Origin: Taibaiella soli
GTDB lineage: Bacteria > Bacteroidota > Bacteroidia > Chitinophagales > Chitinophagaceae
Length of the DNA: 64,000 nt
Direction: 5' to 3'
Assembly (NCBI RefSeq): GCF_003236175.1
Contig: NZ_QKTW01000025.1
Location: 1 to 64,000, forward strand
This document shows positions 1-64,000 of the stretch, piece after piece. Made by a program: the position numbers and the translations under genes. The notes beneath the pieces are model-generated. The model ran no database searches and was not told where the DNA came from. It worked only from the letters and a program-made list of their open reading frames with translations. Numbering within the stretch: position 1 is the first letter of the stretch; each line of letters starts with the position of its first letter.

Positions 1-4
1 AAAA

Positions 5-29
5 TCCCGGCCACTTGAGGCAACCGGGA
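5..29. terminator. Hairpin at window edge, possible terminator
   Basis: TCCCGG and CCGGGA arms of 6 bp flank a 13-nt loop. There is no clear T-run directly after it. It may terminate a gene lying outside the window; nothing else in bases 1-209 looks coding. Confidence 0.3.
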
Positions 30-209
30 CTATTTAAAATCCGTCAACTTTTTTCAGGACTATTCAGACACAATTGGCAACTTAAATTTAGATTTACCTC
101 CCGCCTTCATGTCTCCCTCTTTTTGCACATTTATAAGAACCTGCTGCTACAAAAAAACAAAAAACCGGAGCGTACCAACACCCCGGCCTTAAAACGCTGA
201 GTTCTTACT

Positions 210-983
210 TTATCCTTGCACCTCCGCTTTCTTTGGGAAATTGAACAACGCAGATGTAATAATCGGCACAAAGAAAATCAATACCGTAAGAACCGAGATA
301 CTTACGTCAGCAGTGTGACTTCCAAGGAACTTACTAAAGGCGGCTTCGGGATAAAAATGCTCGTAGAGTGACAATGCCAGTTTTATGCCAAGAATACCAA
401 TGACCACAAATGCTGCGGTTTCAAGAAATGCATATTTTTCCATCAGTTTTACAAACCATTGCGCTATAAAACGCATGGCCAGAATACCAATAAACACGCC
501 AGTACAAACCAGTATGATATTTGGTGTAAATGCAACAGCCGCAAAAACATTGTCAATTGAAAATGCCATATCCATCAATTCAACAATCGCTACTGTAGCC
601 CAAAAATTCCCAAGTGACCCTACAGTAACCCGATAAAGCCAATTGCCATTTTTATCGACAGTTTCCTTCCCACCTTCATCAGATTGTTTTCCTTTCCAGA
701 AATCATATACCAGATAAAGCAAGTAAATACCGCCAACCGGCTTCAACCACCAGATTTTAATCAGAAACGAAGCAAAAATCATTGCAAAACCACGAAAAAT
801 ATAGGCGCCCCAAATACCATAGCGTAATGCTTTTTTTCTTTCCTTGGGCTCAAGGTCCATCACCATTGTAGCCAGCACTGCCGCATTATCTACGGAAAGA
901 AGACTTTCGATAACAACAAGATTTCCAATAATAGCAAGCGATGGAAGAGGATTATCTACAATCTGTTGAATTAACTCTGTCAT
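210..983 (-). CDS. terC: TerC family integral membrane protein
   Basis: A 257-aa polytopic inner-membrane protein of the TerC/Alx family, linked to tellurite resistance and metal (manganese) homeostasis. Several hydrophobic helices are evident. The family's paired acidic motifs are both present: S-x-D-N-A at about residues 30-34 and S-I-D-N at 142-145. It is the last gene of a minus-strand operon, 34 bp after the preceding gene, and its neighbours TelA and TerD support the assignment. In Ter systems TerC is thought to anchor a membrane complex with the cytoplasmic TerD-type proteins; the transported substrate cannot be read from the sequence. ATG start, normal family length. Confidence 0.93.
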   Translation of the reverse strand: MTELIQQIVDNPLPSLAIIGNLVVIESLLSVDNAAVLATMVMDLEPKERKKALRYGIWGAYIFRGFAMIFASFLIKIWWLKPVGGIYLLYLVYDFWKGKQSDEGGKETVDKNGNWLYRVTVGSLGNFWATVAIVELMDMAFSIDNVFAAVAFTPNIILVCTGVFIGILAMRFIAQWFVKLMEKYAFLETAAFVVIGILGIKLALSLYEHFYPEAAFSKFLGSHTADVSISVLTVLIFFVPIITSALFNFPKKAEVQG

Positions 984-1017
984 TTAATTTAATAATTTGG
1001 AATTTTAGTAGTGTGGA

Positions 1018-1977
1018 TTACATCAAATCTGTGTTCAGCATAGTTTTCAAAATATTGGCCTGTACATCCACATTACTGAGATTCTGAAGGAAATTTACGT
1101 CTTCTATCTTCTCTAAATATTCTGCCAGCAATTTTTGAATTTCCTTTGGAACACTTGTTTTGATAATGCCTGCCTGCATTTCCAATGCACTGTTTTTATG
1201 CTGCAGCTCTTGCACAATTTTTGCTTTCTTCGACACTTCATTGGGAAAATCCAGATCAGCAAACTGGCTAATATCTGTAAGTAAAAACAGTCCACGCGAA
1301 GGGAAAAACAAGAAATAACGATCTGTATCCTGTATTTTATAAAACTCCGCAAATAGATTACCTGCTTTGAGACCATTCAAAAACACTACTTTAAAATCAT
1401 ATTTACAAAGTAGCCCCATCAGCTTACGATGAATGGTAGCATGCGGATGCGTGTACACCTGATCTGGTTTGTATTGAATAAGCGCGCTCAATCGTTCCGG
1501 CGGAATAGCATGAAAGTAATCAGCGGCGTATTCGCTGAATGTCTCCAGATTATTAGAAAATGGATATTCACGTGAATTAGCAGACAATACCTGATAAAGT
1601 TTGCGTAACGAAATACCGAGCTTGATGGCCTGCCGCTGTTTGTCTTCATTGAAGTCAAGCTCAGACAATACCGAGATGCTCAGCGTGTCTATCAGCTCTT
1701 TATTAAGTCGGATCTCGTCATACAACACGCTTACGTTCTGTTCATTTGTCCGTTTGATTTTTTTTAATAATTCAATAACCGTAACGGTAAACTGCAAATG
1801 AAATAAATCAAGCTTGTTAATGTCGAGCTCCGGATTGTTTTCAAATAGCTTCTGAATTACCTGGCTGCGCAAAAAAATCTTGTAAATAATATCATCTTCA
1901 AAAAAGCCAGCTAGTAGCTGCAGTTTGCTGATGATTTTATTCGATTCTCTTAATATGTTAGCCTGATTTTCGTCCAT
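1018..1977 (-). CDS. Unknown protein of the Ter operon
   Basis: A soluble protein of about 319 aa with no signal peptide or membrane segment. I do not recognise a domain. The sequence is leucine/lysine rich and mostly helical in appearance, with a probable coiled-coil stretch near the C-terminus (about 255-300). The ATG at 1977 is preferred over an in-frame TTG at 2007 because AGGGAG, a good ribosome-binding site, precedes it. It sits 50 bp after telA and 34 bp before terC, so it is probably co-transcribed and works with the TelA/TerD/TerC stress complex. Function unknown; the role is inferred from position only. Confidence 0.75.
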   Translation of the reverse strand: MDENQANILRESNKIISKLQLLAGFFEDDIIYKIFLRSQVIQKLFENNPELDINKLDLFHLQFTVTVIELLKKIKRTNEQNVSVLYDEIRLNKELIDTLSISVLSELDFNEDKQRQAIKLGISLRKLYQVLSANSREYPFSNNLETFSEYAADYFHAIPPERLSALIQYKPDQVYTHPHATIHRKLMGLLCKYDFKVVFLNGLKAGNLFAEFYKIQDTDRYFLFFPSRGLFLLTDISQFADLDFPNEVSKKAKIVQELQHKNSALEMQAGIIKTSVPKEIQKLLAEYLEKIEDVNFLQNLSNVDVQANILKTMLNTDLM

Positions 1978-2027
1978 TGTTAGCTCCCTATCCGTGTAAG
2001 ATAGCAATTGATCAAAGCAATCAGTTA

Positions 2028-3134
2028 CTATACATTCGTAACGTTCTTCTTCAATTCGTTTTCAAGATTCTGCAGCTCTCCGGTCAGTGTTTTGCGATTT
2101 GCAGCACCTTCTTCGTGGATACGTTTTACTTCGTTCAATGTTTCAATAAGCGATGCTGTCGTACGCTTCAGCGTATCGAGAGAAACCACTGTCTTCTCAT
2201 TTTCTTTTGCTACATCGATGCTGTTCTGTTTAAGCATTTCTGCATTTTTCTGCAAGATAGTGTTTGTGGTATCAGAGATTTTCTTCTGCATTTCCACATT
2301 TGCCTTTTGTCTTTGCAGTGCAACTGCAATCGTGAGCTGATTTTTCCACACCGGAATCGTGGTAGAGACAATGGACTGTGCTTTCTCTGCAATCGATGTA
2401 TTATTGTTTTGTACCACTCTTATTTGCGCCAGCGACTGCAACATAATAAAACGAACAACCTTCATATCAGCGAGACGCTTGTCCAAACGACTAATAAAAT
2501 CACGCATATCGGCAATTTCATAATCGTTATAGTTTGCCGCGTTAGCCTCCATTTGCGCCAGCGTTTCGTTCAGCTCATTATATTTCAGCTGACCTGAGAT
2601 AATCAGTTCTTCCATTTGTTTGATGTAGGCAATATTGTTATCAAACATGGTTTGCAGCGAACTATTATCCTTTATAGAGTTGAGTCTACCAGCTTTAATC
2701 TTATTGGTAATTTTATCTACATTGGTGATTACTGTATCATACTTCTGAAAAAGCTTTTGCGCATCCACGACCATTTTTTTCAGAAACGGAATTTTTGAAA
2801 GCAAACCTTTCACGCCTTTGTGATCGAGCTCGTCTACATCAATATAATTTAGCTCTGTCAGCAAATCACTAATAAGACCACCCACTTCACCCGAATTAAA
2901 TGTTCGCACCGAAGTCAGAAATTCGTTGCTATACCGCTCCATCGTATTCTGCGTATCTGCACCATAATTGAGGATTGAGTTCACATCACCCGGTACGAGC
3001 GCCTTGCTGATCTCTCGATATTTCTGAGCTTCCTCCGGTGTTACAGCAGTTACATCCACATTGCCTTCTTTGTCTATTTTATTTTGATGCACGGTCAGTT
3101 CAGCCCCCCCGTTATCATTGGCATTTACGTCCAT
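2028..3134 (-). CDS. telA: TelA-like toxic anion resistance protein
   Basis: A 368-aa cytoplasmic protein resembling the TelA/KlaA toxic-anion (tellurite) resistance family. It is almost entirely helical with long charged heptad-like stretches. A conserved central part around residues 190-260 contains a Q-x-R-V-V-Q-N-N-N segment typical of the family, and an alanine/lysine-rich tail follows. Length matches the family (about 350-400 aa). It is embedded between terD genes upstream and terC downstream in the same operon. TelA is often found with Ter genes; the mechanism is not established. ATG start; the 74-bp gap to the upstream terD is the largest in the operon. Confidence 0.88.
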   Translation of the reverse strand: MDVNANDNGGAELTVHQNKIDKEGNVDVTAVTPEEAQKYREISKALVPGDVNSILNYGADTQNTMERYSNEFLTSVRTFNSGEVGGLISDLLTELNYIDVDELDHKGVKGLLSKIPFLKKMVVDAQKLFQKYDTVITNVDKITNKIKAGRLNSIKDNSSLQTMFDNNIAYIKQMEELIISGQLKYNELNETLAQMEANAANYNDYEIADMRDFISRLDKRLADMKVVRFIMLQSLAQIRVVQNNNTSIAEKAQSIVSTTIPVWKNQLTIAVALQRQKANVEMQKKISDTTNTILQKNAEMLKQNSIDVAKENEKTVVSLDTLKRTTASLIETLNEVKRIHEEGAANRKTLTGELQNLENELKKNVTNV

Positions 3135-3208
3135 GAGTAATTACGTTTTAAAAAATAAGCTGTGAAAGAATTCCAGAGAAACGATTGCTCATTTCCCCGG
3201 AATATTTT

Positions 3209-3823
3209 TTATAAGTACTGCGCCATTACTGTATTTACGGTTTCCTGCAGTTTTTTATCTTTTGTTGGTTCACCAATCGCGTTAAACTTCCATTCATTGT
3301 TCTTTTTATAGAATACACCCATCACCATTGATACGTGGCCTGCAAAACCTGCCCCATGTGCTATGTCGTACTTAGCGAGTACTTCCGTAACATGTGTAGG
3401 TGTGCCTTCGTAGATGCGGATCGAGGCAAACGGAATGCTGCCGAAATCCTGTCCACGGAAGCTATTCAGCACAAATGCCACATAATTTATGGAAGGATGC
3501 AAATGTGAAAAATCAACCGTGATTACTTCATTATCCAGTCCATCGTCTCCGCCTACGTCGCCAGTCAGATCGTCACCGCTGTGTTTTACTGAATTATCTT
3601 TAGAACGAAGGTTGCCAAAATAAACTACATCATACAGACCTTTGTTTTCGTCAAACAGTGCACAGCTCGCATCGAGATCTACTGCTTCTTTTGTTTTGGT
3701 AAGACCAAAGAGCCCTTTCTTTTCTATAGCGCCCCAGTTGATGCCTACACAAACAGTTTGCACTGCCCTACCGTCTGCTTTCGCAAGGTTGATTCTTTGT
3801 CCTTTTTCCAGATTGATAGCCAT
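3209..3823 (-). CDS. TerD family protein (second paralogue)
   Basis: A 204-aa cytoplasmic TerD-domain protein (TerD/TerE/TerZ group). Starts with the family signature M-A-I-N-L-x-K-G-Q. The acidic calcium-binding segment G-D-D-L-T-G-D...G-G-D-D lies at about residues 83-94. It differs from its neighbour by a longer N-terminal region (K-K-G-L-F-G-L near 36-41) and a longer C-terminus, so it is a diverged paralogue, closest in feel to TerZ. It lies 22 bp downstream of the other terD. TerD proteins bind calcium and act in general envelope/oxidative and tellurite stress. Confidence 0.92.
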   Translation of the reverse strand: MAINLEKGQRINLAKADGRAVQTVCVGINWGAIEKKGLFGLTKTKEAVDLDASCALFDENKGLYDVVYFGNLRSKDNSVKHSGDDLTGDVGGDDGLDNEVITVDFSHLHPSINYVAFVLNSFRGQDFGSIPFASIRIYEGTPTHVTEVLAKYDIAHGAGFAGHVSMVMGVFYKKNNEWKFNAIGEPTKDKKLQETVNTVMAQYL

Positions 3824-3845
3824 AGTAAAATGGAATTTAAATTGC

Positions 3846-4400
3846 TTAGTTATATTTGTTTAAATAATCCTGCAGACCGCCTTTCATACCTGCGCCTACG
3901 GCTTCAAATTTCCATTTACCTTCACGTTTGTAGATGCGTCCGAATTCTACAGCCGTTTCAATAGAAAAATCTTCTTCCAGTTCATATTTCAACAATACTT
4001 CGTTAGTATCAGCATTGAAAATGCGCACGAAAGAATTACGTACCTGACCGAAGTTTTGGCGTCTGTTTTCTGCTTCATGAATAGTTACAACAATGCACAA
4101 TTCAATTGCATTGCCATCGATTTTCGTAAGATCTACTTTAATTTGTTCATCGTCACCTGCACCATCACCAGTAAGATTATCGCCGGTATGTTCTACAGCT
4201 CCGTTTGGAGATTTGACATTGTTGTAAAAAACGAAATGTTCGTCTGAAAGAATCTTTTTATTATCGCCAAGAATAAAAACAGACGCGTCTAGGTCAAATG
4301 CGCTGCCGGTTGCTGAGTTATTGGCATCCCAGCCCAGTCCGATGGTGAATTTAGGAGCGTCAATTGCTTCACGCTGGCCTTTCTGTAAGTTAATTGCCAT
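3846..4400 (-). CDS. terD: TerD family protein
   Basis: A 184-aa TerD-domain protein with the canonical start M-A-I-N-L-Q-K-G-Q-R, the A-F-D-L-D-A-S motif at about 34-40, and the calcium-binding loop G-D-N-L-T-G-D-G-A-G-D-D at about 73-84. Normal length for TerD/TerE. Its ATG overlaps the 3' end of the phosphoribosyltransferase gene by 11 bp, indicating translational coupling within the operon. Probably a calcium-dependent stress protein working with TerC at the membrane. Confidence 0.94.
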   Translation of the reverse strand: MAINLQKGQREAIDAPKFTIGLGWDANNSATGSAFDLDASVFILGDNKKILSDEHFVFYNNVKSPNGAVEHTGDNLTGDGAGDDEQIKVDLTKIDGNAIELCIVVTIHEAENRRQNFGQVRNSFVRIFNADTNEVLLKYELEEDFSIETAVEFGRIYKREGKWKFEAVGAGMKGGLQDYLNKYN

Positions 4401-5235
4401 GTTGAATATGTTTGAATTTTGGAGTATTCAGATAATTGCTGATAAATTTAAGATTTTGTGCATACGCTTCAATGTTATGGTAGCCGTTGCCCAAAGCCAT
4501 ATTATATAAAAGCTCTATAAAACTAGTCGTCTGATTCTGAAAAAAAATACAAAATGCCTCAAAATCATAGTTCAAAATGTATTTGACGATCCGCGTGTTG
4601 ATATAAAAATTATCGCTCTGAATAATCGGCTCCAGATCGAAAATTGACTTCACGCAGTGATAATTGAGAAAATTCTCAATGTTCGGATGAATATTGTGAT
4701 TGACCAACTCGCCATAATACAGCATGAAAACATCATTCAGCAGTCCGTAGTCTTCCACCATTTTCGTGATCATGCGCTCGTGACTACCAGTAATCTTTAT
4801 ATCATCGAGAAATAAAATTGTTTTGCCCTCCAGAAAATGTTTGTCAATATGGAAACTATCGTTGCCAATCAAACGCATGCGTTCTTCAGCATTTAGCTCT
4901 CCGTAATCTTCCTTATAAGTAATAGTTCGATGTACTTTTGTTTCCTGTACTACTGGAAATCCATTTTCAGCCAGCCATCGGTTGAGTCGATAGACAAAAT
5001 GATTTTTCATCGCGAAAGTTGCCGTAGGAATAAACGAATAAGGGCTGGAAACCACCACCATCTGTTGCGCAACAGGCGTTACCGACAAATGATTGCGAAT
5101 AAAACCCTCGGCCAGCTGGTGACCAAACATTCGGGCTATGGCATCGTCACCGTATTTAAAACGGCTATAATCATTGGGTGAAAAACCAAAATGATCTACA
5201 CTGCTTATTTTATGAAGTGAATAAGTCGTTGTCAT
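4390..5235 (-). CDS. Phosphoribosyltransferase-fold protein of the Ter biosynthetic module
   Basis: A 281-aa protein with a type I PRTase PRPP-binding signature, I-L-F-L-D-D-I-K-I-T-G-S-H, at about residues 140-152 (two acidic residues followed by T-G). Ter operons in many bacteria encode a PRTase together with HAD and other enzymes proposed to make a nucleoside-like metabolite (Anantharaman, Iyer and Aravind); this gene fits that module. The ATG at 5235 forms a TAATG overlap with the stop of the upstream HAD gene and is preferred over an in-frame GTG at 5259. The substrate base is unknown. Confidence 0.82.
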   Translation of the reverse strand: MTTTYSLHKISSVDHFGFSPNDYSRFKYGDDAIARMFGHQLAEGFIRNHLSVTPVAQQMVVVSSPYSFIPTATFAMKNHFVYRLNRWLAENGFPVVQETKVHRTITYKEDYGELNAEERMRLIGNDSFHIDKHFLEGKTILFLDDIKITGSHERMITKMVEDYGLLNDVFMLYYGELVNHNIHPNIENFLNYHCVKSIFDLEPIIQSDNFYINTRIVKYILNYDFEAFCIFFQNQTTSFIELLYNMALGNGYHNIEAYAQNLKFISNYLNTPKFKHIQHGN

Positions 5236-5939
5236 TAGTTCAGAATAGTTGAGATACACTTGTTATTTGAATTAACGAGCAGGCCGTGCATACCCACACG
5301 CGTAGCACCAACGATATCAGCACGTTCATTATCGCCGATATGTATGATTTCAGAAAATGCTACCGTTTCATATTCAACGTGCCACAGTGTATCAACCGCT
5401 TTTTTCATCATTTGAAAAAAAAGCGGATTAGGTTTTGATAAAACAATTTCATCAGAATATAGCTGAAAGTCGAAATATGGCGCCAGTTCCAGTGTGTCCA
5501 GAACTTTACGCAACGTACGACCTTTGATAAAACCCGTGTTGCTCAGCAGACCGATAGTACTCTTACCGGTTTCTTTGATGCGTTGCAACACCTTATGCGT
5601 TTCGCCACAATACACAACCGGCATATATTTCACGACCAACTGCTCCATTTCTTCATATAGTTTCTGCACATCAATTTCCCGGAATGGACTAGTATAATCA
5701 TTGATCATACTGATAACCATCAGATACATTTCCTCTGCATGAATGTTCCCTCCATTTTTTTCATTGATCGCATTACACATCAAATCCACATTACGAAACG
5801 TCTGTTGTATGGTTTCGAATGATTTACCGGTATAATTATAATTTTCGAAAAAATAACGGGTGCGTTCCTGTTTAAAAGAAGGATTTGATTTGATGAGTGT
5901 CATCCAAAGATCAAAGGAATAGTGTTTGTATACTGCCAT
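5235..5939 (-). CDS. HAD-superfamily hydrolase, first gene of Ter operon
   Basis: A 234-aa Rossmann-like HAD hydrolase. Motif I is F-D-L-W-M-T (nucleophile D10, with Trp where phosphatases usually have the second Asp). Motif II is L-L-S-N-T-G, motif III a Lys in S-K-P-N-P, and motif IV is I-G-D-N-E-R-A-D. The altered motif I is also seen in dehalogenase-like and some other HADs, so classical phosphatase chemistry is uncertain. First gene of the seven-gene ter operon, overlapping the PRTase start by 1 bp (TAATG). Any operon promoter lies in 5940-6165; I could not identify a clear one. Confidence 0.85.
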   Translation of the reverse strand: MAVYKHYSFDLWMTLIKSNPSFKQERTRYFFENYNYTGKSFETIQQTFRNVDLMCNAINEKNGGNIHAEEMYLMVISMINDYTSPFREIDVQKLYEEMEQLVVKYMPVVYCGETHKVLQRIKETGKSTIGLLSNTGFIKGRTLRKVLDTLELAPYFDFQLYSDEIVLSKPNPLFFQMMKKAVDTLWHVEYETVAFSEIIHIGDNERADIVGATRVGMHGLLVNSNNKCISTILN

Positions 5940-6165
5940 GCGGAAAAATCAGGATTTAATTAGCGCGTTCTATCTGCTTTTCAATATTACTTTCATTGTC
6001 AAAGCCTTTACACAAGCACTTTTCGTTGGTTTACGCGGCAAGTTAATATATTTTGTAAACCCAAACGCAAACCGATAAGGCTAAATTTTGGGTGAGTTTT
6101 CACATGCAACCAAGCTCATACGTACAATTAAATAAACAATACATAAACAAACACATTATCAGACA

Positions 6166-7404
6166 TTAATACCGACTAGTTGATGCCAGCTTTTGCTGCA
6201 TCAGCTGTCTGTCCCCCTCGGTTCTGGTGAGCGTAAGCGCTTGCTCATAGTGCTGACGTGCGATTTTATCATCCACGTCACGGTATAATTCGCCAAGTAA
6301 TGCGAAATAGAAATGATTGTTTTTGAGTTCGAGCTTTTCCGCTTCTGCAATGGCTTCTTTCTTCCCGCGTGCTTTAGACATAGCATAGGTGCGATTTAAT
6401 GCAGCGAGCGGTGAGTATTCTATCAAAAGTAACTGATTGTATAGCTGTAAAATGTTTTCCCATTTTTCAACCGTATCCTCTTTGTGTGTATGCCAATATG
6501 CAATGGCGGCTTCCAGATGATAACGGCTCAGCTTACTACCAACGGCCGCGCGGTTGAGAAAGTATTCGCCTTCGTGGATCAGTGCTTCATCCCACAGCGA
6601 TGTGTCTTGCTCTTCATAAAGTATCATTTCTCCCTGCGCATTTATTCTTGCTTCAAACCGCGAGGAATGAAAACACATCAATGACAGCAGAGCGTTAACC
6701 TGCGGCAAATTGGTGGCCTCATTTTCGGTAAGCATAAAACAAAGACGCATGGCCTCTACACAAAGCTCTTTGCGGATAGTTGCCTGCTGACTGGCGGAAT
6801 GATACCCTTCACTAAATAAAAGATAAATGGTGGTCAAAACAGCTTCCAGTCTATGGTTCAGCTCAGACGCCGGAGGGAATTCAATCGAAATATTTTCTTC
6901 TCTCAGTTTTTCTTTGGCACGAAAAAGACGCTTGTTGATGGTTTCTTTATTCGTTAAAAAAGCATCTGCTATTTCTTCAATGCCAAAACCACAAAGAATG
7001 CGTAAAGCCAATCCTACCTGAGATTCTGCGGATATGGACGGATGACAAATAGCGAACAGCATTTGCAGTTGACTGTCCAGAATATTTTGCGGCGACAGAT
7101 CTATTTCAACAGTTGGATTGCCTTCCGTCTTTGCAATATTTTTAGCGATTTCGTTTTTGAATAATGATTCGCGCTGCAGATAATTACGGGCTTTGTTTTT
7201 AGCCACATTATATAGCCATGCTGCCGGATTCGCGGGAATATCCTGCAGTTGTCCCCAGGTTTCAGACGCAGTGAGAAAAGTATCGCTGGCAATATCTTCG
7301 GCTACCGCCACCTGATCCAGACCAAAATATTTACACAGCACCGAAACAATTTTCCGGTACTCGGTTTTAAATAATTGCGGAATCAGTTCGGGAGAAGTCA
7401 ACAT
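6166..7404 (-). CDS. ECF42-type RNA polymerase sigma factor with TPR-like C-terminus
   Basis: A 412-aa sigma-70 family protein. Sigma region 2 lies at about 10-75 (D-I-A-S-D-T-F-L and an N-P-A-A-W-L-Y segment) and region 4 at about 115-175 (E-I-A-D-A-F with E-T-I-N-K-R-L-F-R-A-K-E-K-L-R). A long helical extension of about 230 aa with TPR-like repeats follows. This architecture and size match the ECF42 group, which lacks an anti-sigma factor and is genetically linked to DGPF/YciI proteins. Exactly such a gene lies 156 bp upstream on the same strand. The extension is thought to control activity. Confidence 0.9.
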   Translation of the reverse strand: MLTSPELIPQLFKTEYRKIVSVLCKYFGLDQVAVAEDIASDTFLTASETWGQLQDIPANPAAWLYNVAKNKARNYLQRESLFKNEIAKNIAKTEGNPTVEIDLSPQNILDSQLQMLFAICHPSISAESQVGLALRILCGFGIEEIADAFLTNKETINKRLFRAKEKLREENISIEFPPASELNHRLEAVLTTIYLLFSEGYHSASQQATIRKELCVEAMRLCFMLTENEATNLPQVNALLSLMCFHSSRFEARINAQGEMILYEEQDTSLWDEALIHEGEYFLNRAAVGSKLSRYHLEAAIAYWHTHKEDTVEKWENILQLYNQLLLIEYSPLAALNRTYAMSKARGKKEAIAEAEKLELKNNHFYFALLGELYRDVDDKIARQHYEQALTLTRTEGDRQLMQQKLASTSRY

Positions 7405-7560
7405 TCAGAAGTTAAAAGTCAAAAATAGTGAAACGTCAATGGTATTTAAAACAAAGTCTCGCTGCAACACCGTGCCACCGCGAGACTTGACTGGTAATAA
7501 AAACAATTCAAATCAGAAGTCAACAATTTTTGTTTTTGAATTTTGACTTTTGACTTGCTA

Positions 7561-7905
7561 TCACATTTCCATAAACGGTCGCACTTCCACGTTGCCGCCA
7601 ACCATAAAGATCGGACAACCTTTGGCCAGCTCTGCAGCTTCGTCCAGATCCTTTGCTGAAAGCAACACAAATCCGCCAATCATTTCTTTCAGTTCTACGT
7701 AAGGACCATTTGTTACAGTGCTGCCGCCTCTCACTACTCTACCGTCGGTATCCAATCGCTTACCGGGGTTCACCACTCTGTTTTGAGCCGCCAGACTGCC
7801 CATCCAATCCTGCCATTTCATCATCATGTCCTGATATTGTTCCGGATTAAAAGGAATTGCTGACTGGTCTGCGTCTCTTCTGAATACTAACAAAAACTCT
7901 TTCAT
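7561..7905 (-). CDS. YciI/DGPF-domain protein
   Basis: A 114-aa protein of the YciI-like (YCII/DGPF) family: M-K-E-F-L-L-V-F-R at the start and a G-P-Y-V-E-x-K-E motif in the middle (the usual D-G-P-F motif is here N-G-P-Y). These small ferredoxin-like-fold proteins are the hallmark partners and targets of ECF42 sigma factors. The catalytic role is unproven; some relatives are dimeric hydrolase- or muconolactone isomerase-like. Lies between the AhpD-like gene (39 bp upstream) and the sigma factor, all on the minus strand. Confidence 0.9.
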   Translation of the reverse strand: MKEFLLVFRRDADQSAIPFNPEQYQDMMMKWQDWMGSLAAQNRVVNPGKRLDTDGRVVRGGSTVTNGPYVELKEMIGGFVLLSAKDLDEAAELAKGCPIFMVGGNVEVRPFMEM

Positions 7906-7944
7906 ATTATTTGGTTTAAAAGATTAACGATGATGTGTATAAAA

Positions 7945-8418
7945 TTATTGAAGCTTCGCGAAATCCCCTGGCTGGTAGTAACCTGCGGTTGTACGAAAGG
8001 CGATGTTGAAGCGGTTGTAACTATTGATCGTAGTTACAGCCAGTGTAAGATCTACAATTTCCTCTTCAGAAAACTGCGTGCGTACTTGTTGGTACACTTC
8101 ATCCGGCACATCACCGCCGGCAATACGTGTTACTGCTTCAGCCCAGGCAAGTGCCGCACGTTCGCGATCACTATAGAAGGGTGCTCCATGCCATGCATTG
8201 AGTAAGTACAAACGTTGTTCGCTTTCGCCTTCAGCGCGCATATCCTTTGCGTGCATGTCCAGACAAAAAGCGCAACCATTGATTTGTGATACTCTGAAAT
8301 AAATCAGATTCAGCAGTGGGGTTTCGATAGAACATTTGCTCAGATACGCACCGAGGCCATACATTGCTTTGAGCGCTGTAGCGCCTTTCTCCATGATGTT
8401 GATTCTTTGGTTTCTCAT
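7945..8418 (-). CDS. AhpD-like carboxymuconolactone decarboxylase family protein
   Basis: A 157-aa all-helical AhpD-fold protein. The catalytic motif C-A-F-C-L-D-M-H has the redox cysteine pair at 49 and 52 and the conserved His at 56, as in alkylhydroperoxidase AhpD-like enzymes. The ATG at 8418 is preferred because the in-frame extension up to 8481 is low-complexity and unlike family members. First gene of a likely three-gene unit with yciI and the ECF42 sigma factor, suggesting a peroxide or electrophile stress response. Confidence 0.9.
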   Translation of the reverse strand: MRNQRINIMEKGATALKAMYGLGAYLSKCSIETPLLNLIYFRVSQINGCAFCLDMHAKDMRAEGESEQRLYLLNAWHGAPFYSDRERAALAWAEAVTRIAGGDVPDEVYQQVRTQFSEEEIVDLTLAVTTINSYNRFNIAFRTTAGYYQPGDFAKLQ

Positions 8419-8613
8419 GTTGTTATTGTTTTTAAAAGTGTTGTTTTGAAATACACACCTATAACAAATGAGCTTTCCCAAATTGGACAGGATTGGAAAA
8501 ATATTTTTTTTAAAAAAGCTAAAAGCATAACGCTCAAAGCATAAGACTTATCTCATTTTTCAAAAACGGATATGGCGGAACAGCTTTCAGCCTTAAGCTT
8601 TAGGCTTTCTGCT

Positions 8614-9057
8614 TTAGATACCAAACTGTCTTAAATGATGATCAGCGTGTTTATAAGCCAGCTGGCCGGATTGCTGACCGGTTACATTTCCGAAGAATGG
8701 ATGCAGATGTTCTTTTTCGGGATGATTCGCATGCTCCTCGATCAGTGTCTTCCAACGAAGCTTTTCTGCAGCAATATCACCGTTATCAGTGATCACCAGA
8801 TCAGGAATCGTTGGCGAACCTTTACTCAGCGGACGTTCATCTTTGGTTAAAGAATTCAATGCAATCCTGCCAAAAATTCTTCCGATAAAAGCGCGTTTAT
8901 ATAATTTTCTTCCCAACGCCATTTCCTCCCAAAGCGCACAGTGGCGCACCATCTGAAAAGCATTCATCTTTCCCCATTGACGGGTACTGTTTTCACTCAG
9001 CTGATCGATACGACGAAGCAGTTCAGCTTTTATTTCCGGATCATAAATTGTTTTCAT
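8614..9057 (-). CDS. DUF1569 (DinB-like) protein
   Basis: A 147-aa four-helix-type protein. The R-H-C-A-L-W segment near residue 40, the H-P-x-F-G segment near residue 120 and the terminal K-H-x-D-H-H-L-R-Q-F-G-I are the signature of the DUF1569 family in the DinB/YfiT-like superfamily. Histidines near 39, 129 and 133 could bind a metal, as in DinB relatives. Function is unknown, perhaps a thiol-dependent detoxifying transferase. Single gene, 44 bp downstream of the glycosyltransferase. Confidence 0.85.
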   Translation of the reverse strand: MKTIYDPEIKAELLRRIDQLSENSTRQWGKMNAFQMVRHCALWEEMALGRKLYKRAFIGRIFGRIALNSLTKDERPLSKGSPTIPDLVITDNGDIAAEKLRWKTLIEEHANHPEKEHLHPFFGNVTGQQSGQLAYKHADHHLRQFGI

Positions 9058-9101
9058 GAGCGTTGAACTTACTCATTAAAAATACAAAATATTTGCCCGC
9101 G

Positions 9102-10322
9102 TTATAGAATCCCTTTTCCGTGCTTCAGCTTAAAAATCTCATCCACGGCCATTCTATAACCGCCTGCGTTTTTAAACGATTCACTGATTTTGTGAATGCT
9201 TTCGCGATAGCGATCTTCATTCATTACTTTTTCTACAGCACTGCGCAATAATTCTGGCGTGATCGTATTGGCATCTAGTGCGATCGTAGCACCCAGTTCT
9301 TCCGCACGCCGGGTCATTTCCGGTTGATCTGCGCCAAGTGGCAACGATACAAAAGGCACTTCATTGTAAATAAGATCGCTCATGCTATTCATACCGGCAT
9401 GAGTCACCGCTGCATTTGCATACCTCAGAATGGCAGATTGCGGCACGTAATTACGTACAATAAAATTATCCGGAATAGTAAATTGCGAAATATCAACGCC
9501 GTAGGCAGTCATCACAACAACGGCATCCATATCGGCAAAACTCCGGAAGAAAATATCATAGAGACCGCGGTTAAAATTTCCGAATACAGTACCGAGCGAA
9601 ACATAAATCACCTTTTTACCCGCCAGCTTTTCAAATGGAAAATCAAGGTTTTCTTTCCGGTCAAACACAGGCGGACCAACGAATTTCACAGTGTCACCAA
9701 AAATCTTGTATAAAAACTTCCGGTCTTCATCGGGAAGAAAATAATCGGAAGTATACACCAGATTCAGATCGCCTTTATTAAACATCAGCTGCATTACATC
9801 ATCCGGCATTTGCACCGAATATTTTTCTTCAATTTCTTTTGACACCTTTCCGTAAGCACGCATCATCCTTTGCGCCAGAGGATGTTTCATTTGTTCATCG
9901 TTTTCATCCGTTTCCAGAAAGCCTTGCAAACCGGAATAAACAGCCAGTGAAGAAACTGTGGGCACCTGCAGCATTTGCGCCATAATACGCGCAAACGGCG
10001 ACGAAACAGAATGAATGATATAATCAAACTGATAACCTTGCGTCTGTTCCAGAATATCATTGATCACCAGATCGGTCGATTGCAGTATCGTTAAAAACGG
10101 ATCGGAATCTTCATCTTCTTCGCCCTGTGGTCCCATTTTAAAAAGGTCAAGATCGATGATGTATGGTTTATAAACGGCCCCAGTAGCTTCAATTTTATCT
10201 TTGAACTGTTCGGAAGAAAAATACACAACTTCTTCTCCACGTTTTACTAATTCTGCCACCAGTCCGATTGTTGGGTTGGTATGTCCATGAGAAGGAACAC
10301 CCAGAAATAATACTTTCGACAT
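9102..10322 (-). CDS. MGT-type UDP-glycosyltransferase (GT1)
   Basis: A 406-aa GT-B fold glycosyltransferase of the macrolide glycosyltransferase (MGT/YjiC) group. The N-terminal G-V-P-S-H-G-H-T-N-P motif holds the acceptor-activating His. The C-terminal donor site has V-S-L-G-T-V-F-G, then T-H-A-G-M-N-S and P-L-G-A-D-Q-P near the end (UDP-sugar binding). The ATG at 10322 begins M-S-K-V-L-F-L-G directly at the first beta strand; an in-frame ATG at 10361 would add 13 residues outside the family. Likely glycosylates small hydrophobic acceptors (natural products, xenobiotics). Monocistronic in appearance. Confidence 0.9.
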   Translation of the reverse strand: MSKVLFLGVPSHGHTNPTIGLVAELVKRGEEVVYFSSEQFKDKIEATGAVYKPYIIDLDLFKMGPQGEEDEDSDPFLTILQSTDLVINDILEQTQGYQFDYIIHSVSSPFARIMAQMLQVPTVSSLAVYSGLQGFLETDENDEQMKHPLAQRMMRAYGKVSKEIEEKYSVQMPDDVMQLMFNKGDLNLVYTSDYFLPDEDRKFLYKIFGDTVKFVGPPVFDRKENLDFPFEKLAGKKVIYVSLGTVFGNFNRGLYDIFFRSFADMDAVVVMTAYGVDISQFTIPDNFIVRNYVPQSAILRYANAAVTHAGMNSMSDLIYNEVPFVSLPLGADQPEMTRRAEELGATIALDANTITPELLRSAVEKVMNEDRYRESIHKISESFKNAGGYRMAVDEIFKLKHGKGIL

Positions 10323-10481
10323 AAATATGTGTCTTGTTTCCGCGAAGATCAACAGATTCATGCCAGCAGGAAAACGGATATAGGTAAACAGTAGGAAATA
10401 ATCGGTGAATACGCCTCAGGTATAAATCTACAATCGCTAATACCCCTAACTTTATCAGACGTCTCGAAAAATCACTAGCTC

Positions 10482-11555
10482 ATGAATTGGACCAATGACA
10501 TCACTCGCTTACTCAATGTTACCTACCCGATTATACAAGCGCCGATGTTTGGTGTGAGTACGCCGGAAATGGCGGTAGCTGCATCGAACGCCGGGTGCCT
10601 CGGTTCGCTGGCCCTGGCCGATCTGCCCGCAGACAAATGTGCGCAACTGATCCGTGCTACCAGACAACTAACTACTAAGCCGTTTGCTGCTAATATTTTC
10701 CTGAACGAAATACCTGAAATAACGGACGAGTTAAAACGCCGGTACAATGCAGCCAGGCTCTTCATTGAGCAACTGGCACATGAACATCGGCTGGAAGTGG
10801 TGCTTCCGGAAATTGATTCGTTTAAAATCACCGATTATCATGATCAGGTCGATGCGTTGATTGAAGCACGATGTCCTATCGTAAGCTTCACCTTCGGCAA
10901 TCTTGATACAAAGAGCATAGAAAAACTGAAGGCTGCAGGCACCCTATTAATGGGCACCTGCACTTCCGTAGCGGAAGCAATGGAACTAGAGCAGACAGGC
11001 AGCGATATTATTTGTGTGCAAGGATGGGAAGCGGGTGGGCACCGCGGTAGTTTTATTCCGGAAAACATTCCTCAGATTGGTGGATTTTCTTTGCTGGCGC
11101 AAGTTTATGATTCGGTAAAAACACCGGTTGTTTACGCCGGCGGCATTTATAACGCAACCACTTTGTCCGCAGCACGAAAACTCGGCGCACAGGGATTTCA
11201 GATCGGCAGCATTTTTATAGCTTCTAAAGAAAGCCAGTTACAGGAATTTGAAATAAAACGTCTGATGTCTGCACGTGAGGAAGATATTATACTGACCAAA
11301 AGTTTTTCGGGACGATATGCACGCGGCATAAAAAATATATTTACCGAAGCAGTGGAAAATGCAAGCCAGATTGTTCCTTATCCATACCAGAATAAACTCA
11401 CCGGCGAATTGCGTAAAGCCGCAAAAGCGAATAAAAACGCGGATTTTGTAAACATTTGGGCAGGCCAATCGTTACATCCATTCAGTGAAGCGTCGACTGG
11501 TGTAATACTCAAAGAATTGATCGCGGCCGTCAATCAATTGGCTGTTGACAGTTGA
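10482..11555 (+). CDS. Nitronate monooxygenase
   Basis: A 357-aa FMN-dependent TIM barrel of the nitronate monooxygenase / 2-nitropropane dioxygenase family. It shows the N-terminal P-I-I-Q-A-P-M-F-G motif, the central Q-G-W-E-A-G-G-H-R-G-S segment containing the catalytic His, and A-G-G-I-Y...G-A-Q-G-F-Q-I-G-S near 225-255 for FMN phosphate binding. Oxidises propionate-3-nitronate or alkyl nitronates as a detoxification step. Divergent from the glycosyltransferase across a 159-bp gap. Full length. Confidence 0.92.
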   Translation: MNWTNDITRLLNVTYPIIQAPMFGVSTPEMAVAASNAGCLGSLALADLPADKCAQLIRATRQLTTKPFAANIFLNEIPEITDELKRRYNAARLFIEQLAHEHRLEVVLPEIDSFKITDYHDQVDALIEARCPIVSFTFGNLDTKSIEKLKAAGTLLMGTCTSVAEAMELEQTGSDIICVQGWEAGGHRGSFIPENIPQIGGFSLLAQVYDSVKTPVVYAGGIYNATTLSAARKLGAQGFQIGSIFIASKESQLQEFEIKRLMSAREEDIILTKSFSGRYARGIKNIFTEAVENASQIVPYPYQNKLTGELRKAAKANKNADFVNIWAGQSLHPFSEASTGVILKELIAAVNQLAVDS

Positions 11556-11651
11556 CAATGAACAGTTATTCGCGACGCAATAAAAACAAATCACTATTGA
11601 GGTTTGACGTTTCACAAAATTGACCATTCATCATTGACCATTCACAAAATT
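11537..11651. repeat. Low-complexity TTGAC/CATTGAC-type repeat
   Basis: The end of the nitronate monooxygenase gene runs into degenerate repeats of TTGACA and then CCATTCATCATTGACC-like units. The same vocabulary recurs at 14510-14537 and most densely at 16673-16845. These look like slippage-born simple repeats used as intergenic filler. Confidence 0.6.
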
Positions 11652-11656
11652 CAAAA

Positions 11657-12202
11657 ATGGCACCATTCAACATACAATCAATATTAGAAAACGACCGTGC
11701 GATGCTTACGCCACTTCAGGAGAAAGATTTTGATGCACTTTATGCCGTAGCATCCGACCCGAAGGTTTGGGAACAACATCCAAACAAAGACCGTTGGAAA
11801 CAAGAAGTATTCCGTACTTTTTTTGAAGGCGCAATGGAAAGTAAAGGCGCTTTTAAAATCATTGATAAAGCAACCGGACACGTTGCGGGCAGCACACGCT
11901 TTTATGACTACAACGAAAAAGAAAACAGTATTTTGATCGGCTATACTTTTTATGGCACTTCATTTTGGGGTACAGGCATGAATAAAGCTGTAAAAAAGAT
12001 GATGCTCGATTATATTTTTCAGTTTGTATCGAAAGTGTATTTTCATATCGGAGCTGTCAATACCCGGTCACAGATTGCTATTGGACGGCTGGGTGCGCAA
12101 AAAGTAGCTGAAGAAGAAATCGCTTATTTCGGCGAGGCACCGAAATTGAATTTTATCTACGCTATTACGAAAGAAGAATGGGAAAGAACGTCAAAAAGTT
12201 AA
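11657..12202 (+). CDS. GNAT family N-acetyltransferase
   Basis: A 181-aa GNAT-fold acetyltransferase of the RimJ/RimL type. It has an N-terminal M-L-T-P-L-Q-E-K-D-F-D region, a central H-V-A-G-S-T-R-F-Y-D strand, an I-G-Y-T-F-Y-G-T-S-F-W-G-T-G-M-N-K-A segment that forms the acetyl-CoA pyrophosphate loop (about 99-115), and a C-terminal N-T-R-S-Q-I-A-I-G-R-L-G-A segment typical for ribosomal-protein or small-amine acetyltransferases. The substrate cannot be deduced. Stands alone about 100 bp after the nitronate monooxygenase, with low-complexity DNA between. Confidence 0.88.
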   Translation: MAPFNIQSILENDRAMLTPLQEKDFDALYAVASDPKVWEQHPNKDRWKQEVFRTFFEGAMESKGAFKIIDKATGHVAGSTRFYDYNEKENSILIGYTFYGTSFWGTGMNKAVKKMMLDYIFQFVSKVYFHIGAVNTRSQIAIGRLGAQKVAEEEIAYFGEAPKLNFIYAITKEEWERTSKS

Positions 12203-12294
12203 AGCGGAACACTTAAAGCTTTCCCACCTTGCTTATCATATTGAGCGAGGTTGAAATATGGTTTAGAGGGATTTACTTTGCTACATTATTGAAA

Positions 12295-12768
12295 TTACTT
12301 ACCCGACTTAATAAAATCTGCCAGCAATTTCATACGATAATAAAGATTGCTGATCTGCAATGAAATATTGTTGCGCACGTTGGCCACAGAATTATTGTTC
12401 ATCTTTTTGATGTTCTTCAATTCCTCTATTTTCTCATCGATCTTTTCCAGCAATTTTTCTGCCGACCAACCGACGTAACGTTTATTGCGCTCATCATAAA
12501 CATGATGAGCTTCTATTTTGCCAAGATGTAATTTCTTAAAGTTGAAATTGGCTGTGATTGCCTGTTTGATCGCATCATTTGACAACATATCGATCAACGT
12601 ATCGTAGGCTACATTGTTGAGAAATCCATTTTTAAATACATTCAGATTATTCTGTAGCTCACGGATCACCTGCCTTTTATGCACATCGTTGGTATCTGCC
12701 TTCTTTTGCAGAAACGATATTAAATCTTTCAACGGCCCTAATCCAGCCTTTAGCCATTCCAATTGCAT
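12295..12768 (-). CDS. Hypothetical helical protein
   Basis: A 157-aa protein I do not recognise. It is strongly helical and charged, with a likely coiled coil at about 100-130 (L-L-E-K-I-D-E-K-I-E-E-L-K), no signal peptide and no membrane segment. Codon use is consistent with neighbours and the ATG is followed by an open frame, so it is probably a real gene. It converges with the GNAT gene and is divergent from the DUF1398 gene. No function proposed. Confidence 0.65.
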   Translation of the reverse strand: MQLEWLKAGLGPLKDLISFLQKKADTNDVHKRQVIRELQNNLNVFKNGFLNNVAYDTLIDMLSNDAIKQAITANFNFKKLHLGKIEAHHVYDERNKRYVGWSAEKLLEKIDEKIEELKNIKKMNNNSVANVRNNISLQISNLYYRMKLLADFIKSGK

Positions 12769-12851
12769 TTGCTAAATTTAGAAGTCAAAAGCCAAAAGTC
12801 AAAACTAAAAGCGGAAAGCTTAACGCCTGAAGCCCATTGCTCGCGATGCAA

Positions 12852-12859
12852 TATCTTTG
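12852..12859 (+). promoter_or_regulatory. Candidate -7 element (TAnnTTTG) for the DUF1398 gene
   Basis: TATCTTTG matches the Bacteroidota -7 consensus TAnnTTTG and would place the start of transcription about 75 nt before the ATG at 12941. An ATTG lies roughly 15 nt upstream as a possible -33 element. Sequence match only. Confidence 0.3.
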
Positions 12860-12940
12860 CGCTTTAAGCCAGAATTTAAGGCTCAATTAAATAATTTCAC
12901 TGACTGATCTTCAATCCACAATCTTTAATCTCAAATAACC

Positions 12941-13333
12941 ATGTTTACTGTAGCACAAATCGAAGCCGCACATAGCAAAGTGAAATCTGGCGCAGATTTT
13001 CCAAAATATATTCAAGAGATAAAAGCCCTTGGTGTCACTGGATTTGAAACCTGGGTAAAAGATAGCCACACGGAATATTTGGGCAGCAATAACTACCGTA
13101 CTGCCTCCAATGCGATGTACGAGCCTTTAGCAATTGCAGATGCTTCTGATAAAAACACATTTGCCGAACGATTGAAAATTCATCAGCAGGGTCAGACTGA
13201 TTATATGACTTTCTGCAACGACTGCGCAGCAACCGGTGTGGAGAAATGGATTGTTGATCTTGATAAAATGACCTGCACCTATTTTGATAAAGCAGGCAAT
13301 GAAGTTTTAATGGAGCCCATTCCGGCAGCCTAA
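12941..13333 (+). CDS. DUF1398 family protein (YbcV-like)
   Basis: A 130-aa protein of the DUF1398 family. Recognisable features are the start M-F-T-V-A-Q-I-E-A-A-H-x-K-V-K-S-G-A-D-F-P, the G-V-T-G-F-E-T-W-V segment and the later H-Q-Q-G-Q-T-D-Y-x-T-F-C with G-V-x-K-W-x-V-D. Members are small cytoplasmic proteins of unknown function, also present in enterobacteria. Full length. A long hairpin follows directly. Confidence 0.88.
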   Translation: MFTVAQIEAAHSKVKSGADFPKYIQEIKALGVTGFETWVKDSHTEYLGSNNYRTASNAMYEPLAIADASDKNTFAERLKIHQQGQTDYMTFCNDCAATGVEKWIVDLDKMTCTYFDKAGNEVLMEPIPAA

Positions 13334-13346
13334 ATTAAAAAAGTAA

Positions 13347-13393
13347 GGAATCCATGTTATACTTCGACTCCGGTCAGTATGACAAAGGATTCC
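13347..13393 (+). terminator. Long imperfect hairpin after DUF1398 gene
   Basis: GGAATCC and GGATTCC form the base, and GTTATACT pairs with AGTATGAC (one G-T wobble) above it. It starts 13 bp after the stop codon. No strong T-run follows, so termination efficiency is uncertain. Confidence 0.45.
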
Positions 13394-13418
13394 AGGTAAC
13401 GAGAAACAGATATTGCAG

Positions 13419-13446
13419 AAATAACGCTGCCTAGGCAACGTTATTT
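13419..13446 (-). terminator. Hairpin overlapping LLM oxidoreductase stop codon
   Basis: AAATAACG and CGTTATTT arms enclose an inner GCCTAGGC palindrome. It overlaps the stop codon of the minus-strand LLM gene and lies between two convergent genes, so it may serve both. Confidence 0.45.
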
Positions 13447-14472
13447 CAATTCAAAAACATCCCCCAGCAATTGCAAACATTGCAGACGATGTTGCAGATT
13501 GTGCGTGATGCATTGTACCATGATTTCATCCACTTTAAATGTTGCCGCGATCGTCCGTAAATCTTTACGGATGGTTTCCGGTGTACCGATCAGATAACGC
13601 GGTGGAACCGTTGCGTCATCTAACACAGACGGACCGGGCATTCCACCCAATAGAGCGATTGCACCGTCTTCGGTTTCCGGTGGCTCATTAAGCTTGCCGG
13701 CACGCAGGCGCTGCATCATCAGCACAGCTGGCGCTGCCAGTTTGCACGCAACCTCCATCGTGTCCGCACAGTAAATGCTGAGCGAAAGAATTAGATGCGG
13801 CTTATCGCTACCCAATCCATTTGACTGTGGTTGAAAATTTTTGCGATAAGTATCGGTGATATAATAGGCATGATCTGGATTGATAAAACCGGCGAATGCA
13901 TAATTCAGTCCCCATCTGGCGGCAGCAGCAGCACTCCACGCGCTCGATCCCAGTAACCAGAATTCCGGCAACGCTTCATCATGGTGCGTTTTGATTCCCG
14001 CAAAAGGATGTCCCTTTTCAAAACCCTTTGTCAGCCACATTATCAGCTCCTCTAGCTGTTCATCAGAATCATCCGTCATTTGACGGAATTTACGGTTGCG
14101 CTGTAATGCATAATCCGCTACAGGACCTGTTGTTGCACGCCCGATGCCCATATTGATCCGGCCGGGAAACATATCGCCCAACAATGTAAATACTTCAGCT
14201 ACTTTAAACGGACTATAATGATTCAGCAATACAGAACCTGAACCCACTTTAATCTTAGAGGTATTGGACGCGACCATCGGAATAATCACCTCCGGCGCGC
14301 GACTAATAAAATTGGCTGTATCATGATGCTCTGCAAACCAGACGCGCGAGTATCCCCAGTCTTCCAGTTTCTGTGCGGTTTCTATCACATTCTTTACAGC
14401 CTGATGCCTGTTACCCTCAATCGGTATCGGCCCTAATTCAACAAACGAAAGCTTCACTTTGGATAAATTCAA
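13441..14472 (-). CDS. LLM class flavin-dependent oxidoreductase
   Basis: A 343-aa bacterial-luciferase-like (LLM) TIM-barrel flavoprotein. The R-V-W-F-A-E-H-H-D motif at about 43-51 and V-G-S-G-S-V-L-L-N-H-Y-S-P-F-K-V-A-E near 75-93 are family signatures, and R-I-N-M-G-I-G-R-A precedes the substrate loop. Catalyses FMN-dependent monooxygenation of an unknown substrate. The reading frame begins at a TTG (14472) with no upstream ATG; a GTG at 14457 is the alternative. Either is unusual here and the first strand begins only a few residues later. The upstream DNA is low-complexity. Confidence 0.88.
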   Translation of the reverse strand: MNLSKVKLSFVELGPIPIEGNRHQAVKNVIETAQKLEDWGYSRVWFAEHHDTANFISRAPEVIIPMVASNTSKIKVGSGSVLLNHYSPFKVAEVFTLLGDMFPGRINMGIGRATTGPVADYALQRNRKFRQMTDDSDEQLEELIMWLTKGFEKGHPFAGIKTHHDEALPEFWLLGSSAWSAAAAARWGLNYAFAGFINPDHAYYITDTYRKNFQPQSNGLGSDKPHLILSLSIYCADTMEVACKLAAPAVLMMQRLRAGKLNEPPETEDGAIALLGGMPGPSVLDDATVPPRYLIGTPETIRKDLRTIAATFKVDEIMVQCITHNLQHRLQCLQLLGDVFELK

Positions 14473-14538
14473 AAGTCAAAAATCAAAAGTCAAAACCTAA
14501 AAGCGTACTGCCGACTATCCATTGTCGACTGTCCATTA

Positions 14539-14763
14539 TTATAACTTGTATCCTGGTTTTTTATACAACTTATCTTCTTTGCTCATGATCTCATTGTCGT
14601 ACACATTTTTCCATTCTGTTTTTGGGACTTCTTCAATGGAAACAGACAATGGATCGGCTCCGTAACCCAACAATTCCATAAAATCATTTACGATTTTGTC
14701 AGCGATGAGTTGTTTCTCTTCTTCGGTTTTTCCCGGAAACATTTTAATACTGATATGTGGCAT
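14539..14763 (-). CDS. 4-oxalocrotonate tautomerase family protein
   Basis: A 74-aa tautomerase-superfamily protein. Pro2 directly after the initiator Met (M-P-H-I-S-I-K-M) would become the catalytic N-terminal proline after Met removal. The segment T-E-E-E-K-Q-L-I-A-D-K-I-V is the usual first helix. Such small enzymes tautomerise enol/keto acids; the specific substrate is unknown. It lies upstream of the LLM oxidoreductase on the same strand (66 bp apart), suggesting a small catabolic or detoxification unit. Confidence 0.88.
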   Translation of the reverse strand: MPHISIKMFPGKTEEEKQLIADKIVNDFMELLGYGADPLSVSIEEVPKTEWKNVYDNEIMSKEDKLYKKPGYKL

Positions 14764-14906
14764 AACTATGGTTAAAAAATTCGGGGCTAAGGTACAGAAA
14801 GCACTGCAGGACTATTTTATCATGCCATAGATTATGAATATAGAATACCGGCAAATCGCTGCTATACTGTCCATATCTCATCTTAGCCCGGAAAGAAGTG
14901 GCCGGG

Positions 14907-15150
14907 AGGTACTTTTTAAGTACCCCGCAATGACTTCTTTAGTACTCAAGAGGTACTTCGGAAATACCTCAGAGGTACTTTTTTAATACCTCACAATGAC
15001 TTTTTTAGTACTTAAGAGGTACTTCGGAAATACCTCGGAGGTACCTTTTTAATACCTCGCAACCACTTTTTTAGTACTTAAGGGGTACTTCGGAAATACC
15101 TCGGAGGTACTTTTTTAATACCTCGCAACCACTTTTTTAGTACCTGATGG
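14907..15150. repeat. 66-bp tandem repeat, about 3.7 copies, non-coding
   Basis: Copies begin at 14907, 14973, 15039 and 15105, with an exact 66-bp period and a partial last copy. Each unit holds inverted pairs built on GAGGTA...TACCTC and on AGTACT. Stop codons fall in all six frames of the unit, so it is not coding. There are no unique spacers, so it is not CRISPR. It fills most of the 420-bp gap between the tautomerase gene and the 15184 gene. Confidence 0.92.
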
Positions 15151-15183
15151 GTATACGCAAAAAATTGAAACTAGCTATTTCAC

Positions 15184-15798
15184 CTAGTCCGTTTTTACCC
15201 ATTCAATGCTGTCTTTCCGCACTAAAAAATAAACGGCACGAAACCATTCATTATAATTTTTTAAGCTGATGTCAAGCGCCACCATAATCTGATATCCGCC
15301 GTCTTTCGGAGGGCGAAACCAACTGGAAGCACTATGGCCAAAACCTGAAACAATCCGTATACGGGCAGCTGTATCCTGTATGGTATACATTATTGGTTCG
15401 TTTGTGGAATCAATCGCCCCATCAATCCAGAAATCATTTATGAGTTTGCCTTTCTTGTCTATAATATCGGGTAAATAGGGATTTCCGACTTGCCTGTGCG
15501 GCAATACTTTCACAGGAATTGGCTTTTCTGCCGGATAATCGTTGACCAGTATCAGTGTGTCATTTTTCATTTTCCAGACACCGGTCATATGCCAGTGACT
15601 TTCAAAATAATCACCGCGAAAAACGCATCGGTTATGCTTCTTCAGCTCTACGGTTAATGTATCCAGACGATTCACCCCGTCATTATTATGGACCGTCCCC
15701 ATATAATGACCTGGAGCGATTTTTTTTAAAATATAAGGCTGCGCAAAACACTTCGATAGAAATAATGCAGCAACCAATAGGAGCAGGTACTTTCTCAT
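15184..15798 (-). CDS. Hypothetical secreted protein
   Basis: A 204-aa protein with a clear Sec signal peptide (M-R-K-Y then a hydrophobic stretch L-L-L-L-V-A-A-L-F-L, cleavage likely after C-F-A at about 19). The mature part is beta-rich with many aromatic residues; no domain is recognised. One Cys lies near the cleavage site (S-K-C-F-A), but the context does not form a convincing lipobox. It may be periplasmic or outer-membrane-associated. The 66-bp repeat begins just downstream of its stop. Confidence 0.7.
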   Translation of the reverse strand: MRKYLLLLVAALFLSKCFAQPYILKKIAPGHYMGTVHNNDGVNRLDTLTVELKKHNRCVFRGDYFESHWHMTGVWKMKNDTLILVNDYPAEKPIPVKVLPHRQVGNPYLPDIIDKKGKLINDFWIDGAIDSTNEPIMYTIQDTAARIRIVSGFGHSASSWFRPPKDGGYQIMVALDISLKNYNEWFRAVYFLVRKDSIEWVKTD

Positions 15799-15942
15799 TT
15801 TATAAAGTTAAAACGATGTTCACCATCGTACAGCAACGCCAATTAACACCATACAGGTATTGCAAGGACGAGGCACGAGGACGTCGTAACCTGACTTCGG
15901 AATTTGTTACGATAAAATATCGACTCGTTTGCTGCCTGCAAT

Positions 15943-16096
15943 TCATCTGATGTTCTCAAACAATTCAGCACTCAGCACAATACTTTCCAGTAGCCGAACC
16001 ATTCATCCTAATTCAGCTCCCGTCCTGCTGTACACTTTTACTCCTCGCTCGTTACCTCGCTGTGGGGTAACCGTTACCATCAGGGCTATTAACTCA
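15943..16096. repeat. Dispersed intergenic repeat, copy A
   Basis: Starts with TCATCTGATGTT and ends in a conserved block of about 75 bp containing CTTTTACTCC and CACCTCGCTGTGGGGTAACC-like sequence (here GTTACCTCGCTGTGGGG), then GGGCTATTAACTCAGC. A second copy lies at 26961-27084. It fills the gap (15799-16108) between the 15184 and 16109 genes. Likely a non-coding dispersed element or remnant. Confidence 0.7.
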
Positions 16097-16108
16097 GCAA
16101 CTGTATTT

Positions 16109-16501
16109 CTATTCCACTATCAGGGTCCGTGCAGGGAAAATAATATCGCCTTCATCCGCACTTACATCAAAGAAACCGACTTTATACTTTTCCGCAAACT
16201 TCCGCGTGAAAAAATAAGCATCCTCCGCAAAATTCCAGGGAAAGCTAATGCAGATAAGATCCGTATCCATCCAATAACTGGCGACTCGGTTCTCCGTTTT
16301 ATCACTGATGGCCAGCGGTTCGCCCACAGGAAAAACTTCCGTCATTGCCTTCATCCATGCCACCAGTTCCGGCGCAGCAGCATCGCGCTCATAGCATGCG
16401 GACTCCGTATCAGCTTCCATTTTCTGTTCATACCATTTCATAAAGAATTGTCTGTCCCGGGGAGCGGCGGCAGCACTGAAAACCATTAAATCGTAACTCA
16501 T
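16109..16501 (-). CDS. Hypothetical protein (M-S-Y-D-L-M-V-F family)
   Basis: A 130-aa cytoplasmic protein starting M-S-Y-D-L-M-V-F and containing P-R-D-R-x-F-F-x-W-Y, a pattern I associate with small uncharacterised bacterial proteins found singly across phyla. A central basic/acidic helix and a beta-rich C-terminus (D-L-I-C-I-S-F-P-W) are visible. No catalytic motif is identifiable. Clean ATG, not part of an obvious operon. The gene is probably real but unassigned. Confidence 0.65.
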   Translation of the reverse strand: MSYDLMVFSAAAAPRDRQFFMKWYEQKMEADTESACYERDAAAPELVAWMKAMTEVFPVGEPLAISDKTENRVASYWMDTDLICISFPWNFAEDAYFFTRKFAEKYKVGFFDVSADEGDIIFPARTLIVE

Positions 16502-16605
16502 TCGTGTGTATGTGTGTGGTTCGTTCTAGTAAAAAGGATTTAAAAGTATTTTTTCAACCGGAAAATGTAAATCACCAAAAAAGGCTATTCAGATTGGCAC
16601 GTTAG

Positions 16606-16645
16606 TAGGTTAATAGGTTGATAGGTTGATAGGTTAATAGGTTAA
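16606..16645. repeat. Five perfect 8-bp TAGGTTRA repeats
   Basis: Five consecutive units of TAGGTTAA or TAGGTTGA in the 587-bp gap 16502-17088. A microsatellite-like tract with possible copy-number variation. Confidence 0.9.
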
Positions 16646-16672
16646 TAGGGGTCGCTCCCTTGTCCCAACTAA

Positions 16673-16845
16673 CACCATTGACATTTGACGTTTGACGTTT
16701 CACCGTATCAACCATTGACCATTCACCATTGACGTTTCACCGTATTCACCATTGACGTTTGACGTTTCACATTTCACCATACTCACCATTCACCATTGCC
16801 CATTGCCCATTCACCATTCACCATTGACCACTCACCATTGCCCCC
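16673..16845. repeat. Degenerate CACCATTGACC / TTTGACG repeat tract
   Basis: About 170 bp made almost only of short words such as CACCATT, CATTGAC, TTTGACG and TTTCACC in irregular order. No reading frame. Together with the adjacent 8-bp repeats it makes up most of the region upstream of the large GEVED gene. Confidence 0.85.
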
Positions 16846-17088
16846 TCTTACCATATGGTAATTTTTTCGTCCCTATTTTCCCGGATATTGAGTCGATTGA
16901 ACCTGGCGGTTAGTTAAAATGCAGTCCCCCCGCGCATGGATAGTTCTGTGAACGACTCAGGAAACAACTGGTAGACGTACCGGCTCCACTGAAATGGGAA
17001 TAAGTATTTAGCTAATCGCTGCAACAATCAGGTTTTAACCCAAAACAGAAACCAAATGTTTTAGACAGCTAATACTCAATAATTTCTT

Positions 17089-20000
17089 ATGAGATTTACT
17101 TTTACCAATTCGTTTTCCCGCCGGCTGCTACGGCGCACAGGAGCACCCAACTTCTGGACACAATCCCTTACAATGATCCTACTGTTGCTTGCGGTCGTCA
17201 GTACACCCCGTAAAGCTTCCGCCTATTGTACTACAGGCCTCGGTGGTGCCAGTTATGCAGACATTGACAGCGTCTCTATTGTGGGTACAACGTTGGCCAA
17301 CTACTCACCGGGCTATGCAAGCAGTTTTTACACTGCTTATCCAGCCTCAGGCAATACCACAGCGACTTTACTTCCTGGTTCCACTTATACCTTGTACGCA
17401 TCTTTTAATGGTTCTCCAAACACCGCCATCGCGTCCCTTTGGATCGACTATAACCAGAATGGCACGTTTGAAGCCAGCGAATGGGTACAGATCTGTACCA
17501 ATGCTGCAACAGCAACCGTATCGTTTACCGTACCTGCCACAGCATCTATCGGCACCACAGGCATGCGCGTGCGCAGTCGTGGCAACGGCAATACAAACGG
17601 CTCAGGTGATGCTTGCAGCAGCTTCGGCTCAGGCGAAACAGAAGATTATACTATTACAATTGCGTCCCCTACCCCATGCAGCGGCGCACCTACAGCGGGT
17701 ACCGCCAGCGCAACGGTAGACAGCGCCTGTCTCGGCATTCCGTTCAACGTATCGCTTAGCGGCGCAACGATCGCGGGTAATGTTACCTATCAGTGGTTTA
17801 GTTCACCGCACGGAACAAACACATTTGCAGCCATCACCGGTGCTACCAACACCAGTTATACAGTTGCCAACCAAACTGCAGGCACCGATTACCGCTGTAA
17901 AGTAAAATGTAACAATACGAACGATAGTGTGTTGTCCAACATAGTTTGGGTAGGGCAAAATTCACCATCACAGTGTTATTGTACACCTACAGCAGGCGCC
18001 AGCAGCACCTCCTACTATTTCAACAATATCACCACTACCGGCGGCGTTACCAATATGAGCTATACAGCGACTTCTTTCGTGGGGTACAATGACCGTTATA
18101 ATACTATTTCATTTTCGCAGAATGCAGGTTCGCCGGTAAATATTTCACTTGGCGTAGCCGGCGGCGGTACTTACTTTTATTACTGCTGGGTAGACTGGAA
18201 CCAGAACGGATCATTTGCAGACCCCGGCGAAACAATCTTCGCAACTACAACGTATACGTCCTCACCGTTCACCAGCACTATTCCTATTGCATTAACGCAA
18301 CCCGGCGGCAACTACCGCATGCGCATCGCACAGAGCTACATCGGCGCTGTACCGCCTTGTGGACCGGCTCCTTACGGAAACTATGTGGATGTAAAATTAA
18401 CTGTGATACCATTGCCACCTTGTACGGGCATGCCTACAGCGGGCACAGCTTCCGCCTCAGTTGACAGCGCCTGTGTCAATGTGCCGTTCAACCTGACGCT
18501 TACCGGTATGACGACAGCAGGCGGCATCACTTATCAATGGTCCAGCAGCCCGCACGGTGCAAATACATACGCCAATATCAGCGGTGCATCAACAGTCATT
18601 TATACAGTTGCCAACCAAACTGCATCTACAGATTACCGTTGTGTAATAAAATGCACCAATACTGGCGACAGCATCATATCAAACATTGTCTGGGTAGGAC
18701 AGAATACTCCTTCACAATGCTATTGTATACCGACAGGTGGCAGCAGTAGTACTTCTTTCTACCTTAATAATATCACCACTACCGGTGCGATGGCAAATAT
18801 GTCTTACACGGCTGGTGCTTATCAGGCATATGATGACAAGTACAATGCCATTTCATTCTCGCAGATTGCAGGTCAGAATGTAAACGTATCGCTGGGTGTA
18901 GCCGGTGGCAGCACTTACTATTATTACTGTTGGGTGGATTGGAATCAGAACGGTTCATTTGCAGATCCGGGTGAAACCATATTCGCGACCAGCTCCTATA
19001 TGTCGACGCCATATACGGATGTTATCCCGATCAATGCGAATCAGGCTGGCGGCAACTATCGTGTACGTTTTGCCCAGAGCTATATCGGTACCATTCCTAT
19101 TTGCGGACCGGCTCCTTACGGAAATTATGTGGATGTAAAACTGACGGTCATTCCATTGACACCTTGTAATCAACCGGTGGCAGGAACCGTCACTCCCGTT
19201 ACTCCTTGTGCCAACAACGATTTCAACCTGTCTGTAACAGGCAACGCGTTGGCTGCTGGTATCACTTATCAATGGCAGCAAAGCGCCAACGGCACCAGCG
19301 GCTGGACAAGCGCGGGTATTACCAATGCCACACAGATTCCGGCTACGGCAAATATTTCGCAGCCTACTTATTTCCGCATGATTGCGACTTGTAACAATAC
19401 AAACCTGTCTGACACCACAGCTGCTTACACTGTACAGCTGGCGCCATTCTACTTCTGTTATTGCAACTCAGCTGCAGCCACCAATTACGATGATGACATT
19501 GGTAATGTAACGGTGATCTCACAACCAGCTAATGACACGTTACTCAATAACGGTATTGCCAGTCCACTGGTACCAAATGCCACTTCCATCAATACATACA
19601 CCGATTTCAGACAATCAGTGGCGCCGGTTCCGCTGTTCCGCGACAGCACCTACTATTTAAGTGTTACACAGATCGACCAATCTTACTTCTATGCTTGTAC
19701 CGCAGTGGCATTTATCGATTACAACCGCGATGGTATTTTCCAGACAAGTGAAAATGTCTTCCAGCAAGTAACAGCCGCGACAACGCAAATGGTGAGCGCA
19801 ACGTTTACGGTTCCCGATACAGCGCAGATCGGCATTACAGGCTTACGAGTGATTCTTTCGGAGCAAACCAGCGGATCAATCAATCCATGTGGTACCAACA
19901 CCTATTCTTATGGAGAAACAGAGGATTATTTAGCCAACATCAACATGCCGCCTTGTGATGGTCCTGCAAATCCGGGTATCGCATGGTGCACAGACACTGC

Positions 20001-21033
20001 AATGTGTACAGATTACACGTTCCAGCTGACGGATACCACTCATGAACGCTTCAAATCCGGTCTGACCTGGGTTTGGCAACAAACAACCAACAACGGCAGC
20101 AGCTGGACAGATATACCAAACAGCACAGGACAAGACACGCTCTCACTTGTTTTCACGGCGCAATCTTCTTACCGTCTGAAAATGTCCTGCAGTAATACAA
20201 ATGATGTCACTTATTCCAACGCTGTATCCATAAACATTAAACCGCCGTATAAATGTTATTGTTATAGCACAGCAAACGGTGGTGCAGCAGATACATCAGA
20301 CATCAGCTCTTTCTCTATCGGCGATTTTGTGGTGACTACAGGCGGCCCGCACATTATGAATCCGCAGGCCACACGCGGTCGTACTGATTATACAGATCTC
20401 GGTCCGATAGAATTGTATTCAGACTCCACGTATCCGCTGAGCTTCTATCACACGCTGCGTGGCACAGTAGACGCTGATGCACGAGTGACGATGTTTATGG
20501 ATTTCAACAACAACCTGGTTTATGATATTCCGGCAGAAAGAATTACCCTGTCAAATGATGTCAGCACACCGGGCAACTGGTATCTGATTGATAGTGTCAC
20601 GATTCCGGAGGCAATCATCCCTGACGTACCGACAGGTATGCGTATTATCATCAACAACAATGTTGGTCCGAATACGCCATCAGACGATGCCTGCGGTCCT
20701 TATACTTCAGGAGAGACAGAAGATTATACCGTTATCTTCCGGAAAGCGAATCCACTTTCGGCGGGCAATATCATCAACATGAAAGATCTGATGATTTACC
20801 CGAATCCGACAACCGGCAAATTTGCAATTAGTTTCAGCGCAGCAAGCATTTTACATAATCTACAGATCCGTGTGACGAACGTTACAGGCCAGCAGATCAT
20901 TATGCGCAGCTATGGTGACAACATCAAACAATTCCACGAAGAGCTGGATATGACAGAACAAGCAAAAGGCGTATACTTTGTCGAATTCACAGCTGACGGC
21001 CAGAAACTGGTGCGTAAGCTTGTGGTGAGGTAG
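17089..21033 (+). CDS. Large GEVED/Ig-like adhesin with T9SS type A sorting domain
   Basis: A 1314-aa secreted protein. It has an extended N-terminal basic region and a hydrophobic signal core (M-I-L-L-L-L-A-V-V at about 29-37, cleavage near K-A-S-A-Y). At least four GEVED-type modules are marked by W-x-D-(W/Y)-N-Q-N-G-x-F and G-E-T-E-D-Y (for example near 180, 1000 and 1230), alternating with Ig-like domains carrying paired cysteines. Two Ig+GEVED units are near-duplicates offset by 744 bp. The C-terminus shows M-I-Y-P-N-P-T-T-G-K and ends R-K-L-V-V-R, the T9SS type A signal. Likely a surface-exposed adhesin or matrix protein. Confidence 0.93.
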   Translation: MRFTFTNSFSRRLLRRTGAPNFWTQSLTMILLLLAVVSTPRKASAYCTTGLGGASYADIDSVSIVGTTLANYSPGYASSFYTAYPASGNTTATLLPGSTYTLYASFNGSPNTAIASLWIDYNQNGTFEASEWVQICTNAATATVSFTVPATASIGTTGMRVRSRGNGNTNGSGDACSSFGSGETEDYTITIASPTPCSGAPTAGTASATVDSACLGIPFNVSLSGATIAGNVTYQWFSSPHGTNTFAAITGATNTSYTVANQTAGTDYRCKVKCNNTNDSVLSNIVWVGQNSPSQCYCTPTAGASSTSYYFNNITTTGGVTNMSYTATSFVGYNDRYNTISFSQNAGSPVNISLGVAGGGTYFYYCWVDWNQNGSFADPGETIFATTTYTSSPFTSTIPIALTQPGGNYRMRIAQSYIGAVPPCGPAPYGNYVDVKLTVIPLPPCTGMPTAGTASASVDSACVNVPFNLTLTGMTTAGGITYQWSSSPHGANTYANISGASTVIYTVANQTASTDYRCVIKCTNTGDSIISNIVWVGQNTPSQCYCIPTGGSSSTSFYLNNITTTGAMANMSYTAGAYQAYDDKYNAISFSQIAGQNVNVSLGVAGGSTYYYYCWVDWNQNGSFADPGETIFATSSYMSTPYTDVIPINANQAGGNYRVRFAQSYIGTIPICGPAPYGNYVDVKLTVIPLTPCNQPVAGTVTPVTPCANNDFNLSVTGNALAAGITYQWQQSANGTSGWTSAGITNATQIPATANISQPTYFRMIATCNNTNLSDTTAAYTVQLAPFYFCYCNSAAATNYDDDIGNVTVISQPANDTLLNNGIASPLVPNATSINTYTDFRQSVAPVPLFRDSTYYLSVTQIDQSYFYACTAVAFIDYNRDGIFQTSENVFQQVTAATTQMVSATFTVPDTAQIGITGLRVILSEQTSGSINPCGTNTYSYGETEDYLANINMPPCDGPANPGIAWCTDTAMCTDYTFQLTDTTHERFKSGLTWVWQQTTNNGSSWTDIPNSTGQDTLSLVFTAQSSYRLKMSCSNTNDVTYSNAVSINIKPPYKCYCYSTANGGAADTSDISSFSIGDFVVTTGGPHIMNPQATRGRTDYTDLGPIELYSDSTYPLSFYHTLRGTVDADARVTMFMDFNNNLVYDIPAERITLSNDVSTPGNWYLIDSVTIPEAIIPDVPTGMRIIINNNVGPNTPSDDACGPYTSGETEDYTVIFRKANPLSAGNIINMKDLMIYPNPTTGKFAISFSAASILHNLQIRVTNVTGQQIIMRSYGDNIKQFHEELDMTEQAKGVYFVEFTADGQKLVRKLVVR

Positions 21034-21060
21034 ACTTCAGGTTTTTATATTTTTAAGTTG

Positions 21061-21097
21061 AAGAATCCCTGGTCGTTCCCGGCCGGGGATTCTTTTT
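21061..21097 (+). terminator. Rho-independent terminator of the GEVED gene
   Basis: AGAATCCC pairs with GGGATTCT and is followed by a T5 run, 28 bp after the stop codon. Confidence 0.8.
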
Positions 21098-21256
21098 GCT
21101 ATTTGAGTTGATAATTCGTTATCGAAGGTTGACTGGTAACGTAAGGAAATGATTGTATAAAACCAGCATGGGAAACACAACTAAAAGCCTTTGGCGTTAG
21201 CGTTAAAGCTTAAAACATGCAGACGAAATTCTGATTTTCAACTTAAAAACAAAAAA

Positions 21257-21280
21257 GCCCGGAGATAGACATCTCCGGGC
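21257..21280 (-). terminator. Terminator-like hairpin 1 of an array
   Basis: A perfect 10-bp stem, GCCCGGAGAT/ATCTCCGGGC, with loop AGAC. On the minus strand it is followed by a T6 run, the arrangement of an intrinsic terminator, yet no recognisable gene lies upstream on that strand. Confidence 0.7.
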
Positions 21281-21400
21281 ATACTGATCTATGATACCTC
21301 AAGTAGTAAGGTGCACAATTTTCTTACTTTTTTTCTGTAATAAAATTCTCCTCAGATAAACATTGCAAAAAAGAAAAAGCTAGTACCGTACGACGAAAAA

Positions 21401-21426
21401 CGCCCGGAGATAAACATCTCCAGGCG
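21401..21426 (-). terminator. Terminator-like hairpin 2 of an array
   Basis: CGCCCGGAGAT pairs with ATCTCCAGGCG (one mismatch), loop AAAC, T-run on the minus-strand side. Same core sequence as hairpin 1. Confidence 0.65.
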
Positions 21427-21458
21427 TGTTAATATCACTATGTAATTTGACCCAAAAA

Positions 21459-21478
21459 CTGAAGATAGAAATCTTCAG
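21459..21478 (-). terminator. Terminator-like hairpin 3 of an array
   Basis: CTGAAGAT pairs with ATCTTCAG, loop AGAA. Relative to hairpins 1 and 2 the stem carries a compensating G-to-A / C-to-T pair change. A T5 run follows on the minus strand. Confidence 0.6.
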
Positions 21479-21601
21479 CTGCTCAATTGAGCACTATCGA
21501 TACCACTTGATAATGCATCACAATATTCATCGATTTTTTTACGCAGAAATTCACCTGGGATAATTATTACGAAAAGGTAATAGTGCAGCAGATTAAAAAA
21601 A

Positions 21602-21623
21602 CCCAGAGATAGAAATCTCCGGG
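21602..21623 (-). terminator. Terminator-like hairpin 4 of an array
   Basis: CCCAGAGAT pairs with ATCTCCGGG (one A-C mismatch), loop AGAA, T-run on the minus strand. A decayed fifth relative with only its left arm intact lies at 21728-21750. The rest of 21034-22445 shows no gene. Confidence 0.6.
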
Positions 21624-22445
21624 CCTTACATTGTTAATCCATATTTCAAAGTAGTGGTAATATTCCGACATTTTTATTTTGCTATACTTCCCTTCAGTTA
21701 ATTAGAACAAGGAAAAAAACAAAAAAACGGAGATAAACACCACAGATCTCTTATTCTTTAATCATACCATCGAAAGCTTTGCAATGACGCTACCTTTTTT
21801 CTAGAACAAAGCATTGAAACATCAGATGAATTCGAAGGCACTATCCGTAAATAACCCATCAAAATATATTTTTAGGCAATACTGAAAACAAAAAGCAAGA
21901 ATCTCTGCATTCGAAATGTAGACCACTGATGTAAATCCAGATAATTTAATAAAGAACGATGCCTTATTAAACCATAAACAAAAATGAAAGTCAAAAGCAA
22001 TTCCGCCTGGCAACTATAGGCAAACAGCTCCCTCATTTTGCAGCAACTAACCGACTGCATTTCTTCAACCCGCGTTCAAATCCCGCTGCTGTGAGAACTA
22101 ATATTTTATCAAATATTATTTGTAAATATAATTTGCCGCAAATTCATGCTTTCTAAAAAAATCATCTGATGTATTCGCCACAGAATGGCTTCCTTATTGG
22201 ATTTTCTAATTTTTACACAACTTACCCAAGGGTAATTTTTAGGGATTAAAATTTGGCAATATTGGGAAACTACTATTTTTTTAATCAAAAATTAACATCT
22301 TAGTGCATGAAGAATTATTACAACCAACAATGACCAGGTAAATACAGCATCCGCATTCAAGCGAGAAAAAGTTAACCGAACAACCCACCTTGACCTATCA
22401 GCCCGCCCAATAAAGAAATGTTCATCCCATACAAAAAACACCTTA

Positions 22446-23081
22446 ATGCTAAAAATTCAAGAACGGATAACAGAGTTTATCAAAAACTCTAACATCGATC
22501 TGAAAAGTAACCCGACAATAGACATTATAAAGATGATCATCGACACCGTTAATGGAGAAGAAGATGAATGCTTATGGTCTAAATTCGTAACAAGACGTTT
22601 CAGCAAGTGGGAAATAATCAAACATTACGACCGCATCGAGCGTTATTTAAACGTCATTGTAAAAGGCGCGGTAGGCACATTTGCCCGTGGCCCAAAGGAA
22701 GATATCTGCATTAATCTCACCTTCGAGAATGAGACCGTTACCGATTACCTTTCTGTATTACAACAAAAACCAACACCAATAAAAACAGTAGCACTCGAAG
22801 ACTGCGAAGTGCTTTCCATATCACACAACGAACTGTACAAAGCCTATGAATCGAATCCTTACAATTTATACATCCCGAAGACGGGCGTTGAAATAATGTA
22901 CATCAAAAAATACACGGAGCAGATCGATTGCCTGACGCTTTCTCCGGAACAACGTTATGAACGATTGATGGAGCTGCGTCCGCATATTCTGGAACGTGTA
23001 CCATTTAAGATTATTGCTTCTTATTTAAAGCTCACGCCACAAAGTTTCAGCAGAATGAAGAGGCGCTATGAGATGAAATGA
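22446..23081 (+). CDS. Crp/Fnr-type transcriptional regulator
   Basis: A 211-aa protein with the layout of Bacteroidota Crp/Fnr regulators: an N-terminal cyclic-nucleotide-binding-like beta domain (about 40-145, for example Y-L-N-V-I-V-K-G-A-V), a dimer helix (about 145-170), then a short C-terminal helix-turn-helix, I-I-A-S-Y-L-K-L-T-P-Q-S-F-S-R-M-K-R, at about 188-205. The canonical cAMP-binding residues are not obvious, so the ligand is unknown. Preceded by more than 1 kb without genes and followed by a strong terminator. ATG start, normal length. Confidence 0.85.
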   Translation: MLKIQERITEFIKNSNIDLKSNPTIDIIKMIIDTVNGEEDECLWSKFVTRRFSKWEIIKHYDRIERYLNVIVKGAVGTFARGPKEDICINLTFENETVTDYLSVLQQKPTPIKTVALEDCEVLSISHNELYKAYESNPYNLYIPKTGVEIMYIKKYTEQIDCLTLSPEQRYERLMELRPHILERVPFKIIASYLKLTPQSFSRMKRRYEMK

Positions 23082-23107
23082 ACGTCTACCAATACTATCG
23101 AATAAAA

Positions 23108-23144
23108 ACAACAAAGCCGGAGTGTGATACTCCGGCTTTGTTGT
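23108..23144. terminator. Strong bidirectional terminator
   Basis: A 16-bp perfect stem, ACAACAAAGCCGGAGT with its complement, and a 5-nt loop GTGAT. It lies between the convergent Crp-like gene and the T9SS gene ending at 23172. Confidence 0.85.
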
Positions 23145-23171
23145 TACTACATCGACATTGAAGGCAATATC

Positions 23172-24110
23172 TCACAATTTGACGAATCTTTTAGATACCA
23201 TACTACCACCAGAACCAACTACTATTATATACGTCGCTGGAGATAAGTCTGAAGTATTAATATTTACATTACGATTAAAAATCCCTCTTTCGATACGACT
23301 ACCATTAAGCGTCCAAATTTCATATGTGCATTGTTGATCACTTTGTATTGATAATGAAAGCTCATTGCTGACAACAGAGGCAACATTCAAACCCGGAATA
23401 CTACTCAAGTTATCTACCCCCAATGAAGAGGCCCACCATGAAACATAAAAGCTATCAAGATAGCTTGCGCCTCCATTTCCGGAAAGAATCAATTTGACAG
23501 GCTCATTTGAATACGTATAAAAATCATTGCTTCCTGTGTAAAAAGTTCCATTTCTTACAAAGATCGGGGCGGCCAACCCGTCACTACCCAAATCAAATAG
23601 AGATATACTGCAAACATTCCCGTTGATGCTGACGTTTCCCTCAAGCTTGTACCAATTTCCATCAACAAGCGTGCCTCCATTGACGAAAGTGTAAGAACAC
23701 GAGCCAGACGGACTGGCTATCGTTATAAGTTCCCGTTCTGCTGATATGCTTATGTAGCCCGTATGATTACACTGCATAATCTTCAATTCCACCGACGGAC
23801 CATTTCCTTTGTTTTGAAATGAATATTTATCAAATTTAAAACAGACAGACATCGTGGTAGGCAACCGAGACAAATTTCCCAATTGATTAAAAACAGCTTC
23901 GCCACCGCGAGATGAAAGTTGCACGCCTCCTCCTGTAATACCCGTACCAGGTATTTGCACCAATCCCGCACGCGTCAAGGTAAAATTATTCACAAAGTCA
24001 TTATCTGTTGCTGAGGTATAATTATCGAAGTTTATTGAACTCGATTGCATCTGCGCTTTAACAGAGAAAAAAAAGGAGCCGGCTAATAAAATCAGTAAAA
24101 GTCTTTTCAT
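23172..24110 (-). CDS. Secreted T9SS type A protein
   Basis: A 312-aa secreted protein. The signal peptide M-K-R-L-L-L-I-L-L-A-G-S-F-F-F-S-V-K-A begins at the ATG at 24110; the in-frame upstream extension is not signal-like. The middle has a beta-sandwich, lectin/laminin-G-like appearance (S-V-C-F-K-F-D-K-Y, then W-Y-K-L-E-G). The C-terminal about 75 aa (L-S-I-Q-S-D-Q-Q-C-T-Y-E-I-W ending S-K-R-F-V-K-L) is a T9SS sorting domain. No enzyme motif seen. A candidate promoter lies at 24149-24177. Confidence 0.85.
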   Translation of the reverse strand: MKRLLLILLAGSFFFSVKAQMQSSSINFDNYTSATDNDFVNNFTLTRAGLVQIPGTGITGGGVQLSSRGGEAVFNQLGNLSRLPTTMSVCFKFDKYSFQNKGNGPSVELKIMQCNHTGYISISAERELITIASPSGSCSYTFVNGGTLVDGNWYKLEGNVSINGNVCSISLFDLGSDGLAAPIFVRNGTFYTGSNDFYTYSNEPVKLILSGNGGASYLDSFYVSWWASSLGVDNLSSIPGLNVASVVSNELSLSIQSDQQCTYEIWTLNGSRIERGIFNRNVNINTSDLSPATYIIVVGSGGSMVSKRFVKL

Positions 24111-24148
24111 GAATAGGTGATAAAGTCTCGATAGCGCCGCCAAAATAC

Positions 24149-24177
24149 CAAAATTATTCGGCAGTCTCTATTTCAAA
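24149..24177 (-). promoter_or_regulatory. Candidate promoter (TTTG-N17-TAATTTTG)
   Basis: On the minus strand TTTG (24177-24174), 17 nt, then TAATTTTG (24156-24149) matches the Bacteroidota -33/-7 pattern. It lies about 40 nt before the ATG of the T9SS protein. Confidence 0.4.
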
Positions 24178-24196
24178 TTTAGACGACGAGTACGAT

Positions 24197-24661
24197 TCAC
24201 TTCGGCACACCATGAAAATACCGCACTATCTCGTGCATTTTCTTTCTGCTGATGTTGCACAATTCTTCCTGCTCAAAAATTAATTTGCCTGACAGATAAA
24301 TATTCAACCGGTAAAAATTGCATTCATCTACTATTGTTTCCACCTCAAAACGCAAGTCTCTCACCGGAACGACTATATCCATAAAGGCTGCGTCCTTTTT
24401 TAAAAGTCTCAGGTGGCAGGTGGCATTTTCCTCGTCTACATCAATTGTATCAATCCAGTTCACCTCATATTCATGCCTGTCTACTATTCCAAAAAGAAAA
24501 AGAAACAAACCCGTGGCAAAACACACAATCAACACACCTGTCGCATCTGACGATACAGACAAAAGTACCAATGTAGACGCCATCAGCGCATCAGCCCAAT
24601 AATAAACTCTCGGATATAAAAACCGGTCGGTAAAACTGATGTGGTCGTTTATTAGTTCCAT
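24197..24661 (-). CDS. Hypothetical membrane protein
   Basis: A 154-aa protein with two adjacent hydrophobic helices at about 20-60 (Y-Y-W-A-D-A-L-M-A-S-T-L-V-L-L and V-L-I-V-C-F-A-T-G-L-F-L-F) followed by a soluble C-terminal part of beta and alpha character. The ATG at 24661 is preferred over a TTG 9 bp upstream. No domain recognised. Lies upstream of the T9SS gene on the same strand but 86 bp apart, so co-transcription is uncertain. Confidence 0.65.
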   Translation of the reverse strand: MELINDHISFTDRFLYPRVYYWADALMASTLVLLSVSSDATGVLIVCFATGLFLFLFGIVDRHEYEVNWIDTIDVDEENATCHLRLLKKDAAFMDIVVPVRDLRFEVETIVDECNFYRLNIYLSGKLIFEQEELCNISRKKMHEIVRYFHGVPK

Positions 24662-24772
24662 AAAAAACAATTTATAGCCTGGTATGGCTTCCTAAACATA
24701 CCAGCGGAACTAATATAACAGAAATATTACATTTTAAAAATAACAACAATATGTTACCCTCGCCATTCAATC

Positions 24773-26002
24773 CTATTTTCCGTAGATATAGTAAAACGTG
24801 AAACGGTAAACCAGATCATAATCATTGTTGGCTGCGCCATAATCTTTAGGACCGGCGTTTTTGTAACTATTGTACCAGATATTGGGCATCAGGTGTACAT
24901 TTTTCACCGGCGTAAAATCGATGCCCGCAGTGATGAATTGTTCCTTTGTATTCGGGTCATACTGAGCCGTCAAAGGAGTATATTCTTTGTATTTACTGTT
25001 ATCAATATTACCTGAAGGATTGTAGTTATCATAGCGGGCAAAGAAACCGAGCTTATCCTTGTAAATACGGCCACGCACAAACACGGAAACCGCCATAGCT
25101 TTGGTAGTGATCGTATCTTTTCCGTCGTTCAATGCGTGCGTGGCAACATTATCACCCATCAGACGATTGTAAAACGCTTCTACGCCAACTGTAAACCGGT
25201 CAGCGGAATAAGTAACAGCGCCTTTGATCATATTGCGATCATGATGAAAACCCGGATCCCAGTTTATACGGCTATAATCTGCGTATAGATCGACCAGCAG
25301 TTTTTTGTCAAGAAATTTACCGAAGACATCTCCATAAAAAGTTTTGAAAAGATCGTTTTCCGGCCTTGCACTGCTGCCGTTGCCCAACATCAGATCGTAA
25401 CCATATTCATTTTTACCTACCGTATATCTGCCCTGCAGGCTTACGCCAAGATCAAAAGAAGGTGTACGGCGGATATCAGCTACTGTGCGCTCAATAGAAC
25501 GATACCCCCACACCGTTTCAGTTGTCATCGGAAACGCAGGAGTGACTGCCTGACCAAGCACCAGATCAGTACCTTTAAAAATGCTTTTCCAGCGAAGATT
25601 CGCCAGTTTTATGTAGAGAGAAGCTTTTCCGTCTGAAAGCAGGTCACCTGTTGGAGGAAGCTGTGGCGCCGCGTTGTTGTCTTCATACGCGAGCAAAAAC
25701 TCAGCAGAAAACTTCTGACTGATATCGTAGTTATATCCGAGATAGATGCGGCGGAATTCGAATGAACCATTGTCTTTCGGCACTTTTGTGTACTGATTAT
25801 TACCACCACGGCCGCCCCCGACTGTATCCGCATGACTTTTAAACGCATAGTCGGCAAATACATAACCCCAAAGCTGCCCTTTTGCAACAAATGCTTTTTT
25901 ACCGGCTGTATCAGCTGTATTCGTTGTCTGTGCAGTCGACGCTGAAGTACTTAACAACACTATAAAGCTCGCGCTGCAAACCTGAGTAAAGAATCTTTTC
26001 AT
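24773..26002 (-). CDS. Outer-membrane porin (OprO/OprP-like)
   Basis: A 409-aa beta-barrel protein with a signal peptide (cleavage after S-T-A-Q at about 25). Alternating amphipathic strands with many aromatic residues, the E-F-R-R-I-Y-L-G-Y motif near 80, and a terminal aromatic strand (D-L-V-Y-R-F-T-F-Y-Y-I-Y-G-K) point to the phosphate-selective porin O/P-like family common in Bacteroidota. The transported anion is not deducible. Monocistronic; no regulatory site recognised. Confidence 0.85.
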   Translation of the reverse strand: MKRFFTQVCSASFIVLLSTSASTAQTTNTADTAGKKAFVAKGQLWGYVFADYAFKSHADTVGGGRGGNNQYTKVPKDNGSFEFRRIYLGYNYDISQKFSAEFLLAYEDNNAAPQLPPTGDLLSDGKASLYIKLANLRWKSIFKGTDLVLGQAVTPAFPMTTETVWGYRSIERTVADIRRTPSFDLGVSLQGRYTVGKNEYGYDLMLGNGSSARPENDLFKTFYGDVFGKFLDKKLLVDLYADYSRINWDPGFHHDRNMIKGAVTYSADRFTVGVEAFYNRLMGDNVATHALNDGKDTITTKAMAVSVFVRGRIYKDKLGFFARYDNYNPSGNIDNSKYKEYTPLTAQYDPNTKEQFITAGIDFTPVKNVHLMPNIWYNSYKNAGPKDYGAANNDYDLVYRFTFYYIYGK

Positions 26003-26216
26003 TCAGCTGAAGTATGTAAAATTACCAGACAGAAGTCGTTGCCTCAAAACGCCTGGAGCCTGTTTTTGTAAAAAAGAGTAAAACTAAACAATAGTTTTAT
26101 ATTAAATAATCGTTATCCTTAAATAATTATTGCAGAATGAAAAACCGGGATTTACAGTAAAATCCGGGATCGGAAAAATCAGAAAACGGCACAGGAGAAC
26201 CGCCCGAAAAATATAA

Positions 26217-26246
26217 ACGCCCCGCGACTTTTTTATCGCAGGGCGT
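26217..26246 (-). terminator. Intrinsic terminator of the lipoprotein gene
   Basis: On the minus strand ACGCCCTGCGA pairs with TCGCGGGGCGT (one mismatch) and a T-rich run follows, 21 bp after the stop of the gene ending at 26268. Confidence 0.75.
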
Positions 26247-26267
26247 CCTGATAAAATATAAACCTTG

Positions 26268-26741
26268 TTATTGCAGCTGTGTTACATTCGTTGACAACTG
26301 AACGCTATCCACAAATCCTGCGTGAGAAGCATGATCTGCCACCCATACATTGTTACATGTAAAAGCAGGCTTGCCATTATTCATTTTTACCGTCAGAGTC
26401 TTATTATCGTTACCAGTGCTCCAGTAACTGAACAGCGGACTAAAAGAGGTAGCGCTGATGTTTACTTCATTATCTGCAAGCTCTTTGGTACTTACAATTT
26501 TATAAACGCCATTTTGAGTCGGGTAATTTTTGAAAAAAAATGAAACAGTCGCACCCGAATTGCCGGTAAAGGAGATTGCGTCATCGTTTTTCGTACTAGT
26601 AATTGCAGCGCTGTTTCCCTGGCCGGTCAGCACCCAATTATTATCCGCTACTTCCTGGTTCGTATTGTTGCTATCGTTTTTCTTGCACGACAGAGCCGTT
26701 ACCACACACAAAGCCACAGCAATCAAAAGTTGCTTTTTCAT
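26268..26741 (-). CDS. Putative lipoprotein
   Basis: A 157-aa protein with a lipoprotein signal: M-K-K-Q-L-L-I-A-V-A-L-C-V-V then T-A-L-S-C-K-K, where the Cys at about 19 would be lipidated. A low-complexity D/S/N linker follows. The mature part is beta-rich (S-G-A-T-V-S-F-F-F-K-N-Y) without a domain I recognise. Probably anchored in the inner or outer membrane. Single gene with its own terminator. Confidence 0.8.
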   Translation of the reverse strand: MKKQLLIAVALCVVTALSCKKNDSNNTNQEVADNNWVLTGQGNSAAITSTKNDDAISFTGNSGATVSFFFKNYPTQNGVYKIVSTKELADNEVNISATSFSPLFSYWSTGNDNKTLTVKMNNGKPAFTCNNVWVADHASHAGFVDSVQLSTNVTQLQ

Positions 26742-26960
26742 TTTTTAATAATTGGAATGTTAAACTGAATACTCCCGTTTACCCGGGATCAAGCCTTAAT
26801 ACTGTCTGGGAAGGTTTCCTTAACTTATTGCGCCGCAAATTTACCGATTTACCGAAACCATTAATTCTGATTCTATTGAATCTACATTCAAATTTCATCC
26901 AAAACTGCCCGTATTCAGGCACTTTGAGTTATAAAATCCGCGGCGTTACGTTCCTTAAAA

Positions 26961-27084
26961 TCATCTGATGTTTTCAGTAACCATTTATCCTATCGCTTAT
27001 CACCCGCTGTCCCGCTATACGCTTTTACTCCGCGCTCGTCACCTCGCTGTGGGGTAACCGCTTCTATCGGGGTTATTAACTGAG
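26961..27084. repeat. Dispersed intergenic repeat, copy B
   Basis: Shares TCATCTGATGTT and the conserved block (CTTTTACTCC, CACCTCGCTGTGGGGTAACC, GGGGTTATTAACTGAGC) with copy A at 15943-16096. It is about 30 bp shorter, the difference lying between the two blocks. Fills much of the 431-bp gap 26742-27172. Confidence 0.7.
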
Positions 27085-27172
27085 CGGCCGGCGCGTTATT
27101 AAGCGTGCAAGCCAAAAACATGGCAACAAGAACAGCTTATTTGTTTTTCGTACCTTCAAAAAAAGATGTAAA

Positions 27173-27391
27173 ATGCTAGTCTTGACGAATACTGATGAGG
27201 AGAAAGTAATTAGAGCGATTCGCGAAGTCCCGGAAAACATGCGAGAAAGTCTGCTAAAAAAACTACTCCGAATTGCAATATCAGCACAACTGAATGATAT
27301 CGATAGCTCCACGAAAGCAAACAAAATAACCATGGAAGAGATCGTTAAAGAAACCCGTATTGTTAGAAAAAAGCGTCATGAAAAAAACTAA
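27173..27391 (+). CDS. Antitoxin of a PIN-type toxin-antitoxin pair
   Basis: A 72-aa charged, helical protein (R-A-I-R-E-V-P-E-N-M-R-E-S-L-L-K-K-L and a basic tail R-K-K-R-H-E-K-N). Its 3' end overlaps the ATG of a PIN-domain gene by 14 bp, the usual layout of a type II toxin-antitoxin operon in which the antitoxin comes first. No DNA-binding fold is recognised with confidence; the assignment rests mostly on the gene arrangement. Confidence 0.7.
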   Translation: MLVLTNTDEEKVIRAIREVPENMRESLLKKLLRIAISAQLNDIDSSTKANKITMEEIVKETRIVRKKRHEKN

Positions 27392-27771
27392 GTATGTTTT
27401 GGACGTGAATGTTTGGATAAGTGTTTTGTTGGGAAAAAAATTGCAGGAATTATATACGAACATCATCGAGAAAGACATTGGTGTGCCCAGAACTCCTGGA
27501 GGAGCTAAGTGAAGTAATCGCACGACCAAAATTTAAAAAGTATATTTTACAGGATATTGGCCACATTATTGAATCAATCACATTATTTACCGAAATGGCG
27601 GTCGCGCCGGCACCGTATCCAGAATGCCCTGATCCCGACGATGCATACTTATTTGCATTGACTAAAGCTAACAATGCAATTCTTGTTACTGGCGATAAAG
27701 CATTACTTAATGCAGCATTATCCGACATAAAACGCACCACATTCACAGAATTCAAAAACTTCTTTAAATAA
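27378..27771 (+). pseudogene. PIN-domain toxin, frameshifted
   Basis: Starts M-K-K-T-K-Y-V-L-D-V-N-V-W-I-S at 27378 (first PIN aspartate at residue 9) but runs into TGA at about 27510. The C-terminal half continues in the next frame with E-L-L-E-E-L-S-E-V-I, P-D-D-A-Y-L-F-A and T-G-D-K-A-L-L, the other acidic PIN residues. Removing one G at about 27476-27477 (ATTGGTG to ATTGTG) restores a continuous protein of about 130 aa. The toxin, an RNase of the VapC/PIN type, is therefore probably inactive, or there is a sequencing error. The antitoxin gene is intact. Confidence 0.85.
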
Positions 27772-27831
27772 TTGGCAGCTTTACTCAAGACCAGCTTTTT
27801 AAGAAAACCATTTATCCGCTTGGCGTAACAT

Positions 27832-27864
27832 AAAAGAAAAGACGCCCGACTTCCGTCACGCGCC
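27832..27864 (-). terminator. Probable terminator of the hydrolase gene
   Basis: On the minus strand GGCGCGTGAC pairs with GTCGGGCGTC (one mismatch, two wobbles) around a GGAA tetraloop, followed by TTTTCTTTT, 29 bp after the stop codon. Confidence 0.6.
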
Positions 27865-27892
27865 TTTTTACTCAAAACAGTTATTAGCAGTA

Positions 27893-28735
27893 TTAATTCG
27901 TCCTATCATTCAGCCAACCAACAATATCATTCATCACCACTTCTTTATCAATATCGTTCAGCAAATCGTGATAGTGCCCTTCGTAGAACTTAAGGGTTTT
28001 ATCGCCTGATGAAGCGTTATCATGAAAGTATTGACTGCCGCTCGGTTTAGTAGCTTTGTCTGCGGTGCCATGCAAAATCAGCAACGGCAGATTTACACTA
28101 GCAGCTTCCGCTTTAATTCTTTCGTCAGCAAGAACTAGTTGCTGCATTGTTTTCGTTGGCTGCACTTCATGCGCAATCAACGGATCATTGTTCATAAAAG
28201 CCACCACGTCCGGATTGCGGGAAAAATCTTCGTTCTTCAATTTTACTACGTGTGCATGTGGAAAAACATGACTAATGCCTTTCAATACAGCCAATGCGAA
28301 ATCCGGCGCCGGCACCTGGAATGCAAAGCTTTCACAAATAAAGCCTTTCAGTTTATTTTGATTACCTAAAGCATAGATAGCTGACAATACGCCTCCGGCG
28401 CTGTGGCCCAACAAAAATACAGGTAAGCCCGGATTTGCTGCCTGCGCGATGTCCACCAATTTATTCAGCTCAGTCACAAACGCATTGTAGTCACCGATGT
28501 AATAACGTTCGCCATCAGAATTTCCTCTTCCCGGAAAATCGATTGCATAGACTTCATAATTCTGTGCGGCCAATTGCTCTGCCGTCCATTGATAATAGGC
28601 ACTGTGTGAGTTAAAGCCGTGTGCAATCACGACCTGGGCTTTGGGCTGGCCTGTAGCTTTCCAGTTCCTGTAAAACACCTTCATTCCATCTTCCGAAGCG
28701 AAAGTATTTGTTTGTGGTTGAGTGTTTGTTTCCAT
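27893..28735 (-). CDS. Alpha/beta hydrolase, monoacylglycerol-lipase type
   Basis: A 280-aa lysophospholipase/monoacylglycerol lipase-like hydrolase. It has an oxyanion-hole H-G-F-N-S-H region, the nucleophile elbow G-H-S-A-G-G (Ser at about 119), a catalytic Asp in H-G-T-A-D-K-A-T (about 232) and a His in E-G-H-Y-H-D-L-L (about 261). No signal peptide, so cytoplasmic. The ATG at 28735 begins M-E-T-N-T; an upstream in-frame start would add an unlikely 11 residues. Likely hydrolyses short acylglycerols or lysophospholipids. Monocistronic with its own terminator. Confidence 0.9.
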   Translation of the reverse strand: METNTQPQTNTFASEDGMKVFYRNWKATGQPKAQVVIAHGFNSHSAYYQWTAEQLAAQNYEVYAIDFPGRGNSDGERYYIGDYNAFVTELNKLVDIAQAANPGLPVFLLGHSAGGVLSAIYALGNQNKLKGFICESFAFQVPAPDFALAVLKGISHVFPHAHVVKLKNEDFSRNPDVVAFMNNDPLIAHEVQPTKTMQQLVLADERIKAEAASVNLPLLILHGTADKATKPSGSQYFHDNASSGDKTLKFYEGHYHDLLNDIDKEVVMNDIVGWLNDRTN

Positions 28736-28892
28736 GAGAAAACTTTTTTGCTGTTGAAGTTTTAGCAATTGTATTGATTTTTTTTGTCATGCAAAAATTA
28801 ATAACATGGACTGAGACAAAAATGTTGCAAAACAGGCCATTAGAGAGGCGATATACGATGCTCTTCTTTCGTTTTATCAGAACAAAAATGAA

Positions 28893-28923
28893 AGAAAAAG
28901 GCCGGATGTAAAAACACCCAGCC
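28893..28923 (-). terminator. Terminator of the beta-helix T9SS gene
   Basis: On the minus strand GGCTGGGTGT pairs with ACATCCGGCC (two G-U wobbles), loop TTTT, followed by T5, 60 bp after the stop codon at 28983. Confidence 0.75.
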
Positions 28924-28982
28924 TATCTCAGAACTTGACCTTTGTTTCTGATTTGAACCCAATTTTCACTCAAATCTTTCAG

Positions 28983-31900
28983 CTATTGCTTCATAATTTT
29001 TGTTTGACGAATTAATGTGCCATCATTACTATACAACTGCAGAATATATAATCCTGTAGCGTATGACGAAACGTTGATCCAGTGTACATCCTGACCGGAG
29101 AATATCTCCCGCCCGTCTACGGTATAAAGTATTGCTTTTGTTGCCGCTGGCATCTCAATATGGATCATATCGGAAACCGGATTGGGATATACCTTAACGT
29201 TTTCATTGGCATTCACCTCTGGTATCATCGTAGGCCATACATCATATACCAACGACTTATTGGTACATCCATTGGCATCGGTAACGACCACATAATACTG
29301 ACCAGTAGCTGCCGGTGTATATGCATAACCAGTTGCGCCTGCTATAATCTGTGTACCTTTCAGCCATTGATAAGCGGCATAACTTCCCGTTTGTAGTATA
29401 CCCTGCACATTTGCAGTAACAACAGGCTGCGGCAGTGGAAACACACTGATCTGCTGCGGTGTGGACGAAACAGCACACACCCCTTCCGATACTTTCACGG
29501 TATAAGAACCATCTTCATTAATCATCAACATACTATCGGTAGCCCCGCTAATAGCCGATCCGTTTTTAAACCACTGATAGGCGTAAGCCGTATCTGTAAA
29601 GGCTTTGAGCAATACACTATCACCGCTGCAGAAATTAAGCGGATTATTCGCCGAAACGATTGCAAATGGAACCTGATTCACTTGTACGGTTACTGTATCA
29701 TAAGAAGCACAACCATTATTTATGCCACCACTTGTATCGTGCGCCTGCAAATAATACTGCGTCGTAACGTTTGGCGTCAGTGCTACGGTGCCGCCAGTTT
29801 GTCCGATAGGATCCCAGTAATAGCTATAGCCACTATTGGTTGATGTAGCAGAGAGATTCACCGTCTGACCGAGACATACACCGGGCGTATCTGGCGTGAA
29901 ATGTACAGCTGGCGCAGGTATGATGTTTACCGGAACTGCAATATGCTGTGCCTCACAACCGCCGCCACCGATTTTCCATTTGTAGAAATAGTAATAATAA
30001 GATGAAGACGCACCGCCAGTGTAAGCCGATGTTATCGACACCAGGTTTGGAATGGTGTATGGATACGTAAAACCGGTGTTATAATCTCTGTTAAGATAAG
30101 TCATACCTGTAGCACTCGTCACCACAAGACGGTAATTGGTACCAGGCTGTATACTGAAATTTAATGGTACTGTGTTCGCAATTCCCGGAGCAGCTGTAAC
30201 ATTTACACTTGCTGTTGCAGATTGAAGCACTGTACCAGCGCTATTCTTAAGCGCAATGGTAATAGTCCCCGATCCTACACTGCCCTGCGGATAGACATCC
30301 ACGCTTTGCAGTATAAACGGAGCATAAGCAGTGAACATCAGACCAACGTCGGAGAAACCATTATTACCTGTCGTCGCATTTACCGGAACCAATGAACCTA
30401 CCGTCTGTACCGGTGTGCCTGATGAAGCGGCTGCCACATAATAAGTAGTGCTGTTATACAGGAAAGGCGTTGTATAAGTGTTGCCCGTGTCTATTGGCAT
30501 CGTAGCCGTCGGGAGATCAAACCATCTCATAACAACACCCGACATTGGCGCTACTTCCAGCACAGCTGTACCTGGTCCGCAACGTGGTGTAACCGTGATA
30601 CCATTTATTGCAGGATTGAATACCGGCACCATAAATACAGTTCCTGTTGTATACAAATTTGAGAACTGACAAGTATCGATTACTCGATAATAAGTAGTAT
30701 CTGTCAATGCAGGAGTTATGTAGTTAAGCGAATGCGCACCCGCAATACTCATCCACGGACCCAAAGGTGATGCAGACTGCTGCCATTGATAAGTCATACC
30801 AGCAGCGTTATTCGGATCGGAAGCGCTCAGCCAGATTGTATCGCCTACACAACGCGGCGTTGCGAAAGCCGGCGTGCTCACTACGGTTGCCACCGGCTGA
30901 CCGTTACAATTTTCCATTCTTGCTGTTTGTAATCCAAAGCCAGTAACGGTTGGCGCATTTACAATCTTACGATTCACATCTACTGAACCCGGTGTTGTAA
31001 ATGTATTCCATGCTTGCCCACCTACTTTTTCGGTTAAATGCAACGCATTTTCAAGGGTTACACTACCCACCCAGGATGGCTTGTAATAGATTTCTGATTT
31101 ATATCCGGTAGCAGTTCCAGTCGCCTGCAGACTATCATAGAAATACATGAAAGAGCCTGCCGGGAATGATGGCGGCAACGTTCCTGCATATTGGCGCAGT
31201 TTTAATACTGATGGCACAGTGCCTGATGCCCATGTCAGAACTGCAACGGTATCTTGTCCGAATGTATAAACCTGTGCCGTACCCGCTGCCGGAGCTGCCG
31301 GCGTGGCAATTGCTGCAGGCGGGGCCACAGTTGGCGTAAACTCATATGGACCGATATCCGGCACACCTGCTGTTGTTAAAACAGGACGGGCATTACCATT
31401 CATGTCAACATTATTACCTGCAACCTGCACGCCATGTCCGTTCAAAGACCAGCTTGCCGTATCGGCCGGATTCGGTGCGAGGTTCGTAGTACTTGTGAAA
31501 CCTGGTCGATAGCTGATTGAATACCGATCGAATCCTGTAGCGGCACGCCATGCATTCAATGTCGTATAAGACGCCGCCGGACTGGCCATGTAAAACAAGT
31601 TAGTTCCTCCTCCATAAACGTTGTTGTAGTTTACATCAACGCCAGGAATGACCATGTATACCGCCAGCGGATAACCAGTTGTGCCTGCACTGTAAAAAAT
31701 ATTATTGTACACATTTACATTGGTGTAAGTAGCACTGGAATTATAGATATAGCCGGCATAGTTGGTAGACCCTGTTGAATTGGAGTAAAAAGTATTGTTC
31801 AGAATATCGATATTCCCGGAGTAATAATTGCGCAATCCATATACCGTTGACGAACCGCCCACTGATACAATATTATTCTTTATCGTCGTCATCGTATTGG

Positions 31901-33671
31901 TCGTATAGTTAGAATAATACGGCTGTAATCCATAACAGGTGGAGGTAATACCAGTCAACGTTATTTTATTGTTCGCAATCAATGCAGGTGCAGTGTTTCC
32001 GTCGCAGTAATAATAGTAGATACCATAAGCGGTTGCTGCAGAAGATACCGTAACCGTATTACCGGTTATCTCCAGCGCATCGTCGCAATAGCCGGTATAT
32101 ATAGAATAGAACGTACCGCCGGAAGTAGTACGCGTTACCGTGTTATTCCGCACTTTCAGATTGTCTGTATAATATGGATAGATGCCGTAGTAATAAACAT
32201 TCGTCACTGTGTTGCTGTCAATTACACAACTATCAGTAAGTGCAGTTGTACCAGTGCCGCGGTAGTAGATACCATAATATCCGTTCGTAATTGTGTTGCC
32301 GATGATACGGTTTTTATCTCCTGTAACGGAAGCATAAATGGCCCCAGTAGTTGTTGCTGTCGCTGTTGAAGGAATTGTAAAGACACATTTGCGTATTGTA
32401 TTTTCAGCGGAAGTACCGTCCATCGTTACACAATAACCATAAGTAGCACTTGCCGCAGCAAAGGTGATATTTTTCAGCGTTACGTACGACGAAGAGGAAA
32501 GTTTGAAAATGTAGTTGGCAGCCGTCGTGTTGGTATAGCCAATGGTTACATTCGCAGCATTACCGGTAGCCGAGGTAAAAGTGATCGTGTTGACGGAACT
32601 TGCGCCGGAAATAGTATTTAACGCTACCTGTTCTGTATAAGTTCCGCTGTTTATATTCATCGTTACCGGACCACAAACGCCATAGTTATTCAATGCATTG
32701 ACAGCCGCTGCTATTGTCGGATAATCAGCAGTAGCACCGCCTACCGTATAAACGCCATTTAGCGCCGCACCCATTGTACGACTCACAGTATCATCTGCGT
32801 TGTATCCGTCCGCCACATTGTTTGGCATAGTGGTCCATGCTTTGATCGTGTGTGTTGTATTACCGGTAAATGCCACGTTACCGAGCGTAACGATCGCAGT
32901 GTTTCCTCCGGCGCCGCCGAATGTATCAAGCAGACTCGTATAGTTGACCTGCGTCTGCGCCACACCATCAACAGTCCACGATATTTTAACCGGTTGAATC
33001 TGATTTAATCCATAGTTGGCAATCTTCACTTTTACGGGATAAGTACCCGCACAGAAATTATTAGGATCTGTTATTGCTACAGCAGCCGCGTTATTATTTA
33101 CCGGCGGAATCCAATCAAAACCAAAATCCACCAGGCCCGTACCAGCACCTGTCGGAGCCGCACCTATACTGGTTCCCCACTCCCTGCGACTGCCACCACT
33201 GCTATTCTGTGGAACCGAAAAACTGGTGGTATACGCGCTGTTAGCAGCATCAAATACAAGATTGGAAACACCATCATAAAAAAATGGGGTCTGTAGTGTA
33301 ACTCCGATCCAACCATTTAATGCTACCGCTGATATGGTGTAACTAGACGCAGAAAAAACCGTAGTCATCGGTGTAAACCATGCAGCTGAAGAAGTAGTCG
33401 TAGCAGTAGTTGTCCCCAGCCGAATCACAAAATTAGAAAGCGTGGTACTAGTAATAGCTGTTGCCGTTTTGATGTACACTTTGGTAATAAAACCTTGCTG
33501 CGGCGCAGTTGAAAAATCCGTCGGATAGTACAACCACTGTACACGGTTCGTTGTGCTGCCAAAAGGGAAAACATTGGCGGAAGTGCCGCCTGTCACGGTA
33601 TATTGCTGTGCATTGGCCGCCACCAGAGTCAGCAGCAATGACAACATAGAAAGAAATATCTTTTTTATCAT
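28983..33671 (-). CDS. Giant secreted beta-helix / Ig protein with T9SS type A sorting domain
   Basis: A protein of about 1562 aa. The signal peptide starts at the ATG at 33671 (M-I-K-K-I-F-L-S-M-L-S-L-L-L-T-L, cleavage near A-N-A-Q). A beta-sandwich N-domain (about 25-190) and a CARDB-like domain (about 190-300) are followed by a right-handed parallel beta-helix (about 310-720) with many N-x-I / N-T-V turns. Several Ig-like domains follow (about 950-1470), with W-x-x-S-A-S-P-L-type and Y-Q-W-F/L-K-G motifs. The T9SS sorting domain has V-Y-P-N-P-V-S-D near 1490 and ends in I-M-K-Q. The GTG at 33725 is rejected because it would overlap the upstream gene and precede the signal peptide. Probable surface adhesin or polysaccharide-binding protein. 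Confidence 0.9.
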   Translation of the reverse strand: MIKKIFLSMLSLLLTLVAANAQQYTVTGGTSANVFPFGSTTNRVQWLYYPTDFSTAPQQGFITKVYIKTATAITSTTLSNFVIRLGTTTATTTSSAAWFTPMTTVFSASSYTISAVALNGWIGVTLQTPFFYDGVSNLVFDAANSAYTTSFSVPQNSSGGSRREWGTSIGAAPTGAGTGLVDFGFDWIPPVNNNAAAVAITDPNNFCAGTYPVKVKIANYGLNQIQPVKISWTVDGVAQTQVNYTSLLDTFGGAGGNTAIVTLGNVAFTGNTTHTIKAWTTMPNNVADGYNADDTVSRTMGAALNGVYTVGGATADYPTIAAAVNALNNYGVCGPVTMNINSGTYTEQVALNTISGASSVNTITFTSATGNAANVTIGYTNTTAANYIFKLSSSSYVTLKNITFAAASATYGYCVTMDGTSAENTIRKCVFTIPSTATATTTGAIYASVTGDKNRIIGNTITNGYYGIYYRGTGTTALTDSCVIDSNTVTNVYYYGIYPYYTDNLKVRNNTVTRTTSGGTFYSIYTGYCDDALEITGNTVTVSSAATAYGIYYYYCDGNTAPALIANNKITLTGITSTCYGLQPYYSNYTTNTMTTIKNNIVSVGGSSTVYGLRNYYSGNIDILNNTFYSNSTGSTNYAGYIYNSSATYTNVNVYNNIFYSAGTTGYPLAVYMVIPGVDVNYNNVYGGGTNLFYMASPAASYTTLNAWRAATGFDRYSISYRPGFTSTTNLAPNPADTASWSLNGHGVQVAGNNVDMNGNARPVLTTAGVPDIGPYEFTPTVAPPAAIATPAAPAAGTAQVYTFGQDTVAVLTWASGTVPSVLKLRQYAGTLPPSFPAGSFMYFYDSLQATGTATGYKSEIYYKPSWVGSVTLENALHLTEKVGGQAWNTFTTPGSVDVNRKIVNAPTVTGFGLQTARMENCNGQPVATVVSTPAFATPRCVGDTIWLSASDPNNAAGMTYQWQQSASPLGPWMSIAGAHSLNYITPALTDTTYYRVIDTCQFSNLYTTGTVFMVPVFNPAINGITVTPRCGPGTAVLEVAPMSGVVMRWFDLPTATMPIDTGNTYTTPFLYNSTTYYVAAASSGTPVQTVGSLVPVNATTGNNGFSDVGLMFTAYAPFILQSVDVYPQGSVGSGTITIALKNSAGTVLQSATASVNVTAAPGIANTVPLNFSIQPGTNYRLVVTSATGMTYLNRDYNTGFTYPYTIPNLVSITSAYTGGASSSYYYYFYKWKIGGGGCEAQHIAVPVNIIPAPAVHFTPDTPGVCLGQTVNLSATSTNSGYSYYWDPIGQTGGTVALTPNVTTQYYLQAHDTSGGINNGCASYDTVTVQVNQVPFAIVSANNPLNFCSGDSVLLKAFTDTAYAYQWFKNGSAISGATDSMLMINEDGSYTVKVSEGVCAVSSTPQQISVFPLPQPVVTANVQGILQTGSYAAYQWLKGTQIIAGATGYAYTPAATGQYYVVVTDANGCTNKSLVYDVWPTMIPEVNANENVKVYPNPVSDMIHIEMPAATKAILYTVDGREIFSGQDVHWINVSSYATGLYILQLYSNDGTLIRQTKIMKQ

Positions 33672-33714
33672 GGTAGTTTTTTTGAAAATTGTTTCTGAAA
33701 ACAACAGTGGCGAA

Positions 33715-36700
33715 TTATCGCACAAGCGTCACATCACCTTTATATACTTGTGACATACCATCTGGTGACGCTATCCTGATGATGTAATTGTATACACCGA
33801 CTTCCTGGTCTTTACCATTCAGTTTACCATCCCAGCCTTTGTTCGTACCATCATCTTTGTATACTTCCATGCCCCAGCGATTAAATATGCGAAACTCCTG
33901 CACCTTGCGGAATGTGAGATTTACGATATGGAACACATCATTTCGGCCATCATTATTTGGTGTAAATGCATTCGGTATCATCAGCGGATCTGAATAATCG
34001 ACACTTACTCTTACCGTATCATAACTCAGACAATTCGTGTTGCTATCCGTCATCCCGATCACATTGTAAAACATCGGCTCTACAGCGAGCACCACAGGGT
34101 TTGACAACAACGGATCGCTCAGATATTGCTGCGGCTGCCAGTAATATTTATCAGCGCCGGTGGCACGCAGCTGCACATACGTTCCATACTTCACAATGGT
34201 GTCTGAGGTCAGTATTTTCAATGGAGGATATGGTGTCGTTTTCACGTAAACACTAAATGTATCAAGACATCCATGATCTGTTGTTACCAGATAATACTGC
34301 GTGTGTCTCGACGGTTTCGCAATGGCGGTATCACAAGTGGCGCAGCTGAGTGAAATAGGTGTCGCGAAAGCATCCTGATACCACTGATATTGCGGCGCAT
34401 TCCTTGCAATCAATTCCAGGGTTGTCCCCAGACAGATATTTGTGTCTGTCGTCAGCAATTCCGGAGCCGGCACATAAACATTGAGTGTATCAGATACCAC
34501 ACAGCCAAAGCGGTTGACAGTATGCACGTAGACATTATTCGAAGCAGAAATATAAGCCTCTGGCGATTTCACATTCCCACTTGGTTCATAAACCGCATGA
34601 TCCCATTTATAGCTCCAGTCTTCAGATTCCGGCGCCTGGTAATATTCAAACTGCATTACCGGCAATTGATTCTGCGCTACCGGTGTTGTACCGACGCCAC
34701 CATTGCAGATACTTCCTGTATTGCTGAAACTATATAATGTGGCCGCATAAGAGGTATTGGCGTAGTAGCAGTCGGCCATATTCACGTTGGCGGGATTACT
34801 GTAACAAATGTCTATGATAAGATTCTGCGTAGTGTCCCAGTTATAAAGTATCGGAAAATCGAAAGACACAAAACCGCCGGGAGCAGGAATGTTGACTGTT
34901 GCGGCGCTGTTATAAACAGGTATCATACCATTTTCAAAACCGTTGTTCTGACTCAGCTCACTTTGCGTAGTACACTTCAGCGCAATTTTTACATTGCTCA
35001 CAGAAGAACCGATTCCCGAAAGATATTTAAAAGCAATTCCTTTGATCGTACCCGAAAACATACCGGCCTTCTTCATGTCTGATGCCTTCACCAGATACTG
35101 ATGCCTGGCCGAAATCCTGTTCCCGATAATTGGTGACGCCAGCGAACCGTTATTATTTTGCTCAGGAACAAGATAGGGCTTAACCTCCACGTCCACTACC
35201 GGAGTTGTAGGAACGGACGGAGCGATGGTACAGGCCAGGTTTTTAAAAGGTTTCTGTCCCGTCACGTCAGCTTGCAATTGCAACATGCCGGGCCGGCACA
35301 ACACAATAGAATCGCCTTGCGTAATGGTAATGGCCGTGCTGCGATCTACAGCTACAGAAACGGTATCAGTATTCGCACACCCAAGTACCGTGGTGGAACT
35401 TGCGTAGTAAACAGTGTTTACATCAGGCGTTGCAATCGGAGATGCGCAGGTAATACAGCTAAGTGTGGTGATAGCAGCATTGTTGCCCAGCACATGCCAG
35501 GTAATGTTGGCTGCCCCACTCGATGCCAATTGCACACTGGCACCGGGACATACTGACGCGCTCGCCTTTGTAACAGTAGCAGGCCGTACATTAATTGGTA
35601 TGGTAAATGTCTGCGACATCAGAATACCCGGAGGCAGACAGGTGGAATCTTTAATCGTAATGGTGAGCGATTTTAAACCCGTATCATTGGTGTTAGGTGT
35701 CCATGAAAAACAACCTGTAATACTGCCGGTAGCCTGCCCCGTATAGGTTACGGTAGCGCCGGGAGTTGCAATCGCATGATTATCGCTTGCAACCAGCACG
35801 GGGTTAGCAGAAGTGGACGTAGCATTAAAACAGAACGAAATGGAACCATTGGCACAAGTCTGCAATACACCGGCATTATCCAGCGTAGCGCCCTGAATGG
35901 AACTGGTAATTGTAGCGAGTGTAGGTTGCACACTATTACATGAGATAACCTGTATCTGCATATCACGCACAATTGTTGCCAGCAGCAGACCATGCCTGTA
36001 TTTTTTTACCTTAACAGCAAGCGCCCATGCACCTTGAATGGAAGGTGTAAAATTCATCTGACCACTTACCGGACTCATCACAAAAGTATTGCTGCTTGCA
36101 AATGGATTATTGGTAAGGTTGTATGGCGCATTCAATATAGAAGTGACATTACTGGCGTTGGCAGCGCATCCAGGTGCAGCACGTGGTGAAACCAGTTCGA
36201 AAGCCAGAGAATCGGAATTAGGATCTACCGCACCATTATTATAAGCATATGGTTGATTAATGCAAACATACGGCACCGGCAATACGGAGAATACCGGAGA
36301 TGAATAGCCCTGATACGCAGTATTATCAAGCGTTGCGTCTACATAAAAATTTGGCTGACCTGTATAATTCAAAGCACCGTTGCGTGCACTGAGGTAGGTA
36401 TAAAATGTCCAGTTGCTGCGCGCGGGCAATGTAAAGTTTGCGGTGTAAATATGTTCTCTGTAACCTGGCAACGCACTGGTGGTCTGCGTGCAGGTAGTAG
36501 GAAATCCCGGGCAACCCGGCGAGACCTCTGTGGGCGTGTTTGTGAGTGTAAGCTGAAAGCTGCCACTTCTTGTTCCGTCTGCGTTATAATAACAGATGGT
36601 CGTTGGCCCGCTGGTAAGTGTACTACTGCAATCGCGGTAAAAATGCAGTGTAAATTTGTAGGTTGAATCACTGACCCATTCGTAGGTAATTTCTCCACCG

Positions 36701-36777
36701 GCACAGTGACTGGCGCGGGCTGGCGAGATACCGAAGAACAGAACGGCAATCAGGGTGGCAAGTAAATAACGGCACAT
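33715..36777 (-). CDS. Large secreted protein with T9SS type B (gliding-motility-associated) C-terminus
   Basis: A 1020-aa protein with a signal peptide (M-C-R-Y-L-L-A-T-L-I-A-V-L-F-F-G, cleavage near A-R-A-S). A beta-rich N-domain begins H-C-A-G-G-E-I-T-Y-E-W, widely seen in Bacteroidota gliding-associated surface proteins; several cysteine-bearing Ig/PKD-like domains follow. The last about 90 aa (I-P-N-A-F-T-P-N-N-D-G-R-N-D-V-F, then I-F-N-R-W-G-x-x-V-Y and W-D-G-K, ending G-D-V-T-L-V-R) are the CHU_C/T9SS type B sorting domain. It lies 43 bp upstream of the beta-helix gene on the same strand, so the two are likely co-transcribed. Confidence 0.92.
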   Translation of the reverse strand: MCRYLLATLIAVLFFGISPARASHCAGGEITYEWVSDSTYKFTLHFYRDCSSTLTSGPTTICYYNADGTRSGSFQLTLTNTPTEVSPGCPGFPTTCTQTTSALPGYREHIYTANFTLPARSNWTFYTYLSARNGALNYTGQPNFYVDATLDNTAYQGYSSPVFSVLPVPYVCINQPYAYNNGAVDPNSDSLAFELVSPRAAPGCAANASNVTSILNAPYNLTNNPFASSNTFVMSPVSGQMNFTPSIQGAWALAVKVKKYRHGLLLATIVRDMQIQVISCNSVQPTLATITSSIQGATLDNAGVLQTCANGSISFCFNATSTSANPVLVASDNHAIATPGATVTYTGQATGSITGCFSWTPNTNDTGLKSLTITIKDSTCLPPGILMSQTFTIPINVRPATVTKASASVCPGASVQLASSGAANITWHVLGNNAAITTLSCITCASPIATPDVNTVYYASSTTVLGCANTDTVSVAVDRSTAITITQGDSIVLCRPGMLQLQADVTGQKPFKNLACTIAPSVPTTPVVDVEVKPYLVPEQNNNGSLASPIIGNRISARHQYLVKASDMKKAGMFSGTIKGIAFKYLSGIGSSVSNVKIALKCTTQSELSQNNGFENGMIPVYNSAATVNIPAPGGFVSFDFPILYNWDTTQNLIIDICYSNPANVNMADCYYANTSYAATLYSFSNTGSICNGGVGTTPVAQNQLPVMQFEYYQAPESEDWSYKWDHAVYEPSGNVKSPEAYISASNNVYVHTVNRFGCVVSDTLNVYVPAPELLTTDTNICLGTTLELIARNAPQYQWYQDAFATPISLSCATCDTAIAKPSRHTQYYLVTTDHGCLDTFSVYVKTTPYPPLKILTSDTIVKYGTYVQLRATGADKYYWQPQQYLSDPLLSNPVVLAVEPMFYNVIGMTDSNTNCLSYDTVRVSVDYSDPLMIPNAFTPNNDGRNDVFHIVNLTFRKVQEFRIFNRWGMEVYKDDGTNKGWDGKLNGKDQEVGVYNYIIRIASPDGMSQVYKGDVTLVR

Positions 36778-37108
36778 AGATCTTAATTATTGGTTTTTAT
36801 TACAAACAATAGGTTTCCTTCATGGGCATTTGCTAAAAGCAGATACACATGCAGCTATCTTTCCAGAAATTGCTTTTGTATGTAACGGGTGATTATTCGA
36901 TAGTGGGAAACACTTATCAGGGCCGTCGGTGTGGGTTTACTGTGGATACTGAAAATCTTCCGGGGTAGTGATAATTTCTACCACAACCGTAGATTACCGG
37001 TATGCTCAAATATAAAAAAGCGGGGGCAGCTTTTGATAGTCATTTAGAATCCGGCGCTATGTTCGGAAAAAAATGCAAAAAACGAATAGAATATGGATGC
37101 AGCACAAA

Positions 37109-37855
37109 TCACCGGCTGAACTCGAGAAATGCGCGCAGCAATTCTTCTTTCTTTCGCCTCGAAACCTGTATCTGCGAATTATCAGACATCTCCAGCCATC
37201 CACCATCGTTGCGATAATAATTCACCACATGATTCAGATTAATCAGATGCGATTGATGCACACGGATAAAACAATCATTTTTAAGTTGCTCTTCTAATCT
37301 GCCGATTGTTATCGCACAAAGAATCTTGGTACCATTAGCCAGAAACAACTCACTGTAATTGTTGGTTGATTTTATATGTACGACCTCATCAATGTCTACG
37401 AATTTGATACCTCCTTCAAATGGTATCCGCATTTTTCTGCTTTTGGCTATCGCGGCTTGCGTAAAAGCTTGTGGCATCACTACACTACCAGCGTCTTTTC
37501 TCTTTTCATGAACCTTGCGTATCGCCACTTCAAGCTCTTCATGATCAATTGGCTTCAGCAGATAATCCATAGCCTGCTCCTTTAATGCCCGCAATGCATA
37601 ATCGTCATAAGCCGTCACGAATATGATATCAAATTTCCGTTCAGGAAATTCATGCAGCAGCTCAAAACCAAGGCATCCCTGAAGCTCTACATCCATAAAG
37701 ACGATATCAGGTTCTGTTTCGCGGATCAGCGCCGCTGCCGTTTCCGGTTCACCTGTGTTGCCTGCCACCTGCACACTACTGCAGTATTCCGCAAGCATCA
37801 GTTCTAGATTAAGCCTGCTTTTAGGCTCGTCGTCAACAATAATTGCCTTCATCAT
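37109..37855 (-). CDS. LytTR-family response regulator
   Basis: A 248-aa two-component response regulator. The receiver domain (about 3-120) has the acidic pair D9/E10 and phospho-acceptor D55 in F-M-D-V-E-L. A LytTR DNA-binding domain follows (about 140-245: V-V-H-I-K-S-T-N-N-Y, then F-I-R-V-H-Q-S-H-L-I-N). Its start overlaps the 3' end of the histidine kinase gene by 23 bp, so the two form a coupled LytS/LytR-type system. Targets are unknown; the adjacent T9SS genes are plausible but unproven. Confidence 0.95.
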   Translation of the reverse strand: MMKAIIVDDEPKSRLNLELMLAEYCSSVQVAGNTGEPETAAALIRETEPDIVFMDVELQGCLGFELLHEFPERKFDIIFVTAYDDYALRALKEQAMDYLLKPIDHEELEVAIRKVHEKRKDAGSVVMPQAFTQAAIAKSRKMRIPFEGGIKFVDIDEVVHIKSTNNYSELFLANGTKILCAITIGRLEEQLKNDCFIRVHQSHLINLNHVVNYYRNDGGWLEMSDNSQIQVSRRKKEELLRAFLEFSR

Positions 37856-40493
37856 GTTTGTGTTTTTTTCGCTGAAACGCCAGCGGTACGGTAATAGTCA
37901 CCAGCGTTCCAGTTGCGTTGCCCGAAGCATCGGTTTTATCCGTGATTTCCAGCGCAACACTGTTATGGTTTATTTTGTTCAGTACTTCCATTCTTTCAGC
38001 CGAAAGTCGCATTCCCCAGGATTTCCGGTATTCTCGCCCGGCATCTTTAGACTGGCCGGCAGCCGCTCGTCCCACACCATTGTCTTCAATGGTACACACC
38101 AGACGGTCTCCTTGCGCTTCAAAATGTATTTGCAATAAGCCAGCTTCTTTTTTGCCGAGCAAACCATGATTGATTGCATTTTCTACAAATGGCTGCGTCA
38201 GCATCGATGGAAAATAAGCTTGCTGTACCTCCGCAAATTTGTTGCTGGAAATAGTGTAGTTAAACCGATTTTCAAAACGCAGTTTCTCCAGCGCACAATA
38301 CAAAGACAGCATCTCCATTTCGTGCTGCACCGTTGTAAATGGCTGCCGCGATGCATCCAGAAACATTCGCATAAGCCGCGAAACTTTCACCAGGTACTCA
38401 TTTGCCCTTTTACGATCCATCACATTGATGTACATCTGAATCGAATTAAGCACATTGAATATGAAATGTGGATTCAATTGCGACTGCAATAATCGCAGCT
38501 CCATATCAGCGATTTGTCGCACCGTTTCTTCCCGCTTTTGTGTTTCCTTTTTTATGATCTGCACTCTCCGCATGGCAATAATAATTACAACACCGGCAAA
38601 GAATAATGCAGCCAGACCATAGAACCACCAGGTTTTCCAGAATGGAGGTCTGATAAAAAAACGGATCGTGTGCGGCAAGCCGCCATCTGTCTTTACTTCA
38701 AACTTATAACTGCCTGGAGCCAGCCCTGCAAAGTCTATCGTATTTTCTGTCGTTGTTCGCCAAAGCGTATCCGTCTGATCACTTAGCATCCGGTACCAAT
38801 ACCGCACATGCCCATTGCTGCTATAACAGATTCCCGAAAAACTTACAGAGATATCATCATCAAGATAACTCAGTGTATAACTGTCAGACACCGGATATTC
38901 ATTATAGCGCACTTTTACTTTTGTAAAAAAAAGCGGTATCACCTGCTGCCGCGGCAAATCCGCAAAAACGCAGAGCCCTTCTGAGGTGGCTGCATATACG
39001 GTATCATTCTTTACGCACACATCATTCACCGTGTTTACAGCAAGACCAGAACCGGCAGTGTATGTGTAAATATTTTCAATCGCTATACTGTCGCCATATT
39101 GCTTGTAACGTATTTTACAAAGCCCTTTATAAGTGGCAATCCACGCATTTTCATGCAACTCGTCAATGTATATTTTACGAACGATATCACACGCCAGTCC
39201 ATTATTTTCACTGATGCTCAAAATCCGGCCATTGGGTTGTATCACTGCGAGGCCATATGAATTACTGGCTACCCACAATGCGCCACCCGCTGTACCTGCA
39301 ATACAAGAAATCACATTATGCAGTATTTTATCGTCCGTGTGATAAGTAGAACTTGTATCCTGCGCATCGTCAAGCATGTGCAATCCATCCAATGCGCCAA
39401 ACCAGATACGCCCTTTCCGATCAATAAAAGTTGCCGTGATCCTTCGATTAAATTCAGTGATTACTTTCTGCCGGACATTATCCCATATTGTGAGTAATCC
39501 ATGACCACCCAATGCGTAAATAGTACCGTCTGCTGATTCTGCAAATGATTTGGTAAGCGCGCCGATTTCTCCAGGCGGCAGACCAGGCCAGCGATGCAGA
39601 TTGTAATAGTTCCGAGAGTCGGAGGTCAGCATACCTGCATCCGTAATTACCATCAGGCGATCATCATGGGAGCGATCAATACTTCTTACGCTGCAGTAAA
39701 TATGTTTTTCAATATCGAGATTAATGTTACGCGCTACTTTACCATGCTCAATTACATCGATATAGCCTTTATCGTTACCCGCAAAAATGCGCCCATCACG
39801 ATCTGCGTACACCGACAGAATATTATCTGAAGACAGCCCTGCAGCCGTATTGTATATGATACCTGAGCTTTTCAATTCACAGTACACCCCATCATGCCCC
39901 GATGCATACCATTTATTTCCCTGATGATCGCAACAAACATCATAGATACTGACGCCTGTAAGTAAACTATCCCGCAGCACGCTATCCTGCGAAAAAATAT
40001 AGATCCCGTTTTCCGTAGCATAATACAATTCATCCGCTACAACGCGGATATGATAAACATTAAACGTCTGATGTATCGGCTGGATTTTGGGAACATGTTT
40101 ATGCCTGCCCCAGAAGCTCAGTGGCGTGTGCGTTTTTATGGCGGTATCATTCTTATCTGAAATTATTCTCTGCCGGCGGGAATCGTAATACGAGACTACT
40201 TTATTAAAAGCACCCAGCCATATTCTGTTCTGGCTGTCTACACGCATGTACAATATTTCATTATCCGGCAAACCATCTCGTACAGTAAAATTGGTAAAAC
40301 TCTGACCGTCAAACCGCGATAAACCAGCATCTGTAGCAAACCACATAAAACCATTCAAATCTTCGACCGCCTGATAGACAGTCGTTGACGGCAAACCGTT
40401 GGACGGAAGGAACTGCATTATTTTATGGTAACGACCAAAACACGGAACCGCAATCAGCGACAACAACACAAAAAATATCCTCTTCAAGGGCAT
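37833..40493 (-). CDS. LytS-type sensor histidine kinase with beta-propeller sensor
   Basis: An 886-aa hybrid-free membrane kinase. Signal peptide (1-20), periplasmic two-component-regulator propeller repeats (about 25-540; L-S-R-F-D-G and N-R-I-W-L-G type blades), and a Y_Y_Y domain (about 560-625; Y-W-Y-R-M-L-S, L-A-P-G-S-Y-K-F-E-V). One transmembrane helix (W-W-F-Y-G-L-A-A-L-F-F-A-G) is followed by a His_kinase domain with the phospho-His in N-P-H-F-I-F-N-V-L-N-S and an ATPase with P-F-V-E-N-A-I-N-H-G and D-N-G-V-G-R. This architecture senses extracellular or periplasmic ligands. Full length; the ATG at 40493 precedes a good signal peptide. Confidence 0.95.
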   Translation of the reverse strand: MPLKRIFFVLLSLIAVPCFGRYHKIMQFLPSNGLPSTTVYQAVEDLNGFMWFATDAGLSRFDGQSFTNFTVRDGLPDNEILYMRVDSQNRIWLGAFNKVVSYYDSRRQRIISDKNDTAIKTHTPLSFWGRHKHVPKIQPIHQTFNVYHIRVVADELYYATENGIYIFSQDSVLRDSLLTGVSIYDVCCDHQGNKWYASGHDGVYCELKSSGIIYNTAAGLSSDNILSVYADRDGRIFAGNDKGYIDVIEHGKVARNINLDIEKHIYCSVRSIDRSHDDRLMVITDAGMLTSDSRNYYNLHRWPGLPPGEIGALTKSFAESADGTIYALGGHGLLTIWDNVRQKVITEFNRRITATFIDRKGRIWFGALDGLHMLDDAQDTSSTYHTDDKILHNVISCIAGTAGGALWVASNSYGLAVIQPNGRILSISENNGLACDIVRKIYIDELHENAWIATYKGLCKIRYKQYGDSIAIENIYTYTAGSGLAVNTVNDVCVKNDTVYAATSEGLCVFADLPRQQVIPLFFTKVKVRYNEYPVSDSYTLSYLDDDISVSFSGICYSSNGHVRYWYRMLSDQTDTLWRTTTENTIDFAGLAPGSYKFEVKTDGGLPHTIRFFIRPPFWKTWWFYGLAALFFAGVVIIIAMRRVQIIKKETQKREETVRQIADMELRLLQSQLNPHFIFNVLNSIQMYINVMDRKRANEYLVKVSRLMRMFLDASRQPFTTVQHEMEMLSLYCALEKLRFENRFNYTISSNKFAEVQQAYFPSMLTQPFVENAINHGLLGKKEAGLLQIHFEAQGDRLVCTIEDNGVGRAAAGQSKDAGREYRKSWGMRLSAERMEVLNKINHNSVALEITDKTDASGNATGTLVTITVPLAFQRKKHKHDEGNYC

Positions 40494-41203
40494 GCGGAAA
40501 ATTTGATAGCATTGATACAGACAGGTAAACGAAATTCAGTCGTGAAGAATATGTAAAATGTTTGAATCAAATACCAGTACTATTTAAGTTTCCTGCCTTG
40601 AAAAAATGCAAGACTTGAGAAAAAAATTAACGATAAAACAATCCCCCAACATTGTTACTACTCATCAAGAGTAGGGTTTGGATAAGCGCTAAGTTATAAC
40701 AAACCCTTGACAGATGCGAGTTCCAAAGACCGCCTTCGATGGTGACCGTTAATTTTTACAGTTTTAGTTTTCATTGCTCTTGGTGGTGATTGGATTAAAT
40801 ATAAAGAAGCGTGCTACCCAACCAAATAATATTTAGAATTCGGCCGCAAATGAAAACTATCGAATCAATTTAGCCTAGAATTCGGAAAGTATCATTACCG
40901 AGGTGTATGCAAAAAATAACTTGTAAACTGTCACCTGCGCGCTGTGGTATCGCATATTCAGCGAAAAAGCAATTTACTCTTCTCCCAAAAGGGAAATATC
41001 TGTTTTTCCTTTACATGCTCCGAAGAAGCATACCGGCAAGAAAACGGAATAAATATTACCCATCACATTTATACAAACTCGATTCTAGGTCAAAAAACAT
41101 CGATACTGCGCCGCGCAATTCTCCTCGCATTTTTACAACTAAACGACGACAAACCAACCAGTCTGTAAAATCCAACCAACAAAAAGCTACCTATCCTTAC
41201 AAT

Positions 41204-41398
41204 ATGCCCAATGTATTATTGATAGAAGACGATGAGCGTATAACATCATTAATTGTCCGAAGCCTGCAAGAGCAGGAGTTTACGGTAATGCAGGCTTTTG
41301 ACGGTGTCATGGGTAAAAAATTAGCAATTGCCAACAATTACGACATCATCATATCAGATATTATTTTGCCGCAACTGAATGGCCTTGACCTCTGCAAA
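41204..41398 (+). pseudogene. Truncated OmpR-type response regulator receiver domain
   Basis: An intact N-terminal receiver half: M-P-N-V-L-L-I-E-D-D-E-R with acidic D9/D10 and the phospho-acceptor in I-I-I-S-D-I-I-L-P-Q-L-N-G-L-D at D52. Homology stops at about residue 66 and the frame runs on into unrelated residues to a stop at 41479. Everything after beta-3 of the receiver and the whole output domain are missing. This marks a recombination breakpoint just left of the VgrG cassette. No matching C-terminal half is visible elsewhere in the window. Confidence 0.8.
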
Positions 41399-41423
41399 GA
41401 ATCCCCGATGTCTGCTATTCCTA

Positions 41424-41448
41424 AGCTCTGCGTATGCAGGGCTTTTTT
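41424..41448 (+). terminator. Intrinsic terminator after the breakpoint
   Basis: AGCTCTGC pairs with GCAGGGCT (one G-T wobble), loop GTAT, followed by T6. It may belong to a gene whose 3' end was fused to the response regulator fragment. Confidence 0.7.
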
Positions 41449-41793
41449 ATTAATAGTACCATTTGTTTGCAGCGTATAAAATTTTGTACCGGATTTATGA
41501 TCGTTTCTAAGCTTAAAATAGCAGTGTCCCATTCCGAGTAACCCGGAGAAAGAAATATTTTCAACTTTTTTTCATTTTTTTTTATTAGAACATTACGCAT
41601 AGTAATATAATTTTTTTTGAGGCCATTATGGCCTTATTTGAAGTATGCCTTTGGTTTGTTTTCCTGTTTGAATACAGCGTGGCAAATGGTTTTAGCTCTT
41701 TTATGTGTGCGCTTTGGATGTGGTTTCTATTTAATTTCCGGGCTCAATCCCCCCGTTGAGAGTCTGATTTTTAGATAGAAAAACTCTTTAAAA

Positions 41794-43923
41794 ATGGCAA
41801 CACTTGCAAACGAGGGAAAACCCAATACAGATACCGGCGCTTTGGAGAAAGCGGCATTGAAACAGGCCGAAGAGCTGGTGATAAACAAATTAGAGCAAAA
41901 AGTCGGCGCGGAGTTTCAGAAAATCGCCGGAACGGCACAACAAGCAGCGGCCGTTCCTCAATTCGCCGAGCAATTCGTGGATCCTGATCAGCTCATTACC
42001 AGAGACAATCAACCGGTAATACCGGGTTTTGAAGTTAACAAGCCTTCGTTGGATGCAGCGATAGAAGAGCCTGTCTATGCTACTCCAAAGAAAAAAATTG
42101 ATTGGGAAAACAATGATAACGTTGCAGCCTATACTTGTGCTGATATTTTTGTTGGAAGCTATACCATCAAATCTTTCGAGTCTTTTCAGCTGTCGCAGAG
42201 CGTAACCGCGCACCATACTTTTGAGCTCGTTATTGGTCACGACGCACTGCTTTCACAAGATGGCAGCCGGGTTGTCGACGATCAATGGTTAAGTAATGCC
42301 TGCAAGCTGATGGGCGAAAAAATCAGCATTGGTTTTTACTATCACATCTGGCCCGATCAAAAGCGATGGTTTGAAGGTATTGTAACGAATGTTAGTTATC
42401 GCCGCTGTACCTATGGCTTTGGTGAAATCGTCATCTCGGGCGGCAGTCCTACATTGCTATTGGACGCAGCACCACATACGCAAAGTTTTACGGGCAATAC
42501 AGTACAAAGCATCGCTACCGAAATTTTAAATCAGGCGGGACTAGACACAAAAGGAGTAAAGTCGCGCTTCGGAAGGCCGTTGCCCTATTCTTGCCAGTAC
42601 AACGAAACCCACTACAACTATCTCGCAAGGCTGGCCGCGGGCTATGGTGACTGGTTTTGGTACGATGGTGTGGATTTGTACTTTGGTAAGCCGGAATTTT
42701 TCAAGCCGGATGTAAAACTGGTGCTGGGCCGCGATGTGTATGAAATGGAAGCCGGCATGAATGCGCGTCACACCCAAACGGAGCATTATGGGTATAATAG
42801 TTCAGATCATGAAGCACTGCGACACGATACATTTGAAATAACAGGCGTAGACTATTTCGGCGAAAAAGCACTTACTACCAGCGAGCAGATGTTCAAAACG
42901 CCGACACGACAAGTGGCACCGGTCCGCGCTATCGATGCCAAAGAAGTCACAGCTTCGCAAAAAAGTATGGCTACCGCAAAGGCCACAGAACTGTTTAATA
43001 TCAAAGGTCGCAGTACCAATCCATATTTATTTCCCGGCTGTGTAGTGATTTTAGAAATCCGCGATGTCAGCACCAACAAGAAGACGCATTACGCCACGTT
43101 GATCATCACCGAGCTAAGACAGATCTTGAGTTACGACGGCAGCTATGATTGTGAGTTCGTCGGTATCCCACAGAAAACGGAGAATCTGCCGTTCCATCAA
43201 TTCACGATGCCGATAGCAGAGCCACAACTGGCCACTGTCACCGATAACAAAGACAGTCAGGGCCGTGTAAAAGTGCAGTTCCCATGGCAGGAAGATCCTA
43301 CGGATTTTATCAGAGTACTCAGCCCCGACGCGGGTAGCAGTGATAAAGTTGGCACTAACAGAGGATTTGTATCCATTCCCGAAATCGGCGATCAGGTTTT
43401 AGTTGGCTTCATGCACAATAACCCCGACAGGCCATTTGTAATGGGCGGCATGTTTCATGGAAAAATAGGCGGCGGCGGTGGTGAAGGTAATAATGTGAAG
43501 AGCTTGACGAGTAAAAGTGGCCATACGGTTAGGTTGGATGACGGTGGCGGGATATTAGTGAAGGATAAAAATGGGAATGAAGTACATGTAGATGGGGCGG
43601 GAAATATTACTGCTACATCGTCTGCAACTAATGAGAGTATTGTTGGTGCTACCAAAGGCAATCCTAACGGCGTTGCCAAAATAAAAATGGACAGTGGAGG
43701 AAATATTACAGTGGAAGGAAATACAGGCATAACATTTAAAACCGGCGAAAGCTCTATTACAATGCTTAGCACAGGAGTCATCATGGTTAAAGGAAAAATA
43801 ATTGGTGTAGCGGGGGAAAATATAGGAGTAAGCGGTACTAAATCAATTGTAATTACTTCACCGGATAACAACCTGACAGGTAAAAGCACAAAGCTCAATG
43901 GTGGCGACGTTTTTATAAACTAA
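41794..43923 (+). CDS. vgrG: VgrG-type T6SS spike protein
   Basis: A 709-aa VgrG. An N-terminal stretch of about 100 aa precedes the gp27-like hub (about 110-470: H-T-F-E-L-V-I-G-H and N-Y-L-A-R-L-A-A-G-Y-G-D-W-F-W-Y-D-G). The gp5-like OB-fold (about 480-560) has G-R-V-K-V-Q-F-P-W and P-E-I-G-D-Q-V-L-V-G-F...N-P-D-R-P-F-V-M-G. A C-terminal glycine-rich beta-prism (560-709) follows. Forms the puncturing tip of a type VI secretion system and carries effectors; the downstream cassette is its likely cargo. No core T6SS genes (tssB, tssC, tssK and so on) lie in the window, so this is an orphan vgrG module. Confidence 0.93.
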   Translation: MATLANEGKPNTDTGALEKAALKQAEELVINKLEQKVGAEFQKIAGTAQQAAAVPQFAEQFVDPDQLITRDNQPVIPGFEVNKPSLDAAIEEPVYATPKKKIDWENNDNVAAYTCADIFVGSYTIKSFESFQLSQSVTAHHTFELVIGHDALLSQDGSRVVDDQWLSNACKLMGEKISIGFYYHIWPDQKRWFEGIVTNVSYRRCTYGFGEIVISGGSPTLLLDAAPHTQSFTGNTVQSIATEILNQAGLDTKGVKSRFGRPLPYSCQYNETHYNYLARLAAGYGDWFWYDGVDLYFGKPEFFKPDVKLVLGRDVYEMEAGMNARHTQTEHYGYNSSDHEALRHDTFEITGVDYFGEKALTTSEQMFKTPTRQVAPVRAIDAKEVTASQKSMATAKATELFNIKGRSTNPYLFPGCVVILEIRDVSTNKKTHYATLIITELRQILSYDGSYDCEFVGIPQKTENLPFHQFTMPIAEPQLATVTDNKDSQGRVKVQFPWQEDPTDFIRVLSPDAGSSDKVGTNRGFVSIPEIGDQVLVGFMHNNPDRPFVMGGMFHGKIGGGGGEGNNVKSLTSKSGHTVRLDDGGGILVKDKNGNEVHVDGAGNITATSSATNESIVGATKGNPNGVAKIKMDSGGNITVEGNTGITFKTGESSITMLSTGVIMVKGKIIGVAGENIGVSGTKSIVITSPDNNLTGKSTKLNGGDVFIN

Positions 43924-43929
43924 CACACA

Positions 43930-44952
43930 ATGGCACTTCAAATAAAAATACACCAACCGTTCACGGAACAATACACACTACTGATAGATGCAGATACCAA
44001 AGCGGTGAATGCACAATTGACCTCTCGTTCGTTAATACGCTGGGATGTAAATTTCATAAACGTAGCAGCAGATCAGATAGAAATGCGCCTGCTTTTAACA
44101 GACCATATACTGCTACAGGCAAACAATCCTTTAATAAAGGAAGTGGCTGCACTTACTAAAGCCATGGGGCGTATGTACAGCGAATTACATTTATTTATAG
44201 ACCACAATGGCATTATAAAAGAGGTGCTGAACATGGATATTATACTAAGCAAATGGGAACAGGCTAAAAAGGAAATGTCGAAAGTAGCTGATGCTAATCC
44301 TGACATAAAAAAGGTGATATTGCTTAATGATAGTATTTTCTACAATGCAGACAATTTGAAAGCAGGTATTCAGAAGAGCGAATTCTTTTTGGTTTACTTC
44401 AACAAGTTGTACAATCAAGTGTTTCCCTGCGTTAGCCCGAAATATATAAAACCCAATCCCTTTACCACAGCCAATTTACAATGGGAGACTTTTGTGCGTC
44501 AGGAACAGGTACAGAATGGTGTTCTGGTGCTGGAAGTACAAAGTACACCCGATATACCTACAGATTTTAATAAACTTGCTTATAGCCAGTTTGCGGACAA
44601 AATCGACATTCAAAAATTGAAGCCTGTTATTATAGAACGAGGTAGGTACATTATTGACCATAAGACGGGACGGCTTATCGAAGCTATATTAGGTACGCAG
44701 GAAACAGCGGATAAGGAGCAGCTTTACACGCGCCTTACCTATACGCTTATGTCGGAAGCGATATATAGGCAAGAGCTTTCCCAAAACGAAATATCCGACG
44801 CTTGGGTCATAAATCAAGAACCAATTGCTCCTGCCTTTTCAAAGTCTATGACCCATGCAGAATATTCTATCTGGCTTTATGAGCGAGATGTAGCAAGAAG
44901 GAAATTAAAAGAAGCAGAAAAAAAGAACAAGCCTAAAAAATGGTGGCAATAA
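43930..44952 (+). CDS. Unknown protein between VgrG and effector (candidate adaptor)
   Basis: A 340-aa protein 6 bp after vgrG. No signal peptide or membrane segment and no domain I can name. It is a mix of beta (first 60 aa) and helix, with a very basic lysine-rich tail (A-E-K-K-N-K-P-K-K-W-W-Q). Its fixed place between a spike gene and a toxin gene is where T6SS adaptors/chaperones (DUF4123, DUF1795, DUF2169 classes) usually sit, but I see no similarity to those. Role as loading factor is inference from position. Confidence 0.75.
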   Translation: MALQIKIHQPFTEQYTLLIDADTKAVNAQLTSRSLIRWDVNFINVAADQIEMRLLLTDHILLQANNPLIKEVAALTKAMGRMYSELHLFIDHNGIIKEVLNMDIILSKWEQAKKEMSKVADANPDIKKVILLNDSIFYNADNLKAGIQKSEFFLVYFNKLYNQVFPCVSPKYIKPNPFTTANLQWETFVRQEQVQNGVLVLEVQSTPDIPTDFNKLAYSQFADKIDIQKLKPVIIERGRYIIDHKTGRLIEAILGTQETADKEQLYTRLTYTLMSEAIYRQELSQNEISDAWVINQEPIAPAFSKSMTHAEYSIWLYERDVARRKLKEAEKKNKPKKWWQ

Positions 44953-45162
44953 TACGCTTAAAAAAAACACGGCATACACTTACTGTCAAACGGACTGTAA
45001 TAGCTGATACAAACAAAACATTAAGCATACGTTATACCCGGTCTTGCGAAAATAGAGCTTATGTCAATAACTACTACTTTATAATACAGTTCATATTGTA
45101 TGGAAGCACACTGCGTACCAGATGTATGAAAAGAACACAAATCCTGAAGAAAATGCAATAGT

Positions 45163-46710
45163 ATGGGTGCTAAATATGTAACCGAAAAAGACTTCTGGAT
45201 GTGCAGCTGTGGTGCCGTGCCTGCACAATTACAAGGTACCCGAAAGAGCAATAAGAAAGAAAGTGGCGCCGTGTTTATCACCATTCAAGATACCGCTACT
45301 TCAAGCTGGATAGACTTCGGCTGTACCAAAAATATGCTGACGGATGCACTGATAGGTGCGATAGTAGCAGTTGTTGTAGTTGTTGCCATCGTGGGCACCG
45401 GAGGAGTTGCTGCCATTGGTATTATGGGCATGATGGCAATAGGAGCAGCAGCCGGCCTAACTGCAGGTGTGATATCTGCCGTAGAGGGAGCACTCACCTG
45501 CGGACAGAAAAATGCTACGCAGCGAACCTGGAGCAAAAGCAAAGAAAGTGTAATTGCCACGGGGGCTACTTCCATTACAAGTGATTGCACAATGACCTGC
45601 AAAATTGGTGGAACTATAGCTTTTGCGCCGAATGTGAAAAACTGGATGGATGCAGTATCGCTTGGATGCATGAACTACCTTACCCAACTGGCAGGCTGTG
45701 CTATGGCAGGCGCCGCGGTAGGTGCCGGCGGATTCCTGGGAAGTGGTTTGGCCGCAGGAACACTATCAGTTACAGCACCCACATTGGGGAGCGTCCTTAC
45801 TAATGTTGCTGGCAGTTTTACAGGGATATGGGGAACAAGCAGGGTATTTTTCGGGCTTGATGCATTAGCCAATGCAGATGCTATGGGAAAAGTAAAGAAC
45901 GACGAAGATAGTGATGCTGTTTTTTTTGATGGCGCTGTACCGGAAGTAGGTATGTTAAAACGCATATTTACGGGAAAGGCTCATCCTTCTGACTACATGG
46001 TTTTGTTATATTTGCTGAACGTAAAAGTAAAAGAACCAACAACCGTTAGCGAACCTGTGCCGGAAGAAGAAAATAATGGCAACAGTAACAATGAAGAAGA
46101 TGGTAATATCGATAGTGAGGAAGAACAGGCACCGGAATCTGTAGCTGAGCCGGAGCCAAATGAAACACCAAGCGGTGAAGGAGAGTTTGAAGCGTACGAG
46201 GGTGCACAACGCTTAAAACTCATAGAAGCTGATCCTCCGTTCAGACCAGGAGAAAGCCATGATGTAGCAGAATTTGAAAGACAAATTCAAGGCCAACAGG
46301 ATGGTATGAATGATTTGACAGTTGATGAGTTTTTGAGAAATAGAGATGAGTATTTGGCAAATGGCAGAAGTACTGAAAGCGCAAATGCACAGGATGCATT
46401 CCGGAAACAACAAATAAGAGCTATGGCGGAAGAATATCGGAATAATGATCCTAGCCTAAGTAGAAAAGATGCACTCAGTAGAGCAAAGGATTATTATAGT
46501 GATCAAGCCGCTTTGCATGATCCAGATCAGATTGCGGGTGGTCATGGTGATAGAGTTACAGGAATGGGAGATTCAAGAGTAAATTCATCAATTGGTTCCC
46601 AATGGAAAACCAGAATAGAGAGTATTGATGCCCAAGTTAGAGAACAAGCTCAAAACATGACACCTGAGCAAATGAGAAGCACAAAACTAAACATACATTT
46701 ATATCCATAA
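45163..46710 (+). CDS. T6SS effector: PAAR-like / transmembrane N-terminus with Ntox15 (Tde1-like) DNase C-terminus
   Basis: A 515-aa polymorphic toxin. The N-terminus has a C-x-C motif (C14, C16) and a later D-C-T-M-T-C-K-I-G-G-T-I element, consistent with a PAAR-like domain interrupted by a hydrophobic membrane segment (about 63-107) and followed by another hydrophobic glycine-rich one (about 165-205). An acidic, E/N/P-rich linker (about 290-345) precedes the toxin domain (about 370-512). That domain has A-A-L-H-D-P-D-Q-I-A-G-G (catalytic HxxD at H452 and D455) and V-N-S-S-I-G-S-Q-W, the Ntox15 signature shared with the Agrobacterium DNase Tde1. Delivered with VgrG; immunity gene 9 bp downstream. 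Confidence 0.88.
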   Translation: MGAKYVTEKDFWMCSCGAVPAQLQGTRKSNKKESGAVFITIQDTATSSWIDFGCTKNMLTDALIGAIVAVVVVVAIVGTGGVAAIGIMGMMAIGAAAGLTAGVISAVEGALTCGQKNATQRTWSKSKESVIATGATSITSDCTMTCKIGGTIAFAPNVKNWMDAVSLGCMNYLTQLAGCAMAGAAVGAGGFLGSGLAAGTLSVTAPTLGSVLTNVAGSFTGIWGTSRVFFGLDALANADAMGKVKNDEDSDAVFFDGAVPEVGMLKRIFTGKAHPSDYMVLLYLLNVKVKEPTTVSEPVPEEENNGNSNNEEDGNIDSEEEQAPESVAEPEPNETPSGEGEFEAYEGAQRLKLIEADPPFRPGESHDVAEFERQIQGQQDGMNDLTVDEFLRNRDEYLANGRSTESANAQDAFRKQQIRAMAEEYRNNDPSLSRKDALSRAKDYYSDQAALHDPDQIAGGHGDRVTGMGDSRVNSSIGSQWKTRIESIDAQVREQAQNMTPEQMRSTKLNIHLYP

Positions 46711-46719
46711 AGTTGATTT

Positions 46720-47268
46720 ATGAATAGCAGTTTAAAAATAGATGATTTTAATAGAACAGAAGACGTAACAAGTGAAGTCTTAATCAAATATTCTAGTCGT
46801 CTGCCTACCCAAATTGTAGATATATGGAAACACTATGGTTTTGGAACATTTTTAGATGGTTATCTTAAGGTTGTTAATCCAGATGTTTACCAAGATTTTT
46901 TAAAGAATAGTTTTGAACTTTGGGATTCAACTTGCATTACGCTATTCGCCACATCAATGGCAGATTTAATTGTTTTGAAAAATGGTTATTTGTATTTTTT
47001 AAATTTCCGGTATAAAAAATTTGATGTTATAGCAAAGGATATTAAATTTTTTTTTATAGATATTCAAGACGAGGAATTTTTAGACGAAGAATTAGAATGG
47101 AATCCATATGCAAAGGCCAAGGAAAAATTAGGTGTTCCTGCTTTTAGCGAATGTTTTGGGTATGAACCAATATTAGCTGCTGGAGGAAGTGAAAAAATTG
47201 AAAAGTTAAAAAAAGTTAAATTGATTGAACATATTAATCTGATAGTACAGTTTACAGGTAAAATCTAA
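46720..47268 (+). CDS. Tdi1-like immunity protein (GAD-like + DUF1851)
   Basis: A 182-aa cytoplasmic protein with the pattern of T6SS immunity protein Tdi1. The N-terminal GAD-like part (about 15-75) has P-T-Q-I-V-D-I-W-K-H-Y-G-F-G-T-F-L-D-G-Y-L and N-P-D-V-Y. The C-terminal DUF1851-like part (about 115-182) ends with F-G-Y-E-P-I-L-A-A-G-G-S-E-K-I-E-K-L. Tdi-type proteins neutralise Ntox15/Tde DNases, matching the gene upstream. It starts 9 bp after the effector stop and is probably co-translated. The base composition is clearly AT-richer than vgrG, typical for exchangeable immunity genes. Confidence 0.88.
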   Translation: MNSSLKIDDFNRTEDVTSEVLIKYSSRLPTQIVDIWKHYGFGTFLDGYLKVVNPDVYQDFLKNSFELWDSTCITLFATSMADLIVLKNGYLYFLNFRYKKFDVIAKDIKFFFIDIQDEEFLDEELEWNPYAKAKEKLGVPAFSECFGYEPILAAGGSEKIEKLKKVKLIEHINLIVQFTGKI

Positions 47269-47340
47269 TATGAAAAGAGACGATCACTTATTAGTCGGGT
47301 TGCAGCTTTGATGATATAGGTAAGAAGGTTTGCCCCCATG

Positions 47341-47500
47341 CTGGCGCGAGAATGAGGCGATGGAAAGTGCGTTGGCTTCTCGTGCCTTGCAAACTCGGGT
47401 TGTGTGAAACAAGATGTTCCCCAACTAGTCCAAGTATGTATAACTAGAATTTCTGGCGCAAGGATAAGTAGTTGAGCTGGTGTGTCGGCTCCTTGTGCCT
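47341..47500 (+). ncRNA. Candidate structured RNA: two covarying hairpins
   Basis: Hairpin 1 is GGCGCGAGAA (47343-47352) with TTCTCGTGCC (47377-47386); hairpin 2 is GGCGCAAGGA (47455-47464) with TCCTTGTGCC (47490-47499). They are 112 bp apart with 24- and 25-nt loops ending GTGCGTTGGC and GTGTGTCGGC. The stems differ at two positions and both changes are compensated on the opposite arm. Both keep a G-U wobble that exists only in a plus-strand transcript. No reading frame. It lies in the 368-bp gap between the immunity gene and an integrase. Confidence 0.55.
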
Positions 47501-47527
47501 TGCGTGTCGGCAGGTTAAAAGCTAAAA

Positions 47528-47561
47528 AGATGTGTCGAATCAATTCTGTTTCGACACGTCT
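47528..47561 (+). terminator. Strong hairpin downstream of the effector cassette
   Basis: AGATGTGTCGAA pairs with TTCGACACGTCT over 12 bp (one G-T wobble), loop of 10 nt. Only weak T content follows. It may end the vgrG-effector-immunity transcript or the candidate RNA. Confidence 0.6.
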
Positions 47562-47636
47562 TACATGTACAATTGCAATTAACCTTTTTGTTCTTTTACA
47601 ACAACATTGCCGTACTCTTACTGCATTAGTGAGCTC

Positions 47637-48878
47637 TCATGCTGTTTTTGTACCCGGCGTCGCAATTGCTTGCATCTTCTCTTTCAACAGCTTCATATCA
47701 TCCCCCACTTTTCTGTCTACTATCTTAGCATAGTGCTGCGTGGTACGGAGGTTTTTATGTCCAAGCATTTTACTCACGCTTTCGATAGGCACACCGTTGG
47801 TAAGTGTAACCGTTGTAGCAAATGTGTGACGTGCGATGTGAAAAGTCAATTCCTTTTTGATGCCACATATGTCGGCTATCTCCTTTAAATAGCTGTTCAT
47901 TTTTTGATTGCTCAATACAGGCAGCAGCTTTCCTTCATTCAAACATTGCGGATGTTGTTTGTATTTCTCAAGTATCATTTCTGCCATCGGCAACAAAGGA
48001 ATGTTAGAACGCGTATCCGTTTTTTGTCGGCTAGTCAATATCCATCGCTCGCCATCTATACCAATACCGATATTGCCACGTGTAAGTTTCTTAACATCGA
48101 TATAGGCTAAACCCGTGAAGCAACTAAACAGGAATATGTCTTTTACTTGATTGAGCCGTTCGGTAGGGAATTCTTTGTCGGCAATGGCTTGTATTTCCTC
48201 CTGTACCAAGAAAGCGCGCTCTACCTCCTTTACTTTGGCTCTATAGCCCGCAAACGGGTTTCTATCCATCCAGCCGTTTGCAAGGCAAATGCGAATGATC
48301 TTGCCGAAGTTTTTAATGTACTTGACTGCAGTATTGTTGTTGCACTTGCGAACACTACGGAGGTAAAACTCGTACTCGGTCACAAAAGCATGATCTATTT
48401 TATCGATGTCAATATCGGAAACGCTGTATTTCCATTTCAGGAAATCGATGGTATGCTTGAGGGATGTTTTGTAACGTTCTAATGTGCCTGGAGAAAACTC
48501 GTCGCCAAGCAGGGCTTCTATTTTGTTGTTGTGGTCTTGAAAAATGGGCACGAGCATCCGTGCTTTTTCTTCGGTGCCGAACAGTTTGCCGCGTAATGTT
48601 TCTATGGTGACAGAGACTTTGTCTTTTAATAGCTCATGCTGTGCCGCAAGTATTTGCTGCTCAAATGTCTTTAAATATGCGTTGATGGCTTTTACCGCTT
48701 CCGTATTGCCCGTTGCTTTCTGCGCTTGCGGACTCCAATTGGTGGGTATAACGTACCGCTTAGTGGATAGTTCTGTAATCTTCCCATCTATGGTAATACG
48801 CAGATAGATGGGCGCGGTGCCGTCAGCAATTGCTTTTGCCTTCTTTACATAAAAGAGTAAACTAAAGGTCTTGTTCAT
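47637..48878 (-). CDS. Bacteroidota-type tyrosine recombinase/integrase 1
   Basis: A 413-aa phage-type integrase. The arm-binding N-domain (about 1-100) begins M-N-K-T-F-S-L-L-F-Y-V-K-K and has P-I-Y-L-R-I-T-I-D-G. A SAM-like core-binding domain follows (about 110-215). The catalytic domain (about 225-400) has H-I-A-R-H-T-F-A-T-T (His and Arg II), L-G-H-K-N-L (His III) and the nucleophile Tyr in T-T-Q-H-Y-A-K. At the Arg I position it reads F-S-C-F-T-G-L-A-Y, without arginine, as in CTnDOT-like integrases. The ATG at 48878 is chosen over a TTG at 48905 because a promoter-like -7 box overlaps the TTG. Adjacent to an att-like site at 49130. Confidence 0.93.
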   Translation of the reverse strand: MNKTFSLLFYVKKAKAIADGTAPIYLRITIDGKITELSTKRYVIPTNWSPQAQKATGNTEAVKAINAYLKTFEQQILAAQHELLKDKVSVTIETLRGKLFGTEEKARMLVPIFQDHNNKIEALLGDEFSPGTLERYKTSLKHTIDFLKWKYSVSDIDIDKIDHAFVTEYEFYLRSVRKCNNNTAVKYIKNFGKIIRICLANGWMDRNPFAGYRAKVKEVERAFLVQEEIQAIADKEFPTERLNQVKDIFLFSCFTGLAYIDVKKLTRGNIGIGIDGERWILTSRQKTDTRSNIPLLPMAEMILEKYKQHPQCLNEGKLLPVLSNQKMNSYLKEIADICGIKKELTFHIARHTFATTVTLTNGVPIESVSKMLGHKNLRTTQHYAKIVDRKVGDDMKLLKEKMQAIATPGTKTA

Positions 48879-48902
48879 GTGTGGTGACTTTAACAAGGAT
48901 GA

Positions 48903-48930
48903 CAAATCTATTTACTTGCACGACTGCAAA
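48903..48930 (-). promoter_or_regulatory. Promoter of integrase 1 (TAGATTTG -7 box)
   Basis: On the minus strand TAGATTTG (48910-48903) matches TAnnTTTG, with a TTTG (48930-48927) 16 nt upstream as the -33 element. The -7 box ends 25 bp before the chosen ATG, the same spacing as at the integrase fragment near 63919. Confidence 0.5.
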
Positions 48931-48981
48931 CAAGATGTTCAAAAGCTGAACCGCTTGCCTGTAGGCACTTTCGGCGATTTC

Positions 48982-49069
48982 CAGTGACCTGTTTTGGTGT
49001 TTTTAAAACTGGTCACTGAATGGGTCACTGAAAGAATAAGACTTGATGAACTTGTTTGTAGGGTCACCA
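48982..49069. repeat. Repeated GGTCAC sites, probable integrase arm-binding sites
   Basis: CAGTGACC at 48982-48989 (inverted), GGTCACTG at 49011-49018 and 49023-49030, and GGTCACCA at 49062-49069. Four copies of the same core in 90 bp between the integrase promoter and the att-like site is the layout of arm-type recombinase sites. Confidence 0.5.
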
Positions 49070-49079
49070 AAAACAAAAA

Positions 49080-49105
49080 CGCTGTAAATCATACGATTTA
49101 CAGCG
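49080..49105. terminator. Perfect 11-bp hairpin beside the att-like site
   Basis: CGCTGTAAATC pairs with GATTTACAGCG, loop ATAC. It sits 25 bp from the tRNA-like 3' end on its downstream side, where a tRNA terminator would be expected. Confidence 0.65.
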
Positions 49106-49129
49106 TTATTGCTTGTTTTGCATTTCTGC

Positions 49130-49145
49130 TGGCGGAGAGAGAGGC
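49130..49145 (-). other. tRNA-Ser 3'-end-like fragment, putative attachment site
   Basis: On the minus strand CCTCTCTCTCCGCCA looks like the 3' acceptor end plus CCA of a tRNA-Ser; a hairpin follows 25 bp further on. The T-arm and the rest of the tRNA are absent: the sequence diverges after about 15 bp. Tyrosine recombinases of islands often use such 3' tRNA ends. The remaining gap (48906-49383) has no gene. Confidence 0.5.
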
Positions 49146-49383
49146 TCCACTCTCATCTCCTACAAAGCGCTACCAGTAAGGGTTTCAAGATGCAATTCCA
49201 AAAGACTACACGAAAGACTCACTGGCACAAATATCTTCTAAATAACTGTTTTCAAATCTCACTCATAAAGGTAAGAATTTCATTGATATTAACTCACTGA
49301 AAATTCAAGATTGCTCCTACATCCTAACCAAACATCTTATGTCATTTGATTAAACAATGAGTTCTATTCAACGCATAACATCT

Positions 49384-50571
49384 TTAGAATTTCTCATAAA
49401 GTGGTAACATGTCCCGCCCTACTTTAGTATCCATCAACTTTGCATAATGTTCTGTCGTCGCAATGCTTTTATGCCCTAACATTTTGGAAACACTTTCAAT
49501 AGGCACGTTATTGTTTAAAGTCACAGTAGTGGCGAATGTGTGTCTGGCAACATGAAACGTCAACCTCTTCTTTATTCCACAGATATCAGCAATTTCTTTT
49601 AAATACCCATTCATTTTCTGATTGCTTAGCACAGGTAGCAATTTAGCTTGACCGCTATATTTATCAATTATACGTAATGCCGGCTGCAGCAGTGGAACGT
49701 TTACCATCGAACGTGTTTTGGTTCGAACAAACGATAGCCATTTTTGACTGTCCACCCCTATCACAATATTTTCAATCGTCAATTTTGCAACATCCGCGTA
49801 TGCTAATCCAGTAAAGCAAGAAAACAAAAAGATATCTTTAACTTGATTGAGGCGATCGATCACAAATATCTTTGCAATGATTGCCCGCAACTCCTGCTCA
49901 TCCAAACATACCGGATAAACAGTTTTTATTTTTGCCTTATAAAGAACAAATGGGTCGCTATCTATCCATCCGTTGGCCAGGCAAATCCGAATTATCTTTC
50001 TAAAATTTTTAAGATACTTAACCGTCGTATTATTGGAACATTTCCGAACGGTACGTAAATACAAATCATAATCAGCAATAAATTCCGGATCAATTTGTTT
50101 TACGTCAATATCTGAAGACCCGTATTTCCACTTGACGAATTCGACCGTATGAGATAAACTGGTTTTATATCGTTCCAGCGTGCCGGCAGCATATTGAACA
50201 GGCACCAATGCTGCTATTCGTCTATTATGCTTTTGAAATATTCCTACGAGCATTTTAGGTTCATCATCGATTCCCTTTAACCTATTTTTGACTTTAAGTG
50301 CCGTAATAACCTCTCCCCTGCGCACTAAGCTTTCATACGCTTCATACACCTTGCCCTCTATAAGATTTAAATACTTGTTTATCTCCTTTGCGACTTTATT
50401 AACCGCCTCAATTCGCCCCTGTGATTTAATCCATAAATAGCGGCTGACTTTTCTATCGAGCGACATTTCTGCTCTTTTACCGGAAACTGTGATTCGCAAA
50501 TAAATTGGTACAGTTTCCATATTGCGTATATCTCTTTTCAAAAAAAAGAGATGATGAAAATTGGCTAACAT
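49384..50571 (-). CDS. Bacteroidota-type tyrosine recombinase/integrase 2
   Basis: A 395-aa integrase closely related to integrase 1, especially over the last about 200 aa (N-Q-K-M-N-G-Y-L-K-E-I-A-D-I-C-G-I-K-K). Catalytic residues are H-V-A-R-H-T-F-A-T-T, L-G-H-K-S-I and the Tyr in T-T-E-H-Y-A-K. Again F-S-C-F-T-G-L-A-Y has no Arg I. The N-domain is diverged (M-L-A-N-F-H-H-L-F-F-L-K-R) and shorter by a few residues. Tandem to integrase 1 on the same strand 505 bp away, with the att-like site between them. Two different elements probably meet here. Confidence 0.92.
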   Translation of the reverse strand: MLANFHHLFFLKRDIRNMETVPIYLRITVSGKRAEMSLDRKVSRYLWIKSQGRIEAVNKVAKEINKYLNLIEGKVYEAYESLVRRGEVITALKVKNRLKGIDDEPKMLVGIFQKHNRRIAALVPVQYAAGTLERYKTSLSHTVEFVKWKYGSSDIDVKQIDPEFIADYDLYLRTVRKCSNNTTVKYLKNFRKIIRICLANGWIDSDPFVLYKAKIKTVYPVCLDEQELRAIIAKIFVIDRLNQVKDIFLFSCFTGLAYADVAKLTIENIVIGVDSQKWLSFVRTKTRSMVNVPLLQPALRIIDKYSGQAKLLPVLSNQKMNGYLKEIADICGIKKRLTFHVARHTFATTVTLNNNVPIESVSKMLGHKSIATTEHYAKLMDTKVGRDMLPLYEKF

Positions 50572-50772
50572 TTTGAAGACTTTTAGGATACATTAAACCA
50601 CAATTCAATAATGCACCGGCCAAGTAGTTTAAATAAAAATGCACGAATAAAAATTCTGTATTAAGGTACAGTTATAAGTTACACTCATTTGCTTTCTATG
50701 ATGTGTACACTTTTGGAAGTAATGCGTTTATTGACGGCACATTTTTTTTGCCCCTTTCATAAACTCTTCATT

Positions 50773-51765
50773 ATGGAAAAAGCAACACACTATAAAAATG
50801 AGGCGACTGCAACGGCCAAAAAACATCGAAAGATTCAAAAGCAGGCAATTGCAGCTGATAAAGAACACCCTGTAAGAAAACATAAACACGCCATGCAAGC
50901 AGGAGCACGTAAATATCCTGAACCACCTATGCCGGGAGAACCGCTACCAAAACCCGGTGAAGAAGGAAACATGTCTATGCAACCTATGTGCGATGCTCCC
51001 TACTATAAAGGTTCGGAAAAACTAAAAGGCAAAACAGCCATTATAACCGGTGGTGATTCGGGAATCGGCCGCTCGGTGGCGATTTTATTTGCAAGGGAAG
51101 GCGCCAATATCTGTATCGTATACCTTGATGAACATGAAGACGCTGCAACGACCCAACAATTGGTAGAACAAGAAGGCCAACAATGCATCGTATTATCGGG
51201 AGATGTTGCCGACAGATCATTTTGTCTGTATGCGGTGAGTGAAACAGTGAAGCATTTCGGGCAGTTGGATATTCTCGTCAACAATGCAGCGTTTCAACAG
51301 CATGTGCCACGGTTCGAAGATATTACCGAAGAACATTTTGATTGTACGTTGAAAACAAATCTGTATGGATATTTCCATATGGCACAAGCAGCCATCGAGC
51401 ATATGAAACCGGGAAGTGCCATCATTAATACAGGCTCTGTCACCGGTCTTATGGGCAATAAAAACATCATCGACTATGCACTTACCAAAGGCGGCATCCA
51501 TGCATTCACGCGTTCACTGGGTACTCATTTGATAGACAAGGGGATAAGGGTAAATGCTGTGGCACCCGGTCCTGTTTGGACGCCGCTCAATCCTGCCGAC
51601 AAGAAGCCTGAAGACATTGAACAGTTTGGCGCTAAAACACCGATGAAACGCGCGGCGCAGCCGGAAGAAATTGCGCCTGCTTATGTTTTTTTGGCTTCGC
51701 CTCAATGCTCGGGATTTATTACAGGGGAAGTGCTACCTATCATTGGCGGCTACAGTGGCGGATAG
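50773..51765 (+). CDS. SDR family oxidoreductase (YghA-like)
   Basis: A 330-aa short-chain dehydrogenase with the long N-terminal extension (about 80 aa, basic then P-P-M-P-G-E-P-L-P-K-P-G) typical of YghA/general-stress SDRs. NAD(P) motif T-G-G-D-S-G-I-G-R, then N-N-A-A and S...Y-A-L-T-K-G (catalytic Ser/Tyr/Lys). The ATG at 50773 is preferred; upstream in-frame codons encode a hydrophobic stretch unlike the family. YghA relatives reduce small aldehydes and are linked to desiccation or osmotic stress. First gene of a plus-strand run. Confidence 0.92.
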   Translation: MEKATHYKNEATATAKKHRKIQKQAIAADKEHPVRKHKHAMQAGARKYPEPPMPGEPLPKPGEEGNMSMQPMCDAPYYKGSEKLKGKTAIITGGDSGIGRSVAILFAREGANICIVYLDEHEDAATTQQLVEQEGQQCIVLSGDVADRSFCLYAVSETVKHFGQLDILVNNAAFQQHVPRFEDITEEHFDCTLKTNLYGYFHMAQAAIEHMKPGSAIINTGSVTGLMGNKNIIDYALTKGGIHAFTRSLGTHLIDKGIRVNAVAPGPVWTPLNPADKKPEDIEQFGAKTPMKRAAQPEEIAPAYVFLASPQCSGFITGEVLPIIGGYSGG

Positions 51766-51807
51766 TAAAGAAAGCTGTGGCGGCATATTTTTTTTGCGTC
51801 TGTTATT

Positions 51808-52977
51808 ATGGCTCGAAAGATGAAACGGGGTTATACCATTGCTTTGATCGTTGTTGTGCTGCTGATTGTCTTTCGGCTGCTGTTGCCGACCATCGTGTTG
51901 CACTATGCCAACAACAAACTAAGTCACATGCACGGTTATTACGGGCATGTGCGTGATATTGATATTTCGCTCTACCGAGGTGCCTACCAGATCAAAGATA
52001 TTTATATCAATAAGATGGATAGTACCACCGGCAAACAGACCGAGTTTTTCAAGGCTGTCAAAATCGATCTGTCAATAGAATGGCATGCGCTTTTCAATCG
52101 ACGCCTGGTAGGTGAACTGATTTTTTTTCAACCCACTGTTATTTTCACAAAAGACAAAGTAGAAGTAAAACACGTCGTGGCAGACAAAGATGATTTCAGA
52201 AAAATACTGCGTGACTTCATGCCGTTGAAAGTGAATCGTTTTGAGGTAAACGACGGCTCCATTCATTACAAAGACCCGAATGCGACACCCGCCGTAGATA
52301 TCTTTTTACACAAAACTTTCGTGCTCGCCCATAACCTGAGTAATGCTACACGCGACCGGACAAAATTGCCGGCCGATATGGAAGCAAGCGCCGAAGTCTA
52401 CAGTGGTACACTGAAGATGAACATGAAACTAAATCCGCTCGCCAATGATGCTGCCTTCGATTTGAACCTCACCATGACGGGCGCCAACCTCGTTGCATTA
52501 AACGATTTCTTTAAAGCTTACGGCAATTTCGACGTGAGTAAAGGGACCTTAGGTCTGTACACCGAATTTGCCGCCGAAAACGGCAAGTATAAAGGCTATG
52601 TCAAGCCGATTATCAAAGACTTGAAAGTTTATGGCCCGCAAGACCGCAGCAAAAGTTTTTTACAACAGGCCTGGGAAGTCATTATCGGCACTGCAGCTAA
52701 AGTTTTAACCAATCAGCGCAAAGATCAAATAGCCACCAAAGTAGAGATTGAAGGTCGGTTCCATGAGGAACACACCGATGTACTGGAAGCTATCTTTCAA
52801 CTCCTGCGCAATGCTTTTATTCAGGCGCTCATGCCAAGTATTGACAATGAAATCAATTTACAATCAGTTGAAACGAAACAGCCCGAAGACAAGAGAAATT
52901 TTCTGCAAAGGCTTTTCGGTAAAAAGCACAAGGATAAGCAAAAGGATAAAGACGACTCACCGAACAAAAAACAATAA
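51808..52977 (+). CDS. DUF748/AsmA-like envelope protein
   Basis: A 389-aa protein with an N-terminal transmembrane anchor (I-A-L-I-V-V-V-L-L-I-V-F-R-L-L-L at about 8-23) and a periplasmic beta-rich body of the DUF748/AsmA-like type (Y-R-G-A-Y-Q-I-K-D-I-Y, then V-N-R-F-E-V-N-D-G-S-I-H-Y). It ends in a highly basic lysine-rich tail (K-K-H-K-D-K-Q-K-D-K). AsmA-like proteins act in lipid transport or outer-membrane homeostasis; the role here is inferred. 42 bp after the SDR gene. Confidence 0.85.
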   Translation: MARKMKRGYTIALIVVVLLIVFRLLLPTIVLHYANNKLSHMHGYYGHVRDIDISLYRGAYQIKDIYINKMDSTTGKQTEFFKAVKIDLSIEWHALFNRRLVGELIFFQPTVIFTKDKVEVKHVVADKDDFRKILRDFMPLKVNRFEVNDGSIHYKDPNATPAVDIFLHKTFVLAHNLSNATRDRTKLPADMEASAEVYSGTLKMNMKLNPLANDAAFDLNLTMTGANLVALNDFFKAYGNFDVSKGTLGLYTEFAAENGKYKGYVKPIIKDLKVYGPQDRSKSFLQQAWEVIIGTAAKVLTNQRKDQIATKVEIEGRFHEEHTDVLEAIFQLLRNAFIQALMPSIDNEINLQSVETKQPEDKRNFLQRLFGKKHKDKQKDKDDSPNKKQ

Positions 52978-53029
52978 GCCGCGCCGGCATCATTTTTCTA
53001 TCACATGATTATCACTAATCCCATTTACT

Positions 53030-53362
53030 ATGGCAACTAAATATTCAAAAGGCGCTTCCGATAAAGTGGAAAAAGCCATGCACGAAAAAAAGGAAGGCAC
53101 GCTTAAAAGCGGACGCTCCGGTAAAAAGGTAACAAGCCGTAAACAAGCAATTGCCATCGGACTCTCCGAAGCCCGCGAGGAAGGAAAAAAAGTCCCAAAG
53201 AAGACCGCTTCAAAAAAAACGGCCTCAAAAAAATCAGCAACGAAAAAAAGTACTTCCAAGAAGGCCGCGAGCAAGAAAAGTACTGCGTCCAAATCATCAC
53301 ATACCAAAAAGTCGGCCTCAAAAAAAACAGCCACAAAAAAGTCAACCGCAAAACGCTCGTAA
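53030..53362 (+). CDS. DUF6496 protein with histone-H1-like lysine tail
   Basis: A 110-aa protein: an N-terminal about 50-aa DUF6496-type domain (Y-S-K-G-A-S-D-K-V-E-K-A-M-H-E-K-K-E-G-T-L-K-S-G, R-K-Q-A-I-A-I-G-L-S-E-A-R) followed by about 60 aa of K-K-x-A/S/T repeats resembling eukaryotic histone H1 and bacterial Hc1/AlgP-type tails. Probably binds DNA and may compact the nucleoid under stress; not demonstrated. Small stand-alone gene 52 bp after the AsmA-like gene, followed by a hairpin at 53384. Confidence 0.85.
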   Translation: MATKYSKGASDKVEKAMHEKKEGTLKSGRSGKKVTSRKQAIAIGLSEAREEGKKVPKKTASKKTASKKSATKKSTSKKAASKKSTASKSSHTKKSASKKTATKKSTAKRS

Positions 53363-53383
53363 GAGCACACTATCACTATGAAT

Positions 53384-53410
53384 AGGATGCATGCTACCCG
53401 CGTGCATCCT
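53384..53410 (+). terminator. Hairpin after the DUF6496 gene
   Basis: AGGATGCA pairs with TGCATCCT around an 11-nt loop, 21 bp after the stop. It also rules out the in-frame ATG at 53378 as the start of the DUF421 gene, since that start would lie at the foot of the hairpin. Confidence 0.6.
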
Positions 53411-53449
53411 TATTTCATTGATCGTTTCAATATACAAAATACACTTGCT

Positions 53450-53944
53450 ATGCATTTACTAAATGACATCTTCGGCACAGGCAAAGAGCTTACAACTTTA
53501 CAAATGTGTAGCAGAGGTATTATTGTGTTCATTGTGTCCTGGTTGTTGATACGTTTGTCGGGACGAAGATCTTTTGGACTCGGCACACCGCTCGATAATA
53601 TCATAGTAATTCTCTTAGGCACTTTACTGGGTCGCGCTGTGGTCGGCGCCTCCCCATTTATCCCGATTATTGCGGTGAGTACTTTAATTGTATTACTGCA
53701 TCGCCTTGCCGCAATGTTGATGGTGCGTAGTGAAAAATTCGCTCGCTTATTTGAAGGACGCAAAATCGTATTGTTTCAAAGCGGACGTTTTCAAAAAGAG
53801 AATATGGACAAAGGACTGGTATGCAAAGAAGACGTAATGCAAGGTGTACGCAAGTCCGCACTCACAAATGATTTAAATGATATAGACAAAGTGTACATGG
53901 AACGTAACGGGGAGATCAGCCCCATCAAAAAGCAAAAAGATTAA
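53450..53944 (+). CDS. DUF421 membrane protein (YetF/YcaP-like)
   Basis: A 164-aa inner-membrane protein of the DUF421 family: three hydrophobic helices (about 20-36, 45-62, 68-88), with R-L-S-G-R-R-S-F-G and D-N-I-I-V-I-L-L-G-T-L-L-G-R-A-V-V as family marks, then a short cytoplasmic C-domain. These proteins are often stress- or sporulation-associated; function unknown. The ATG at 53450 is chosen because the upstream extension overlaps the terminator hairpin. Converges with the pyrophosphatase gene 6 bp away. Confidence 0.85.
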   Translation: MHLLNDIFGTGKELTTLQMCSRGIIVFIVSWLLIRLSGRRSFGLGTPLDNIIVILLGTLLGRAVVGASPFIPIIAVSTLIVLLHRLAAMLMVRSEKFARLFEGRKIVLFQSGRFQKENMDKGLVCKEDVMQGVRKSALTNDLNDIDKVYMERNGEISPIKKQKD

Positions 53945-53950
53945 GGCCTT

Positions 53951-54478
53951 CTATTTTGGGTTGTTTCCAACTGTCCCTTTCGCAATAATTTTTTCTGCAG
54001 CTTTAATCCCTGCCCAACGCAGCGGCTTAAAAACTCTTCCTTCTGCTTTATTGTAATCGATAAAAAAACGTTCTATTTCCGCTACCATCGACTCGCTGAG
54101 TTCCTTGATCTTAGTAACGCTCCTGTAAATAACCGAGCAATCAGCCACCGCAACCAACCGATCATTGCGTATGGCCTTTTCTCCTTTTTCCTGTTGCCGT
54201 GCTTCCAGTACGCCAAGCAATCGACAAGGTATTATACAACCGGGATACACCGGACCTTCCAGGATCACCAATACATCCAATGGATCTCCGTCCTCTCCTT
54301 TTGTTCCTGGAATAAAACCAAAGTCAAAAGGAAACATCATGCCCAACGGTAACGTTTTTTTCAAACAAAAAACATCCCGATCCGGGTCATACGCATACTT
54401 ATTTTGTGAACACTTAGGTGTTTCTATTAAAACGTTGGTAAGGTCTTTATCGTATGGATTAATCTTTGAAACATTCAT
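53951..54478 (-). CDS. ppa: Inorganic pyrophosphatase, family I
   Basis: A 175-aa soluble family I inorganic diphosphatase. The metal-binding signature G-E-D-G-D-P-L-D-V-L-V is at about 72-82 (three aspartates), with E-T-P-K near 19 and N-K-Y-A-Y-D near 27 (E. coli: E-I-P, K-Y-E-Y-D). Hydrolyses PPi to phosphate and needs Mg2+. Normal length. Last gene of a minus-strand trio (CinA, NRAMP-like, Ppa); likely an extra copy carried by the stress cassette rather than the housekeeping gene, but this cannot be shown from the window. Confidence 0.93.
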   Translation of the reverse strand: MNVSKINPYDKDLTNVLIETPKCSQNKYAYDPDRDVFCLKKTLPLGMMFPFDFGFIPGTKGEDGDPLDVLVILEGPVYPGCIIPCRLLGVLEARQQEKGEKAIRNDRLVAVADCSVIYRSVTKIKELSESMVAEIERFFIDYNKAEGRVFKPLRWAGIKAAEKIIAKGTVGNNPK

Positions 54479-54519
54479 TGTGATTTGTTTTAAAACAAGC
54501 GATAACAGAAAGCATCCCG

Positions 54520-55812
54520 TTACCCTCCCGTAGATTGAAAATAAATCAGCGCTATTGCAGAAACTGTCATCAATAATAGTGTTAAGGCGCCCAATACATT
54601 TGAAATCACTTTGTTCGTCCGCCTTTCCATGATTTTTTTATTATTGCTGATGTGCAGGATAACGGCAATCATAACGGGCGCCGTTATACCGTACAGAATA
54701 GCAGTATACACCAGGGCTTTCATCGGAGATAGCCCGATAAAATTGATACAAAGCCCTACGATCAGCGACAGAATAATGCAGGCATAAAAACTAGGTGCTC
54801 GCGAGAATGTCTTGTCCAAACCCATTTTCCAACCAAAGGTTTCGCTGATAATATAAGAGAGTGAGCCGCAAAGGATAGGAATGGCCAAAAAGCCCGTACC
54901 GATGATGCCAACGGCAAACAATGCATAGGATAATTTGCCGGCCAGCGGCTCCAATGCTTTGGCTGCTTGTTCTACCGTATCGATCTTTGTGATATGGCCG
55001 TGTAACACTGCACCCGTTGTGAGGATAATAAAAAACATAACCAAATTGGAGGCGAACATACCTGCTCCAACATCTTGTTTAATATCGCTGAGTACCCGTT
55101 TATTTACCACAATCTGTTGCTTACTGTGCTGCTTATCTTCTGCTTCCATCGTTGCTTGCCAGAAAAACAAATACGGCGAAATAGTAGTGCCTAAGATCGC
55201 CACTAACATTTCCAGGTAATCTTTGCTCCATGTTACATGAGGGATAAACGTATAAACCGCGACCTTATGCCAATCAGGATGCAATAAAAAGGGCACTGCG
55301 ATGTACAGTAGCATGCAAAGACAAAGCCATTTGAGGATGTTTGCAATTTTTTGATACGGGAAACGGACGATCACTACAATGAGTATGATTGTCATTGCTA
55401 TAGAAAACAACCAGGCCGGAATACCGGGTAGCAGCAAGTGGCTGACCTCTCCCATACCTGCAATATCGGATCCTATATTCAACACGGTTGCCGGAATACT
55501 GAACAGCAACATTATATAAAGGATGCTTTTGGGATAATGCTCTTTGAGCGTATGTGTTAAGCCACGCGAAGTCACGAAACCGATGCGGGCGCACATCTCT
55601 TGAATGGCGGCCATTAAAGGAAAAGTAACCAGTGCTGTCCACAAGGTTGCAAAGCCGAACAATGTACCGGCCTGGGAATAGGTAGCAATACCGGAAGGAT
55701 CATCATCCCCCGCACCGGTAATCAACCCCGGTCCCAATATTTGAAAAAAACGTCTAAATCCTTTTTTCTTTTCAGGTGCTTGTTTTTGTGGCTTCCTTGC
55801 AGGTGGTTTCAT
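54520..55812 (-). CDS. NRAMP-related divalent metal transporter (divergent)
   Basis: A 430-aa membrane protein with the NRAMP (LeuT-like) layout and about 11 helices. In TM1 the canonical D-P-G-N is D-P-S-G (D38, G41), so the Asn metal ligand is missing. In TM6 the canonical M-P-H-N reads I-S-P-Y, so the Met ligand that favours transition metals is replaced by Ser. This matches NRAMP-related proteins that move hard cations such as Mg2+, but the substrate is inference. The ATG at 55812 is preferred to a TTG at 55827. 25 bp after the CinA-like stop in the same operon. Confidence 0.88.
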   Translation of the reverse strand: MKPPARKPQKQAPEKKKGFRRFFQILGPGLITGAGDDDPSGIATYSQAGTLFGFATLWTALVTFPLMAAIQEMCARIGFVTSRGLTHTLKEHYPKSILYIMLLFSIPATVLNIGSDIAGMGEVSHLLLPGIPAWLFSIAMTIILIVVIVRFPYQKIANILKWLCLCMLLYIAVPFLLHPDWHKVAVYTFIPHVTWSKDYLEMLVAILGTTISPYLFFWQATMEAEDKQHSKQQIVVNKRVLSDIKQDVGAGMFASNLVMFFIILTTGAVLHGHITKIDTVEQAAKALEPLAGKLSYALFAVGIIGTGFLAIPILCGSLSYIISETFGWKMGLDKTFSRAPSFYACIILSLIVGLCINFIGLSPMKALVYTAILYGITAPVMIAVILHISNNKKIMERRTNKVISNVLGALTLLLMTVSAIALIYFQSTGG

Positions 55813-55852
55813 AAAAAAACTGATCAAAAAAATATGCCAATGGTTACCACGA

Positions 55853-56341
55853 TTAAACTTGAATTTGCAATCTTTCGGAAAGAATTTTCAAAACTGCATC
55901 AGTGTAAAACAATTGAACTTGCAATGCTTCGGCTTGCTTGGCTTCCAGTTTCCCTGCATCTATTATAATACCATGAAAGGCTATTGCGTAATAAGCGAAA
56001 AGTGCTTCTATGCCCTTTTCAGGCACTGACGCCGCATAGCCCGTAATCCCAATCCCATAATCGCTTAAGAATCGTCCGGCAACTGCCAATGCCAAAACAC
56101 TTGCCACTTCCTCAGATACACAATTACAAGCAAGAGCCTTTATGGGGTCAACACCGAGTTGCTTTGCTTTCTGTCCCAAATTATACACAGTAAGGCCTCC
56201 CTGATAAAAACAAGCAGCGTTATCTGCGAGTGAAAAAGCTGCTTGCAAATGTCCTGATGTTACACTTTCCGCCACCGATATCGTTTGGCCTGCTTGTATC
56301 AATTTGTCTTTAATCTTGTTAATTTCTGTGAGCGGATACAT
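55853..56341 (-). CDS. CinA C-terminal / nicotinamide-nucleotide amidohydrolase (PncC-like)
   Basis: A 162-aa single-domain CinA-C (PncC) protein. Signature S-V-A-E-S-V-T-S-G-H-L at about 22-32 carries the catalytic Ser, followed by G-G-L-T-V-Y-N, and I-G-I-T-G-Y-A later. In typical enzymes the last motif reads G-x-A-G-P; here it is G-Y-A-A-S. Deamidates nicotinamide mononucleotide in NAD recycling. Diverges from the DUF892 gene. First gene of a three-gene minus-strand unit. Confidence 0.87.
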   Translation of the reverse strand: MYPLTEINKIKDKLIQAGQTISVAESVTSGHLQAAFSLADNAACFYQGGLTVYNLGQKAKQLGVDPIKALACNCVSEEVASVLALAVAGRFLSDYGIGITGYAASVPEKGIEALFAYYAIAFHGIIIDAGKLEAKQAEALQVQLFYTDAVLKILSERLQIQV

Positions 56342-56455
56342 GTACTAAATTTTTTCTAGTAGGAGACATGAAAATTTCATGCCTCCCAAAAACAGAGGCA
56401 CAATTTTTTATTGCTATTCCAATACTCAATTTTATCACCTTAGAACATACGCACT

Positions 56456-57013
56456 ATGACAACAGCAACAAAAAAATCGGCAAGTACCAAAACCTCGGTA
56501 TCATCTCAAAGTCGTGATAACGGTGCTTTGGAAAAATTATTCATCGATGAAATCAAGGACATTTATTGGGCAGAAAAAAAATTGGTAAAGACGCTTCCCA
56601 AAATGCAAAAGGCTGCGACGACTGAAGCGTTACAGACAGCTATCGGCAACCATCTGGAACAAACCAAAGAGCACGTAACCAGACTTGAACAAGTATTTGA
56701 TATACTCGGCAAGAAAGCCACTGCAAAAAAATGTGATGCCATGGAGGGACTTACTACGGAAGGGGAAGGTATTATCGAAGATACCGAAGACGGCACCCTG
56801 ACACGTGATGTGGGTATTATCATGGCCGCGCAAAAAGTAGAACACTATGAAATCGCCACATACGGTTCACTGCGTCAACTCGCCTTGGTACTGGGTTACG
56901 AAGATGCCGCCGAAATTTTTGAAACTACCCTCAACGAAGAAAAAGAGGCGGATGAAACATTGACCTCCATTGCCGAAAATGACATCAACTATCAAGCAGA
57001 AACAGATGATTAA
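56456..57013 (+). CDS. DUF892 (YciF-like) ferritin-fold stress protein
   Basis: A 185-aa protein of the DUF892/YciF family, four-helix ferritin-like bundle. After a K/S/T-rich N-terminal 25 aa comes L-F-I-D-E-I-K-D-I-Y-W-A-E-K-K-L, the family's hallmark. Acidic and His residues typical of a di-iron site follow (Q-T-K-E-H-V-T-R-L-E-Q; K-V-E-H-Y-E-I). Induced by osmotic, heat or oxidative stress in other bacteria. Monocistronic with a promoter region of 114 bp toward cinA. Confidence 0.92.
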   Translation: MTTATKKSASTKTSVSSQSRDNGALEKLFIDEIKDIYWAEKKLVKTLPKMQKAATTEALQTAIGNHLEQTKEHVTRLEQVFDILGKKATAKKCDAMEGLTTEGEGIIEDTEDGTLTRDVGIIMAAQKVEHYEIATYGSLRQLALVLGYEDAAEIFETTLNEEKEADETLTSIAENDINYQAETDD

Positions 57014-57041
57014 ACGAACCACTCATTATGCGATGCGGTTT

Positions 57042-57335
57042 TCATTTGAAAAGAAATTTATCCGGAAAGAAAAAGTCTTCCAATCGTGTTTTGATTTGAG
57101 ATAAGATCTCGGTTAGATGTATGGGCACCGGTTCAAGCGGTGTCCATCTTTTATCTCGGCGTTCTACCAATAAAATGAATTCTTTACATGCAGCGCGTCT
57201 CTTTATTTCAAGTGCTATCAAGCTACGGAGCGACTGAAAGTCAAAAATCAAGTTGACGGAGCAATTGTTATCTACTGTTTTCGAAAGAAGGTTTATGATC
57301 ATAATAAAGAGTTCAAAAGTGATCGATTCATGCAA
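57042..57335 (-). CDS. Small hypothetical protein downstream of response regulator
   Basis: A 97-aa open frame whose ATG overlaps the 3' end of the response regulator gene by 8 bp, an arrangement seen with translationally coupled genes. No domain recognised; predicted mixed alpha/beta, basic, with a leucine-rich first half. Length and coupling are the only arguments that it is real, since no homologue can be named. Confidence 0.45.
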   Translation of the reverse strand: MHESITFELFIMIINLLSKTVDNNCSVNLIFDFQSLRSLIALEIKRRAACKEFILLVERRDKRWTPLEPVPIHLTEILSQIKTRLEDFFFPDKFLFK

Positions 57336-57705
57336 ACATCTTCAAATAATGATCCAACATATTTTTGAATGCTTCGACCGAAGAAGGTTTGGCGATACAG
57401 GCTAATGCACCTGCAGCTTTTCCTTCATCTTGCAATCGCGGCGACATGCCTGTCGAAACTAAAATCATGGGGATTGATTTCACCAACAGTTTTTTCAATG
57501 CAGCGATGCATTCAATGCCGTTCATTTTCGGCATATTGTAATCAACAAAAATGATGTCCGGCGCAGCCTGAACAATGCCTGACAAAGCTTCCTGCCCGCC
57601 GGGCGCGAGCGTAGCTACATATTCCGTCCCTAAAGCCTTAAGAGCGCCCAAATAAAAAACAAATTCATCTGCATCATCATCTACAAAAAGTATGTGTTTA
57701 ATCAT
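57328..57705 (-). CDS. Single-domain response regulator (receiver only)
   Basis: A 125-aa CheY-like receiver: acidic cluster D9-D10-D11, phospho-acceptor D55 in I-I-F-V-D-Y-N-M-P-K-M-N-G, a switch Ser at about 82-84 (L-V-S-T-G), and Lys in I-A-K-P-S. No output domain, so it probably acts through protein contacts. Shares the minus strand with the DUF2252 gene 211 bp upstream. No partner kinase nearby. Confidence 0.92.
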   Translation of the reverse strand: MIKHILFVDDDADEFVFYLGALKALGTEYVATLAPGGQEALSGIVQAAPDIIFVDYNMPKMNGIECIAALKKLLVKSIPMILVSTGMSPRLQDEGKAAGALACIAKPSSVEAFKNMLDHYLKMFA

Positions 57706-57916
57706 AGTTATGGTTTAGTATGCAAAATGGAATCCTTAGTATCCAAAAGGTCCACTTTTAGAAGGGAAGGGTGCAAATCGTAACGTGGTTCAGGAGTAAA
57801 ATTAAGGGTATAAAGGAGCTGCGATTCAAATTACCTGATTCAGTCGAGATAATGAAGATAGTCAATTTAGAGCAATAGCTTATTAAATAAAGTTTAATGT
57901 ATTCAACGCACCCATT

Positions 57917-59242
57917 TCATTTTTGTTCCGCAGCATTTTTATTATTCTTCAAAACAGTTTGCATGTGTTTTTCAATTTGTCCGATGTCGCCTTTGAGCGG
58001 TCCTAACATGGATATGTTGGGACTCAATTTCCCGAAACGTGTCAATGCATGTTTAGCTGACCTTTCCCGGAGAAAATCGCTAAAATGCCTTTTGATTTCT
58101 TCCAAATACTGTTTTGCGTATTTCACGAGCTCTTCCTCCCAAACCTCCTCCGACGCAAACGCTTTCAATTCATCGGCAATAGCGGACCCGGATTGACCGG
58201 AACTTCTAAGCTGAGTGGAAGCCGTCAACATACCCATCGTATCTATCACACTCACCATATCTTTATAACGTTGGAGCAAACCGAAATTGAGGTTGTCTTT
58301 CGTTGGCTGCATTTCCTGCATGATAAAAGATTTGCCCTTAAATATCGTAACGCTTAAAAGTGCAGGACAACGATTTTGCATTTTTCGCTGAATAGTTATA
58401 ACTCGCTCTGCCTCGCTTTCCCAAACCGGCTGTTCAATTTGTATGTATGGTTCAAGCGAAGAAGGCGCAGCTTCTTTCATGTCCAGTAAGATGTATTTGT
58501 GGCCTACCGCATTGGAGCTTTTCAACAAGAACGCATAACGCTCCAATCCAACACTTCCGGTACCTGCCAACCGAAAAACAACATCGATTACCTCGTAATT
58601 GTATGGACTCCGCTCATCCATCTTTAACCAGTCGGTAATATGCTCCATTAATTGTTTCTTAAAAGCCTTTTTGATTTTAAAATGTTTGGGATTGTCAACA
58701 AGCATTTGCACTTTTTTCCTTTTAAGTATGGCCCGTTTGATCAAAATATTTTTTTGTTTACGACAACTTACCTTTCCCAGGAATTCACAGATAATCCCTT
58801 TAGCCGTGGATGCTTCTACATAATCCGGCTTACACTTACGCAGCGTTTCTTTATAAGACTTGAGAAAGAGCCGCGCCATGTTGTCTGCTTTTTCATCTTC
58901 TATGCCCAAAGAAGTAAATCCAACATAAATACTTGTCAGTGCACGAAGTAATTCCCAATAAACCGGAGCAAGCACCGCTTCGTCGAAATCATTCAAATCG
59001 AAATATACTTGCTCATTGTCTCCGGTGAAACTTCCTAAATTTTCCAGGTGCAGATCGCCGGATATCCAGACTTTCGGCGATTTGAAGAATTCAGGGTGCA
59101 AAGCCAGGTCTTGATAGAAAAGATGGCAGGTACCGCGATAAAATCGAAACAAGTTTTGTTCCATCAAGCAGTATTTGAGTTCTACCATTTTGGGAAGACG
59201 GTTCTTATTAAACGCTATGATGCGTTCCATTATGCTGTCCAT
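57917..59242 (-). CDS. DUF2252 family protein (kinase-fold)
   Basis: A 441-aa protein of the DUF2252 family, which has a protein-kinase-like/APH fold. Signature residues are F-Y-R-G-T near 35, W-I-S-G-D-L-H-L-E-N-L-G-S-F near 60-73 (catalytic-loop-like D and N) and Y-F-D-L-N-D-F-D-E-A near 80-89 (metal-binding D). The substrate is unknown; the family is widespread in soil bacteria near stress genes. 12 bp downstream of the 59254 gene, so the two are probably one operon. Confidence 0.85.
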   Translation of the reverse strand: MDSIMERIIAFNKNRLPKMVELKYCLMEQNLFRFYRGTCHLFYQDLALHPEFFKSPKVWISGDLHLENLGSFTGDNEQVYFDLNDFDEAVLAPVYWELLRALTSIYVGFTSLGIEDEKADNMARLFLKSYKETLRKCKPDYVEASTAKGIICEFLGKVSCRKQKNILIKRAILKRKKVQMLVDNPKHFKIKKAFKKQLMEHITDWLKMDERSPYNYEVIDVVFRLAGTGSVGLERYAFLLKSSNAVGHKYILLDMKEAAPSSLEPYIQIEQPVWESEAERVITIQRKMQNRCPALLSVTIFKGKSFIMQEMQPTKDNLNFGLLQRYKDMVSVIDTMGMLTASTQLRSSGQSGSAIADELKAFASEEVWEEELVKYAKQYLEEIKRHFSDFLRERSAKHALTRFGKLSPNISMLGPLKGDIGQIEKHMQTVLKNNKNAAEQK

Positions 59243-59253
59243 ACAGTTTGAGT

Positions 59254-59871
59254 TTATCCTCCTATTTCGGCTTCAAGAAAAGATTTAATAAGCGAGTGCC
59301 ATTGCAATTCAGAAAGCCCAGCAATGGCGCCTACCGCAATAACCGCATTCCTGATATTATTAACCACATCACCGGTTTGAATATTCGGCACTTCATTACG
59401 TCCGAAATAAGATGCAGTTACCTTTAAACCTTCTCGTTTGATAATAAAAGTCGAGCTCGCACCCGATTTAAAAAAATGCGCAGCTTTATTGGTATTTCCT
59501 TCCAATGCGGACATTGTTTGCAGAGACATACCGATTTGTTCCTCGGCTGTTTCCGCATCTCCCATGTACCTAATCTTTGTCACAGTTACCCAATCAAAGC
59601 CTTCGCCCACAGCATTACCGGGACCGGGAATATCTATTTTAATTTTATCACCCTCGGTCGCCAAACGATGTACCTCATTGCCTGCTTTATCTGCAAGTAT
59701 AAAAGACGCACTTAAGTTCCCGCAGAGTTTATGCCAGAGCGGCGGATTAAGCATTCTTTTATAAGCCCGGTTAAAACAATCATTTGCGTCTTCGATGTTT
59801 GCGAGCGTTATGGATTCGGCAAGATCAGTCGCTTTCCCATGTTCGTTGAATGGCACTAGTTCGTCTTTCAT
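59254..59871 (-). CDS. Hypothetical protein paired with DUF2252
   Basis: A 205-aa protein without signal peptide or membrane segment, mixed alpha/beta. I cannot name its family. Recognisable stretches are I-D-I-P-G-P-G-N-A-V-G-E-G-F-D-W-V near 78-94 and F-I-I-K-R-E-G near 143. Just 12 bp separates it from the DUF2252 gene, indicating a functional pair within the stress cassette. Clean ATG start; no motif suggests catalysis. Confidence 0.7.
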   Translation of the reverse strand: MKDELVPFNEHGKATDLAESITLANIEDANDCFNRAYKRMLNPPLWHKLCGNLSASFILADKAGNEVHRLATEGDKIKIDIPGPGNAVGEGFDWVTVTKIRYMGDAETAEEQIGMSLQTMSALEGNTNKAAHFFKSGASSTFIIKREGLKVTASYFGRNEVPNIQTGDVVNNIRNAVIAVGAIAGLSELQWHSLIKSFLEAEIGG

Positions 59872-60094
59872 ATCCCGGTGGTTTATGTTGGGTAATTATA
59901 CTCTTAGAAAATCCATGCCTTGCGTTCATACTCAATCCGGGAAGTCATAGATAAATCCCAATAATTACGAATGGTTTTATATCGGCTTTGCCGGATAGGC
60001 ATTTATACAAATCTATTATCGGGTACATCCTCGAATTGGCGGCATGCTTTTTCTACTATTTAAACAAATCAATTCACTATTTAAACGTTGCGTT

Positions 60095-60316
60095 ATGCCA
60101 CAAAAAAATCACGAAGAAGCAGCTAAGCACCATGATGAAGCAGCCAAACATCACCGCGATGCGGCCAAACATGCTTCAGAAGGTAACTATGACAAAGCTG
60201 CCCACAGTGCGCAAGCTGCTCAAGGCCACCACGCCAAAGCAGGTGAACAGGCGAAAAAAGCTGCCACTCAGTATGCCGAAAAAAAAGGCACGATGAAAAA
60301 AGATGAAAACGAGTAG
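60095..60316 (+). CDS. Small histidine/alanine-rich repeat protein
   Basis: A 73-aa protein beginning M-P-Q-K-N-H and then three tandem heptad-like units (H-E-E-A-A-K-H, H-D-E-A-A-K-H, H-R-D-A-A-K-H) continuing in degenerate form (A-H-S-A-Q-A-A-Q-G-H-H). It should form an amphipathic, highly soluble helix, similar in feel to LEA-type desiccation or metal-binding peptides. The ATG at 60095 replaces an earlier in-frame start at 60044, whose extension is hydrophobic and unlike the repeat. A strong terminator follows. Confidence 0.75.
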   Translation: MPQKNHEEAAKHHDEAAKHHRDAAKHASEGNYDKAAHSAQAAQGHHAKAGEQAKKAATQYAEKKGTMKKDENE

Positions 60317-60334
60317 GCACCATGTTAAGAATAG

Positions 60335-60363
60335 ATGCCGCGTACAAAGCATGTACGCGGCAT
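60335..60363 (+). terminator. Terminator after the small His/Ala protein
   Basis: A perfect 12-bp stem, ATGCCGCGTACA with its complement, loop AAGCA, followed by a T-rich tail. Confidence 0.8.
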
Positions 60364-60440
60364 TTATTTTATGTCCACATTGTAGAATGAATACCTCATC
60401 GGGAAAATGTCCATTGATTTCTCAGAGCATTGAAGACCAC

Positions 60441-61640
60441 TCATCTGCTGAAATGAAAAATAGCGGCATGATTATTTTTCTTGCCCGTCAGCATGTCCTT
60501 GAGTATAGTGGCGGCAATATAACTGAACACGATACCGTTACCGCCGTAACCCAATGCATAATAGATGTTTGAATTCGGAGTGAGTTTGCCTATGTAAGGC
60601 AACCCATCTTTGGTGCTTGCAAACATGCCTGCCCATCTGAAATCCGTTACGAAGGGGATATGGGGAAACAAATTATTGAAGGCTTGTTCCAAAGCCTTTG
60701 CCTTCCGAGGCAATGCTTTGTCCCGTTTATGGGCTGCACGAAATTCATCATCCTTGCCCCCTATAAGTATCCTATTATCGGTGGTGGTCCGTAAATACAA
60801 ATATGGCTTAGCTGTTTCCCATATGAGTGAGTTGCGATGCCACAGCTCATTATCATGTAAAGGTTCGCTTACGATGGCATAGGTTGTCGTCAGTTCATCG
60901 AATGGCCGTAGTAAGTATTTACCCGATTCATAACCGCAAGCAATGATCAATGAACGCGACTTTATTTTATTGCCATTTGCAGCCTGCAGTTCAACACCTG
61001 CTCTGTGTTCTTTTATGGAAGTTATTTCCGTGTGGTCATATATTGCCGCACCTTTCGAGGCACAAGCATTCAGTAATGCATGGGTCAATGCATAGGCATT
61101 GACGACCGCACCGTTTTCGGAGAGCAATGCACCCGGTTTAGAAAATCCGTATAACTTCTTTACCTCTGCGGCATCCAGAAATGCTACATCAATGCCGATG
61201 GATTTGCGCAACGATTGTTCCTTTTTTAGTGAAGCAACATCCTTTTTGAAGGATGCAAATTGCATACTCGGCTTATGTTCAAAAGCCGCTATCCGAAAGC
61301 GTTTGCACAACCCTTCAATGCCGTATATGGCATCGTTGCACAAGAGATAGGCTGCAACCGCATTATCGTATCCCACCTTCGTGATCAATTCATGCAAGGG
61401 TATATCAATCTCATATTGCAGCAAGGCTGTACTCGCAGCAGTACTCCCCATTCCCACATGTCTTTTGTCGACGACGGTAACATTCAATCCTTCACGATGA
61501 AGCATCCAAGCAGTGAGCGCACCACTGATACCGGCACCCATGATGACAACATCCGTTTGAATGTCTTCGTGCAGCGCGGGATAAGATTTGATGATGCCTT
61601 TTTCCAGCAACCAGAAGGGATAATCGGTCCTTAAATCCAT
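60441..61640 (-). CDS. FAD-dependent oxidoreductase (DAO family)
   Basis: A 399-aa D-amino-acid-oxidase-like flavoprotein. Dinucleotide-binding G-A-G-I-S-G-A at about 34-40, with an acidic residue at V-V-D-K about 20 aa later. The closing motif G-L-P-Y-I-G-K and G-Y-G-G-N-G-I-V-F-S near the end bind FAD. No signal peptide or Rieske cluster. The substrate (an amine or amino acid) is not predictable. Located 231 bp from the DUF72 gene on the same strand; transcription may be separate. Confidence 0.9.
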   Translation of the reverse strand: MDLRTDYPFWLLEKGIIKSYPALHEDIQTDVVIMGAGISGALTAWMLHREGLNVTVVDKRHVGMGSTAASTALLQYEIDIPLHELITKVGYDNAVAAYLLCNDAIYGIEGLCKRFRIAAFEHKPSMQFASFKKDVASLKKEQSLRKSIGIDVAFLDAAEVKKLYGFSKPGALLSENGAVVNAYALTHALLNACASKGAAIYDHTEITSIKEHRAGVELQAANGNKIKSRSLIIACGYESGKYLLRPFDELTTTYAIVSEPLHDNELWHRNSLIWETAKPYLYLRTTTDNRILIGGKDDEFRAAHKRDKALPRKAKALEQAFNNLFPHIPFVTDFRWAGMFASTKDGLPYIGKLTPNSNIYYALGYGGNGIVFSYIAATILKDMLTGKKNNHAAIFHFSR

Positions 61641-61763
61641 ACAGCTCTTCTCCTATGGTTTTCAAGATAAATATCCGTGCCGGGAGATCATCCGGCTTTT
61701 GTCTTAGCACCATCAGAGAAAAACCCGTATGAGCCGGTGACCGCATTGACATAACTTGTGATT

Positions 61764-61795
61764 ATTAAAAAAACCTCGCAAAGAATTACGAGGTT
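61764..61795 (-). terminator. Terminator of the DUF72 gene
   Basis: On the minus strand AACCTCG pairs with CGAGGTT across a 10-nt loop and is followed by a T7 run, 75 bp after the stop. Confidence 0.75.
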
Positions 61796-61870
61796 GCCCA
61801 AATCGAAAATCGGAAAATCAGATGGAGATTTTTATTTAATGAAAAAATATGCCGGGTATAATATTCGAAC

Positions 61871-62575
61871 CTATTTCAATTGTCCGAAAAACAGAGCATT
61901 CTCATAGCCGGCTTCAAACATCGTATTATTGAAGAAAACAAAGCTGTCGTCCGTTTCCGGTAATTGCCGATGCAGCGTTGTCAGTTCATCGATAGTATAT
62001 GCGGATTTAAAAAGTTCGGGTACGCCGTGCATACGCTTGTAGAAAAAACGACCGGTCCTGATGTTATCAGCCGGTAAGCCGGGATAACTTACCGAACAAA
62101 AAACAATGGATGCTTTCTTCAACGCATCAAAGACTTTATCCTGCCACCAGGAGCTGTGCCTGAATTCAATCACGCTTCTTTTATCGTCTTTCAAACAGGC
62201 TACAACATCACCTAACCGCTCATCGGAAAAAACATAAGAAGGTGGCATTTGATATAAGATACATTTGAGTTTATCTTCTAATCCCTCTCTGACTATTGCG
62301 CCGAATTCCTCTATTTTTTCTCGCGCATTTTTCAGTCGAAGTGTATGGGTAATGATTTTATGCGCTTTCACGGAAAAGGCAAAATCGTCGGCAGTTTGAA
62401 GCGCCGCTTTACGCAATTGTGCGACCCTCGGAAACCTGTAAAATGTGCCATTCAATTCCAGCGCATTCAGTCGGGTTGCATAATAAGCAAGTTGTTTTGC
62501 CACCGGTAATTTTTCCGGATAAAATCGATTCCTCCAATAGGGATAACTATACCCGGATGTTCCAACATAAAGCAT
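61871..62575 (-). CDS. DUF72 family TIM-barrel protein
   Basis: A 234-aa DUF72 (YecE-like) protein: start L-Y-V-G-T-S-G-Y-S-Y-P-Y-W, then F-Y-P-E-K-L, E-L-N-G-T-F-Y-R-F-P and F-S-V-K-A-H-K-I-I-T-H, all family signatures. E-F-R-H-S-S-W-W lies near 147. TIM-barrel of unknown enzymatic function. Slightly short against the usual 240-300 aa. Clean ATG; terminator downstream. Fits the conserved stress-cassette content. Confidence 0.92.
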   Translation of the reverse strand: MLYVGTSGYSYPYWRNRFYPEKLPVAKQLAYYATRLNALELNGTFYRFPRVAQLRKAALQTADDFAFSVKAHKIITHTLRLKNAREKIEEFGAIVREGLEDKLKCILYQMPPSYVFSDERLGDVVACLKDDKRSVIEFRHSSWWQDKVFDALKKASIVFCSVSYPGLPADNIRTGRFFYKRMHGVPELFKSAYTIDELTTLHRQLPETDDSFVFFNNTMFEAGYENALFFGQLK

Positions 62576-62689
62576 ACTACATGGTTTGGATTTCTTATCT
62601 TATCCATAAGAATTGTGCCGGGGCAAAATGCAAAAAAAGGCGCAAAAAAATCGGCGGTTTCGAGGGTAAAAATTTATCCGGCTGTTCAA

Positions 62690-62697
62690 TATATTTG
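62690..62697 (+). promoter_or_regulatory. Candidate -7 box (TATATTTG) for the response regulator
   Basis: Exact match to TAnnTTTG, ending 40 bp before the ATG at 62738. No strong -33 element, so moderate support. Confidence 0.45.
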
Positions 62698-62737
62698 CAT
62701 CTTACATTGATTGTTGAATTGTAAACCTGCACAGATA

Positions 62738-63133
62738 ATGAACGCGCACTTTGAGATAAGTAAACGTTTTTTACTGGTTGAAGATGATTTGGATGACCAA
62801 TTAATCTTTTCTACGATACTGGGTGAAATGGCACCAAACTGTACTTGCGATATTGTCAATGACGGACTAGAGGCAATAGATTATTTATCGAGTTCAAAGC
62901 CAGACATCATCATCACGGACATCAATATGCCCAAGCTTAACGGATTGGATTTTATCCGGGCCGTACGTGAAGATTTGCGGTTACCCATCACCATCGTCAT
63001 ATGGTCTACGACCCCTCCGCATTACTCACTAACCGACGGATTGGCGCTATCTGGATCTTTTGCGAAACCGACGGTAGTTAAAGACCTCTATCAAGTTATA
63101 GGAGAAATGATATCCATTGCCGCGAAAGGTTAA
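62738..63133 (+). CDS. Single-domain response regulator (receiver only)
   Basis: A 131-aa CheY/Rcp1-like receiver. Acidic pair E15-D16 in L-L-V-E-D-D-L-D-D, phospho-acceptor D61 in I-I-T-D-I-N-M-P-K-L-N-G-L-D, and K at S-F-A-K-P-T. Belongs to the small receiver type with the D-D-x-D-D-Q motif typical for phytochrome-linked Rcp1-like regulators, but no kinase is nearby. The ATG at 62738 is preferred because the earlier in-frame start at 62711 gives an unrelated extension. Last intact gene of the cassette. Confidence 0.92.
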   Translation: MNAHFEISKRFLLVEDDLDDQLIFSTILGEMAPNCTCDIVNDGLEAIDYLSSSKPDIIITDINMPKLNGLDFIRAVREDLRLPITIVIWSTTPPHYSLTDGLALSGSFAKPTVVKDLYQVIGEMISIAAKG

Positions 63134-63221
63134 GTCCATTAGGGTTTGCGGTTTGAAGCGAATGAAAAACACAGGCACGACGCAACAACAGCCTCCGGTT
63201 TTCTACTGTTACTTTGGTGCT

Positions 63222-63389
63222 TCAACGCGAGTTAGGCTTTAAATACCCGCATGCTTCTTTTTGAATCATCGCTTCTACCATCGGGAATGCTATAATACCC
63301 CGACAAACGGAATTAATCCGAATGCCCATTGTCGCATATTCCAGAGCAGCACTTTTCGTTAACCCGAGCATGCCGTGCTTGGACACATG
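63222..63389 (-). pseudogene. C-terminal remnant of an SDR dehydrogenase
   Basis: Translation of the minus strand gives A-Y-H-V-S-K-H-G-M-L-G-L-T-K-S-A-A-L-E-Y-A (catalytic Tyr and Lys of an SDR), then G-I-R-I-N-S-V-C and P-M-V-E, ending at a stop at 63222. The N-terminal half with the NAD motif is missing. The fragment is cut at about 63389, where an AraC-type fragment on the other strand begins. Confidence 0.75.
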
Positions 63390-63535
63390 ATAGGCTGAAA
63401 TCCAAAATATTTGACACAGGCAAAAGTATCAATGATGTTGCCACGGAACTTGGATTTAAATACCAACAGCATTTCACGAGATTGTTTAAGCAAAAAGTCG
63501 GCATGACACCGAACGAGTTCAGGAATTTAAATTGA
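63390..63535 (+). pseudogene. C-terminal remnant of an AraC-type regulator
   Basis: Encodes L-K-S-K-I-F-D-T-G-K-S-I-N-D-V-A-T-E-L-G-F then H-F-T-R-L-F-K-Q-K-V-G-M-T-P-N-E-F-R, the second helix-turn-helix of AraC/XylS regulators. Everything upstream, including the first HTH and the sensing domain, is absent; the codons before it are antisense to the SDR remnant. Confidence 0.75.
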
Positions 63536-63559
63536 ACAAAAGAGGCTTCTTATGCGGGC

Positions 63560-63919
63560 TTATTCACGAGCAACATGCATGCGACTTAAACTGTCTTTAT
63601 CTTTACGACTAACGCAGGGTGCTATAATTTTTTTTATAGCCGCCGCCGTGATATCCTGATTAGCGTTATACAGTTCTACTCTGGCATTGAATACTTTTAC
63701 AGTTAGTATTTCCAAATAATCATTTAGCGCCTTGGCATCTTCTTGATGTCCGGAAGCTCGCTGCTTCCAGGGATTCCACCTTTTTGGATCCCACATTCTC
63801 TTACAGGAAATTTCATGAATCAATTCATTTACTGTAATACGCATGTAAACATACCTGGGTCCGTCTACGTATTTTTTCGGCTTCTTCAAATAGAAAAGCA
63901 GACTAAAACTCTCCCACAT
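63560..63919 (-). pseudogene. N-terminal fragment of a third tyrosine recombinase
   Basis: 119 aa homologous to the arm-binding N-domain of integrase 1 (F-S-L-L-F-Y-L-K-K-P-K, Y-V-Y-M-R-I-T-V, then W-D-P-K-R-W-N). It stops at about residue 105-119 without a core-binding or catalytic domain. It retains a promoter-like box at 63944. It is a decayed element end marking the right side of the stress cassette. Confidence 0.8.
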
Positions 63920-63943
63920 AATCGTAATAATTTAAATGCAAAT

Positions 63944-63951
63944 CAAATTTA
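63944..63951 (-). promoter_or_regulatory. Promoter -7 box of the integrase fragment
   Basis: On the minus strand TAAATTTG matches TAnnTTTG, 25 bp before the ATG at 63919, the same spacing as at integrase 1. A matching -33 element was not found at the expected distance. Confidence 0.45.
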
Positions 63952-64000
63952 GCCGGTTTACTAATCCTTCTTAAACATTGTCCAAAAATTGAACAATCGC

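Follow-up and report, generated by a model that had tools for sequence, protein, structure and literature searches.

The window analysed here (the 64-kb stretch at positions 1 to 64,000 of contig NZ_QKTW01000025.1 of Taibaiella soli) contains a gap of 1.4 kb between two genes in which no convincing gene was found and whose left half is occupied by an array of five minus-strand hairpins, each followed by a T-run on that strand. The gene on the left (17089-21033, plus strand) encodes a T9SS-type secreted protein of 1314 aa with GEVED and Por_Secre_tail domains, from which an origin in Bacteroidota can be inferred, while that on the right (22446-23081, plus strand) encodes a CRP-like regulator with a cNMP-binding domain. 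Since both flanking genes lie on the plus strand and the hairpins on the minus strand, the latter cannot terminate either neighbour; a separate plus-strand terminator was detected after the T9SS gene by the terminator scan (21060-21095). Inverted copies of TTTTTAAGTTGAA occur at 21050-21062 and 21237-21249, and the stretch that separates this plus-strand terminator from the array lies between them.

Organization of the array

The hairpins that the first-pass annotation had placed near 21257, 21401, 21459 and 21602, together with a decayed one near 21728, were all located with their T-runs on the minus strand. In the window, 22 terminator-like sites were detected and the array is the only place where at least three same-strand terminators occur within 600 bp. 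Between 21250 and 21720 of the minus strand, the array comprises three full but diverged units of 125-150 bp (u1, u3 and u4), each made of a spacer and a terminator hairpin, and one remnant reduced to its terminator (u2); a further unit, u5, is found just upstream. Unit u1 (21250..21394) ends in a stem at 21257-21280 that reads GCCCGGAGAT-GTCT-ATCTCCGGGC and is followed by TTTTTTG. The u2 remnant (21395..21450) consists of a hairpin with its stem at 21400-21427 and of a short unrelated spacer. Unit u3 (21450..21594) carries a hairpin at 21457-21480 with a compensated stem (GAAGAT/ATCTTC core) and a poor T-run (TTTTTGGGT), and unit u4 (21594..21718) has its hairpin at 21598-21627. The tentative unit u5 (21718..21860) displays a degenerate hairpin (21725-21748), 67% like that of u1, and a spacer with an A-run. 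On the putatively transcribed strand, unit ends are thus marked by three clear terminators, by that of u3 with its poor T-run and by the degenerate one of u5.

Homology among the units

Profile models were built from two full units at a time and searched against the whole 64-kb window. In every case the third full unit was the best match outside the two modelled, with E-values of 4.4e-10 for u1 (model from u3 and u4), 1e-5 for u3 (model from u1 and u4) and 5.7e-7 for u4 (model from u1 and u3); models restricted to the spacers gave 0.0015, 0.0027 and 0.14, respectively. Spacers were also aligned locally after removal of the hairpins and compared with 500 dinucleotide shuffles. The s1-s3 and s1-s4 alignments scored 23.5 and 23.0 against shuffled means of 9.3 and 10.4, scores that none of the 500 shuffles reached in either case, while the s3-s4 alignment was weaker (14.0, reached by 15 of 500). 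In the same comparison, no kinship to the other spacers was detectable for s2 and none was convincing for s5. The leave-one-out matches and the spacer alignments together establish that u1, u3 and u4 are homologous and form a tandem repeat in the intergenic region. The proposal that the DNA between hairpins is related therefore stands for s1-s3 and s1-s4, and more weakly for s3-s4, but does not extend to the spacers of u2 and u5.

Four to five units had been counted at first sight, three of which are full. The u2 remnant is matched by the model from u1, u3 and u4 with an E-value of 2e-4, over its hairpin portion only, and u5 alone is not significant with two-unit models (E-values of 0.25-0.74), only its position and hairpin likeness suggesting that it is a unit of the array. 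In the three-unit alignment, the first ca. 60 spacer columns are 56-72% identical, the 35-39 columns preceding the hairpin ca. 30% and the hairpin 62-88%; the alignment of about 65 bp initially described thus holds for the first ca. 60 bp of the spacer and for the hairpin, but not for the ca. 35 bp before the latter, which have diverged.

Kinship of the spacers, beyond the hairpins, is left unexplained if the array is a bank of terminators that shields the plus-strand T9SS-cargo gene from antisense transcription begun further right. All hairpins do point left, to the 3' terminus of the gene at 17089-21033, with no gene in between, but a single terminator is normally enough and we regard this explanation as very improbable.

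Stem covariation and decay

The compensated change noted in the third hairpin is present and is not isolated: four of the ten stem pairs have changed on both sides when the five rows are counted. In these rows, 94% of the stem cells are paired, versus 36-50% after sliding the stem by one to three columns, and few shuffles reach the observed pairing values. The covarying stems are the main sign of past selection in the array; this sign comes from five rows and concerns termination only. Apart from the terminator, the only conserved RNA structure found was a weak 5' stem in three sequences.

Unit homology, orientation and the differing states of decay support the initial view of a decaying tandem family facing left. 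Decay by steps, with u2 truncated, the u5 hairpin broken and the u3 T-run poor, would also be seen if the array were non-functional, tandem-duplicated intergenic debris that deletion has simply not yet removed (for instance the 3' ends of a vanished gene together with its terminator), and the lack of a convincing promoter and of detected relatives (see below) goes in the same direction. Pairing maintained through double changes is unlike neutral decay, an argument drawn from only five rows and four doubly changed pairs. We consider debris rather unlikely, though nearly as likely as the small-RNA gene family discussed below.

Coding potential

Peptide precursors had been put forward as one possible content of the units, and the corresponding explanation would be that very short peptides were encoded by a tandem series of genes, now decaying, with one terminator per gene. 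An A-rich stretch precedes a possible ATG in u4 (MSEYYHYFEIWINNV...), and short frames in u1, u3 and u5 stop before the hairpin. Neither u1 nor u3 has an equivalent of the possible u4 start, no open frame is shared across units, and every frame contains stops in at least one of them; frames are interrupted and shift between units, with indels that break them. In the aligned blocks, no excess of changes was found at third codon positions and amino-acid similarity was no better than in column-shuffled controls. The translated frames had no Pfam match at E-values up to 5. With no shared frame, no codon-level conservation and no Pfam match, a family of short-peptide genes is not supported and is held to be improbable.

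Promoters and transcription

Matches to sigma-70-type promoters in the units are as numerous as expected by chance. The -7 consensus of Bacteroidetes is TAnnTTTG (PMC9723704) and no good match to a consensus of this type occurs inside u1 to u4; three near matches (21868, 21999 and 22117) are all located upstream of the array, a number within chance (1.85 expected). Neither scan thus revealed a convincing promoter in the units, and we infer transcription of the array solely from its terminators.

Search for relatives

Searches of the rest of the genome with blastn, a pattern and a covariance model detected no second copy, and a genome-wide or mobile repeat was rejected on this ground; no match was found in viral contigs, phages and plasmids, so that an origin from these last two was also discarded. 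An exact-pattern scan of the contigs of 85,000 species (genome_contigs) returned a single match, in a Bacteroides MAG (L049), which falls within a reading frame of 218 aa on the opposite strand and was taken as chance. The homologous units expected in relatives were not found in 147 family genomes (DNA and model searches) and 298 order genomes (model search). Since the same-genus search covered the source genome alone, these negatives are fully compatible with a genus-specific array.

The DNA search of the family gave many short matches (19-50 bases, E-values down to 1.4e-5) scattered over the query, which we attribute to chance, to terminators or to A/T-richness. With the model, the weak matches obtained in genomes of the family and the order scored at most 45 bits versus 101-131 for the array members, which had helped to build the model. 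Those inspected align well mainly at the hairpin, and the loci that were searched again contain no other match approaching the same strength on that strand; the weak matches were therefore taken as ordinary terminators and not as relatives of the array. Three of the family genomes (L064, L068 and L078) have in common a minus-strand terminator at ca. 1501-1560 with a sequence resembling TGTGGTTTCAGAGGTAAGCA before it. This shared element may be where a conserved RNA or gene ends (its 3' end); no Rfam match was obtained in L064 and L078.

For the array itself, nothing in Rfam exceeded the gathering score, the best match being L20_leader with 25.6 bits for a cut-off of 58.7, and a known RNA family was rejected; no tRNA or tmRNA was detected.

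Comparison with tandem sibling small RNAs

There is about an even chance, in our judgement, that the array represents a lineage-specific, tandem-duplicated short non-coding transcription unit whose copies have diverged and are now decaying. In favour of this explanation are the leave-one-out detection, the spacer alignments, the covarying stems, the triple cluster of terminators, the lack of coding signal and the gene-free location. Against it are the lack of a convincing promoter and of an Rfam match, the scarcity of conserved RNA structure other than the terminator, and the fact that, with a single promoter, serial terminators would keep the more distant units silent. The ancestral unit would have combined a conserved 5' part of ca. 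60 bp with a variable stretch of ca. 35 nt and an intrinsic terminator; tandem duplication in the lineage followed by divergence may then have left three fairly complete copies, one reduced to its terminator and one degenerate. Each unit would be, or would have been, transcribed leftwards into a short RNA of less than ca. 150 nt ended by its own hairpin.

Judging from these sequence features, small RNA genes are a plausible identity for the units. That they constitute a multi-copy, lineage-specific sRNA family absent from Rfam, with a conserved 5' part, ca. 35 fast-changing nt and a covarying terminator, is a more tentative proposal, which we regard as possible but somewhat doubtful.

In Listeria monocytogenes, the LhrC family is organised in tandem, and its copies are closer to each other than the array units, induced by stress and conserved in the genus. 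The array resembles it in that a short non-coding gene would be present in several copies, all ending in a terminator, but is an orphan and a candidate only. LhrC has been named among sibling sRNAs together with NmsRA and NmsRB of Neisseria meningitidis, which are tandem siblings with 70% identity (PMC5362039). The likeness to the latter pair, whose sequence relation to the array was covered through Rfam only, lies in homologous short units placed in tandem in an intergenic region, with 56-72% identity in the aligned 5' part of the array. Expression and targets were demonstrated for the Neisseria pair (PMC5362039), whereas the array is known from its sequence and differs further by having no recognised promoter, copies at differing stages of decay and a host of another phylum. 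If the array functions, it would do so in the manner of tandem sibling sRNAs, by base-pairing regulation, and it is not filed here as a proven member. Should it be transcribed, this branch of Bacteroidota would provide a sibling-sRNA array caught at several stages of birth and decay, which would offer a small test of the origin and loss of multicopy sRNAs; if not, it would show that terminator hairpins can outlast the units they ended.

The CRP-like neighbour

The best matches of the CRP-like regulator (22446-23081) in the sampled family genomes are 40-48% identical and occur in six genomes, and no confirmed relative was found in genome_contigs, so that a syntenic locus is lacking for comparison. 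An inverted repeat, TTACCC-AA-GGGTAA, is located at 22222-22235, ca. 210 bp upstream of this gene, and is a possible operator.
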